DNA from: a virus
IMG/VR virus record: IMGVR_UViG_3300023104_000003
Span: 1 to 39,075 of that record
Direction: 5' to 3' (one strand)
DNA length: 39,075 nt
Part shown: positions 1 through 39,075 of the stretch, piece after piece
How the letters are laid out: each line of letters begins with the position of its first letter
Position numbering within the stretch: position 1 is the first letter of the stretch
Notes under the pieces: model-generated
The model's input: only the letters and a program-made list of their open reading frames with translations
What the model was told of the DNA's origin: nothing
Databases searched by the model: none
Translations under genes and position numbers: made by a program

Positions 1-363
1 TTCTTCTTTACTTAAGTATCGTTTTATAAATCCTTTACTAAAAGCTTCCTCTATCAATGCTAATTCTTCAAATGAATACCCTGTTGATTTAGCTTGAATT
101 ATAGAATCAACCGTTCTTTGTTTTTCTGGAGATAATCCCTTTAACCCCTCGCCAAAAAAACTAAAAGATTCTGCCCAATAATCAGATTTACCGCCAATAG
201 TGTCTATTCCATCAAAAATATTTTTTTTAAGCTTTATCCCACAATTTGCAGCTACTATATTGCCAACAGCGCAAGCATTACAATCTACGTATTCAAGTGT
301 ATCATCTTGATAAGCCTTAACTAAAATGTTAACCGTTTTTTCGAATAATTCTTTATTTTTCAT
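1..363 (-). CDS. Hypothetical protein, 5' part of a gene that crosses the contig ends
   Basis: The ATG is at 363-361. The frame is open to base 1 and continues at 38948 to a TAA at 38838-38840, giving 157 residues once the ends are joined. The N-terminal third has a cysteine cluster (CNACAVGN, about residues 27-34), and the rest is helical and acidic. I do not recognise the family. A small metal-binding or disulphide site is possible but unproven. The unbroken frame across the junction is the best internal proof that the genome closes here. Confidence 0.85.
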   Translation of the reverse strand, partial: MKNKELFEKTVNILVKAYQDDTLEYVDCNACAVGNIVAANCGIKLKKNIFDGIDTIGGKSDYWAESFSFFGEGLKGLSPEKQRTVDSIIQAKSTGYSFEELALIEEAFSKGFIKRYLSKEE

Positions 364-401
364 TTTCGCTATTTTTAATCCAAACTAAATTGTCTGGCAC
401 C

Positions 402-436
402 TAAAAAAGTCGGCCTTATCCAAGTAACCGACTTAA
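402..436 (-). terminator. Rho-independent terminator after the tRNA-like gene
   Basis: The leftward transcript forms a 7-bp stem AAGTCGG/CCGACTT (434-428 with 413-407), followed by about six U. It lies between the tRNA-like gene at 482-617 and the junction-spanning gene. It closes the unit carrying the fibre and membrane-protein genes. Confidence 0.8.
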
Positions 437-481
437 TCGCTCTAAACATTTATGAAATACAATCCTCTCAAAAATTGTATG

Positions 482-617
482 CAGCAAGGACAGGAATCGA
501 ACCTGTAATTTGTGGATTGCAACAACTATATCTCAAATGGGCTTTTTACATTCCACACCCACGATGACTCTGTTGATATATTTTAATGCCGCGCGTCTAC
601 CATTCCGCCACCTTGCT
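482..617 (-). tRNA. tRNA-Leu-like gene, abnormally long (136 nt)
   Basis: Reading leftward, a perfect 7-bp acceptor stem (AGCAAGG with CCTTGCT) encloses a Leu-type D-arm (GGCGGAATGGTAGACGCG) and a perfect T-arm (ACAGG, loop TTCGATT, CCTGT). The base after the acceptor is G and no CCA is encoded. A bacterial tRNA-Leu is about 85-90 nt, so 45-50 nt are extra between the D- and T-arms. I could not fold a normal 5-bp anticodon stem there. That part instead contains a TGTGGA/TCCACA stem and a possible TATATC/GATATA pairing. It may be a tRNA with an insertion, an enlarged variable arm, or a tRNA-like RNA. Confidence 0.6.
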
Positions 618-623
618 ATTTTT

Positions 624-728
624 TTAACCAAATACAGCGATAAGACAAAATAAACCTATTGCCATTACCGATGTAGCGATTATTGCAACCTTGTTACCAA
701 ATATCGCTGTGTTTCCTATGTTGTTCAT
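624..728 (-). CDS. Small single-pass membrane protein, 34 aa
   Basis: The ATG is at 728-726 and the TAA at 626-624. After a short polar N-terminus, residues 14-33 form one hydrophobic helix (VAIIATSVMAIGLFCLIAVF). It is the last of a run of small membrane genes between the tail fibres and the tRNA-like gene. The role is unknown; lysis accessory or superinfection exclusion would fit the position. Confidence 0.6.
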   Translation of the reverse strand: MNNIGNTAIFGNKVAIIATSVMAIGLFCLIAVFG

Positions 729-757
729 AATTCAAATGTCAATATAATTTTTGATAC

Positions 758-1156
758 TTAACTATTTGTATTAGAATTGTTACTAAACTCTTTAAATTTT
801 CTATGATACCATTGGAAGCATTTTAACATACTCATCCATAAAGGGATTGCAACTATTAAAGATACTTCTGGCCTATTGAATATTTTATTGTTACTAAAGC
901 TGCCTAACAACCCTAAAATTGTAATTACTAAGCACCACATAAATAATACGCTCCAGTAATAAACATTATATTCTTTAACCCAATTTTTATAATATTCATC
1001 ATTACGAAAACAAGCATTTACTAAAGCGTGCCATAATCCAATATTTCCGTTCCCTGATCTGCTTGCATCTGCCGTAGAAATGAATCTGGCAACGTTATAA
1101 ACAACAGCCATCATTAATATTATTGAAGCTAAAAGGCACGTAGCTAGTATATCCAT
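758..1156 (-). CDS. Integral membrane protein, 132 aa, unknown function
   Basis: The ATG directly follows the TAA of the upstream gene. An N-terminal hydrophobic segment (about residues 3-24) and two more (about 65-87 and 97-112) suggest three membrane passes, with a Ser/Asn-rich C-terminal tail. I recognise no family. It belongs to a group of adjacent membrane genes (1892 to 624) that are probably co-transcribed with the tail fibres. A holin-like or envelope-modifying role is only a guess from position. Confidence 0.75.
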   Translation of the reverse strand: MDILATCLLASIILMMAVVYNVARFISTADASRSGNGNIGLWHALVNACFRNDEYYKNWVKEYNVYYWSVLFMWCLVITILGLLGSFSNNKIFNRPEVSLIVAIPLWMSMLKCFQWYHRKFKEFSNNSNTNS

Positions 1157-1558
1157 TTATTTAACCTCCCCATCATTAGTTGCTAGAAACTTAACAAGCA
1201 AATTTCTTGCCCACTTCTTAAATCCGAACTTAAACATTACATCTATTTCGCCTGCAATAAAAACGCTAAACAAAGAAGCGAAAAACAAATAAATTTCAAA
1301 CCCTTTTTTAAATGCTAAAAAGTCTCGCCAAAAGAAAACAGCTAAATAACACAAAGCCCCCGTAACAACTATTTGAATGATAACATCTCGCTTCTTTATA
1401 GTTTCATTCCTAGATTCTAAAGCTATACGCAAAAGAAAAGCCATAACTATAGCTAAGGCAGCCCCAGCGTGAGACATAGCGTCTTCGGTAGTTACACCAA
1501 AAAAAACAGCTTCTAAAGTAATGAAATTTGCAACTAACTTATTTATTGGTACGAGCAT
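1157..1558 (-). CDS. Integral membrane protein, 133 aa, holin-like topology
   Basis: The start lies inside the 3' end of the upstream gene (20-bp overlap) and the stop abuts the next ATG. Hydrophobic stretches near residues 31-46, 60-80 and 88-108 suggest three helices, followed by a charged C-terminus (KFGFKKWARN). Three helices with a basic tail are seen in some holins and in phage membrane proteins of unknown role. The true lysis cassette may instead be the one at 38750-37592, so I give no functional name. Confidence 0.75.
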   Translation of the reverse strand: MLVPINKLVANFITLEAVFFGVTTEDAMSHAGAALAIVMAFLLRIALESRNETIKKRDVIIQIVVTGALCYLAVFFWRDFLAFKKGFEIYLFFASLFSVFIAGEIDVMFKFGFKKWARNLLVKFLATNDGEVK

Positions 1559-1892
1559 CTTTTATAAGATCAAAAATTAAAGAAAAAACACATGCAATAC
1601 CTATACTAGCTATTTTAATCCTTATATCTGTATCAATTGACCAATAAGAAAGTAGTATAAATAAGTAGCTTGATATAAACGCTAATATACAAACTCCTAA
1701 GTATTTTTTGTCTATATCATCGTATAAAAAAAGCACTCCCATTGTGGAAGTGCCTAAGAATGCTATTGAAGCTGTAGTTAATGTTTTGACTAATCTTATA
1801 TCGGCAACATATCCCATAAACATAAATATCTGGCAACTTGAATACCAAATAAAGAATACTAATGCGATAATTGCAAACACATATCTTTTCAT
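1539..1892 (-). CDS. Integral membrane protein, 117 aa, four predicted helices
   Basis: The start is set at the ATG 1892-1890, which overlaps the upstream TAA as TAATG; a longer reading from 1934 would run into the upstream gene. Hydrophobic segments at about residues 5-25, 38-56, 66-83 and 92-108 fill most of the protein. A polar KDARTNK tail ends it. The family is not recognised. Translation is probably coupled to the upstream 55-aa gene. Confidence 0.75.
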   Translation of the reverse strand: MKRYVFAIIALVFFIWYSSCQIFMFMGYVADIRLVKTLTTASIAFLGTSTMGVLFLYDDIDKKYLGVCILAFISSYLFILLSYWSIDTDIRIKIASIGIACVFSLIFDLIKDARTNK

Positions 1893-2059
1893 TATCCTAC
1901 GAACGGATGAAATACCCACTCCCCACCATCGCAAGTATAATCTCCGTATTGGCCAGGTTCTAACTTAGGCTTACTTTTTCCTCCGCAAGTTTCTGGAATA
2001 TCTGCCGGATCAGTCGATGTTCCCATTTCCCCAATAGGGTCGTTTTCTTGATTTTTCAT
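1892..2059 (-). CDS. Small soluble protein, 55 aa, two Cys and Gly-rich
   Basis: The ATG is at 2059-2057 and the TAA overlaps the next ATG (TAATG). The sequence is acidic and proline-rich, with two cysteines (ETCGGK and DYTCDGG) and the ending GEWVFHPFVG. The spaced Cys and aromatic Gly-Glu-Trp ending resemble short phage tail or carbohydrate-binding add-ons, but I cannot name a family. It lies just downstream of the two exported fibre genes and may be part of that unit. Confidence 0.65.
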   Translation of the reverse strand: MKNQENDPIGEMGTSTDPADIPETCGGKSKPKLEPGQYGDYTCDGGEWVFHPFVG

Positions 2060-2072
2060 GTTGCTAATTTAG

Positions 2073-2588
2073 TTAAAATTTAATAATTAGAAAATCGAAC
2101 GTTATGTTGTTTACACCAACATTCAATACGTTCAAAAAGTTAACTGTAAATGTTGTTGCTGTTTTATTACTTATCCAGCTGATTACCGCTGCTCCTGCAG
2201 AAGTGGGTTGTACATAAACCTGCGCAGGAACAAAGCCTAATCCATGATTAACAACGTATGCAGTTTTAAGCAACTCTCCATTAAATACAGCACTACCTTT
2301 AATAGTATTACTATTAGGCATCCTTAACCATCTGCCCGTAGTTATAGTAGATACCTTAACAACCGTTAAACCATCATCAGAAACGGTACTTGCATCATTC
2401 CAAGCGTAAACCCCACCATTACCATCCGTAACAGTATTTTGGCCTTGAACTAAAACCTGAACACCTTGAACGCCACCTTGTAAACGCAAATCAGCAACCG
2501 TTCCAAATTGTTTACTTGCAACTGGAGAAGTTTGTGCGATAACTGTAATGCTCCAAAAAAGGGCTAAAAATAGAATTAATTTTTTCAT
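2073..2588 (-). CDS. Exported tail-fibre-like protein, 171 aa
   Basis: Residues 1-18 form a signal peptide (MKK, hydrophobic core, VIA then QT), with likely cleavage before Gln-Thr. Residues about 50-95 match the Bacteroidota phage-fibre pattern DGNGGVYAWNDAST with GRWLRM. The C-terminal 60 residues (NHGLGFVPAQVYVQP to FDFLIIKF) form a beta-rich domain that resembles the end of the next fibre gene. It sits 2 bp after that gene. The likely role is a receptor-binding fibre tip or accessory fibre. The signal peptide is unusual for a virion component. Confidence 0.75.
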   Translation of the reverse strand: MKKLILFLALFWSITVIAQTSPVASKQFGTVADLRLQGGVQGVQVLVQGQNTVTDGNGGVYAWNDASTVSDDGLTVVKVSTITTGRWLRMPNSNTIKGSAVFNGELLKTAYVVNHGLGFVPAQVYVQPTSAGAAVISWISNKTATTFTVNFLNVLNVGVNNITFDFLIIKF

Positions 2589-2590
2589 AG

Positions 2591-3832
2591 TTATTGTTTT
2601 ATTGAAACGGAATATAAAAGATTGTTAGTTCCTGTTGGTGGCGCAACACTATAGTTTACATAGATATTTGTACTATCTAAAGACACGTAAGTTACCCCAG
2701 CACTAGCAGGGTTGTTTGGTGTACAAACTACGTTGGCATTTGATGTTAACCCCGTAATACCATGAGGTATAGTAATTACCGTGCTTGAACCGTTACCGCT
2801 TGCGTTATATTTAGATTGTTTAGTTACGTCAATATTCCTAACCAAAGTATTTGCGTTCCCATCGTTAGCGGATGCGCGAGCCGAGCCATTAACATCAAGC
2901 ATAGCTCCGGGCGCTGTACTTTTGCCTATTGATAAAGAGCCGCCATCTGGCTGTATAAGTAAATCTTTCGCTAAAGTCTCTGCTGCGTTTGCCCCCTGTA
3001 TATACGGCAAAGCTTTAGCGTTAGCATTTAATATAACAGAACTGTTTTGCATAGGGTTATTTATTCCTAAGTTTTCGCCTACCCTTATTGGTAATGTTGT
3101 TATATTTCCAGCACTTGTAGCATCTTGAAAAGTAGTTCCTGAAGCTTTCCCCGTTACACTTATCGGCCATGTTCCGGTTGCGTTTGAGCCGTTCGTGTTG
3201 GCTTTCAAATTTAAAGCCGATTGTGTTGGATTTGATACGGGCTTTAAAACGTCACTCGTATTGTCTACATTACCTAAACTAACATCAAACTTATTAAGTA
3301 TTACCGCCCCTGTTTTTGCAGCTACAGAAGTAACAGGCGCAGCAGGTATAGCTGCTATAGCATCACTAACAGCCAAAGTACTAGGATAACTCGTGTTATT
3401 TGGGCTTGTTAGATTTGTTCGCTTATTTGAAATTTCTTCTAAGCCCATTACCGACCCCGTTCTAGTGTTTACTGATGTTACAGGCGCTACTGTTAAATAC
3501 CCCAATGGATTACTCATTAACGGATAATAAAAAGCATCATAATCGGTAGGCATAGCTTCAATCGCTCCTGTTCTTCCTTCAAAAGAAGTAACGCCGCCGA
3601 CTGTTGATCTTGGCACTTTAAAAACAACCCCGTTAACAATTGTCAAAACGCTATCTGTTAAAGTTCCATTAGCTATCCTAGGCATCCGTAAATTAGAACC
3701 GTTTAAAACTATTTTACCTGTCGGGCTATTACCTATTGTAATATCAGGATAGTTTAATTTGTAAGGTGTTTGCGCCCATCCTAACGATACGGTTAGCATG
3801 AGGATTAGTGTAAGTATGTGTGTTTTTTTCAT
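2591..3832 (-). CDS. Exported tail-fibre protein, 413 aa
   Basis: An N-terminal signal peptide ends in GWA before QT. Three repeats of a VTSxxxRTGxV/I motif occur (about residues 78, 118 and 167); the third leads into VSLGNVDNTSDVLKPVSNPT, a motif common in tail fibres. The C-terminal part carries a collagen-free beta domain (IPHGITG, then SVSIKQ) shared with the downstream 171-aa protein. The start overlaps the upstream stop as ATGA, giving coupling. The fibre assignment rests on the VTSV..TG repeats and the position after the tail genes. Confidence 0.8.
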   Translation of the reverse strand: MKKTHILTLILMLTVSLGWAQTPYKLNYPDITIGNSPTGKIVLNGSNLRMPRIANGTLTDSVLTIVNGVVFKVPRSTVGGVTSFEGRTGAIEAMPTDYDAFYYPLMSNPLGYLTVAPVTSVNTRTGSVMGLEEISNKRTNLTSPNNTSYPSTLAVSDAIAAIPAAPVTSVAAKTGAVILNKFDVSLGNVDNTSDVLKPVSNPTQSALNLKANTNGSNATGTWPISVTGKASGTTFQDATSAGNITTLPIRVGENLGINNPMQNSSVILNANAKALPYIQGANAAETLAKDLLIQPDGGSLSIGKSTAPGAMLDVNGSARASANDGNANTLVRNIDVTKQSKYNASGNGSSTVITIPHGITGLTSNANVVCTPNNPASAGVTYVSLDSTNIYVNYSVAPPTGTNNLLYSVSIKQ

Positions 3833-4512
3833 GTTGTATAGATTGGCGTGTTTGTGATTGATATAGTAGCGTTTCCACTAGGTTGACCTATTAATTCAAA
3901 AATATTTTGATCGAATGGGAAGCCTTCTGATAGTATTTGAGATCCATCCCCTTCCGTTTCGCTTGATGAATTGTAATATTTACCGATAGATGCCGAATAT
4001 ATTATTAAGCTTTCAGATTCAGGAGTTACCGTAAAATTTTCGTTTATCTTAAAACTATTAGTACCTGAAGAATCAATTGTTTGGGCTAAAAATATTGGCT
4101 CATCCCCTTCAACTCCCACCAAAACAACCTCAATATCTCCAGTACCTAAACCATCAATAACATTAGTTCGGTAATCATATCTGCCAATGCTACCATCATT
4201 CGTATAAACCGACCAAACAGGTTTACTAGGTATAACAGTATCTCCTTGATCGTTCGTACGCCCCACTAAAGATACCATACCATCTACTATATCTGATTCA
4301 GGAATAGTAAAGGAACGGTAAAGGGTGCTTGATCCACCATCAGCAATTAAGGCTTTAACTTGCCCCATGTATGGTATCTGCAAATCATCTGTTAACTCAA
4401 AAGGCTGATCGTATTTAAGTAAATTTAAAACTTGTATATCTGATTGGCTATCGGGATGCCTTAACATCATAACCATTAGCATTCTTAGTATTTCGTCTCT
4501 CGTTGGATTCAT
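3829..4512 (-). CDS. Tail-associated protein, 227 aa, unknown
   Basis: A short amphipathic N-terminus (DEILRMLMVMMLRHPDS) precedes a beta-rich body with many Gly, Thr and Ser. It lies between the collar-domain protein and the signal-peptide fibre and overlaps the latter by ATGA. The N-terminal helix with a beta C-terminus fits a fibre or baseplate adaptor. I do not recognise a named family. Confidence 0.7.
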   Translation of the reverse strand: MNPTRDEILRMLMVMMLRHPDSQSDIQVLNLLKYDQPFELTDDLQIPYMGQVKALIADGGSSTLYRSFTIPESDIVDGMVSLVGRTNDQGDTVIPSKPVWSVYTNDGSIGRYDYRTNVIDGLGTGDIEVVLVGVEGDEPIFLAQTIDSSGTNSFKINENFTVTPESESLIIYSASIGKYYNSSSETEGDGSQILSEGFPFDQNIFELIGQPSGNATISITNTPIYTT

Positions 4513-4514
4513 GG

Positions 4515-6116
4515 TTAAGCTATTTTAATTACGTAAACACAAACCAAACTTAAAGGCGTAAAAGGCAATGGAGTTCCAGAACCTAAATTAGCTGTTTTGC
4601 CTGTCTGTATTGGGTCATTGAACCCAACGCCCCCAACATTAGTTAAAGGTCTTCCAGAACCACCACCAACACGCCAAGATGATTCATTTGATTGACTAAC
4701 CATAATATCTACACCTTCTGCAGGTAAATTAACCTTGCCTATCGTTATGGTTGCGCTACCTTTATCAGTTCCTATCGTTATCGCATCTGCCCTATCCCAT
4801 CCAATCGGAAGCTTACCATCCATATTAGGCGTTCCGTTTGTCCCTGCTATTGCCCAATCTCTCCAAAGGCCATTACTTAGACCTAATCCAGTAGCTAAAT
4901 CGAAAGCATTAACTAAATCGCCTGCCTGAATCTCAAAGAAGAATACACCTGCGTTTTTAGCCAGATTCGGAGCAGGAAGAATAGGTAAAGGAATTGGAGC
5001 TTCATCCATTTGCTTCCATAACAGAAACAACATGCTTGCGTTTAGTCCTGCTCCACTAAAATAAACAGTTTCTGTGCCATCAAAAGCATAGCTAACATCT
5101 ATCGTATTTTTAGTTTCGTCAACATTCCAATTTGATACTATTTCTCCACCGTTGGGAGTAACACCGATACTCATTATAAAATCAATACCACTTTTATAAA
5201 GCACAATTTTCTCTAAAATTGAAAACGCTTTAAAAATGCCAGATGCGTTAAAAGCATTTGCGACACTTATATATCTTGTTACTTTTTGCACGGCTGTTAT
5301 TGTTTGTGTTAGTGACCCATCTGGCTCTGTATTATATCTTATAAATTCATTTGCTGCTGGCTCAATATCAATATTATATTCCCAAATAAAGGCGTAATCA
5401 GGATTAGGCTCTACTTCAGGTTCGGCTTCAGCAGCTATTTGATAATAAATACCATCGTAACTGATTTGATCGCATTGAGAAATGATATTGTATTTATCAA
5501 CTACCCAATTAGGTACCCCTTGCTGTCTCGTTCCTATTGTAAATGTAAACCTACGATATGCGACAGATGATAATTGGGTGTTGTTATGTTTTTGATCTAT
5601 AAAGCCATTACGGTCATTTTGTGGCCTGTAATTATGAATAGATGCGTGTAATCTAATTTGAAATTCAATACCAGTATCGAATACGCTTGAAAAATCATTG
5701 CGACTATTTTTATATTTAATCAGTAATGTTTCATCATCAAAGTCTTTAACCTCGAAAGGTTCTGAACCAAAATCTCCAAATATAGCTTCGTAAACTCCGT
5801 TAGGTAGGTTACTAAATGGATATGATAATTCGTAACAAATAAGATCAGGATATTCTAGAAACTGCAAATTCTTAGCTTGCCATGTTGCGGTATCAATTAC
5901 ATTTCCGTATTGATCTCTAAATTCTAAATCGTTTGGTACTTCATCAGCTACAACCTGTAGATATAAAATATCTGATTTTAACCACGTTTGAAAGTAACAA
6001 GCCGTTGTTTGATACCAGTTAAGCAAGTTAACATAATAGTTACCATCAAAACCTTTATTTAGGTTTGCATTGTCGATAAACCTTAACGGGTTGATGTCAG
6101 CTACTTGTATGCTCAT
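4515..6116 (-). CDS. Tail-tip/collar-domain protein, 533 aa
   Basis: The N-terminal two thirds are beta-rich with no recognised motif. The C-terminal 110 residues carry the signs of a tail-collar domain: KLPIGWDRAD, then ITIGKVNLPAEG, and a terminal PFTPLSLVCVYVIKIA that matches the usual PPY..L.YIIK ending. Collar domains cap fibres and often contact receptors. A TAnnTTTG box lies just upstream, so this gene may start the tail-fibre unit. The stop is 2 bp from the next ATG. Confidence 0.75.
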   Translation of the reverse strand: MSIQVADINPLRFIDNANLNKGFDGNYYVNLLNWYQTTACYFQTWLKSDILYLQVVADEVPNDLEFRDQYGNVIDTATWQAKNLQFLEYPDLICYELSYPFSNLPNGVYEAIFGDFGSEPFEVKDFDDETLLIKYKNSRNDFSSVFDTGIEFQIRLHASIHNYRPQNDRNGFIDQKHNNTQLSSVAYRRFTFTIGTRQQGVPNWVVDKYNIISQCDQISYDGIYYQIAAEAEPEVEPNPDYAFIWEYNIDIEPAANEFIRYNTEPDGSLTQTITAVQKVTRYISVANAFNASGIFKAFSILEKIVLYKSGIDFIMSIGVTPNGGEIVSNWNVDETKNTIDVSYAFDGTETVYFSGAGLNASMLFLLWKQMDEAPIPLPILPAPNLAKNAGVFFFEIQAGDLVNAFDLATGLGLSNGLWRDWAIAGTNGTPNMDGKLPIGWDRADAITIGTDKGSATITIGKVNLPAEGVDIMVSQSNESSWRVGGGSGRPLTNVGGVGFNDPIQTGKTANLGSGTPLPFTPLSLVCVYVIKIA

Positions 6117-6123
6117 GTTGTAG

Positions 6124-6131
6124 CAAATATA
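6124..6131 (-). promoter_or_regulatory. Bacteroidota-type -7 box before the collar gene
   Basis: Leftward TATATTTG matches TAnnTTTG fully. It lies 8 bp before the ATG at 6116, so a transcript from it would be almost leaderless. No clear TTG sits 19-23 bp upstream. It directly follows a terminator, which fits a unit start, but the spacing makes it less certain than the other boxes. Confidence 0.4.
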
Positions 6132-6145
6132 GTTAATGGGATTGA

Positions 6146-6183
6146 AATAAAAAAGCCTATTACTTCATCCGAAATAATAGGCT
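6146..6183 (-). terminator. Rho-independent terminator after tRNA
   Basis: The leftward RNA forms a perfect 9-bp stem AGCCTATTA/TAATAGGCT (6183-6175 with 6162-6154), followed by about six U. It ends the transcript carrying the tail genes and the tRNA at 6340. Confidence 0.85.
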
Positions 6184-6266
6184 AACAAAACAAACTATTA
6201 TGAATGAAAATGGAATTAGTTTAGATGCTCACTTTTACAACTTTGTGTTTTCACTTCCATTTTATT

Positions 6267-6340
6267 GCTGCCTGACAGGATTCGAACCCGCATCTGCTAA
6301 GTTATTAACTTTGCGTTTTACCAATTAAACTACTGGGCAA
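6267..6340 (-). tRNA. Degenerate tRNA gene, 74 nt
   Basis: It has the right length. Reading leftward the D-arm (GTAGTTTAATTGGTAAAACG) and T-arm (GCGGG, TTCGAAT, CCTGT) are clear. The anticodon arm reads CAAAG, loop TTAATAA, CTTAG: four of five pairs form (A.A mismatch) and the anticodon would be AAU (Ile AUU). AAU is rare in bacteria, which normally use GAU. The acceptor stem has only four or five pairs. It could be a decaying tRNA or a tRNA-like processing signal. The D-arm resembles tRNA-Asn. Confidence 0.6.
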
Positions 6341-6342
6341 TA

Positions 6343-6433
6343 AAGCCGATTCAATTTCACAACTGTAAGGCTTAAATCTAAATTAACGCTTTCAATGTCC
6401 CCACATTGAAATGTTGGGCTCTCTGTTCCAACA
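6343..6433 (-). other. Cluster of three hairpins between tail gene and tRNA
   Basis: This is in the 363-bp gene-free stretch 6117-6479. Two perfect hairpins abut without a spare base: TTTCAATGT/ACATTGAAA with loop CCCC (6390-6411) and TGTTGG/CCAACA (6412-6433). A third, AAGCC/GGCTT (6343-6373), reaches the tRNA. The sequence is symmetric, so the strand follows the surrounding transcript. It is possibly a 3'-UTR structure or tRNA-processing context; no known RNA family is recognised. Confidence 0.5.
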
Positions 6434-6479
6434 CTACGAATATCAATATTAATTTCCGAAACTCAAAGCAACATTACTG

Positions 6480-8852
6480 TTACAAAATAATTCCACTACT
6501 CACAACGTAATTACTATTAGCCTCTACGGTAAATAAAAATACCAAACTTGAACCGGCAACAGCTTCAGTATTTTGATTATAAATGTCTAATCCATCTTTT
6601 ATTACACGTAAATAGAAACTTCCACCAGAAGTAGAACCGTTAATAGAATAAGCTTCTGCGCTTACTGATCTACCCTCTGTTATATTTACTTGCCCTGAAT
6701 CATTACCGAAAGCATCCACAATAACGTCAGATGCTTGCTTAATCTGCAAATTAACATCTGTTGTTTCTGATTCGGTTAATTCCCATTCTAGTATTCTGTT
6801 TTGTGGCAACGGTGTAGGTGGAACTGGTATCGGTTGCGCTTGGTAATTATCTGGCAACATCAAAAGCTTAATAGTCCTTTCGGTATTCATAGCTAAATCA
6901 GTTTCAGCTTCTATGATGTAGCCCTTATAAACTTTATCATACCAAACGAAATCTAAATAACCAAACCCACCCGTAGCATCAACTAAACTCATGAAGTTAA
7001 CAGGTAATTTAGCTACAATAGTTGCGTAAACAGGCTTAAAATACTTCTCTCCTAACGATGCAATTGCGATAGATTCATTCTGCTTTAATCTAAAATCAGG
7101 ATTGCCAGCACGAACAAATGTTAATTCTTTATTCTTTTCAGCACTTCCAAATTCTATAAATCTATTTTCTAACTTATCAAATAACGATTTAATATACCGG
7201 CCATGACGTAGCAAGTTTTCTTTAGGTGTTAAAGCTAAATTATAGCTACTTTGATTAGCCAATTCTGATCCCATTCCAGTAACCGAAACATAGCTACTGC
7301 CTAATATTGGTCTCCAGTTTGCCCCCGATAATTCACAATGAACAGCAAAAGTATCATTATCGCTTGATGTATCATTCGTTTTTTTAATGTAATCCCTTCT
7401 TAACTTTTCGATTCCGTACTGATCGGCACGAATAGGCGACATCCAATTTTCTTTTCTTGCTATTTGTGATTGCGGAAATTCCCATTCCTGTTTTGAGTTA
7501 TATTCTTTTTGCCCGTCTGTATCATCAGTATTGCCATCGTTATAACCGATTTCTAAGGCAGAAAAAACTAAGTCAGCGGCTGTTGTAAAATTACAAGCGT
7601 TAACAGCTAAAGGAGTACTTAATATTGGTGTAGGACGATAGAAAAAAGGCAACTGTTCAATCTTATATATATCCATTTCAACACCAAAACCTACACTTTC
7701 CCATGCGTTACAGGAATCGAAAAAGTCTTTAAAAGAAATGTTTATTGTCGCTCCTTCAAGTTCACGAATAGCATTACCTGAAATCAATATTAAATCTTTA
7801 ATCCATGTTTGTTTAAGTAAATAGCTATCAACTTTTGAAGATGGAGCAATCCTTCTCATTATGCGCTGATATAAATCGAATATCTTAATCCCTTTACAAT
7901 TGGATGGATCAGAAACGCTATCATAACTTAAATTAAATTCTCCATCCGAAAAAAAAGTAAGAAAATTATTATTGTTCCCAGATTGTGCATTTGTTTTGCG
8001 GACAACTATAAATAACTTATCGCCATTAGCAATATTAATACTTTCATCAAAGTCAAACCTGAAATTAGTACCTCCGTTACTTATTGCATCAACTATACCA
8101 AAAGTATATATACCCCCTCCAGATTGATTAACTAAATCTATCTTAAACGAGGTTGAACTTTCCAATGGCAATTTAACAGCAGTCCCTTGAAAATTACCAA
8201 ATAATCTTATTGTTAAATTTCTGTTAGCTATAGCGAAATAATCAGTACTGGTAGCTAAATTTGGGTCTTCTTCATTGCTTGTATTTCTTACATCTAAAAA
8301 ACCTACTTCGGTGTCGTTTACCGTAATATTCATTGCAGGAATATAATCATTACGGATGTTATCGGTTTGTTGCGGATTAATCCATCCTGCTTTTTCTGCA
8401 AATGCAACTCCAGGCAAAATAACATTTACAATGTCAGCGCCATTCAACTCATATTCAAATTCGGTAGTTTCCTGCGCTTTAATTTTGCTGAATACGGCAT
8501 TGTCTAACATTGTTAATGTGGCTTCAATACCATTATCATCCCATGTGCTAAAATCTAATAATGAATTAAATTTAGGTTCGTATGCAAAAGTAGCATGGTT
8601 TAATTGTTCAACTTCAAATATTACCTCTGCTGCGAATGAATACTTATTAAATGCACTCCAAAGAATATTATAAGCATCTAATGCAAATGTTAAAGGCAAA
8701 GAAAGCGAGCGCATAACACCACCATAATAAGTATCACGCTTGTATTGCCCGATGGTGTCTGAATCCCAATCTTCAGGCGCAAATACTAACAGTTTACGCG
8801 CCCCTTCATAAGTCAAATAATATCTAAACTCTTTGTTTGGTAGTAAATTCAT
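6480..8852 (-). CDS. Large tail-tip/baseplate protein, 790 aa
   Basis: It begins one base after the tape-measure stop, the usual place for distal-tail and tip proteins in siphoviruses. The N-terminal 130 residues are mixed alpha/beta with many aromatics. The middle is beta-rich. After a proline-rich hinge (PIPVPPTPLP, about residues 687-696) a last domain of about 90 residues looks like an immunoglobulin-type beta fold. No catalytic motif was seen. The tail-tip role rests on position and size. Confidence 0.7.
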   Translation of the reverse strand: MNLLPNKEFRYYLTYEGARKLLVFAPEDWDSDTIGQYKRDTYYGGVMRSLSLPLTFALDAYNILWSAFNKYSFAAEVIFEVEQLNHATFAYEPKFNSLLDFSTWDDNGIEATLTMLDNAVFSKIKAQETTEFEYELNGADIVNVILPGVAFAEKAGWINPQQTDNIRNDYIPAMNITVNDTEVGFLDVRNTSNEEDPNLATSTDYFAIANRNLTIRLFGNFQGTAVKLPLESSTSFKIDLVNQSGGGIYTFGIVDAISNGGTNFRFDFDESINIANGDKLFIVVRKTNAQSGNNNNFLTFFSDGEFNLSYDSVSDPSNCKGIKIFDLYQRIMRRIAPSSKVDSYLLKQTWIKDLILISGNAIRELEGATINISFKDFFDSCNAWESVGFGVEMDIYKIEQLPFFYRPTPILSTPLAVNACNFTTAADLVFSALEIGYNDGNTDDTDGQKEYNSKQEWEFPQSQIARKENWMSPIRADQYGIEKLRRDYIKKTNDTSSDNDTFAVHCELSGANWRPILGSSYVSVTGMGSELANQSSYNLALTPKENLLRHGRYIKSLFDKLENRFIEFGSAEKNKELTFVRAGNPDFRLKQNESIAIASLGEKYFKPVYATIVAKLPVNFMSLVDATGGFGYLDFVWYDKVYKGYIIEAETDLAMNTERTIKLLMLPDNYQAQPIPVPPTPLPQNRILEWELTESETTDVNLQIKQASDVIVDAFGNDSGQVNITEGRSVSAEAYSINGSTSGGSFYLRVIKDGLDIYNQNTEAVAGSSLVFLFTVEANSNYVVSSGIIL

Positions 8853-11800
8853 TTATCCTTTTCTGAAGTTTCTCATTATGTAATTGTTGTATTCCCTAGT
8901 CCTAACCGTTTTCCTCATATTGCCTTTTTCAGTTATGATTAAAGCGTTTACAGATTGTTTGCCTATAGCTTTTTCAACTCGCCTGTTAGATTGAACTACC
9001 TGTGACATATCAACCGTTACACCGCCTACTGATTGAACCGCATTTGGCTTAGCTAATATCCTTTTAAATTCTGGCCCTGAAATAACCTGTGTATCTCTAC
9101 CGACATGAGTTAACGTTGGCGTATTTGGCGTTACCTGTAATCTACCATTAGGATCAATAATTAATTCACTCATGCCACCATCACCAACAATAGCAGGCCC
9201 CGAATATTTATTTCCTCTGCCTTTACCTGTTTTATATTCAGGTATTGGTGTGGCGATTGCGGTAGCTAAAGATATTGCGCCTAAAGCCGTAATTAAAGGA
9301 GAAAATGTAAATCCAATTAATCCAGCCTGACCTATAACTTTAATTTGGGCTAAAGCAGTTTGTAAAATGATTTGCGCTATTGCTGCTGCCTTATCAAATC
9401 TAGCTTGTTTAATCTTTTGTTGTTTAACTTTTTCATCTAAAACAGCTTGATCGCTTGCTGATCTCGCATTAATAACCGCTATCCTGTCTGCTTTTTCTTG
9501 CTCTGTAGCTGTTGACGCTTCTACATTTGAAATCTCTAAGTTTGTCCGTTCTGTTAACGCTGATTTTTCTCGCTCAATTTCGTTAATCCTACGCGTAAAT
9601 GTTGCAGAACCTAAAGCTTTGCCGAACTCGAAAAGTTCCATAGCTATCTGCTTAGCTGCTTCAGCACGTTCGACATCCTTTCGATATAATTCGTCTGCTT
9701 CTATCGCTAATTCAGCATTTGCTTCTGATTGTCTTTTAGCATTTAGATCTGCATATTTTAATCTGATAGATGCTAATTTAGCTTCTTCATTTTCTACACT
9801 TTCTCCTCTTAATTTAGCTTGGTCAATAAAAGCCTGCGTTTGCTTTATTTGAAGTTCAATATAAAATTGAGTGTAATCATTTTCAATTATTCTCTTTTTT
9901 TCATCGTATTCAATCTGGCTAATTTGACCTTTATTTAATGAGGTTGTTAATGATGCCAATTCAATATCTCTTAGCCTTTCAGTATCAGTTAAATCTAACG
10001 CTGCTTGTTCTGCGATAATACCTTTCATTCTGGCAATTCCTTGCTTGGTTATGTCAACAGCTTTGTTTGATTGATCTTCCCTTATTTTATTTTGCTTAGT
10101 TGCTGTTTCAGCATCAACTGCCAATATCTCATTTGCTCCTAATTTTTTAGCTGCTTTTTCTTTATCTCCTTCTAACTTTGCGATCTGTAATGAAACTTCT
10201 GAAAAATTACGCAACCCTTCTAAACGTCCGTCTAAACTGAAATTTTGACTTTCTAGATTTTGTTTATAATATTCCTGCGCTACTTTTAATTCATTAATCT
10301 GTATTTCAATTCGCGCAGCTGCAGCTTTCCTTGCTTTATCTTCTGCGTTTTTATCTTTAGTTCCGAAGTCTAATCCAGATTCTTTAGCAAATTTATCAGC
10401 TTGGGTTTGAAGTTTGGTAAATAGTGATAAATAGTCTTGACTTTGCTTATTTAAAGTACCTACAGCCCTGTTGGTTCTCGCCTGAGCATTACCGGTAACT
10501 CTATCTAAAGTTACAAGCCCACCACCACCAATTATTTGCCCTAAACCCTGTATAGCCCCCTCTACATAATCCTGAGTAGATGGGCCATCGAAAGCGCGCG
10601 ATTGTGATTCTGTTAATTTTTTTGTTGATAATTCTAAAGCTGCGTTTGCTTGAGCTCTTAATGAGGTCGCTTTAACGTAATCTTGCGCTTTATTATTATA
10701 AAACGATTCAACTTCCGCAGCCGTTTTAAGCGTTCCGACTACTTTTCCAATACTTTCGTTGTATCTATCAACTAATTCTTTTTTGCTTATGGTTCCATTA
10801 TTAAATTCAGAAACTGAAACACCTAGTGATTGAACGTCTTTTATTGCCGTTGTATATTCACTAGATACTATTGCCGCAGAACCTACAACACTTTGCGCTT
10901 TCTTTTGGAAAATATCTAATTGGGAAATGTAACCTATAATCGGATCTACAGCGAATCCTATCGCTCCAGCTAAACCAACTCCAGGCAAAATATTAGCTAT
11001 TGTTCTTAGCGCGCTAAATGCTTTACTTCCCGCTCTAGTAAAAGCATTACCATAATTACCAACATCGCGTTGAGACCTTCCTACAGACTTTTCTAAAGTT
11101 AAAACCTGATCGTTTAATTGAGGCAAAACTTTTGATAATCTTTGTCCGAATGGAGACTTCCTTTCTTCGGCACTTAACAATGAAAAAGTCTTTTGAAGTC
11201 TTGCTAAAGCTAATTGCCTTTGCTCTAAACTACCTTTAACAGCATTCCCTTCTTTTGCTTGCGCTACTAAATTAAGCCTGTCAATTTTAGCTAATTGATT
11301 GGCCTGTTCTAATTCAAGGTTTGATAATTTACGGGCTTTACGGTTATTATTAACAGCATTAGTGTTTTGGTTATACGCCTGCGTGGCTTCATTTGCTGCC
11401 TGTGCATCAGCTAAGTTGGTAGCATTTACTGTAGTTCCGGTATTATTTCCGCCTGTAGAAGTTGACCTATTTAAATCACTCGATGTAGATTCAGATACAA
11501 TTTTAGCCCTGCGTAATGCGGCTTCAGCAGCTTTATTGTTGGCCGCTTCAATCTTTTTTAGATTAGCTTCTTCTTTTGCTGATCTTGCATCAGATTTAGC
11601 TTGCTCACTTGCTTGGAATGAAGCTAATTTTTGTTCTGCTAATTGTCTTGAAGCTGTTAGTTTAGCTAATTGCTCTTGCTGTTTTTGCGATGCTGCAGTA
11701 GCTTTATTTATATCGGTAAGCGTTTTAGCACCACCTAAAGTATCAACGTATTGCTTAGCCGTAACAATGGCTTGTTGCATTTGCAAATCAGCAGATTTAA

Positions 11801-11876
11801 CATTATTAGTTAGTGTTATTAACTGCTCATTTGCTTTAGGGGAAACTATTTCACTTATTAATTGCTCATTTGCCAT
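8853..11876 (-). CDS. Tail tape-measure protein, 1007 aa
   Basis: It is the longest gene in the genome. It has Ala/Lys/Gln/Glu-rich coiled coils over residues 20-130, 190-275 and about 510-800. Hydrophobic segments lie near 285-320 and 850-890. The end (GPAIVGDGGMSELIIDP) is typical of Bacteroidota phage tape measures. Such proteins set tail length and may cross the envelope during DNA entry. It overlaps the upstream gene by 11 bp and abuts the tip gene. At roughly 1.5 angstroms per residue the length predicts a tail near 150 nm. Confidence 0.9.
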   Translation of the reverse strand: MANEQLISEIVSPKANEQLITLTNNVKSADLQMQQAIVTAKQYVDTLGGAKTLTDINKATAASQKQQEQLAKLTASRQLAEQKLASFQASEQAKSDARSAKEEANLKKIEAANNKAAEAALRRAKIVSESTSSDLNRSTSTGGNNTGTTVNATNLADAQAANEATQAYNQNTNAVNNNRKARKLSNLELEQANQLAKIDRLNLVAQAKEGNAVKGSLEQRQLALARLQKTFSLLSAEERKSPFGQRLSKVLPQLNDQVLTLEKSVGRSQRDVGNYGNAFTRAGSKAFSALRTIANILPGVGLAGAIGFAVDPIIGYISQLDIFQKKAQSVVGSAAIVSSEYTTAIKDVQSLGVSVSEFNNGTISKKELVDRYNESIGKVVGTLKTAAEVESFYNNKAQDYVKATSLRAQANAALELSTKKLTESQSRAFDGPSTQDYVEGAIQGLGQIIGGGGLVTLDRVTGNAQARTNRAVGTLNKQSQDYLSLFTKLQTQADKFAKESGLDFGTKDKNAEDKARKAAAARIEIQINELKVAQEYYKQNLESQNFSLDGRLEGLRNFSEVSLQIAKLEGDKEKAAKKLGANEILAVDAETATKQNKIREDQSNKAVDITKQGIARMKGIIAEQAALDLTDTERLRDIELASLTTSLNKGQISQIEYDEKKRIIENDYTQFYIELQIKQTQAFIDQAKLRGESVENEEAKLASIRLKYADLNAKRQSEANAELAIEADELYRKDVERAEAAKQIAMELFEFGKALGSATFTRRINEIEREKSALTERTNLEISNVEASTATEQEKADRIAVINARSASDQAVLDEKVKQQKIKQARFDKAAAIAQIILQTALAQIKVIGQAGLIGFTFSPLITALGAISLATAIATPIPEYKTGKGRGNKYSGPAIVGDGGMSELIIDPNGRLQVTPNTPTLTHVGRDTQVISGPEFKRILAKPNAVQSVGGVTVDMSQVVQSNRRVEKAIGKQSVNALIITEKGNMRKTVRTREYNNYIMRNFRKG

Positions 11877-12474
11877 CTTTTAAGCTGTTGTTGTATTGTT
11901 CAACGTAGCTAATATACGACATTACCGTTGTTTTCCGAATATCTATTTCTGAATGAAGAAAACGGGATAATTGAGTAAACATGTTATAATAGTCTTTTTC
12001 GGTTGCTTTTTCGTTTTTATCGGCAAAGTTTTGGTATTCTTTTTCTAATTGTGAACGCTGGATAATAAGCGTTTTAGCAGATGAAACAGTCCTTTTTAAA
12101 TCTTCGTGCAATGTTTCTGGCGTGTATTTGAAACGAAATCCAAAGTCTTTTAAGGCCTGAATAGTAGGTGACATTGCATCTAAGTCTGCAGCTGTCGAAA
12201 GTAAATTAACGCACGCTTGAATTATCTCTAATTTATTATTTATAACAGCAATATTACGAACCATTGATAAAACATGATTAGAAGATTTATCGTTTGTAAG
12301 CGTTGTATATTCTTCAAATATAGATTCCCAAATAGGTTTTAAATCAGCTTCTTTATGCCATGCTTTTTTACGTTCACTCCAAAGGTATTTAAGATCATCG
12401 GAAGTTATTAACTTAATCCAATTGTAAAGAGGTAAATCATCGCATGAGGTGTAGTGTTTGCGTGGGATTAGCAT
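11866..12474 (-). CDS. Tail protein upstream of tape measure, 202 aa
   Basis: It starts directly after the TAA of the 54-aa gene and ends in a TGA inside the tape-measure start (11-bp overlap). It is largely helical, with basic and aromatic residues near the N-terminus and a dense Lys/Glu helix near 130-160. The slot just before the tape measure is normally held by tail-assembly chaperones, so that is the best guess. No chaperone frameshift site was identified, and no sequence motif supports it. Confidence 0.65.
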   Translation of the reverse strand: MLIPRKHYTSCDDLPLYNWIKLITSDDLKYLWSERKKAWHKEADLKPIWESIFEEYTTLTNDKSSNHVLSMVRNIAVINNKLEIIQACVNLLSTAADLDAMSPTIQALKDFGFRFKYTPETLHEDLKRTVSSAKTLIIQRSQLEKEYQNFADKNEKATEKDYYNMFTQLSRFLHSEIDIRKTTVMSYISYVEQYNNSLKDGK

Positions 12475-12639
12475 TTAATTAGACGATATAAATTCATGTA
12501 TTAAAGAAAAGTTAGCCATTGGATGCGGAATGTTGCTATTATTAAAATTAACATAAAATGTTAGCTTAAATTTTTCAAGACGGACTGCACCGCTCATATA
12601 TGTAATAGTTTTTGAAGGCTTTAATCTTATTGTTTCCAC
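12475..12639 (-). CDS. Small tail-region protein, 54 aa, GTG start
   Basis: The frame is open from GTG at 12639-12637 to TAA at 12477-12475. The stop touches the next ATG, and the start lies 1 bp after the upstream stop, so it fills the gap exactly. It is a short, basic, beta-type sequence (METIRLKPSKTITYMSGAV at its start). GTG is preferred because the only internal ATG would remove the conserved-looking N-terminus. It is probably a small tail-assembly protein. Confidence 0.55.
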   Translation of the reverse strand: METIRLKPSKTITYMSGAVRLEKFKLTFYVNFNNSNIPHPMANFSLIHEFISSN

Positions 12640-12640
12640 C

Positions 12641-13093
12641 TTAACTAAATTTTAAACCTGTAATCCCTGTTATATAATTTCTGATTTCTGGCATAACCGT
12701 TTCTAATGCAAATCTTTCTTTACTATCCATAGTTAAGCCAAATATTTTATTGGTGTATTTCCTCTCTAAATGCCCTGTTTTCATATCGGTTGATCCGAAA
12801 ATAATTGTTGTTCCTGCTTTTACTTGTGCATAAAATCCACGCTGAAATGCCCCTGTAAGAAATAAATCGGGATTAAATAGCCCTGGCGATGGATTAATTC
12901 GGTTTTTGTCCAAAGCATAAGCAGGCGATTGATAAGGCGATAATTTTAAACTATTGCTATCAACACCTCGATTGTATAATTGCTTCCTATTCAAATCTGC
13001 AGCTACTTCACTATTACGCTGAATAATTACAGGTATTTCCGCTTCAAGGTTAACCCGTTTCAGTTTTTCAAGCATTCCGAATATTGTTGACAT
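12641..13093 (-). CDS. Tail/neck completion-type protein, 150 aa
   Basis: The pattern LNRKQLYNRGVDSNSLKLSPY, then PDLFLTGAFQRGF and KIFGLT, is one I associate with a small structural protein of Bacteroidota siphoviruses that plays a tail-completion or minor-tail role. An N-terminal helix is followed by a beta domain. It lies between the ParB-like cassette and the tape measure and is followed at 1 bp by the 54-aa gene. The structural role is inferred. Confidence 0.65.
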   Translation of the reverse strand: MSTIFGMLEKLKRVNLEAEIPVIIQRNSEVAADLNRKQLYNRGVDSNSLKLSPYQSPAYALDKNRINPSPGLFNPDLFLTGAFQRGFYAQVKAGTTIIFGSTDMKTGHLERKYTNKIFGLTMDSKERFALETVMPEIRNYITGITGLKFS

Positions 13094-13102
13094 AGGTTAA
13101 AG

Positions 13103-13282
13103 TTAGTTAAATTCTTCCCAATAAAACAGCATACTTGAAATAGGCCCATGACAAGTCATTTTTTGTTTTCGAGCGCATATTTTACAATAACGTTTTTTGT
13201 TTATTTTTAATGCCATGCCGTCTATGTAATGCCAATCGCAAAATCCAATTTTATGAATCAACTGTTTAAATCTGTTTACCAT
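13103..13282 (-). CDS. Small Cys/His protein, probable zinc ribbon, 59 aa
   Basis: The ATG overlaps the upstream TAA (TAATG). A possible zinc site is formed by CDWH (from residue 16), CKIC (about 36-39) and CH near residue 47. The rest is basic with aromatics. It follows a ribbon-helix-helix gene and both may belong to the ParB-like cassette. Binding of nucleic acid or metal is inferred from the Cys pattern and charge. Confidence 0.65.
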   Translation of the reverse strand: MVNRFKQLIHKIGFCDWHYIDGMALKINKKRYCKICARKQKMTCHGPISSMLFYWEEFN

Positions 13283-13533
13283 TACTTAGCTGATTTAGTA
13301 ATAATTTGCAAATATTTATGATTTCCAACGGTTATCACTTCTGAACCTACTATCATACTTGCGCTATGATCAAAATCAATAGATTCTAATATCTTATCAG
13401 ATCCTATTTTAACTTCATTATACATTAGTTTCCATCTAATCAATGAGGATAAACTTAATCCTTTTTTGTCTGCTTCTCTTTGAAGGGATTCTACTTTATC
13501 AGAATCTAACATTACTTGTATTCTTTTTTTCAT
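13282..13533 (-). CDS. Ribbon-helix-helix DNA-binding protein, 83 aa
   Basis: Residues 1-45 have the Arc/CopG layout: a beta strand (KKRIQVMLDSD), helix (KVESLQREADKKG) and LSLSSLIRWKLM. The C-terminal 40 residues form an extra beta domain. Upstream lie two copies of CTGGACAGC within an inverted repeat (13548-13613), a plausible operator. Together with the ParB-like gene it looks like a small regulatory or partition-like cassette inserted among tail genes. Confidence 0.75.
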   Translation of the reverse strand: MKKRIQVMLDSDKVESLQREADKKGLSLSSLIRWKLMYNEVKIGSDKILESIDFDHSASMIVGSEVITVGNHKYLQIITKSAK

Positions 13534-13547
13534 TATATTTGTTTTTA

Positions 13548-13613
13548 ATTAGTGCAGGCGATAAATCTGGACAGCTTTGTAAAGAGCAGGGTGTATAGCT
13601 GGACAGCACTAAT
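13548..13613. repeat. Nested repeats: CTGGACAGC twice inside an ATTAGTGC inverted repeat
   Basis: ATTAGTGC (13548-13555) is mirrored by GCACTAAT (13606-13613). Inside are two exact copies of CTGGACAGC at 13567-13575 and 13599-13607, 32 bp apart, about three helical turns. This more GC-rich block lies between the 3' end of the ParB-like reading frame and the ribbon-helix-helix gene. It could be an operator, a centromere-like site or an RNA hairpin. Confidence 0.55.
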
Positions 13614-14328
13614 ATTTTAAAGTTTTCTTTTCTCTACGTGAATAATTGAATATTTCCTCTAACTGATCGATGTAAAGTTTGTGATTAGTTTGATCAGTTA
13701 TCTGCTGTGGTTTACGGCTTAATTTAGCCATCATTTGGCGGTGATCGTAATTCTTATGAAGCATTATAGCGCAAGCAGCAACTACAAAAGAAGGTCTATC
13801 ATATCATTCATAGAACATACCGAAATCTGAAATCTTATTAGCTAACTCGCCAGCATAATTAAAATCAAACATTTTCAGATCGCCATTTTCGAAATAATTG
13901 CTTTTGCTTTTTTCTTGATTTACATTTTTTAATGTCACTATATGTAAAGACGCTTTTATTCCGAATATAGGAAACATATCCATAAATTCTTTGAATTTTA
14001 TATATGGACGTAAACCTAAATCAACATATCCTTGAAGATAGTCTAATCTTTTCCAGTTACTTGAATTAGTATTTAAAATATGGACTTCGTTTATCGAGTA
14101 GCCATTTACCACTATATAATAAAACGGTAATCCCAGTTCTTTGCTGGCTAAAAACCGATGCTGACCATCAATAATTTCTAGCTTTTCATTAACCATTATT
14201 GGGCTAAATAATGGATTTACTCTCATTGATTCGATTATCCTTTTTAGATTAAATGGATTTACATTTCGATTACCTTTCATAAAGGTGAACATTGAGTAAT
14301 CAGAGGATTGTTTTAATTCGTATTGCAT
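13609..14328 (-). pseudogene. ParB/sulfiredoxin-like protein gene interrupted by an in-frame TGA
   Basis: Residues 1-174 (14328-13807) hold a ParB-type N-terminal domain with the box IDGQHRFLASKELG (about residues 53-66). A TGA at 13806-13804 stops the frame. It then continues for 64 codons (from YDRPSFVVAACA through QLEEIFNYSRREKK) to a TAG at 13611-13609. The continuation looks like the normal helical C-terminus of this family, so the whole gene is 239 codons. Explanations are a Trp (TGG) to TGA change, a sequencing error or readthrough. Without readthrough the product is the 174-aa N-terminal part. It has its own promoter, and a terminator separates it from the tail-tube unit. Confidence 0.7.
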
Positions 14329-14350
14329 AATTCTTTTGTTTTTGATTACT

Positions 14351-14358
14351 CAAAGATA
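14351..14358 (-). promoter_or_regulatory. TAnnTTTG promoter of the ParB-like cassette
   Basis: Leftward TATCTTTG matches the Bacteroidota -7 box fully, 22 bp before the ATG at 14328. It follows the terminator at 14397-14430. A TTG lies farther upstream than usual (26-bp spacer), so the -33 element is unclear. Confidence 0.55.
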
Positions 14359-14396
14359 GTAAGAATTACTATAAATAAAAGTCACAATTCTGTTAC

Positions 14397-14430
14397 ACAG
14401 AAAAAGCCTGACATTTCTGCCAAGCTTTCT
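14397..14430 (-). terminator. Rho-independent terminator with GAAA tetraloop
   Basis: The leftward RNA forms a 10-bp stem AAGCTTGGCA/TGTCAGGCTT (two G.U pairs) closed by a GAAA loop (14427-14404), followed by UUUU/C. It ends the head-to-tail-tube unit and isolates the ParB-like cassette. Confidence 0.85.
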
Positions 14431-14450
14431 TTTTAATTGTAACAATATCG

Positions 14451-14612
14451 CTACTTATCTGGTTTCTTTTGTGCCGATTCCCAAACCTTAGTAAGTTCTT
14501 TAACAGTAAAACCGTTGCTTTCTAAATGTTTGTGGGCAGATAAAAAATTCTCTTTCGATACGTTGGCTAAATAATCCTTGTTAAATGATCCAACAGGTTT
14601 AGAATAAGCCAT
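14451..14612 (-). CDS. Small protein after the tail tube, 53 aa
   Basis: The ATG (14612-14610) overlaps the tail-tube TAA (TAATG) and the stop is a TAG at 14453. The product is helical and Lys-rich (FNKDYLANVSKENFLSAHKH, ending KKPDK). Genes right after the tail tube are often tail-assembly chaperones, but this one is short and has no recognised motif. Confidence 0.6.
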   Translation of the reverse strand: MAYSKPVGSFNKDYLANVSKENFLSAHKHLESNGFTVKELTKVWESAQKKPDK

Positions 14613-15562
14613 TATACAGTTGTAATTACTTTAGCGATTCCAGCATAACCAGTAACGCCTAGTTGCGCTAAATCAGATGGACCAGCTAAGTTAACTAATA
14701 CAGGCAACGTTGCGCTATAATCAGGATCAGCCGTATCTAGCGTTACAGTCCACCCTTTTAAGTTAGCGTTAGCAACAACCGCAGTAATCGTTACTGTTTT
14801 ACCTGCAATTGAAGCAGTCCAAGCAGCAGGCGAAGCAAGTTCTGTAGCATACAAATCATAAAGATCAGTACCGCCACAAGATACATTTGCTCCAATCTGC
14901 ATAGCCCCCGCAACACGTAAAGCTAATTGAGATAATGCAATATTAAGTAAACCGTTAATACCTTTAATTTCAGAAAAGTTAAACTTAACGAAAGCTAAAG
15001 AACCATAGTTTACATATCCTGCGTTAAAGTTAACACGATACATATATTGCGTAATGTTTGATCCATCGTTAGCTTTCCAAGGTAATGCTCTGAATCCACC
15101 ATTTAAAGGAATACCAGCTAATCCACCTGTAGCAGTACGAGTACCAAATAATACACCTGATTCATCTAAGAACAAAAGCTTATAACCTGTTCCGTTGAAT
15201 TTCTGAATCTCTTGCAATAAGCAATACCCACCTTCGTTAAACTGAATAGTCCAATCATATTTACCATCACGAACAAAAGTCTGAACTCCTGTTGATCCTG
15301 TTTGATACGTTGGATCTTCCGTATTATCTGTAAAGTTGAATACTCCCGGCAAAGGGTAAATTCTTGCGGACGCTACGTTTTCGCTTGCTGCGTTTTGCAG
15401 AAATGCTAAGGCTAATTCAACAGTAGCCAACTGCGATACTGGAATCTCAAAATTGGAAGGAACTAAAAACCCTCCAGCTAGAGCCTTAATATCTAAAGCG
15501 CAATCACTAACACCAGTATTACCTGTATTAATAGCGCAATCTAATTTATTTAAAATGCTCAT
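14612..15562 (-). CDS. Major tail tube protein, 316 aa
   Basis: It lies after the connector/terminator genes and before the tape-measure block, where the tail tube belongs. It is mostly beta and Gly/Ala/Thr-rich, with a C-terminal section (TVTITAVVANANLKGWTVTL) like an added immunoglobulin-type domain. The N-terminus (SILNKLDCAINTGNTGVSDC) resembles Bacteroidota phage tube proteins. It is expected to be abundant. The assignment rests on order, size and composition. Confidence 0.75.
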   Translation of the reverse strand: MSILNKLDCAINTGNTGVSDCALDIKALAGGFLVPSNFEIPVSQLATVELALAFLQNAASENVASARIYPLPGVFNFTDNTEDPTYQTGSTGVQTFVRDGKYDWTIQFNEGGYCLLQEIQKFNGTGYKLLFLDESGVLFGTRTATGGLAGIPLNGGFRALPWKANDGSNITQYMYRVNFNAGYVNYGSLAFVKFNFSEIKGINGLLNIALSQLALRVAGAMQIGANVSCGGTDLYDLYATELASPAAWTASIAGKTVTITAVVANANLKGWTVTLDTADPDYSATLPVLVNLAGPSDLAQLGVTGYAGIAKVITTV

Positions 15563-15582
15563 TTCTTCTAGTTTAAATCCAC

Positions 15583-16146
15583 CTATTTAGGGCAGAATGA
15601 TTTATTAATCTTTAATTTCAAATTGTTAATCTCAATCGCATCAACCCAATCGTTGAAAATGTTTTTATCGTTTCCGTACAAACCAGATTTGCCCCAGTAA
15701 TATCGATTCGTTACCCTGTGTGGTATATCAGTTCTGCTAACTCCAGAAAACAAATCGCCTCTTAATCTGATCTCATCTAACAAAGCCATATAAATAGGTG
15801 TTAGAACAGGAATAAAATTAAACTCGTCTCTTTCTTTAGCTGTCTGATTCGGATCTTTACACGCTCTTATAATGGCTATATTGATACTTTGCTCTCCGTA
15901 AAATTGCGGATCGGTTCTGTCAACTGTGCTATCTAAAAAGAATGCTACTAAAGGGTATTTATCGAATGGAGTTGTTACACCATTATCGAAATTACCTAAA
16001 GTTTTTATTATCTCTAAAGGATGTCCGTATTGATAATGAACGCCTGTTATTTCTTCGTCTACAAGTTTAAGTGATGGTAATAATCTTGCGCTTACTGCAT
16101 CAACTATGTATTGAAACTCACGATGTAAATAAAATGGCTGTATCAT
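15583..16146 (-). CDS. Probable tail terminator/neck protein, 187 aa
   Basis: It overlaps the upstream connector gene by 4 bp (ATGA) and precedes the tail tube. The segments KYPLVAFFLDS, then NIAIIRACKDPNQTAKERD and PVLTPIYMALLDEI, resemble tail terminators, which cap the tail and join it to the head. No catalytic motif was seen. The call is from gene order and general appearance. Confidence 0.65.
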   Translation of the reverse strand: MIQPFYLHREFQYIVDAVSARLLPSLKLVDEEITGVHYQYGHPLEIIKTLGNFDNGVTTPFDKYPLVAFFLDSTVDRTDPQFYGEQSINIAIIRACKDPNQTAKERDEFNFIPVLTPIYMALLDEIRLRGDLFSGVSRTDIPHRVTNRYYWGKSGLYGNDKNIFNDWVDAIEINNLKLKINKSFCPK

Positions 16147-16655
16147 ATGTTCATCGTATTGATAGGATAATAAATTTCAGATACCCCACAACCCCAATAC
16201 CAGGTATAATAATTCCTCCAGTAAGGCCTAACATATTCCGGATAAGTAACAGTAGATAAATCGAAATTACGAGCATTTCGGCTCATTTTATTCCATGCCC
16301 TAGCTAACTTTTCTCCTGCCGATGTTATTGTGCTGTTTTCGTTATTCGCTTTTACTTCTCCCGTTCCCGTAGTTAATGTAACTTTATTTCGTATAAACCA
16401 ATAATAAACGTAGCATTTAATCATAGATTTAACATCTGTTGTATCTCTCAACTCAATCCATTTATCTTCTGGTTCCGGTAAAACTTTAAGCCCTGCGATA
16501 AAATCATTAGCCAACGTTAAACCTAGCAATTCACGAAGAAATACAGGCTCGTATTCATCAATGAAAACTTGCAAATTTTGTCTTGCACCTTCATTTGACA
16601 AATCAGCTATCGCTTGTTCGCCTCCGTTAAAATCGCTAGGTTTTAGTATTGACAT
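16143..16655 (-). CDS. Head-tail connector protein (DUF6712-like), 170 aa
   Basis: Mostly helical. It has the pattern EPVFLRELLGLTLANDFIAG at residues 34-53, then a YWFIRNK helix and an ENSTITSAGEKLARAWNKM segment, as I know from Bacteroidota phage adaptor proteins of the DUF6712 group. It follows the capsid by one small gene and overlaps the tail-terminator candidate. Such proteins form the ring between portal and tail. Confidence 0.7.
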   Translation of the reverse strand: MSILKPSDFNGGEQAIADLSNEGARQNLQVFIDEYEPVFLRELLGLTLANDFIAGLKVLPEPEDKWIELRDTTDVKSMIKCYVYYWFIRNKVTLTTGTGEVKANNENSTITSAGEKLARAWNKMSRNARNFDLSTVTYPEYVRPYWRNYYTWYWGCGVSEIYYPINTMNI

Positions 16656-16666
16656 GATTGATTTAA

Positions 16667-16861
16667 CTATGCTTTTTTAGCAAATCCACGTTTAACGAAT
16701 GATTCAGCTAAAACAGTTGACGCTTCAAATTCTTCACCATCTTCATGATAAGGTGCTTTTTCTGTAGCGATCAATTTAACTCTTTTAGAGATATCGATTG
16801 CGCCTTCTTCAGGAATGAAGTCCTTGTTCACTTCCTTTTTCATTACTTTTTCGTCTGCCAT
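16667..16861 (-). CDS. Small head protein, 64 aa
   Basis: It lies 3 bp after the capsid stop. Highly charged N-terminal half (MADEKVMKKEVNKDF), then RVKLIATEKAPYHEDGEEFEAS and a short helix. Similar short genes follow the capsid in many Bacteroidota siphoviruses. A head-decoration or connector role is possible, but no family is assigned with certainty. Confidence 0.65.
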   Translation of the reverse strand: MADEKVMKKEVNKDFIPEEGAIDISKRVKLIATEKAPYHEDGEEFEASTVLAESFVKRGFAKKA

Positions 16862-16863
16862 GA

Positions 16864-18135
16864 TTATGCTGGTGTTAATGCTGTTTTAATGTTTGCAAAA
16901 GTATCGTAAACAAACGCTCCTGCCCAATTTGCCGAACTGTACTGGTGAAATCTCATTTCCCCTAAAACCGTTACTAAGTTTTTACGGAAATCATCATTTT
17001 CCCAACCCCAAGCAATGAAGAAATCTTGATACATTAAGATTTTATATTTGCTCATATCTCCAATTAACAAGTAACCAACAGCGATGTTGTTATCCTCAAT
17101 TACAGGAACTCCAGCGATAACACGACCGTCAGCAGTAGTAAATGGAGGCAACATATAAACACCGCTATCGTTTGCTTTTGCCAAATCCATGTTAGCAGCA
17201 TCGATCGGGTTAATGAAAGCTACGATATCTCTATCAAAGTTTAAACTAACTAATTGAGCTTTTGCAGCACGAACAGCATCAGCATTGTTAGGGTTTGGCG
17301 TTTTAATTGTTGTAAGCGTGTAAGGGCTTGCAATAGTTGTAACTCCAGCAGGAGAAGTAGAAGAAACCGTTCCGGTTAAAGATGCTGTATTTGCAGCCAT
17401 TTCAACCTCATAACGCAATTCGTTTTCTACTAATGTTCTGAAACCTTCAACATCATACAATAACTCTGTAGACATTTTCATTGCTTCAGCTACCTTTTTA
17501 GCGTTTGAAGTTTCAGGAGTTAAATCGAATGATGCAAGTGGTTTTAAAACACCCTCACCGATAAATTGTGCATTGCCTTGTTTGTTGGTTTTGTTAACCC
17601 ACGGAAATGAACTTAAACCTGTACGACCTTTAGATAAACGATTCCAGAACGTAGGTTTATTACGAACTAAATCGATAATTTCCGCACCCATATCTAAATA
17701 GTAAGGAACCGGATTAGCGGCCTGCGTACTTTTTAACATAGGACTTGTAGGGGCACGAATAATTAGAGGTTCTAAATCGGCTTTTGTTCCGTTTTTGATT
17801 TTCTCTAACGCTTCTTTGTTGGTTTCTTGCCAAGCACGAATTTGATCAGTAACCGATTTAGGCTTGTTGTTATCGTTACCGTTTTCTTTTAAAGCTTCAA
17901 TAGCATCACCTTGTGCTTTAAGAATAGAACGGATTCCGTTTTCATCTTCGCCAAGTAATGTTTTTAACTTTTCAAGATCTACAGTCGATTTGTTCTCTTT
18001 ATCTAACAAACCAATTGAGCGCAATTGATCATTTACGTCTTTACCTTCCGGCAAATCGGTAAATCTTTTTTCCAGGTCTTCAACAAGCTTTAAATTATCG
18101 CCTGTTAAGCCTTCTTTGTTGAATGTAATTTTCAT
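16864..18135 (-). CDS. Major capsid protein, HK97 fold with scaffold domain, 423 aa
   Basis: Residues 1-120 are charged and helical (coiled-coil delta domain) and probably serve as scaffold, removed by the protease encoded just upstream. From about 125 the HK97-type body follows, with an N-arm, a spine helix containing AKKVAEAMKMSTELLYD, and a P-domain ending. GKSTAPG-like gene context and the order protease-capsid support it. It begins 2 bp after the protease gene. The exact cleavage site is not visible. Confidence 0.9.
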   Translation of the reverse strand: MKITFNKEGLTGDNLKLVEDLEKRFTDLPEGKDVNDQLRSIGLLDKENKSTVDLEKLKTLLGEDENGIRSILKAQGDAIEALKENGNDNNKPKSVTDQIRAWQETNKEALEKIKNGTKADLEPLIIRAPTSPMLKSTQAANPVPYYLDMGAEIIDLVRNKPTFWNRLSKGRTGLSSFPWVNKTNKQGNAQFIGEGVLKPLASFDLTPETSNAKKVAEAMKMSTELLYDVEGFRTLVENELRYEVEMAANTASLTGTVSSTSPAGVTTIASPYTLTTIKTPNPNNADAVRAAKAQLVSLNFDRDIVAFINPIDAANMDLAKANDSGVYMLPPFTTADGRVIAGVPVIEDNNIAVGYLLIGDMSKYKILMYQDFFIAWGWENDDFRKNLVTVLGEMRFHQYSSANWAGAFVYDTFANIKTALTPA

Positions 18136-18137
18136 GT

Positions 18138-18911
18138 TTAAAATTGTGTTAAATCTAATTTATATCCACCAATTTCAGCTATTTGCTCATCCGGCTTGTT
18201 TTTATCTTTGAGTGTTTGTTGTCTTTGCTCAAACGGCTCAACTTTTGCAAGTGAAATATGCCTGCTTATTAATTGTCTTAATTCTAGTTGCCTGCTTCTA
18301 GGAAGTGATTTAATAAAATCTTCTGTTTCATCCGCTAGTAACTCTGATTCCTTTTCCACATCTTCAGATCGGATGGTATAGGTCTCTTTATTACTTGCCC
18401 TTGTAACAACGCTTCCCTCATAAAGCTCAACTTCTTGTAATAATATTGATTCCGTTTCCTCGTCATATATCATTTTATCCCAAACATAAGAAAAACCAAC
18501 GGAATATTGATTAAGTGTTCCAGATTTTATTTGTCTTAATGCTCTTTCTGCTTGCGGAATTTCATCGTAAACGGCTTCAAAGTATAATCCGTAATCATCT
18601 TCAAGTAAAACGGTAAATTGACCTATCGGCTCATCTGTCCTGTGTTGCCATAAATGAATTATTTTATTTTTAGCATTACTTTCTGGCCCTCTTTCGTTAA
18701 TAGATTTAGCGCAACATCCTCTAAGGAATATTGTTCCATAAGTATCAATAACACCCCAAACGATTAAGTAGCCTTTAACGGTTCTTTCTTCGGTTGACAG
18801 CTTTTGATCTACTTCTATTAATTCGCCTTGATCGTTAACGAATGAGCGTATCGAAACAACAGGCAAAGCTTGCTGTTTTAGCTCTTTAATCTTGTTGTGT
18901 AATTGGCTCAT
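18138..18911 (-). CDS. HK97-family prohead protease, 257 aa
   Basis: It has the family core: VKGYLIVWGVIDTYG, then HLWQHRTDEPIGQ with the probable catalytic His90, and a GTLNQYSVGF segment with Ser137. These belong to the Ser/His protease that cuts capsid scaffold and portal during maturation. Residues 190-257 form a helical tail. It overlaps the portal gene by 26 bp and precedes the capsid by 2 bp, a classic order. Confidence 0.9.
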   Translation of the reverse strand: MSQLHNKIKELKQQALPVVSIRSFVNDQGELIEVDQKLSTEERTVKGYLIVWGVIDTYGTIFLRGCCAKSINERGPESNAKNKIIHLWQHRTDEPIGQFTVLLEDDYGLYFEAVYDEIPQAERALRQIKSGTLNQYSVGFSYVWDKMIYDEETESILLQEVELYEGSVVTRASNKETYTIRSEDVEKESELLADETEDFIKSLPRSRQLELRQLISRHISLAKVEPFEQRQQTLKDKNKPDEQIAEIGGYKLDLTQF

Positions 18912-20211
18912 TTGTTTGTGTTTTATATTTATTAAATTCTTCGTCTAAAACCGTATCACGGCCTAATTCAATTAGCCACATGTTTTTAGTTATTAAACCT
19001 TGATCGTATTCAATAGCAAGCGCATCGTTTAACATTTTACGTGCTTCTGCTTTATCTTTTGCTTCTTCCTGGATAACATCAATATCGGAAAAATCAACCT
19101 TAATAGAAATGCCTTTATCAGCGTCTATTATTCCTGCGCTGTTTTGCTCAATCCTGCTTTCTGATTCTGGGATTATAGTATCCCTGTAAAAGCCTTTCTT
19201 AGCCTGTCTTTTATTCTCGTAAGATGTTTGCTTAGTAGAAGATATTAATTCGATTGGATAGCCGTAAGAATCGCAAATACGTGATATATCATCTTCTATT
19301 TCTTCAAACAAAAGTAAATCCTTTGTGCTGAATCCCATTTGTTGCCATTTCAATGCAGCATCAGAAATAATAACTTGCTTAGGCTGTCCGGTTAATCCGT
19401 ACTGACTGAAATCTACTTGTAAATTGTCTTTTTCTCCTGAAGGCAATGGAATAGTTCCGGCCTGATCTTTTGAATCGTTAGTTAAAATACCAATAGCTCC
19501 ACGTTTAGTAATTAGCGTGTTTCTTGATTTATAAGATGCTATAATATTGCTAACGGGATATTCAAGTCCAATCAATCGGCTATCTGGAATAGTTAAATTA
19601 GTATCTTCATCAGTACCTATCCCATCGTCATAAACAAAATAAATATCATTTAAGTCTAATTCAGAACTATCGCCATTCCATGAAATGGTTAATTTCTTAT
19701 AAATATCTTTAATGCTTTTTTGCTTAAGCCATTTACCCGTAAACTCTAATTCATCTATTAAATAAGGTGGGATGTTCCAAAGTGAAGAAGGCTGGCTAAA
19801 ACCAACAGGTTTAACTTTTAAAACAGGGCAATAGCCAAAAATATCAATGTAAGTATTTTGTTGGGTAAAGAACTGTTTCCCTGTTTGTAATGCGTTTGGT
19901 TTATTTAGAAGAGAATAAATTTCATCTACATATTGGCCTTTAGCATAATTACCGTTTGAATCCTTTATAAATTCAATCTTAGCATTATTAAATGCTTTTG
20001 CTCTTTTACCAATTATTGATTTTAAAGGGCTACAAAGATTGTAGGCGTTAAGAAATTGTTTTTCATTATTTAAATCGAAAAAACAAACGTCTCCGAATCC
20101 ATTTAAAGGAATAAATGTTTTGGCACCACCGCCGTTATCATAAGCATCTACAGCAGCAGTACCGCTAAAGAGGCCAAAGTTCCAGTTACCTAATTGAATG
20201 CCAAATTTCAT
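18886..20211 (-). CDS. Portal protein, 441 aa
   Basis: It follows the large terminase and overlaps the protease, as expected for the portal of an HK97-type phage. An N-terminal alpha/beta region, the wing and clip, leads to a long helix near residues 300-390 (DDISRICDSYGYPIELISS, then QAKKGFYRDTIIPESE), a common portal signature. It forms a dodecamer at the capsid vertex for DNA entry. Length is normal for the family. Confidence 0.9.
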   Translation of the reverse strand: MKFGIQLGNWNFGLFSGTAAVDAYDNGGGAKTFIPLNGFGDVCFFDLNNEKQFLNAYNLCSPLKSIIGKRAKAFNNAKIEFIKDSNGNYAKGQYVDEIYSLLNKPNALQTGKQFFTQQNTYIDIFGYCPVLKVKPVGFSQPSSLWNIPPYLIDELEFTGKWLKQKSIKDIYKKLTISWNGDSSELDLNDIYFVYDDGIGTDEDTNLTIPDSRLIGLEYPVSNIIASYKSRNTLITKRGAIGILTNDSKDQAGTIPLPSGEKDNLQVDFSQYGLTGQPKQVIISDAALKWQQMGFSTKDLLLFEEIEDDISRICDSYGYPIELISSTKQTSYENKRQAKKGFYRDTIIPESESRIEQNSAGIIDADKGISIKVDFSDIDVIQEEAKDKAEARKMLNDALAIEYDQGLITKNMWLIELGRDTVLDEEFNKYKTQTNEPITQQD

Positions 20212-20254
20212 TAATACAAATATGTGAAATTATTTCGGCTAATATAACAAAAAT

Positions 20255-21421
20255 TTATTGTCTATAGAATTTTGTATAAACACCGTACCGAATTGCATCC
20301 ATTAAGTGATCATATCCTGATTGAGGTTCGTTAGTAGGTTGCCCGGTTATTTTGTCAATTTCCCACATATATTTTGTTTTCTCAATATGTAAGTTTTTAC
20401 TAGATTCAGTATAAAAAACATTATACTCGTTAAGCTTTAATATCCCAGCTTTAATAGATCCATTACCTTTCTTAGCCATTAAAGCCATTACCTGTAACCT
20501 TCTTAACTGGCTTATTTGCTCCGGATCATGCTCGCAATAAACGTGTGTACCTTCAGTAAAACCATTCGCTTTAAATATCTCTTTCATTTGAACCGGTGCT
20601 ATTCCAGGCAAATAACACAGCTCATGCAAGAATACGTTATTTCCAATTACAGCTATTTTTACTCCGGCTGTAGGGTCGTTTGTATATCCAAAATCCAATC
20701 CCCCAAAGAAATCTACATCAGGGAAATCAGAATCTTTAATCATTTTCCATTTAGGGAATATTAAACCTTGTAAATTACCGGTCAAACCTCTGGCATAAAC
20801 CTTCCAAAGCTCTTTGTCGGCTATGTTTTCAGTTTGGTTATGCTCTTGATCGGTTAAGAATGGATTATGCCTATGATCGCTTATAATGAGCTGAACGGAT
20901 TTTCCGAAATCGTTTGACGTTGTCGTTGTTCCGATCAGTTTCTCATGGCTCCAGAATGGCGCAGAAGGATTATAGTCAATGAATACTTTTCGCCTTGTCC
21001 TTTTAGCTAATTGCCAGAATATACGGTAAGAAATACCGTTGGCCTCATTAACAAACAGAAATTGTCGTTTACCGTTCTTTGCGCTTTGTTCTGTTTCGCA
21101 ACTTATAAACTCCATTATCCAACCTTTTTTAAAGTTGATAATCCTATCTGTTTTATTCCAATTTGTTACATGGTATTTTAATCCTGGTGTACTTGAGTGT
21201 ATTCCTTCTGCTGCACGATATGCACCCTTCTTTAAGTTGGGTATCGATTCACCAACAACAGTAATTACGGGATCTATTTTAGGTGCATCTAAAGTTATTG
21301 CATACCAAAAAAGGAGTTGCATAATAGCGTATGTTTTTCCGCTATCTGTACCTCCTTGATTTATTAAAATATCTGCTTCTGATTCGTGGTTTGCGTTCCA
21401 AACCTTTGATACGTTAAACAT
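20255..21421 (-). CDS. terL: Large terminase subunit, 388 aa
   Basis: The ATPase part has a Walker A GGTDSGKT (residues 23-30) and a Walker B-like RQFLFVNEANG near residue 125. The nuclease part begins DFFGGLDFGYTNDPTAG (about residues 236-252), typical of PBSX/phage terminases. It cuts concatemers and pumps DNA through the portal. It overlaps the small-subunit gene by 8 bp and lies 43 bp before the portal gene. Confidence 0.92.
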   Translation of the reverse strand: MFNVSKVWNANHESEADILINQGGTDSGKTYAIMQLLFWYAITLDAPKIDPVITVVGESIPNLKKGAYRAAEGIHSSTPGLKYHVTNWNKTDRIINFKKGWIMEFISCETEQSAKNGKRQFLFVNEANGISYRIFWQLAKRTRRKVFIDYNPSAPFWSHEKLIGTTTTSNDFGKSVQLIISDHRHNPFLTDQEHNQTENIADKELWKVYARGLTGNLQGLIFPKWKMIKDSDFPDVDFFGGLDFGYTNDPTAGVKIAVIGNNVFLHELCYLPGIAPVQMKEIFKANGFTEGTHVYCEHDPEQISQLRRLQVMALMAKKGNGSIKAGILKLNEYNVFYTESSKNLHIEKTKYMWEIDKITGQPTNEPQSGYDHLMDAIRYGVYTKFYRQ

Positions 21422-21821
21422 CTTCCTCCGAACTAGCTAAAGGCGGAGCGGTGTTATATACGTTTACAACAGGATTTTGCGTTTTGACTTCTCCGGCATG
21501 GGTTACCTCTTGTTTATCACTCCAGTTGAATCTATTTTTCATATTCATATACCAACCTGTATAGCTAAAGTCCTTATTATCAAGGTTTTTGCGTCCTTTT
21601 CTAGTCCACCAAGCTTCGGATTCATCTTTACATCTTTTTACGGTGTCGGAAAAATATTCATCCCTTTTTGATAATTCGTAAAATGTATCTCTTGAAATTC
21701 CTAGCTCAACTGATAATTCTATAATGCTTGCTCCTTCTTTTGAAAGATGTAAAATTATATTTTCCCAACCTTCAGGCAAATCATTTAATCCGATAAGTGG
21801 CCTTCCTCGTTCCATATTCAA
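21414..21821 (-). CDS. terS: Small terminase subunit, 135 aa
   Basis: A helix-turn-helix near residues 30-52 (SKEGASIIELSVELGISRDTF) is followed by a helical middle (YFSDTVKRCKDESEAWWTRKGRKNL) and a Trp-rich TGWYMNMKNRFNWSDK segment, typical of small terminases. It would bind the packaging site and load the large subunit. It overlaps terL by 8 bp. Confidence 0.85.
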   Translation of the reverse strand: MNMERGRPLIGLNDLPEGWENIILHLSKEGASIIELSVELGISRDTFYELSKRDEYFSDTVKRCKDESEAWWTRKGRKNLDNKDFSYTGWYMNMKNRFNWSDKQEVTHAGEVKTQNPVVNVYNTAPPLASSEEDV

Positions 21822-21826
21822 ATATA

Positions 21827-22078
21827 CTAAACATTTTTATATTGCTCCTGGAAAAGTTTGTCTTCCTGTTCGGTGATGCCTAGTTGGGTGAGGATCTCTT
21901 CTCGTGAAGGTACTAATTCGGATGGGCAACCGAAAGTTATTGATTTAATATCTGACACCATAAATGCTTTAATAATGCGTAATTCTACAGATAGTGGTTT
22001 AAAATACCAATCTTTTACTTCTGGAGTTTCGGACTGATATATCCCGCGTTGCGCTTTATTAAACTCTATTTTAATCAT
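21827..22078 (-). CDS. Hypothetical protein, 83 aa
   Basis: The frame lies between the 60-aa gene and the small terminase. The product mixes beta strands (MIKIEFNKAQRGIYQS, then VKDWYFKPLSVELRI) with a Glu-rich helix (QLGITEQEDKLFQEQY). No motif was recognised. Its position suggests a late-early regulator or packaging accessory, but nothing more can be said. It ends in a TAG, 5 bp from terS. Confidence 0.6.
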   Translation of the reverse strand: MIKIEFNKAQRGIYQSETPEVKDWYFKPLSVELRIIKAFMVSDIKSITFGCPSELVPSREEILTQLGITEQEDKLFQEQYKNV

Positions 22079-22079
22079 T

Positions 22080-22262
22080 TTAAATAATTTCTATTTTGTG
22101 AGATTCACATTTTACACTTTCTGGATCAACTAAAGATGTATATCCTTTCCCGCCTTTTTCTTGAAACATAATTGCATGTGTTCCATCTTCAAATTGAATA
22201 AGACTACCTTTTAAAATTTCACCTTTTTCTATACATTTACCTGAATAAATAATTTTTTCCAT
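22080..22262 (-). CDS. Hypothetical protein, 60 aa
   Basis: A small beta-type protein (KIIYSGKCIEKGEILKGSL, then FEDGTHAIMF) with two Cys. The gene sits 2 bp after its upstream neighbour and 1 bp before the next start, so it is part of a tightly packed unit. Function unknown. Confidence 0.6.
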   Translation of the reverse strand: MEKIIYSGKCIEKGEILKGSLIQFEDGTHAIMFQEKGGKGYTSLVDPESVKCESHKIEII

Positions 22263-22264
22263 TT

Positions 22265-22519
22265 TTATTTTTTTAATATTAATAAAACTAAATTTTTAAT
22301 TATTTCAAACGCTTCTTTATAATCTCCATTTATTGCCTTTATTTCTGATATTCCTTTAGCAAAATTATGAAGCGTATTTTTAGCATACTTAATTGCTATG
22401 GCATCAACACAATATTCAACTCCTGTATGTAAAGCCTCGCTAAACATTTCTTCAAAGTCTGTAAAACCCAATTCCTTAGCATGTTCGTCTTTTATTTTTT
22501 GTAGATTTTCCATATCCAT
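22265..22519 (-). CDS. Hypothetical helical protein, 84 aa
   Basis: All-helical and charged (MENLQKIKDEHAKELGFTDF, ending ILKK), with a hydrophobic last helix. The start is preceded by AAGGAGGC 6 bp upstream, one of few clear Shine-Dalgarno matches in this genome. The upstream gene is the 48-aa protein. No family recognised. Confidence 0.6.
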   Translation of the reverse strand: MDMENLQKIKDEHAKELGFTDFEEMFSEALHTGVEYCVDAIAIKYAKNTLHNFAKGISEIKAINGDYKEAFEIIKNLVLLILKK

Positions 22520-22554
22520 TGAGCCTCCTTAAACTCTATCTTTGTCATTTGGTT

Positions 22555-22701
22555 CTAAATCTTGAATGGTCTTACGTTTATTATTTGCTGAAGCTTTAGA
22601 TAAAGTGATTGCCATTCTTTTTTATCATAATTTGGGCTATCTATTGCTTTACCCCAAAGTTTGTGAAATTCCTCATATGCGGATGTTGTTTGTGTTTTCA
22701 T
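22555..22701 (-). CDS. Hypothetical protein, 48 aa
   Basis: The ATG overlaps the upstream TGA (ATGA). It is a short helical product with several Trp and Lys (EEFHKLWGKAIDSPNYDKKE). The coupling with the 122-aa gene suggests a shared function. Not recognised. Confidence 0.6.
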   Translation of the reverse strand: MKTQTTSAYEEFHKLWGKAIDSPNYDKKEWQSLYLKLQQIINVRPFKI

Positions 22702-23066
22702 AATCCCGATGTGTTAAGTTCTTGGCCTGTTAAGCTGAATATTAAGTTTTGGATTTGATGGAGATATTTAAAATTTTCGATTACGAAATCTCCTATTTCA
22801 ACTGTACTTGATTTAACATTAAAAAATATTGTAGATTGTCCAAAAGTTAGTTGTAAATCATTACTATACATTAAACTTTTCTCAAACCCACACTTCAAAA
22901 GTATTTCTTCTGAAAGGGGGATTGGTTCAACTTCTGCTTCATCAAATAAAGCCAATGGATTACACCAAAGTTTAACGCTGTTAGGCCAAACAGAATGCAC
23001 TTCAGACTTAAACATATCTGATTTTCTAAATATCAAATTCCCTATCCTTAACTCCTGTATTTTCAT
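22698..23066 (-). CDS. Conserved phage protein of unknown function, 122 aa
   Basis: The layout ELRIGNLIF, then VEPIPLSEEILLKCGFEK, and a final helix NFKYLHQIQNLIFSLTGQEL is common in Bacteroidota phages and prophages, always without a known role. It is mainly a beta domain with a helical end. A TAAATTTG box (23071-23078) lies 5 bp before the ATG and may be a promoter, though it would give an almost leaderless message. Confidence 0.75.
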   Translation of the reverse strand: MKIQELRIGNLIFRKSDMFKSEVHSVWPNSVKLWCNPLALFDEAEVEPIPLSEEILLKCGFEKSLMYSNDLQLTFGQSTIFFNVKSSTVEIGDFVIENFKYLHQIQNLIFSLTGQELNTSGL

Positions 23067-23087
23067 ACCTCAAATTTACCTTTTAAT

Positions 23088-23249
23088 TCAATACGGTTTT
23101 GTAACAATCGTATTACGAACCAATTCTTCGATATAAGCCGCTTGATTTGGTTTTGACCGTATTATATCAATCACATCATTTGATAGTCTTAAACTAAACG
23201 GTTGCTTGGTTTCTGACTGCTTTGGTCGGCCTACTGGTTTTTTTTTCAT
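23088..23249 (-). CDS. Small ribbon-helix-helix-type protein, 53 aa
   Basis: The frame overlaps the upstream TGA (ATGA). The order KKKPVGRPKQSETKQ, then PFSLRLSNDVIDIIRSKPNQ and AAYIEELVRNTI, follows the RHH pattern of an N-terminal strand and two helices with a flexible basic arm. It would bind DNA as a dimer and may regulate this unit. It is the second RHH protein in the genome. Confidence 0.65.
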   Translation of the reverse strand: MKKKPVGRPKQSETKQPFSLRLSNDVIDIIRSKPNQAAYIEELVRNTIVTKPY

Positions 23250-23398
23250 TTATTAGTCGATTTTAATTCTTTTATTACATCTTCTAAGTTTTCTATTAAA
23301 TAATTTATTTCTTCTTTACTTGAATTCATAATTGTAGTTTCTATTTCATCTACTGATATTTCGATGAAATCGTGTGTTTTTCTGATATTAATTTTCAT
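23246..23398 (-). CDS. Small acidic protein, 50 aa
   Basis: ATG at 23398, TGA overlapping the next ATG. Rich in Glu, Ile and Asn, with a likely coiled C-terminal helix (SKEEINYLIENLEDVIKELK). The acidic helix next to a basic RHH partner could form a pair, but this is only suggested by coupling and charge. Confidence 0.6.
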   Translation of the reverse strand: MKINIRKTHDFIEISVDEIETTIMNSSKEEINYLIENLEDVIKELKSTNK

Positions 23399-23401
23399 TA
23401 T

Positions 23402-23617
23402 TTATAATTTTATTTGTTTTTTAATGATCGGTAACACTAAATCAACATTTTCACAAATATCTTCTGTTAATTTTTTAGTCATTTTTATCCATCCTAACAT
23501 CAAAGCGTCTAAGCTTTCTTTATTCATGTTTTGAAAATCAAATTTTTGACCTTTAGCGTAAACTAAAACACTTTCTAATTGATTTTCAAATGGTTTTAAA
23601 ATTTCTGGTAAGTTCAT
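23402..23617 (-). CDS. Hypothetical helical protein, 71 aa
   Basis: First gene after the well-formed promoter at 23640-23669. Helical, amphipathic (LPEILKPFENQLESVLVYAK, then MTKKLTEDICENVDLVLPI). It leads a unit of small genes running toward the terminase. No motif recognised. Confidence 0.65.
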   Translation of the reverse strand: MNLPEILKPFENQLESVLVYAKGQKFDFQNMNKESLDALMLGWIKMTKKLTEDICENVDLVLPIIKKQIKL

Positions 23618-23639
23618 AATATTTTTCGTTTTGCTTATT

Positions 23640-23669
23640 CAAATGTACGACTAATTATTGTAATTACAA
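23640..23669 (-). promoter_or_regulatory. Bacteroidota-type promoter, TTG-N19-TACATTTG
   Basis: Reading leftward, TTG (23669-23667) is followed after 19 bp by TACATTTG (23647-23640), a full match to TAnnTTTG with the usual spacing. The ATG at 23617 is 22 bp from the box. It lies in the 138-bp gap after the VRR-NUC gene and probably drives the small-gene/terminase/head unit. Confidence 0.75.
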
Positions 23670-23755
23670 ATATTAATTAAAGTAATTTTAGTAATGACGT
23701 AAATATGACATTTCATTTTCTCAATCTATTAATTGCTTGTGTTGTTAAATCTCTA

Positions 23756-24130
23756 TTATTTCGTTAGTAGCTGATTTTCTGGAACCGGTATTTCTATTCC
23801 CACGCATTCCCAAAAATCATTATAACTCCTGGCTATCCGGTATTCGTGACCAATCAATTTACATAATGATTGAAATTTAATCTGATCTGGTGATTGATGT
23901 CCTTCTTCGGTTTTCAATTCAATCCATGTTATTTTGCCATTATCATTCATGTAAGCCCAATCTGATATACCTGGCTTAACTCCCATAGTACGCATCTTGT
24001 TACCGTACTGTTTTGATTGTGCGTTTGTCCATATACAGAACAACCTTTGCTTTTCAGGATGATCGTATAAATGAACTCTATTCCATGCTTCAGATATTTT
24101 TTGGTGCAATATTTCTTCTTTTCTGTTCAT
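23756..24130 (-). CDS. VRR-NUC family nuclease, 124 aa
   Basis: The small nuclease core is visible: GVKPGISDWAYM with Asp57, WIELKTEEGHQSPDQIKFQ with Glu71 and Lys73, then Gln84. VRR-NUC proteins are stand-alone PD-(D/E)XK nucleases, often cutting branched DNA such as Holliday junctions. Here it is next to the likely origin and the helicases. It may resolve replication or packaging intermediates. Its size is normal for phage members. Confidence 0.85.
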   Translation of the reverse strand: MNRKEEILHQKISEAWNRVHLYDHPEKQRLFCIWTNAQSKQYGNKMRTMGVKPGISDWAYMNDNGKITWIELKTEEGHQSPDQIKFQSLCKLIGHEYRIARSYNDFWECVGIEIPVPENQLLTK

Positions 24131-24131
24131 T

Positions 24132-24515
24132 TTATTGAGTTCTGAATATCCTTGTTAATCCGTCTTCGCATTCTTTTATTCTAAACCTACTATTGGTGTA
24201 ATACTTAGATTGAATAATTAAAGCTTTATTTTCTTTGGTATCATCGCATTCAAAACTTTCATTTGGCTGCATCGATAGTAGTAGTTCTTTGTTTAAAATT
24301 GGTTTTTGCTTTATAAAATCATAATACCTTTTCTTACCGTCTGATTTTTTAACCAATTCAAACCCTTTTTTCTTAGCCTCTATAAACAACATTTTAGTTA
24401 TTTTTTGCTTAGACGCGTTTTCACCTATCTCGTTTATAAAAGACTTCTGCATATCATCAATAGAAATCTTTTTAAAGTTGAATATTGATAAGAATATATT
24501 AAATTGTGTTTCCAT
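24132..24515 (-). CDS. Hypothetical protein beside the origin, 127 aa
   Basis: Helical N-terminal half with basic stretches (SFINEIGENASKQKITKMLFI, then KKSDGKKRYYDFI) that could be a winged helix, followed by an acidic linker and a C-terminal RFRIKECEDGLTRIF. It is the first gene beside the GGGCA cluster. Binding to that cluster is a reasonable guess, but no known initiator family is recognised. Confidence 0.6.
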   Translation of the reverse strand: METQFNIFLSIFNFKKISIDDMQKSFINEIGENASKQKITKMLFIEAKKKGFELVKKSDGKKRYYDFIKQKPILNKELLLSMQPNESFECDDTKENKALIIQSKYYTNSRFRIKECEDGLTRIFRTQ

Positions 24516-24589
24516 TCTATAAAGTTACTAAAAATATTACCGAATATCAATATTTAGTAAGTTGTTTTGTAATGTGTTTTTATTAATTA

Positions 24590-24895
24590 GGGCAGGAAAA
24601 CAATATAAATTTGCTAATTAGGGCAGGAAAAATTCAATTTAGGGCAGATAAAAAATAGCTAAGTGCCCTGTATTTTCTTGCTTTAAATATATTTAAATGT
24701 ACTTAGGGCACTTAGGGCACTATAATTTGTATAATTTTGTGTGTATTGTTTTTATAATACTTGAATATAAATATTATTTTATATTACCTTTTTTTCCTGC
24801 CCTACCTGCCCTTTCTTTGTTTAAACCATATTCAAGGCTGTTTTTACGGGGCAAGTACGTTTTTTTAAGTGCCCTGAACGTGCCCTTTTAGGGCA
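24590..24895. repeat. Putative replication origin: 12 GGGCA/TGCCC repeats around an AT-rich core
   Basis: In a 386-bp gene-free stretch (24516-24901) GGGCA occurs at 24590, 24621, 24642, 24706, 24715, 24849 and 24891, and TGCCC at 24664, 24798, 24807, 24870 and 24881. Most extend to TTAGGGCA, and several to TTAGGGCAGGAAAA. Six lie on each side of an AT-only-like stretch (24720-24786). Twelve copies of a GC-rich pentamer in AT-rich DNA is far from chance, and the layout resembles iterons with an unwinding element. The D5-type helicase gene ends at one edge. Confidence 0.65.
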
Positions 24896-24901
24896 GGAAA
24901 A

Positions 24902-26293
24902 TTAAAAATAAAACATCCTTATGCCGTTACTTTTGCCATCTTTGAATGGTATTTTATGAAAATCTACGTAATGAGCAACGTATTTATAGAACGTTTTTGA
25001 TGCTATTTTTGATGTAGGATTTTCTAATCTGAACTTATTAAAGAACTCAACACGATTAATCATACCTCCTGATTCTGGTTTATAATCTTCCATAAATTCA
25101 ATAAATTCATGTGAAGTTTCGGCTATCAATCTTTTCTCTGGTAGGTTAATTAGTTCTTGTTTTACCAATCCATTTTTTAAATAAAACATACAGCAATCAA
25201 TCATGAAATAATCAAATTCATTCCATTCTTTAATGTCCCAATCATGAAACATCATTTTACCAAATTCATCGTATGGCGTTTTTGATTTATTATAATACTG
25301 TGCTATCTCTAATTCGTGCCGGCGGCGTTCATGACTATTGCCTGTGCCTTTAATAGCATAGTTCGTAGTTATAACGACTTTTGGGGCATCTTCAAAAGGT
25401 ATTAGCATACTATCCTTGCCTTTCTTTTCTACATCTATACCATCTGTTAAAACAGAAAATAAACGCTCAAAATCAAATGTTTTGTTAACATCCTGGAATG
25501 AAAGTATTTTAGTATCTGGATTAACTCTTTGATAAACAAAATTCTTATCAAAGCTAAATGTTTTGCCTTCTATGGTAACTGTATTTAAAAATTGCTCTAC
25601 AGCCTTAAGCAATAATCCCTTACCTGTTCCGCCTTCTGGATGATCGGAAATAACCTCATCATTTAGAATTATAGCAGGGCTGTATGCAGGATTTTTGAAA
25701 TTATGAAGTAGATACCCTAAAGTAGAGCAAATTGTCTTATATCTCATTTCCGTTTGATTTGATATATTCCAACAGAACACTTTAAAGTCGCTTCCGGGGG
25801 TAGACTTATCATTAAAATTCCTCTGTATAATCTGGCTTTCCCAAATATAACCAGTAAGAGAAGTATAAGGAAATGTTTTTACTCCTTCGGTTGTAACCTT
25901 AACGATGCAGTTTTGGAAATACATTTGCATGGAATCCTTACGATCTTTTTTGAATATCACCTCTTTTGCAGGTAATGTTTCTAAAAATTCATCATTAACA
26001 CATTTTCCGATGTTTTTTAAAAAGAACTCATAAATATGTTGCGGTTCTTCAGTTTTAACAAATTCTAATATTTCATCTTTTAAATCTTTTTTTCCTACTT
26101 CTCGGACTATATTATCTATAATCCTTATGTATATATGTTTGTTAATCGAAGTTCTAAAGAGATAATATCCTCTTGTAGTTAAAAATCCAGCCAGATCGAT
26201 GTAGTTAAATTCCCATCCTCCGTTAGATTTTGGTCTCCATAATGTAAAGTGGGCAAAACTTCTTTGCGCCGCCAAGTGTACCAGGTTAAGCAT
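24902..26293 (-). CDS. D5-type/SF3 primase-helicase, 463 aa
   Basis: The C-terminal half has Walker A GGTGKG (in HPEGGTGKGLLLKAVEQF, near residue 225) and motif ILSFQDVNKTFDFERL, then PKVVITTNYAIKGTGNSHERRR, which fits the C-terminal box of viral D5/SF3-type helicases (DUF5906-like). It would unwind DNA at the origin. The N-terminal half shows no clear primase motif, and a separate primase is encoded upstream. The start overlaps the SF2 helicase gene by 8 bp. Confidence 0.8.
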   Translation of the reverse strand: MLNLVHLAAQRSFAHFTLWRPKSNGGWEFNYIDLAGFLTTRGYYLFRTSINKHIYIRIIDNIVREVGKKDLKDEILEFVKTEEPQHIYEFFLKNIGKCVNDEFLETLPAKEVIFKKDRKDSMQMYFQNCIVKVTTEGVKTFPYTSLTGYIWESQIIQRNFNDKSTPGSDFKVFCWNISNQTEMRYKTICSTLGYLLHNFKNPAYSPAIILNDEVISDHPEGGTGKGLLLKAVEQFLNTVTIEGKTFSFDKNFVYQRVNPDTKILSFQDVNKTFDFERLFSVLTDGIDVEKKGKDSMLIPFEDAPKVVITTNYAIKGTGNSHERRRHELEIAQYYNKSKTPYDEFGKMMFHDWDIKEWNEFDYFMIDCCMFYLKNGLVKQELINLPEKRLIAETSHEFIEFMEDYKPESGGMINRVEFFNKFRLENPTSKIASKTFYKYVAHYVDFHKIPFKDGKSNGIRMFYF

Positions 26294-27692
26294 ATTTTTG
26301 AATTAAGTGTTTAAGTAAATAAGGTCTTAGTTCCCATCCGGCATCGTTATATAATTTAGGTAAAGCAACGCTTATCATTTCCTTTTTTTCGGTGGGGTCT
26401 AAAGATAATCTTTTAATTTTTGATATGGTATTTTCAATAGCTATTTCAAGTGCTGGTTGTGAATTTTTTTTTATTGGTTTATCAGGCATGATATTTAATT
26501 CAATCATCATATCTGTATAAACTATTTCGCGCGGCATTTCATGACCGCAAACATAGCATTTTGTAGCTGCCATGTAAATCATAGCCTGACATTCAGGGCA
26601 ATCCTTCATTGGCGCCGCTCCTTCGCCGGATTTGTCAGGATGTAAAAAGTATTGTTCCCAATCATGATGTTGATCCCAATATCCATGCCCTTCGCCTTGA
26701 ATATTATCCCCTAAATCTATAGCTAGCCAAAACTCCTTATTTGAGTAAGTTCTCGCCCCCCTGCCTAAACATTGTAGCCATAAAGGCAATGATTTAGTTG
26801 ATCGATTGAAAATTACTGCTTCAATTGTAGGTTCGTCAAATCCAGCGGTAAGTATACCAACGTTATTTAATATAGCATCTGGAGTATTTTTAAACCATGA
26901 AAGCGTTTCTTTTCGTTCTTCTGCACTACTCGATTTACTGTCGAGAAAACGGCTGTTATATCCATGATCTTTAAAGCAATTATGAACTAAAATTGAATGC
27001 TCAATAGTTGTATTAAAAACGATGGTCTTTTTACTTTTGCATAGTTTTTCGTACCAATGAACAACTGCGTCTATCAACTTAGGTTTAGAAAACTCCTGGG
27101 CCATAGATGCCATATTATATTCACCGGCTGTTTTCTTCATTGCCTTTTTATCAACTCCTGTTTTTGGTGCGTAATGAATGCAGGGAGTTAAGTTATTCCT
27201 TTCAATCAATTGCTTTATGGCAAGGCCGGCCACGATAGTTTCATAATCTGTTTTTAGTGGGTGTTTTTTAGTTGCGCTTATCGGAGTAGCTGTAAAGCCT
27301 ATAATAATTGTGTTGTTATCTCGGTAATGATCGAAAACCTTTTTAAAATTACCCACATGACATTCATCAATTATGAGTAGATCATATTCTGAAACCCCAT
27401 GTTTTTTTATTTGGTTACAGAATGTTTCTACCATTTGAACCTTAATGTGATTTATTCCGAACGCAAATAAAGTTCTTTGAGTTTGTGTAACCAATTCATC
27501 CCTGTGAACAACGATAGTTATTTTTGCTGAAATATGTCGGGCTAAATATCTTTGGATTAAGTAAGACATAACAACTGTTTTACCTCCTCCCGTAGCTAAT
27601 TGCACGAGTATAGATTTATAATTATTTGCTATCTTTCTTGCGATATTATTAACCAATTCTAATTGGTAATCGTGAGGTTTAATTTCTGTCAT
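26286..27692 (-). CDS. SF2 DEAD/DEAH-type helicase, 468 aa
   Basis: Motifs in order: Walker A ATGGGKT (33-39), DECH box (109-112), FTATP (motif III) near residue 134, and QCLGRGAR (motif VI) near 315. Residues about 365-385 form a CxxC...CxxC zinc finger (CPECQAMIYMAATKCYVCG). It belongs to the UvrB/RecG-like SF2 group found in phages (as in T4 UvsW-type and similar). It may remodel forks or restart replication. It overlaps the primase gene by 14 bp. Confidence 0.88.
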   Translation of the reverse strand: MTEIKPHDYQLELVNNIARKIANNYKSILVQLATGGGKTVVMSYLIQRYLARHISAKITIVVHRDELVTQTQRTLFAFGINHIKVQMVETFCNQIKKHGVSEYDLLIIDECHVGNFKKVFDHYRDNNTIIIGFTATPISATKKHPLKTDYETIVAGLAIKQLIERNNLTPCIHYAPKTGVDKKAMKKTAGEYNMASMAQEFSKPKLIDAVVHWYEKLCKSKKTIVFNTTIEHSILVHNCFKDHGYNSRFLDSKSSSAEERKETLSWFKNTPDAILNNVGILTAGFDEPTIEAVIFNRSTKSLPLWLQCLGRGARTYSNKEFWLAIDLGDNIQGEGHGYWDQHHDWEQYFLHPDKSGEGAAPMKDCPECQAMIYMAATKCYVCGHEMPREIVYTDMMIELNIMPDKPIKKNSQPALEIAIENTISKIKRLSLDPTEKKEMISVALPKLYNDAGWELRPYLLKHLIQKYA

Positions 27693-28641
27693 ATAGTTTG
27701 TTTTCTAAAATGTAATCGCATAGATCATATCCTTTTTCGTATTCCCCACGCAATCCATGTACTTCAAAATTTGTCTCTTTCATTAATTCATTCATTTGAT
27801 TTGCTTTTTCAATCCACAAATGTTCGGCTCCCACGTCCGGGTAAAGTAAAACGTTTCTGCCTTTAAGAACCTGGCAACGTTGGTATGTTAAATAAGATAA
27901 TGATCCTGAAGCCAGCCAAATTAAATCAGGATAACATATTGATGCTAAAATAGCTGTCTTTTCGCTTTCAACTATTCCAACTTTTTTATTAGGATATTTA
28001 GGTAATAAGTACTCGCCGAATAAGCAAACTTTAAGCGTGAAATCTTTTATTTTTAGCATTTTATGTACCCATGTAACTAAAGGCTTAGGCTCTTTAATCC
28101 TTTTACCATTTACTGGGTTATATTGCATTATCTTTCCAGAACAAACTCGATTATCAACATCTAAATACCAAAATACAACGGAGCCAAACCATCTTTTATT
28201 TGAAGTGCTTGTTATGTATTCGTGCTTTTTATCTGTTAAAGATTTAAGCCATAAATCAAAATTATTATGATGTGTAGATTTTAATGATTTATTTAAAAGT
28301 TCTGCAGAAAGGTAGTCGGGTTCTGGCTCAATAAATTGTTGATATTCGTAATCTTTATCTATTGTAATATTTTCAAAACCTGCAATCCATTCTAAAGCTT
28401 CTTTATATTTAAAGCCTTTATAGTTGATAACGAAATCAATTGAATCGCCAGAGGCACCACAGCCAAAGCATTTATATTTTTGACGTTGTGAGTTTACGAT
28501 AAATGAATTTGATTTTTCCAAATGGAATGGACATTTACCTTTGAAGTTTACTCCATCTTTTTTTATATCGATGAAATGGGAAACTATTTTAATGATATCG
28601 GATTTTTCTTTAACCGATTTTATTTCAGAAATATTACTCAT
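27679..28641 (-). CDS. CHC2 zinc-finger DNA primase, 320 aa
   Basis: The zinc finger is Cys37, His40, Cys58, Cys61 (CPFH and CFGC), followed by the TOPRIM-like part (GIVESEKTAILA near residue 230, and LLYPDVGAEHL near 278). It makes RNA primers. The TOPRIM motif DxD is reduced to a single clear aspartate, as in some phage relatives. It precedes both helicases in one overlapping unit and follows a structured leader (28648-28731). Confidence 0.85.
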   Translation of the reverse strand: MSNISEIKSVKEKSDIIKIVSHFIDIKKDGVNFKGKCPFHLEKSNSFIVNSQRQKYKCFGCGASGDSIDFVINYKGFKYKEALEWIAGFENITIDKDYEYQQFIEPEPDYLSAELLNKSLKSTHHNNFDLWLKSLTDKKHEYITSTSNKRWFGSVVFWYLDVDNRVCSGKIMQYNPVNGKRIKEPKPLVTWVHKMLKIKDFTLKVCLFGEYLLPKYPNKKVGIVESEKTAILASICYPDLIWLASGSLSYLTYQRCQVLKGRNVLLYPDVGAEHLWIEKANQMNELMKETNFEVHGLRGEYEKGYDLCDYILENKLYDRN

Positions 28642-28647
28642 ATAAAA

Positions 28648-28731
28648 TTAAAAAAGCGCCGAGGTAGTGAGTTTCCCGACGCTGTTTTAAAGTCTGCTAA
28701 AAGACAGTCTAGCATAAATCTTGCTCACTAC
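28648..28731 (-). ncRNA. Structured leader or small RNA with competing stems before the primase
   Basis: The leftward RNA contains GTAGTGAG (28731-28724) and its exact complement CTCACTAC (28671-28664). The latter is the loop of a terminator-like hairpin AGCGTCG/CGGCGCT (28683-28677 with 28661-28655) followed by UUUUUU. The two pairings interlock and could make a pseudoknot or be alternatives. A further hairpin (CTG..CAG, 28682-28707) lies between. It may be an attenuator of the primase gene or a free-standing small RNA of about 90 nt. No known RNA family is recognised. Confidence 0.6.
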
Positions 28732-28774
28732 TTCAAAATTTATGCCTTTAATTACAATGTAAATATACTAATTT

Positions 28775-28800
28775 AAAAGCAGAATATTTCATCTGCTTTT
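28775..28800 (-). terminator. Hairpin after the MazG-like gene
   Basis: Perfect 9-bp stem AAAAGCAGA/TCTGCTTTT 4 bp after the stop at 28805, with a short U run inside the stem. The sequence is symmetric and could act in both directions. A weak terminator, since the U tract is broken. Confidence 0.55.
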
Positions 28801-28804
28801 AAAA

Positions 28805-29158
28805 TTACCTCTCCAATATCCCACGTTCCTTAACTAAATCCCGATTTAAAACTTGTTCATTACTAAACTTATCAGGGTAACGTGCTTTTAACTTTTCGAT
28901 GTTGGTGGCCATTATTTCGGATAAACGCCAGCCGTGCATATTACACATATTAGCGATGTACCACATGATATCGCCAATCTCTTCTTTGATGTTTACAAAA
29001 TCTAAAGGCTTGCCGTATGCGATGTGTTTCTTATAAACGTCCGATATTTCGGCTGCTTCGGTCTGCATGCCTGTAATCATATGAAAATCATCTAATAAAC
29101 CTGTTTCGCATTTAGCCAGGGTTCTTTCTGCTTGTTTTTGGTATTCTTGTGTTGTCAT
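28805..29158 (-). CDS. MazG-like NTP pyrophosphohydrolase, 117 aa
   Basis: Helical, with the paired acidic motifs of the all-alpha NTP-PPase superfamily: TEAAEISDVYKKH near residue 32 and EEIGDIMWYIANMC near 59. Such enzymes hydrolyse (d)NTPs to monophosphates and PPi, cleaning the pool or, as proposed for phage MazG, dampening the stringent response. Length suits the short phage type. It lies at the end of the second early unit. Confidence 0.8.
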   Translation of the reverse strand: MTTQEYQKQAERTLAKCETGLLDDFHMITGMQTEAAEISDVYKKHIAYGKPLDFVNIKEEIGDIMWYIANMCNMHGWRLSEIMATNIEKLKARYPDKFSNEQVLNRDLVKERGILER

Positions 29159-29162
29159 TGGT

Positions 29163-29315
29163 TTATATGTTTTTTAACCTGTAATTTGAAATGTTTTTTA
29201 ATGAAATTATACTTTCTCCGTTATATTTATCGTGAAAATATTTCCTTGCCTCTCCTTCTGTAATGGCATATACAATTGAACCATGATAGGTTCCTGTTAC
29301 TGCGAATGTGTTCAT
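29163..29315 (-). CDS. Small protein, 50 aa
   Basis: ATG at 29315 overlaps the upstream TGA by ATGA. Short beta-alpha-beta outline (FAVTGTYHGSIVYAITEGEA). Not recognised. It ends 4 bp before the MazG-like ATG. Confidence 0.6.
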   Translation of the reverse strand: MNTFAVTGTYHGSIVYAITEGEARKYFHDKYNGESIISLKNISNYRLKNI

Positions 29316-29431
29316 ATCTCTAATTTTAATTGTTTACACTTAGTTAATTTCTTCATTCTCTCATCCCTTTTTATTACCCATTCAAGGCCGAATAGGTTGA
29401 TTAGGAGAAGGCGGTTTTGGTGTAGAGTCAT
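29312..29431 (-). CDS. Small basic protein, 39 aa
   Basis: ATG at 29431, TGA overlapping the next ATG. Hydrophobic N-terminal helix (LLLINLFGLEWVI), then KRDERMKKLTKCKQLKLE. It may be membrane associated. Short, so certainty is limited to frame fit and coupling. Confidence 0.5.
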   Translation of the reverse strand: MTLHQNRLLLINLFGLEWVIKRDERMKKLTKCKQLKLEI

Positions 29432-29440
29432 TTTTTATTT

Positions 29441-29590
29441 TTATGTATGCAATTTTTTTAACCTTTCTCTTTCTTGTTTTAAAATCTCTCTAGTTTTTGT
29501 GTCTATACACTGCGACCACATAAATGATATTAGCCAATTAACATAATCAAATGTCTCTTTGCTAACAGGCTTATTGCTAATATGCTCCAT
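29441..29590 (-). CDS. Small helical protein, 49 aa
   Basis: The ATG (29590-29588) lies inside the end of the methyltransferase gene in another frame. It ends 9 bp before the next ATG. Helical with a Trp-rich middle (FDYVNWLISFMWSQ) and a Lys/Arg-rich end (KQERERLKKLHT). Function unknown. Confidence 0.55.
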   Translation of the reverse strand: MEHISNKPVSKETFDYVNWLISFMWSQCIDTKTREILKQERERLKKLHT

Positions 29591-30347
29591 TTAATCTTGT
29601 TTTTGATATAAAAACAGCTTTATCGCTTAAATCACAACCTATAAAACTTCTATTAAGTTCCTGACATGCTTTAGCGGTTGTTCCGCTACCCATATAATAA
29701 TCAGCAACTATATCACCTTCATTTGTTGAACATAAAATCAATCTTTTTATTAGTTCTTTTGGTTTTTGGGTTCTATAGCTAATCATTCTTCTTTCATTAC
29801 TACTTGGCGGAAGAAAAGGTATATCTACCCATACGTCATTTTGAGGTACTCCTTTTTTTTCTATTACTAAATATTTTTCATTATTTTTAAACCTATGCAA
29901 TTTATTTTTTTTCCTTTCTTTGCTCCCCTTTGTGTATTCTATGTATTGAGTATTAAAAGTATAAGCACTTGTTTTAGTATACCTCAATATACAGTCGTGA
30001 AGCCTTTGAAAATCTTTACTATTACATGTCCATCTTTTATAGTGCCATATTATTGTGTTCCTATAGTTTTCTATACCGAAAACTTCGTCCATTATACACC
30101 TTATCCAATGATTTATTTTTTCATCCATTTGTAGATATATTGTGCCACTTTTTTTTAAAACCCTTTTCATTTCGATTATTCTTGGAAAATAATGATCATA
30201 TATATCATTCTTTATTAATTTTATGTCTTTGAAATCTCCAAAATCTCTGCCTGTTCCATAAAGTATATCGCAATAAATCATATCTATACATTCATCATCC
30301 ATAGAATTCATCAATTCTAAATTGTCACAACATTTTATTTCTATCAT
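29577..30347 (-). CDS. DNA methyltransferase (N6A/N4C beta-type), 256 aa, odd catalytic motif
   Basis: Circularly ordered as in beta-class enzymes: the catalytic region comes first, with DILYGTGRDF (residues 27-36) in the place of DPPYxTG, and motif I near the end, DYYMGSGTTAKACQELN followed by GCDLS. RTQKPKELI is the usual preceding box. DILY lacks the double Pro. It may still be active in this phage family, or be altered. Likely role: masking phage DNA from host restriction. Confidence 0.85.
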   Translation of the reverse strand: MIEIKCCDNLELMNSMDDECIDMIYCDILYGTGRDFGDFKDIKLIKNDIYDHYFPRIIEMKRVLKKSGTIYLQMDEKINHWIRCIMDEVFGIENYRNTIIWHYKRWTCNSKDFQRLHDCILRYTKTSAYTFNTQYIEYTKGSKERKKNKLHRFKNNEKYLVIEKKGVPQNDVWVDIPFLPPSSNERRMISYRTQKPKELIKRLILCSTNEGDIVADYYMGSGTTAKACQELNRSFIGCDLSDKAVFISKTRLNGAY

Positions 30348-30405
30348 TTTACCCTTACCTTTCTTTTTAAATTATATTCTATTATTTTCCAATCGCAAGG
30401 CTTCA

Positions 30406-30708
30406 TTAATCATTAACAGATACTAATAATTCAAGTTCAGAAATATCTTCTGTTCTTATTTCACATCTTAAACTATAAAATGTCGCGTTTGGATCCGAAT
30501 GTTTTCCTTTAGCTGATCTTTCTTCCAAAATCTCCACAACTCTAAATACAGGAGATTGCTTTTTATCTACATTTTGATAATGTTGACCGAAAGTAAAGCC
30601 ATCGCCAATATTTACTTTTTTATTATGGCTTAGTGTTAGAAATTCTCCTTTTTGAGTTAGGTAATGAGGATAACCTTTAAATGTTTTTAATTCTGTAATA
30701 GTGTTCAT
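30406..30708 (-). CDS. Conserved phage hypothetical protein, 100 aa
   Basis: The start is placed at the ATG 30708 (MNTITELKTFKGYPHY), just after the TAA of the 29-aa gene; a longer frame begins at 30735 but overlaps it. The segment TFGQHYQNVDKKQSPVFRVVEILEERSAKGKH is familiar from Bacteroidota phages without a known role. Beta-rich. Confidence 0.7.
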   Translation of the reverse strand: MNTITELKTFKGYPHYLTQKGEFLTLSHNKKVNIGDGFTFGQHYQNVDKKQSPVFRVVEILEERSAKGKHSDPNATFYSLRCEIRTEDISELELLVSVND

Positions 30709-30712
30709 AATT

Positions 30713-30802
30713 TTAATTTTTAGTTGTTTTATCAATTCGTTTTAGTTTAAACTTTACTTTATGGCAGTAGCCGAGGTAGAAGGTGACACCGATGTTAATC
30801 AT
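30713..30802 (-). CDS. Very small basic protein, 29 aa
   Basis: ATG at 30802 overlaps the preceding stop (ATGATTAA); TAA 3-4 bp before the next ATG. Sequence MINIGVTFYLGYCHKVKF then Lys/Arg-rich. The fit between two genes argues for translation. Confidence 0.45.
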   Translation of the reverse strand: MINIGVTFYLGYCHKVKFKLKRIDKTTKN

Positions 30803-31151
30803 AGTGTGTCATTCTTTTTACGCTAATCACCTTTTGCTTAAATGCTTTATTTGTTAAGTACAAATCATCAAAAGTTTTCTTAGAGTAAATAATAGTTGAA
30901 TGGTGCTGATTAAAAATTCGCCCAACAGTTTTTAGTGTTAATTTTGGATATGCTTCGTAAATCAAACCAATAGCTATTTGCCTCGCTTCTACAAATTCAC
31001 GCTTTCTGCTATTTCCTTTAATAAATTTTGCTTCTATGTTTAGAACAGCAGATACGCTATCTATTATTCCCTCTGTAGATGCTATTTTAATTCCATGTGT
31101 AAAATCGTGTTTTACATTCTGCGGTAATCCTACAAATATTTGTGCTGTCAT
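30795..31151 (-). CDS. Stand-alone DnaA domain-IV-like DNA-binding protein, 118 aa
   Basis: Residues about 30-115 follow the DnaA C-terminal domain: VSAVLNIEAKFIKGNSRKRE, ARQIAIGLIYEAYPKLTLKT, then VGRIFNQHHSTIIYSKKTF, equal to the GxxFgrDHSTVxxAxxxi box that reads DnaA boxes. No ATPase part is present. It could guide host DnaA to the phage origin, compete with it, or act as a repressor. Confidence 0.8.
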   Translation of the reverse strand: MTAQIFVGLPQNVKHDFTHGIKIASTEGIIDSVSAVLNIEAKFIKGNSRKREFVEARQIAIGLIYEAYPKLTLKTVGRIFNQHHSTIIYSKKTFDDLYLTNKAFKQKVISVKRMTHYD

Positions 31152-31152
31152 T

Positions 31153-31491
31153 TTACATTTCCTCCTTTAATTTATCCATGCCATCGGCAAACTCTGTTAT
31201 CTTTTGTAAACCCATATCTGTTAAGAAATCAATTACCCTGTATAGTTGCAAGCTATACTCATAATCCATGTAGTCTTTTGATTTAACATGAAACGGATTA
31301 TTCGGGCTGTTTAAAGCTTTCTTAATTTGCTGTGCCGATTCTTGTATGCGCTTACTGTGTTGATTGATTAGAGGCTGCTTAAACTTAGTATCGATCAAAT
31401 CATTTGCGTATTCGATCTCAATTAACCTTGCGCAAACACCTATAATGTGAACGGATTTAAGTAAGTCGCTTTGTTTTTCTAGGGATATCAT
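31153..31491 (-). CDS. Hypothetical helical protein, 112 aa
   Basis: All-helical (LEKQSDLLKSVHIIGVCARL, then HSKRIQESAQQIKKALN). The stop is 1 bp before the DnaA-like ATG. Widely seen in related phages as an unannotated gene. Co-transcription suggests a replication link. No motif. Confidence 0.65.
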   Translation of the reverse strand: MISLEKQSDLLKSVHIIGVCARLIEIEYANDLIDTKFKQPLINQHSKRIQESAQQIKKALNSPNNPFHVKSKDYMDYEYSLQLYRVIDFLTDMGLQKITEFADGMDKLKEEM

Positions 31492-31493
31492 AG

Positions 31494-31724
31494 TTATTTC
31501 GTTCTTTTGAGAAGTGATTTAAATTCTTTCAATAACTCAATATCTTTTGAGTTATCAATATTTAATTTAGGTTTTTGCAATACAATACATTTTACCATTT
31601 CAATACATGTTTTAATACTTTGTATTGTTTGTGGTTGTTCTGAAAGCTCACCTAAAACAAAATAGCAATAATCAATTTGACTGTGATAATAAATTTCTCT
31701 TTGTAAATCGTCTTTAAATTTCAT
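31494..31724 (-). CDS. Hypothetical protein, 76 aa
   Basis: Helical, with two Cys (YCYFVLGELS, IKTCIEMVKCIVLQK). Follows the first gene of the unit by 6 bp and precedes the next by 2 bp. Not recognised. Confidence 0.6.
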   Translation of the reverse strand: MKFKDDLQREIYYHSQIDYCYFVLGELSEQPQTIQSIKTCIEMVKCIVLQKPKLNIDNSKDIELLKEFKSLLKRTK

Positions 31725-31730
31725 AATTAA

Positions 31731-31895
31731 TTATTTAGTTCGTTTAACATAAATACCCATAAAAGAATTGTTACTAGACCATTCACCTTTCCCAGACTTC
31801 TTTAGCCTGGATTTTGTGGTTAACATTACATCGTATTCATCTTTTTCAATTTGAATAGTTTCGTTAATTTTCATTTTTAATAATTTTTCAACCAT
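31731..31895 (-). CDS. Hypothetical protein, 54 aa, first gene of the second early unit
   Basis: The frame is open from a GTG at 31931, but that lies within and before the promoter at 31919-31949, so the ATG at 31895 (MVEKLLKMKINETIQ) is chosen; the ATG at 31874 is also possible. The core KDEYDVMLTTKSRLKKSGKG is a short basic alpha/beta pattern common in small phage proteins. Unknown function. Confidence 0.55.
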   Translation of the reverse strand: MVEKLLKMKINETIQIEKDEYDVMLTTKSRLKKSGKGEWSSNNSFMGIYVKRTK

Positions 31896-31918
31896 TTTAC
31901 ATTCTTTATTTGTTGGTT

Positions 31919-31949
31919 CAAATATAAACACTTGTTAATTATAAAACAA
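31919..31949 (-). promoter_or_regulatory. Bacteroidota-type promoter, TTG-N20-TATATTTG
   Basis: Leftward TTG (31949-31947), 20-bp spacer, TATATTTG (31926-31919). Box and spacing match the consensus. It follows the terminator at 31971-32003 and starts the unit with DnaA-like, methyltransferase and MazG-like genes. Confidence 0.75.
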
Positions 31950-31970
31950 ACATTATTTAATATTTATTTT

Positions 31971-32003
31971 CACAAAAAAAGCCATCCATTTCTGAAAGGC
32001 TTT
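31971..32003 (-). terminator. Rho-independent terminator of the recombination unit
   Basis: Leftward stem AAAGCC/GGCTTT (32003-31998 with 31983-31978), loop with a small inner TTTC/GAAA pairing, then seven U. It lies 50 bp after the exonuclease stop. Confidence 0.85.
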
Positions 32004-32023
32004 CTAGAGTACAATAGATTTAA

Positions 32024-32054
32024 CCGATAACATCAAGCAGTATCGGATCTGCTT
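32024..32054 (-). other. Compact H-type RNA pseudoknot just after the exonuclease stop
   Basis: In the leftward RNA AAGCAG (32054-32049) pairs with CTGCTT (32040-32035), and CCGATA (32046-32041) pairs with TATCGG (32029-32024). The pairings interlock: two 6-bp stems, loops of 2, 0 and 5 nt. The stop TAA is at 32057-32055, directly before it. The geometry suits a stable pseudoknot. It may protect the 3' end, bind something, or favour stop readthrough (16 more codons follow in frame). Confidence 0.55.
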
Positions 32055-32708
32055 TTAAAATTCCAGACGTAACAATTCAGATTCTATTTTCTCTGTTAAT
32101 TGTTTAGCTTTGTCCTTAGCTATTTTAACCCACTCTTTTACAGGCTTTGCGTTTGGCTTTGCTTTAGTTCCAAAGTCTACAATAGTTTCTAAATTCATCG
32201 CTTTAACAAATAATCTATGTTTTGATTCTGGTCTAAATGAGCAAAAGTAAATTATCTGCAGTTTTGGATTTACTGTAAAATTATGAACGCATTGAGCAAC
32301 ATGGTCTTTTGGTATTATTCCGCCCCTTAAAGTTTCGGTATGCTTTTTAGCTGCAGGACATTTAATTTCGCAAGCAATAGTTTCAGATTCATTTAAACCA
32401 TCTGGAGATATCCCTAATATATCAAATTCCTCGCATTGTAGCCATCCAAAAACATTAAACGATACATTTAAGTACTTTGATAATTCATGTCGTGCAAACT
32501 GCTCTAATTCGTTTCCTCTTTTCATATCTGGATTTTCAAATCCTGGCTCTGTAGGTTCTTCAAACGGCTCTAATCTTGCGGCAATCAATTCGTTTTCTAA
32601 AGCATCCGATTCTATCAGTAATTGCTTTGATGCAGTTCCGCCAATTCTGCCATACTTAATCCTGAACCATTCAGGGGTTTGCTGTATTATATCTGCTCTG
32701 GCTATCAT
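32055..32708 (-). CDS. YqaJ-family recombination exonuclease, 217 aa
   Basis: Start at the ATG 32708-32706, overlapping the upstream TGA (ATGA). A longer open frame to 32819 runs into that gene. The YqaJ/lambda exonuclease core is visible: TPEWFRIKYGRIGGTASKQL, then GNELEQFAR, ISPDG (acidic) and IACEIKCP (ExK). A 5'-3' exonuclease for single-strand annealing recombination. Its neighbour is the probable ssDNA-binding protein. Confidence 0.85.
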   Translation of the reverse strand: MIARADIIQQTPEWFRIKYGRIGGTASKQLLIESDALENELIAARLEPFEEPTEPGFENPDMKRGNELEQFARHELSKYLNVSFNVFGWLQCEEFDILGISPDGLNESETIACEIKCPAAKKHTETLRGGIIPKDHVAQCVHNFTVNPKLQIIYFCSFRPESKHRLFVKAMNLETIVDFGTKAKPNAKPVKEWVKIAKDKAKQLTEKIESELLRLEF

Positions 32709-33241
32709 TTCGGTAAGGTTGTTTTTAATGATTCCTTTTTGCCTAATACGGTAGGTAGGTTCTTTTCTGCAGGAGTTAACGAAGTCCAAGCTTTTACCAA
32801 ATCTTCTTGCGTTTTGCATTCTGATAATTTAGCTAATGCGCTTGTATCTGTAACTGTAGCTGGTGGATAGTATTTTTTAAACCTAGCTACTACTACATGT
32901 CTTTTATCTGGCATTCCCCATAATACTACAGGCTTATCCAGCCAATGCTCTAAAAACTCTGATTTAAACTCATTAATGCAAAACTTAGCATTGGTGTTAT
33001 TTAAAATCATAGGCTTATATAAAGGCTTACCTGATGGGTACTCCCTTAAAAACATACCGGATTTAATAACTTTAGATTGTGATTGCTGATCGAAGGTTTC
33101 CTTATCTTCAAACTTTGCAATGGTTACTACCATTTCGGGTCGCAATCCTTTACCGATCGCTATTCCATCCCTTAAATCTTCTCCGCTAATGTAGCGTGGA
33201 TCATTGTTCTTTTTCCAATGAGTTAATACTTGTTCTGACAT
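32705..33241 (-). CDS. Probable OB-fold ssDNA-binding protein, 178 aa
   Basis: Core pattern: ISGEDLRDG, VVTIAKFEDKE, then KPLYKPMILNNTNAKFCINE, and LDKPVVLWGMPDKRHVV. This matches a group of phage OB-fold proteins that sit beside YqaJ/RecT and that bind ssDNA. The C-terminal 60 residues are an unstructured tail (VTDTSALAKLSECKTQEDL). It overlaps the exonuclease gene by 4 bp. Confidence 0.65.
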   Translation of the reverse strand: MSEQVLTHWKKNNDPRYISGEDLRDGIAIGKGLRPEMVVTIAKFEDKETFDQQSQSKVIKSGMFLREYPSGKPLYKPMILNNTNAKFCINEFKSEFLEHWLDKPVVLWGMPDKRHVVVARFKKYYPPATVTDTSALAKLSECKTQEDLVKAWTSLTPAEKNLPTVLGKKESLKTTLPK

Positions 33242-33268
33242 TTTATTTTAGTTGAGTGGCTGTTTCGC

Positions 33269-33958
33269 TTAATTGCAGGACCGCACCTTTATATTTTTGC
33301 TTTTTTGTAACAAGTACGCTACAGTTTGTTCTGCTATTGCTTTTGCAATTCCTGGATAAGTTTTAGATCTTAATTCTGCTCTGTTTTTAGATGGAGGTAA
33401 TAAATGCAATTTCTGTTCCCTGCCTTCAACTATATTAGTTGGAATTATAGGAGGTAGGTTTTTATTCCATAAACAAGTTGCCTTCGTTTCTCCATGACCA
33501 AACATCCACGGTTGCAAAACATTATCTGGCTTTCTCCACCGGCTCGATAAAACGCCAATAGGGTTTTCGATTCTTATATATTCAATATCTGAATTATATA
33601 AATCCAATACAAATTTAATTGCTTTTTCTCTTGCTTCTCTTCTTTCTGCGCCAACTAAAGTTCCGCTTTTACGATCCGGCTGATCTTTATACCATTTATT
33701 AGCTGAAACTGTTAAGTAAGTGCATTCAGGATGAAATATTGCAACATCCCATTTACCTACATTTATTTCGTTTCCGTCTTGCATAATTAACTTACCACCT
33801 TTTATTGCTTCAAAAACATCGCCTTGAAAATGCCTTTCCGTATAGCCGCCTGAACAAGGTTTTAAATCGCAACTTATTGCTTCATGGCCCAATTTTAAAA
33901 AAGCCTTCATTACTTCCTGGCTTTCCTCGCAACCGATTAATACTTTTAGTTTTTTCAT
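33269..33958 (-). CDS. C5-methyltransferase-like protein, 229 aa
   Basis: Recognisable as the short phage protein annotated as DNA cytosine methyltransferase: VLIGCEESQEVMKAF (SAM site), FHPECTYLTVSANKWY with HPEC at 76-79, IRIENPIGVLSSRW (ENP), then QPWMFGHGETKATCLW. Long enzymes have PCQ; here the Cys is in HPECTYL. Activity is uncertain and it may act on nucleotides or RNA. Overlaps the upstream 89-aa gene by 4 bp. Confidence 0.7.
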   Translation of the reverse strand: MKKLKVLIGCEESQEVMKAFLKLGHEAISCDLKPCSGGYTERHFQGDVFEAIKGGKLIMQDGNEINVGKWDVAIFHPECTYLTVSANKWYKDQPDRKSGTLVGAERREAREKAIKFVLDLYNSDIEYIRIENPIGVLSSRWRKPDNVLQPWMFGHGETKATCLWNKNLPPIIPTNIVEGREQKLHLLPPSKNRAELRSKTYPGIAKAIAEQTVAYLLQKSKNIKVRSCN

Positions 33959-34224
33959 AATTCTAATTGTTTTGCTTTTGTTTCTCTTTCGTTTATTAGA
34001 TTAATATAGAATTGCTGAATTTGAAAGTCATTACATTTTGATTCGTTACAGGTTACTTTATGATTCTTCTCTCTTTTGCAATCGCTAGTCATCCATTTAT
34101 TACAGCTACCACAAGTATTTTCAATATGTATTATTTGTTGTCGTAATTGATTAGCCTCTATTTTATTAAGTCTTTTTTGGTCGGCTTCCAAAAAATTATC
34201 GAAGTTATTAAATATGTTTTCCAT
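33955..34224 (-). CDS. Small Cys-rich protein, probable zinc finger, 89 aa
   Basis: Helical start, then TCGSCNKWMTSDCKREKN and TCNESKCNDFQ: six or more Cys in a C-x2-C-x7-C pattern with a second Cys pair. Ends in a helix. Early-unit position suggests a regulator. Not a known family by eye. Confidence 0.6.
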   Translation of the reverse strand: MENIFNNFDNFLEADQKRLNKIEANQLRQQIIHIENTCGSCNKWMTSDCKREKNHKVTCNESKCNDFQIQQFYINLINERETKAKQLEL

Positions 34225-34425
34225 TTATTTGACTATAAGTTTTAATATTTCTTGTTCAACTTCGCTTGCAGAATGTGTGTTATCCCAAATAGCATTATAA
34301 GCAATTTCAGATGCTTTTTCTATTTTTTCATTGGCATAAATTTTTGCAGCCATAACATATATTTCTTTGTTAATTAAATATTTTTCTTTTTTTAGTCTTT
34401 CGATTATTGTTTGTATTTCTTCCAT
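34225..34425 (-). CDS. Small helical protein, 66 aa
   Basis: Start set at the ATG 34425 (MEEIQTIIERLKKEKYLI); a frame from 34452 would overlap the 25-aa gene. Coiled-coil N-terminus then a helix (IAYNAIWDNTHSASEVEQE). Unknown. Confidence 0.6.
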   Translation of the reverse strand: MEEIQTIIERLKKEKYLINKEIYVMAAKIYANEKIEKASEIAYNAIWDNTHSASEVEQEILKLIVK

Positions 34426-34436
34426 TTTATTTCTTT

Positions 34437-34514
34437 TTATCTCACCAAACAAGCTAATACTACCAATATGACCGTTACGATAACAAGGTTTAGTGGTTTT
34501 GGAGGGGTTATCAT
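34437..34514 (-). CDS. Tiny membrane peptide, 25 aa
   Basis: ATG at 34514, TAA at 34439-34437. MITPPKPLNLV then a hydrophobic helix (VIVTVILVVLACLV) and Arg. It fills the gap between two genes. Small single-helix peptides are common in phage early regions. The short length limits certainty. Confidence 0.4.
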   Translation of the reverse strand: MITPPKPLNLVIVTVILVVLACLVR

Positions 34515-34517
34515 TTG

Positions 34518-34751
34518 TTAAGTATTTCTTTTTTCATATCTATGAAGTAGTCCGTCATTGTCATGACTTTCCCCTAAATAAGTAGATGTTTCTCCATTTA
34601 TTAGCCACCATTCAGTAAGAGTATCGTCATTAGATTTTCCAAATAACAAATCTCTTCCAAATCCAACATAATAATTATTGTTATAACAACTGATTTTTCT
34701 TATATGAACAAAATCATCCATATATAATCCTTCTTTATATTCCCTTTCCAT
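34518..34751 (-). CDS. Hypothetical protein, 77 aa
   Basis: ATG overlaps the upstream TAA (TAATG). Beta-rich (YMDDFVHIRKISCYNNNYYVG, then LTEWWLINGETSTYLG). Unknown. Confidence 0.6.
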   Translation of the reverse strand: MEREYKEGLYMDDFVHIRKISCYNNNYYVGFGRDLLFGKSNDDTLTEWWLINGETSTYLGESHDNDGLLHRYEKRNT

Positions 34752-34885
34752 TATTTCAAATTATTTATATATCTAATCCAATTGTTAAAGTTTTCATCTG
34801 TCCTGTTTGGGTCGTAACATTCAGGCGTAACTGTGTGCGATACAGCTAACTTTGCCTGGAGTTCGCGGAGTGTTGGTTTTTTCAT
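34751..34885 (-). CDS. Small protein, 44 aa
   Basis: ATG (34885-34883) overlaps the upstream TGA (ATGA) and the TAA overlaps the next ATG. Product MKKPTLRELQAKLAVSHTV, then PECYDPNRTDENFNNWIRY. Helical ends around a polar middle. Not recognised. Confidence 0.6.
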   Translation of the reverse strand: MKKPTLRELQAKLAVSHTVTPECYDPNRTDENFNNWIRYINNLK

Positions 34886-35109
34886 TTTATGTATGGTTTT
34901 GTTACTGAATTAAAGGTTGCTCTGAATAACTTTAAAGCGTGATTAAACCCATCTTCAAATGTTAAAGTGACAAATATTGAATTGTCTTTTTCTTCAAGAA
35001 GTTTTAATTCGGATTCCATTCTTTCAAAAGCCTTTACCATATCATTATTTTTGATATTTATAGCATTTGAAGTTCTTACTAATTCCTGCATTTGATCTAG
35101 TTCGTTCAT
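34882..35109 (-). CDS. Small early protein, 75 aa
   Basis: TAATG overlap with the upstream gene. Coiled-coil like (LDQMQELVRTSNAINIKNND, then ESELKLLEEKDN). Unknown early function. Confidence 0.6.
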   Translation of the reverse strand: MNELDQMQELVRTSNAINIKNNDMVKAFERMESELKLLEEKDNSIFVTLTFEDGFNHALKLFRATFNSVTKPYIK

Positions 35110-35366
35110 TATACAGCCTCCTTTTCAATTTTATAATCATCTTCACATTCAGTAATGTAGCGTTCTAACATTTCCTGTATTGAATGCTTGTAATAATTCT
35201 TATCCCTCAAGAACGCTCCGGCTTCTTCTTCGAAATTTAATAAATCATCAAAGTCAACCATTGAAAAGCCAAATGTAGTCTCGCTAAGTTGTAGTTCGAT
35301 TTTAATTCCTGGCCTACCTTCTATTGTGGTAAATCCTAATACTTCTGGATATGTTACTGTTTTCAT
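35109..35366 (-). CDS. First leftward early gene, 85 aa, unknown
   Basis: First gene after the leftward promoter (35417-35424), so probably expressed earliest. Beta-rich with an acidic end (VLGFTTIEGRPGIKIELQL, then ITECEDDYKIEKEAV). No family recognised. A host-takeover or regulatory role is a guess from order. Confidence 0.6.
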   Translation of the reverse strand: MKTVTYPEVLGFTTIEGRPGIKIELQLSETTFGFSMVDFDDLLNFEEEAGAFLRDKNYYKHSIQEMLERYITECEDDYKIEKEAV

Positions 35367-35416
35367 AATGTTTTTTCTTTCGTTAGGACAATATTCGGTA
35401 TTAGTTTTTAATTATG

Positions 35417-35424
35417 CAAATTTA
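35417..35424 (-). promoter_or_regulatory. Leftward early promoter -7 box
   Basis: Leftward TAAATTTG, full TAnnTTTG match, about 51 bp before the ATG at 35366. Lies in the divergent region 35367-35485, back to back with the rightward box at 35447. No clear -33 TTG. Confidence 0.6.
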
Positions 35425-35441
35425 TTTTAAAATTTATTTTC
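35418..35441. repeat. Tandem 12-bp repeat between divergent promoters
   Basis: AAATTTATTTTA is followed at once by AAATTTATTTTC. It overlaps the leftward -7 box and ends 6 bp before the rightward box, so a protein bound here would affect both. Low complexity lowers certainty. Confidence 0.4.
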
Positions 35442-35446
35442 ACTTT

Positions 35447-35454
35447 TATTTTTG
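35447..35454 (+). promoter_or_regulatory. Rightward promoter -7 box
   Basis: TATTTTTG fully matches TAnnTTTG, 32 bp before the ATG at 35486. No clear TTG upstream. Starts the only rightward unit. Confidence 0.55.
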
Positions 35455-35485
35455 ATATATCATTTAGTTTCCCGACATTTGAATT

Positions 35486-35659
35486 ATGAAAACAGCAATT
35501 ATATCAGAAGAAAAACAAAAGCGACTTGATAAGTACGCTATTCTAAAAGAGCAGTTTAAATATTTAATGATTAAAGGAGCGCAAAAAACCGCAGTCATTA
35601 AGTTTATGGCTAAGGAAAATAAAACAAGTACAGCAACAATTTATAAAGCTTTAAAGTAA
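35486..35659 (+). CDS. Small helix-turn-helix-like protein, 57 aa
   Basis: Basic, all-helical. Residues about 30-56 (KGAQKTAVIKFMAKENKTST, then ATIYKAL) resemble a helix-turn-helix of a resolvase or Mor type. First gene of the rightward unit, next to the divergent promoters, so it may regulate them. ATG chosen as the first after the promoter; the next gene follows at 6 bp. Confidence 0.6.
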   Translation: MKTAIISEEKQKRLDKYAILKEQFKYLMIKGAQKTAVIKFMAKENKTSTATIYKALK

Positions 35660-35665
35660 TTAATT

Positions 35666-36022
35666 ATGAAAATATACCACTACGAAGTAAGAATACTTAG
35701 AACTCCCGGCGTTTACGAATGGAACAAAAATAGATTTACAAATGAGGAGGTAGAAATAGCCGCTCAAAACGATACTTTTATAATTGTTAATGATTGGTAT
35801 TTTACTAAGATAAGAAAAGAAAAATCTGACTATGACACCTATTTAAACAAGGCATCTATAAGAATAAGAACAAACGATGCTCATTTGGATAATGGCATAT
35901 TTTATACTTTGTATTCTACTAAGCTTGTCAAGCCATCTAAAATAAAATCAGAAATACAGGCTAGGATAACTAAGGATTATAGCTGGCTTTTAGGTGGTGT
36001 AGATTTGTCAATTATCAAATAG
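35666..36022 (+). CDS. Hypothetical protein, 118 aa
   Basis: Beta-rich with many Tyr and Lys (KIYHYEVRILRTPGVYEWNK, then LLGGVDLSIIK). No known domain seen. Rightward unit gene 2. Confidence 0.65.
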   Translation: MKIYHYEVRILRTPGVYEWNKNRFTNEEVEIAAQNDTFIIVNDWYFTKIRKEKSDYDTYLNKASIRIRTNDAHLDNGIFYTLYSTKLVKPSKIKSEIQARITKDYSWLLGGVDLSIIK

Positions 36023-36051
36023 TTTAACCAACCCAAAAAATAAATAGAATT

Positions 36052-36213
36052 ATGAAATACGAAATTGATTTTTCATGATACATTCTTGCATTAATTGAAA
36101 TAAAAGATGGTAAGACAGTTGTTACGGCTTGTATAAATGGAGGCGGCTATAAAATTGATTTAGAAAACATTGTAATTAAAAAACTCGATGAAACCAACAA
36201 CAGCCCAACTTAG
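36052..36213 (+). pseudogene. Small gene with an in-frame TGA at codon 9
   Basis: ATG (36052) reads MKYEIDFS, then TGA (36076-36078), then 44 codons YILALIEIKDGKTVVTACIN and on to KKLDETNNSPT and TAG. The part after TGA looks like a real beta-type protein and no other start exists for it. The TGA would be Trp if it were TGG. The stop is followed by TAC, as in the ParB-like gene where it is TAT. Confidence 0.55.
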
Positions 36214-36331
36214 CCAGATCTTACGTGGCCGAAAATCACTCCAATACCTAGCCGAATACGCTGAATGGGTTTGGTATAAATCTGGAGGGGAAATAAAAGG
36301 AACTGTTTATAGTGAAATTAGAAAGAAATGA
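36188..36331 (+). CDS. Small protein, 47 aa
   Basis: Overlaps the end of the interrupted gene (26 bp) and its TGA overlaps the next ATG. Basic helix with two Trp (LQYLAEYAEWVWYKSGGEIK). Unknown. Confidence 0.55.
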   Translation: MKPTTAQLSQILRGRKSLQYLAEYAEWVWYKSGGEIKGTVYSEIRKK

Positions 36332-36447
36332 AAAGACTACTAACATTAAATTTGATTACGAAACCGAATGGTATAGATGGTTTTATTTTGCTGTTAATAA
36401 TACTGGTTATTGGCGGAATTGACAAACTTGATAAAGCAACGGAATAA
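36328..36447 (+). CDS. Small single-pass membrane protein, 39 aa
   Basis: Hydrophobic helix at about residues 17-30 (DGFILLLIILVIGG) after a basic N-terminus. Coupled on both sides (ATGA at start, TAATG at end). Unknown; superinfection or membrane role possible. Confidence 0.55.
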   Translation: MKRLLTLNLITKPNGIDGFILLLIILVIGGIDKLDKATE

Positions 36448-36653
36448 TGAAATTGAGCAGAGAAAATACCGAAATAAGAAACCAATCTCACGAAATGTGG
36501 GCTGAAGGGATGGAGGATTTTGAACCATCTAAAACAGAAATAAAGTCTTTTTTATTATCATTAGGTTATATATCGCATGTTACGGATATATTTTACGATG
36601 ATATGCAAAAGGTATATAGATGGAATGCTGACATATCTAATATTATATCATGA
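36447..36653 (+). CDS. Hypothetical protein, 68 aa
   Basis: Acidic and helical (MWAEGMEDFEPSKTEIKSFL), then YISHVTDIFYDDMQKVYRWN. TGA overlaps the next ATG. Not recognised. Confidence 0.6.
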   Translation: MKLSRENTEIRNQSHEMWAEGMEDFEPSKTEIKSFLLSLGYISHVTDIFYDDMQKVYRWNADISNIIS

Positions 36654-36937
36654 ATAGCGGCTGCAATATCGGATTAGACGTTATCCCTTTCAATGGCGCA
36701 ACGTTTCAAGGCGAACCAATACATATCGTAACATGGTCGGGCGATAAGCAATGTGGAATATATAGGAATCAGTTTAATTTTACAGGTAAACAATGCTTAG
36801 GAAATGGAAATTTTGGCAACGTAGTCGAATACACTCATGCCGATATAAATTGCAGTATCGACACGTTTACACCCATCTTAGCGGTTGCAATGGTTTTAGT
36901 AACATTTAGAAAAAGATTGAAAATTAAATTATTATGA
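36650..36937 (+). CDS. Protein with four Cys and a C-terminal membrane helix, 95 aa
   Basis: Residues 1-70 are beta-type with four Cys (SGCNIG, KQCGIY, KQCLGN, NCSID). A hydrophobic helix follows (TPILAVAMVLVTF) with a basic tail (RKRLKIK). N-out/C-in topology is likely. No family seen. Coupled by ATGA on both sides. Confidence 0.6.
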   Translation: MNSGCNIGLDVIPFNGATFQGEPIHIVTWSGDKQCGIYRNQFNFTGKQCLGNGNFGNVVEYTHADINCSIDTFTPILAVAMVLVTFRKRLKIKLL

Positions 36938-37227
36938 TAATAACAACTTTAGGATGGGGAGCATTAATAGTAATTGCTTTAGTCATCATTTTAATTATTT
37001 ACAGTGTAATTGATAATTATATAGAAAGGAAAAGAACTGAAAACTACTACAAAACGCTAAAAGAATTTGGTTCAAGAATAAGTGATTGCAGATATTGGTT
37101 AAATAGCGAAGAAAGATTACCCTATCAAGAACTATTTGATTTTATAGTTAAAGAAATAAAAGAAGGAGGTTTAAGGGGCGATTCTTTAAGAGATAAAGTA
37201 GACGAGATAATCAATAAAAAACTTTAA
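36934..37227 (+). CDS. Membrane-anchored protein, 97 aa
   Basis: N-terminal hydrophobic helix (residues 4-24, LGWGALIVIALVIILIIYSV), then a soluble charged helical part. Architecture like small phage exclusion or spanin-type proteins, but no cysteine lipobox. Unknown. Confidence 0.6.
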   Translation: MIITTLGWGALIVIALVIILIIYSVIDNYIERKRTENYYKTLKEFGSRISDCRYWLNSEERLPYQELFDFIVKEIKEGGLRGDSLRDKVDEIINKKL

Positions 37228-37236
37228 AAAAAAACA

Positions 37237-37265
37237 AAAGCGAAGTCTTTTAGGTTAGTCGCTTT
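37237..37265. terminator. Hairpin after the 97-aa gene, possibly bidirectional
   Basis: Stem AAAGCGA/TCGCTTT, preceded by an A run and followed by TCTGTAAATAATTTT. For rightward reading the U tract is weak; for leftward it is strong. Lies 10 bp after the stop at 37227. Confidence 0.5.
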
Positions 37266-37299
37266 CTGTAAATAATTTTAAATATAAAGGAATGTAATT

Positions 37300-37515
37300 A
37301 TGGGAATGTTTGATACAATATATGTTAATTGCCCTAATTGTGGCGAAAAAAGTGAATTTCAAACTAAAAGCGGACAATGCACTTTAGAATGTTACACTTT
37401 GGAAGATTGTCCTTCAGACGCTTTGTATAATGCAAATAGACACTCACCTAATGAATGTAGCTGTGGAGCGTCATTAAGCATAGACATAAATCGTAGAGTA
37501 GTTTTAGTTGGATAA
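37300..37515 (+). CDS. Zinc-ribbon-like protein, 71 aa
   Basis: Cys pairs CPNCGEKS, TLECYTLEDC and ECSCGASLS (about seven Cys) fit a small zinc ribbon. Last gene of the rightward unit, after a hairpin, so it may be separately expressed. Phage zinc-ribbon proteins of this outline are widespread, of unknown role. Confidence 0.65.
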   Translation: MGMFDTIYVNCPNCGEKSEFQTKSGQCTLECYTLEDCPSDALYNANRHSPNECSCGASLSIDINRRVVLVG

Positions 37516-37521
37516 CACAAA

Positions 37522-37570
37522 AGCCATAGCAATTAAGTTAGGGCTTTCTAATTTGCGCACGGCTATGGCT
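37522..37570 (-). terminator. Leftward terminator of the lysis unit at the convergence
   Basis: Long perfect stem AGCCATAGC/GCTATGGCT (9 bp) with an inner TTAG/CTAA hairpin; leftward it is followed by UUUUGUGUU. It lies between the rightward unit (stop 37515) and the leftward lysis genes (stop 37592). It may serve both. Confidence 0.6.
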
Positions 37571-37591
37571 ATGCTAGCTAGGCGACTTTCT

Positions 37592-37774
37592 CTATCCGTT
37601 TATATCCCAATCATCGGTAACATCTACCCATTGCTTTTTTAACAAAGCCTGAATAACTATTTCAACGATTTTAGATAAGAACAATTTAATAATTGTTCCA
37701 AAAAAACCTTTTGCTTCTGCCTTTAGCGATTCCTTTAAATCATCTGAAAGTAAATCAATACGCCTACGTCTCAT
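37592..37774 (-). CDS. Small amphipathic protein, 60 aa
   Basis: Basic start (MRRRRIDLLSDDLKESLKAE), a hydrophobic helix (FFGTIIKLFLSKIVEIVIQALL), then an acidic tail (TDDWDING). Last gene of the lysis unit. Could be an accessory lysis peptide. TAATG overlap with the upstream gene. Confidence 0.6.
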   Translation of the reverse strand: MRRRRIDLLSDDLKESLKAEAKGFFGTIIKLFLSKIVEIVIQALLKKQWVDVTDDWDING

Positions 37775-37929
37775 TATTTTTCATTTTTATGTATCAATAA
37801 CCAAAAACCACCAATCAAAATTAATGCTGATAATAACATCGCAAAGCATGACCATGCAAAACCAAATTGACTAATAATTCCCATCCAAAATATTATACCT
37901 ATTCCAATTAATACCCATAAGTTTTTCAT
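37774..37929 (-). CDS. Two-helix membrane protein, 51 aa
   Basis: Two hydrophobic segments (LWVLIGIGIIFWMGII and CFAMLLSALILIGGFWLL) with a basic tail. ATGA and TAATG overlaps. Holin or holin-modulator shape. Position just after the endolysin cassette supports a lysis role. Confidence 0.6.
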   Translation of the reverse strand: MKNLWVLIGIGIIFWMGIISQFGFAWSCFAMLLSALILIGGFWLLIHKNEK

Positions 37930-38018
37930 TTTTCTGCAAGTTTAATCATTTTTAAATAATTCTTAACAGCTCTGTTAAAATATGCTATTTGATGAAGGTC
38001 GTTTGCCGTTAATTTCAT
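37926..38018 (-). CDS. Tiny protein, 30 aa
   Basis: ATG overlaps the upstream TGA, TGA overlaps the next ATG. Helical, basic (LTANDLHQIAYFNRAVKNYL). The couplings argue that it is translated. Unknown. Confidence 0.5.
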   Translation of the reverse strand: MKLTANDLHQIAYFNRAVKNYLKMIKLAEK

Positions 38019-38278
38019 CCCTTTATTTCCTCCGCTACATTTGCCGCTTTTGCGTTCGTGTCGTAGGTTGTAACTACCGTAGGCTTAGCTAGTACGTTTT
38101 TAAGTAGATAAGTAATTAACGCACTCAATCCTGCCTTATAAATAACCGGAATATCATAACCAGGTATTAACTCCTGCAGAACTGTTAAAACAGGAACGCC
38201 AACCGCCATGATTGCGCCCTTAAACATATCTCTCCAATTTAGGGAGCCTTGTTTGTTTACTATTACTTCGTTTGCCAT
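38015..38278 (-). CDS. Holin-like membrane protein, 87 aa
   Basis: Start at the ATG 38278 (MANEVIVNKQGSLNW); a longer reading would run into the endolysin. Segments MFKGAIMAVGVPVLTVLQEL and IYKAGLSALITYLLKNVLA are likely membrane helices, and the tail is polar. It lies 4 bp after the endolysin gene, a usual place for a holin. The name rests on context and topology. Confidence 0.6.
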   Translation of the reverse strand: MANEVIVNKQGSLNWRDMFKGAIMAVGVPVLTVLQELIPGYDIPVIYKAGLSALITYLLKNVLAKPTVVTTYDTNAKAANVAEEIKG

Positions 38279-38282
38279 AATT

Positions 38283-38750
38283 TTATATTGCTGTTTCAAA
38301 GTGCATAAAGTCATAATTCTTTTCACGACCTAATGAAAAGAAACCATGCTTATACCAAATATCTATAAATTCCTTATATTCTGGCCTTGCAAATCTTGCC
38401 GTTTTAGCTGTTTCGTGTAATAGGTTTCTATCAGGATCATGATCTACAGCTATAGCCCATGAATGCTTAGATAGATTAGATCCGCCTCGCATTAGCCTGT
38501 AATTAAAACAACCCCCGTAAAGGTCTATTCCTAGTCTTTGAATTTCTGCTAATCCATAATGAGATAAAACATCCTTATAAACAGCAAGCAATCTTTCTGC
38601 TATTAATTTATGACATTGAAAGCTATTAATTATTTGATTTCTTTGCCACGCAACACGCATTGGAAATGGTAATTTAATTGTAGTTAAATAACCTGTTCCA
38701 TTTTTATTTGCTTTGCCGTATTTGGCTTCTACTTGTTTTTGTGTTAGCAT
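38283..38750 (-). CDS. M15-family peptidase endolysin, 155 aa
   Basis: Zinc ligands in order: SKHSWAIAVDHDP with His96 and Asp103, and DFMHFE with His150. These fit the VanY/L-Ala-D-Glu peptidase (M15) family, which cuts the peptide in peptidoglycan. No signal peptide, so export needs a holin. It follows its own promoter and starts the lysis unit. Confidence 0.85.
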   Translation of the reverse strand: MLTQKQVEAKYGKANKNGTGYLTTIKLPFPMRVAWQRNQIINSFQCHKLIAERLLAVYKDVLSHYGLAEIQRLGIDLYGGCFNYRLMRGGSNLSKHSWAIAVDHDPDRNLLHETAKTARFARPEYKEFIDIWYKHGFFSLGREKNYDFMHFETAI

Positions 38751-38764
38751 ACATTAAAGGTAAA

Positions 38765-38772
38765 CAAAACTA
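38765..38772 (-). promoter_or_regulatory. Lysis-unit promoter -7 box
   Basis: Leftward TAGTTTTG fully matches TAnnTTTG, 15 bp before the ATG at 38750 and just after a terminator. No clear -33 TTG. Confidence 0.55.
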
Positions 38773-38785
38773 TTGTAAATAAAAA

Positions 38786-38831
38786 AGCGCATCGGGTACG
38801 AAACCGATACGCTACACCGCTAAGAATAGCG
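38786..38831 (-). terminator. Tandem hairpins and terminator after the junction-spanning gene
   Basis: Leftward RNA: CGCTA/TAGCG with loop TTCT (38831-38818), then the main stem AGCGTATCGG/CCGATGCGCT with one mismatch (38813-38786), followed by six U. It separates the junction-spanning gene from the lysis unit. Confidence 0.8.
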
Positions 38832-38837
38832 ACAAAC

Positions 38838-39075
38838 TTAAACAGTTTCTTTTATAAACATCGATTTAGCTAAATTAGTTTCTTGTTCATTCGCTTCATG
38901 AATTTCCATAAGGCAATCAACAACAGACATTAAACCTAAAAATGTTTTTTCTTCTTTACTTAAGTATCGTTTTATAAATCCTTTACTAAAAGCTTCCTCT
39001 ATCAATGCTAATTCTTCAAATGAATACCCTGTTGATTTAGCTTGAATTATAGAATCAACCGTTCTTTGTTTTTCT
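38838..39075 (-). CDS. Hypothetical protein, 3' part of the junction-spanning gene
   Basis: Continues the frame of 363-1. Bases 39075-38949 duplicate the contig start; the unique part is 38948-38838 (KTFLGLMSVVDCLMEIHEAN and on to MFIKETV, then TAA). Helical, acidic. Function unknown. Confidence 0.8.
   Translation of the reverse strand, partial: EKQRTVDSIIQAKSTGYSFEELALIEEAFSKGFIKRYLSKEEKTFLGLMSVVDCLMEIHEANEQETNLAKSMFIKETV
38949..39075. repeat. Terminal direct repeat, 127 bp, identical to bases 1-127
   Basis: All 127 bases equal the contig start. 127 is a common maximum assembly k-mer, so it is most likely an assembly overlap that marks a circular or circularly permuted genome, rather than a physical terminal repeat. 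Confidence 0.95.

Follow-up and report, generated by a model that had tools for sequence, protein, structure and literature searches.

Genes and features at the locus

The window, i.e. the whole stretch of viral DNA that was analysed (39,075 nucleotides), carries a direct terminal repeat of 127 bp, which makes it probable that the genome is complete, with 38,948 unique bases. It encodes a terminase large subunit, a portal protein, and the major head and tail proteins. The record names no host; judging by the relatives identified among phages and in cellular genomes, the hosts are probably Bacteroidota.

The region of interest (24587–24896) lies between the gene for a D5-type helicase and the gene for the small protein P0001, with the helicase stop codon 6 bp from the first iteron, a placement that was the same in the relatives. 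The features of the region, together with the neighbouring replication genes, are listed in Table 1.

Table 1. Features of the putative origin, the surrounding replication genes and other elements of the window
Feature	Position	Strand	Description
Direct terminal repeat, 127 bp	1–127 and 38949–39075		
VRR_NUC-type nuclease	23756–24130	−	Across the origin from the helicase
P0001, 127 aa, no family	24132–24515	−	Residues 4–73 resemble the TTACAAA-class helicase tail domain
D5-distal outer iterons	24587–24669		GGGCA at 24590, 24621, 24642 (+) and 24664 (−)
TTTAAATATATTTAAA element	24682–24697		Between the outer iterons and the inner pair
Inner tandem iteron pair AGGGCACTTAGGGCA	24705–24719	+	GGGCA at 24706 and 24715; 9-bp period
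A+T-rich core	24720–24797		78 bp, 85 % A+T; presumed melting site
Inner tandem iteron pair TGCCCTACCTGCCCT	24798–24812	−	TGCCC at 24798 and 24807; 9-bp period; mirror image of the AGGGCACTTAGGGCA pair
D5-proximal outer iterons	24849–24896		GGGCA at 24849, 24891 (+) and 24870, 24881 (−)
D5-type SF3 helicase (DUF5906), 463 aa	24902–26293	−	Proposed self-loading initiator; Pfam DUF5906, E 4e-6
Helicase winged-helix tail, codons 395–463	24905–25111	−	Proposed reader of the GGGCA word (model and word-class matching)
SF2 helicase	26286–27692	−	Replication cluster
CHC2 zinc-finger/DUF6371 primase	27679–28641	−	Likely priming partner
DNA methyltransferases, two genes	29577–30347 and 33269–33958	−	Early region
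P0006, small protein	30795–31151	−	DnaA domain-IV helix–turn–helix without the ATPase; Bac_DnaA_C, E 3e-15

Clustering and composition of the repeats

Seven copies of GGGCA and five of TGCCC were present within 306 bp (24590–24895), six on each side of the stretch 24720–24786, as the initial annotation had stated. That stretch, which it had described as almost pure A/T, was indeed AT-rich but contained 59 A+T among 67 positions (88 %). The cluster was also correctly placed in gene-free DNA, a gap of 386 bp (24516–24901), although gaps of that size occurred at several places in the window. GGGCA was counted 42 times on both strands of the whole window against an expectation of 39 ± 6, and the word therefore showed no overall enrichment. 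The signal was, as had been argued, the density and not the motif alone: 12 of the 42 sites fell inside the 306 bp, whereas random placement of 42 sites gave a maximum of seven per 306 bp in 20,000 trials. When the clustering of all words was computed across the window, GGGCA and AGGGCA were the most clustered 5-mer and 6-mer. The longer form TTAGGGCAG occurred five times, four times in the cluster and once at 15587, where an isolated copy had already been noted, and TTAGGGCAGGAAAA was found in three copies in the cluster. As a search probe against IMG/VR this 14-mer was uninformative, giving at least 120 single chance matches.

The computed layout of the region was symmetric, with outer iterons and inward-facing tandem pairs on both sides of the A+T-rich core. 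A second TTTAAA was located at 24820, on the opposite side of the core from the TTTAAATATATTTAAA element. Such TTTAAA elements outside the inner pairs were seen in many relatives across word classes (21 in 15 origins, compared with 8.3 expected). The cores of most relatives, representing several word classes (e.g. L126, L131, L135 and L137), carried a CACGCGTAAAATATATAAAA-like sequence adjoining the D5-distal inner pair. The CACGCGTAAAATATATA-like core sequence of most relatives was degenerate in the window, which was counted against the interpretation as an origin.

The region gave no match in Rfam and no promoter or terminator signals above chance. DnaA boxes (TTATNCACA) did not form a cluster in 24400–25000, where one site with one mismatch was present; the sole exact box was at position 12825. 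A Rep_3/RepA-type initiator domain was absent among the ten replication-region proteins scanned, and the iterons lay in the gene-free gap rather than inside the coding sequence of an initiator, as is the case in origins of the lambdoid O type. The GC-skew curve, proposed earlier as a check, had no switch at 24590–24895, a test that was uninformative because nearly all genes of the window sit on one strand.

Relatives retain the layout but not the word

Close relatives of the helicase were present in IMG/VR. The comparison of layouts covered the short-helicase relatives whose contigs extended far enough 3′ of the helicase gene, and in these the same order was computed directly 3′ of the gene: outer repeats, an inward tandem pair, an AT-rich core, the mirror pair and further outer repeats. 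The period of the inner pairs was 9 bp (8 bp in L152), and the core measured 55–84 bp in relatives with both pairs strict. A geometry scan that accepted any hexamer recovered the layout in 30 of 285 loci, several of these 30 being repeat fetches of one contig, compared with one of 855 shuffled loci.

The repeated word itself was variable. AGGGCA or GGGGCA was used in the window, L126, L130, L143, L131, L136 and L139, TTACAAA in L127, L133, L134, L135, L137, L138 and L149, CTGACA in L129 and L150, and TGACRC words in L152 (TGACGC) and L154 (TGACAC). A GGGCA cluster was thus lacking in the close relatives L127 and L129, but the same layout was present there with a different word, and the helicase tail had changed too. 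In L129 the origin is separated from the helicase gene by an inserted GIY-YIG endonuclease gene (4457–4822; Pfam E 2.4e-7), which overlaps the first iterons with its 3′ end.

Beyond this group, the scan identified a GTGACA word in L220 from about 1767 (Pseudopedobacter bin), 3′ of a more distant D5 helicase. A similar inner-pair layout with the word GTTGTGAA, recognized by eye, occurs in L242 from 7336 (Ulvibacterium bin), also 3′ of a more distant D5 helicase. On the 3′ side of a distant helicase, Bacteroides phage BT-TP2 (L283 3838–4432) has a weak GGTTACAA cluster of GGTTAC(A/G)AA words, which might represent a further word class. No clear repeat cluster was seen in MW202828, MT835542 or Polaribacter phage Leef_1, and a set of 400 genomes from the order to which the Pseudopedobacter match belongs yielded distant helicases only, mostly without clear iterons 3′ of the gene. 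The more distant marine primase-helicases of ~800 aa lacked such repeats 3′ of the gene, and the placement of iterons is therefore not a rule for the whole family.

The helicase tail tracks the word

The relationship between word and helicase was analysed for 16 helicases, with one test case (L286) and a plasmid pair in addition. Identity of the helicase body (residues 30–392) was 64 % between word classes and 66 % within them, whereas identity of the tail (residues 393–463) was 13–38 % between and 35–77 % within classes. The word class required five changes on the tree of the body, and monophyly of the GGGCA (G) and TTACAAA (T) classes was rejected (AU p 2e-65 and 1e-102, respectively); on the tail tree it required two changes, the minimum, with both large classes forming single branches (99–100 % support). 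In partial Mantel tests, word and tail were correlated when the body was controlled for (r = 0.836, p 5e-5), compared with r = −0.02 for word and body when the tail was controlled for. The computed match between word class and tail was exact.

The window, L127 and L129 illustrate this, having bodies that are ~79–83 % identical but three tails and three words. In this comparison the VRR_NUC gene beyond the origin was again ~82 % identical to that of the window; in relatives belonging to three different word classes the identity of the nuclease was 81–82 %. L286, which took no part in building the classes, was predicted from its tail to use TTACAAA (115.7 versus 21.9 bits), and its origin contains TTACAA words, although its body is closest to that of a CTGACA phage.

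Since the word class matches the tail and not the body, the tail is the likely reader of the repeats and the helicase would load itself. Together with the analogy to the SaPI/PICI and SCCmec Cch2 proteins, this makes reading by the tail and self-loading the most likely mode of initiation. The tail and the origin word very probably constitute a matched module that has been swapped as a unit among relatives.

Repeat clusters can also be operators or centromeres, and this one is situated upstream of the P0001 gene; the repeats could in principle be regulatory sites without any origin function, for instance operators of a P0001/VRR_NUC promoter, or a site for partition or for packaging. We consider this very unlikely, given that the symmetric layout round the A+T core was kept in relatives with other downstream genes, that the word tracked a domain of the helicase and not a regulator, that promoter and terminator signals did not exceed chance, and that the organisation agrees with published PICI origins.

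Exchange of tail and origin in Salinibacter plasmids

Two Salinibacter ruber plasmids with terminase genes, pSR14 and pSR31, were found in the plasmid collection and encode a related helicase (35 % identity). The two plasmid helicases were ~98–100 % identical over alignment columns 351–750 but only 58 % identical over the last 24 residues, and alignment with the modelled fold assigned the diverged last 22–24 residues to the C-terminal wing. The pSR14 locus (L294 3827–4206) contained nine copies of TGGTCCA and none of TGTCACA, whereas the pSR31 locus (L296 2399–2818) contained 11 copies of TGTCACA and none of TGGTCCA. All of these words fell in the gap that immediately follows the 3′ end of the helicase gene, with the same layout as in the phage origins. 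DNA identity between the plasmids fell from 94 % in the helicase gene to 68 % in its last codons and 64 % in the origin, which places the start of the exchange inside the reader domain.

Because the tail adjoins the origin and one recombination would move both, function and linkage cannot be told apart from the correlation by itself; the plasmid pair, in which divergence runs from the wing onwards into the downstream DNA, fits block inheritance as well. An origin whose match to the tail reflects linkage only, the tail having another job, is nevertheless extremely improbable. From one class to another every copy of the word switches, on either side of the core, while the layout stays constant, and the breakpoint falls within the helicase coding sequence, at the winged helix or its wing, rather than at the gene end. 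The match was also retained through a reassortment of the L286 type, in which a body near class C is joined to a tail and word of class T. Finally, the predicted fold of the tail is a DNA-binding fold, and C-terminal domains of related proteins bind iterons (PMC7581432). Reading of the word by the tail is thus favoured.

P0001 and P0006

The initial annotation had proposed P0001 or P0006 as the cognate initiator. Neither was matched in the loci of the relatives around the helicase (flanks of ~6 kb), where the layout was present, and on this absence both were rejected as a conserved initiator. No relatives of P0001 were found in the phages or viral contigs searched. P0001 did, however, resemble the T-class tails in an HMM search of 2453 ORFs (E 1.2e-5) and in hhalign (E 1.1e-6, probability 91), whereas the tail of the window's own helicase belongs to the GGGCA class. 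Judged from these profile comparisons, P0001 is a stand-alone homologue of the reader domain of another class and not a conserved initiator. It is unlikely to be a recent fossil of an exchanged tail, because it is only ~25 % identical to the T tails and has a C-terminal half of its own. P0001 may serve as an accessory protein that binds the origin, or it may interfere with other phages.

The homology of P0001 to a reader fold and the match of P0006 to Bac_DnaA_C are what would be expected if a separate protein read the iterons and then loaded the helicase. We nevertheless regard such an arrangement as highly improbable: besides the absence of both proteins from the relatives, the region has a lone DnaA-box-like site, P0001 resembles tails of the TTACAAA class and the window has no TTACAAA cluster, and the word class corresponds exactly to the tail of the helicase.

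Structural model and proposed mechanism

An AlphaFold model built from 67 sequences gave a pLDDT of 89.6 for the helicase, replacing an earlier model from 13 sequences in which the ATPase core was poor. Residues 395–463 were modelled as helix, strand, helix, helix, strand, strand, i.e. as a winged helix, with pLDDT block means of 82–95. Foldseek comparison of the whole model retrieved D5-type helicases, namely ASFV PrimPol, mpox E5, vaccinia D5 and the SaPI5 primase-helicase (7om0), of which 7om0 had the most balanced TM-scores (0.58/0.60). At the sequence level, neither profile A1 nor profile A2 retrieved a PDB chain (E 1 and E 10); only the fold comparison gave matches.

Taking the sequence comparisons, the structural model and the analogy to known systems together, we consider it very likely that 24587–24896 is the replication origin of the phage and that the adjacent D5-type helicase acts as initiator by means of its winged-helix tail. 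The earlier suggestion of an iteron-containing replication origin is strongly supported by the relatives, in which position and layout are the same and the word is matched to the helicase tail.

Initiation could then proceed as follows. The C-terminal winged helix (about residues 395–463) of each helicase subunit would bind one (A)GGGCA iteron, and the mirror-image tandem pairs would place an inward-facing hexamer on either side of the A+T core. ATP-driven action of the two hexamers would open the core, and the CHC2/DUF6371 primase would begin synthesis on the exposed strands. The outer iterons may raise the local concentration of helicase or set the frequency of initiation.

Comparison with known systems and implications

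The phage P4 α protein is a self-contained helicase initiator with cognate iterons; unlike the helicase described here, it includes the primase too, and P4 needs two sites, ori and crr. In lambdoid phages the specificity of O protein for ori iterons varies between related phages as matched pairs. The mechanisms of lambdoid O and geminivirus Rep differ from the one proposed here: lambda has its ori within gene O, and its initiator brings in the helicase of the host, whereas geminivirus Rep is a nicking enzyme. Rep–iteron specificity differs among related geminiviruses as matched pairs (PMC12548392), and P4 α and its ori site are mentioned in the description of PICI origins (PMC6092414).

The organisation most resembles that of the SaPI/PICI elements (SaPIbov1, SaPI5 and the E. 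coli PICIs), in which the origin is immediately 3′ of the gene for a Rep/D5 helicase, iterons flank an AT-rich core (in the window, 6 + 6 iterons) and the initiator is an SF3 helicase with a C-terminal DNA-binding domain (PMC6092414, PMC7581432), a domain that is predicted in the present case. The DUF5906 helicase of the window, a putative self-loading initiator, has a modelled fold similar to D5, AsfvPrimPol and SaPI5 Rep (7om0), but no match to the 7om0 structure at the sequence level. In contrast to PICI satellites, which have no structural and packaging genes of their own and parasitise a helper, the carrier is a complete tailed phage in which such genes are present, and the primase is a separate CHC2/DUF6371 protein. 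The present comparison documents inner pairs with a fixed 9-bp period and an exchange of tails among close relatives.

SaPI Rep and SCCmec Cch2 each bind, through a C-terminal domain, iterons directly 3′ of their own gene (PMC7581432). Cch2 is likewise a D5/Primase_Cterm-type helicase, and its isolated C-terminal domain binds the downstream short direct repeats; unlike the window, SCCmec has three AAGTG iterons only, with no flanked symmetric core described, and replication of SCC has not been shown in vivo (PMC7581432). In 2018 the PICI origin organisation was stated to be known in no other bacterial replicon (PMC6092414). Judged against the open-access literature, this kind of origin is already known, and what is new is its presence in complete tailed phages and in phage-plasmids of other phyla, with exchange of tail and word as a unit.

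A more far-reaching reading would treat the tail or wing (the last 20–70 residues) as a specificity code that predicts the origin word and replicon compatibility, with module exchange diversifying phages and phage-plasmids and with P0001 occupying rival TTACAAA-class origins. As a whole this is unlikely. Its specificity-code half is well supported, whereas interference by P0001 at rival origins is speculation.

An organisation deemed special to PICI-type satellites would thereby extend to Salinibacter phage-plasmids and to complete tailed phages whose hosts are probably Bacteroidota, and the DUF5906 helicases of this group gain a likely role as initiators. In related genomes, inward-facing 9-bp pairs directly 3′ of a short D5 helicase gene would help in finding origins. 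The natural near-isogenic sets (pSR14/pSR31, and the window with L127 and L129) would make the specificity of initiator for origin addressable by swapping 20–70 residues.
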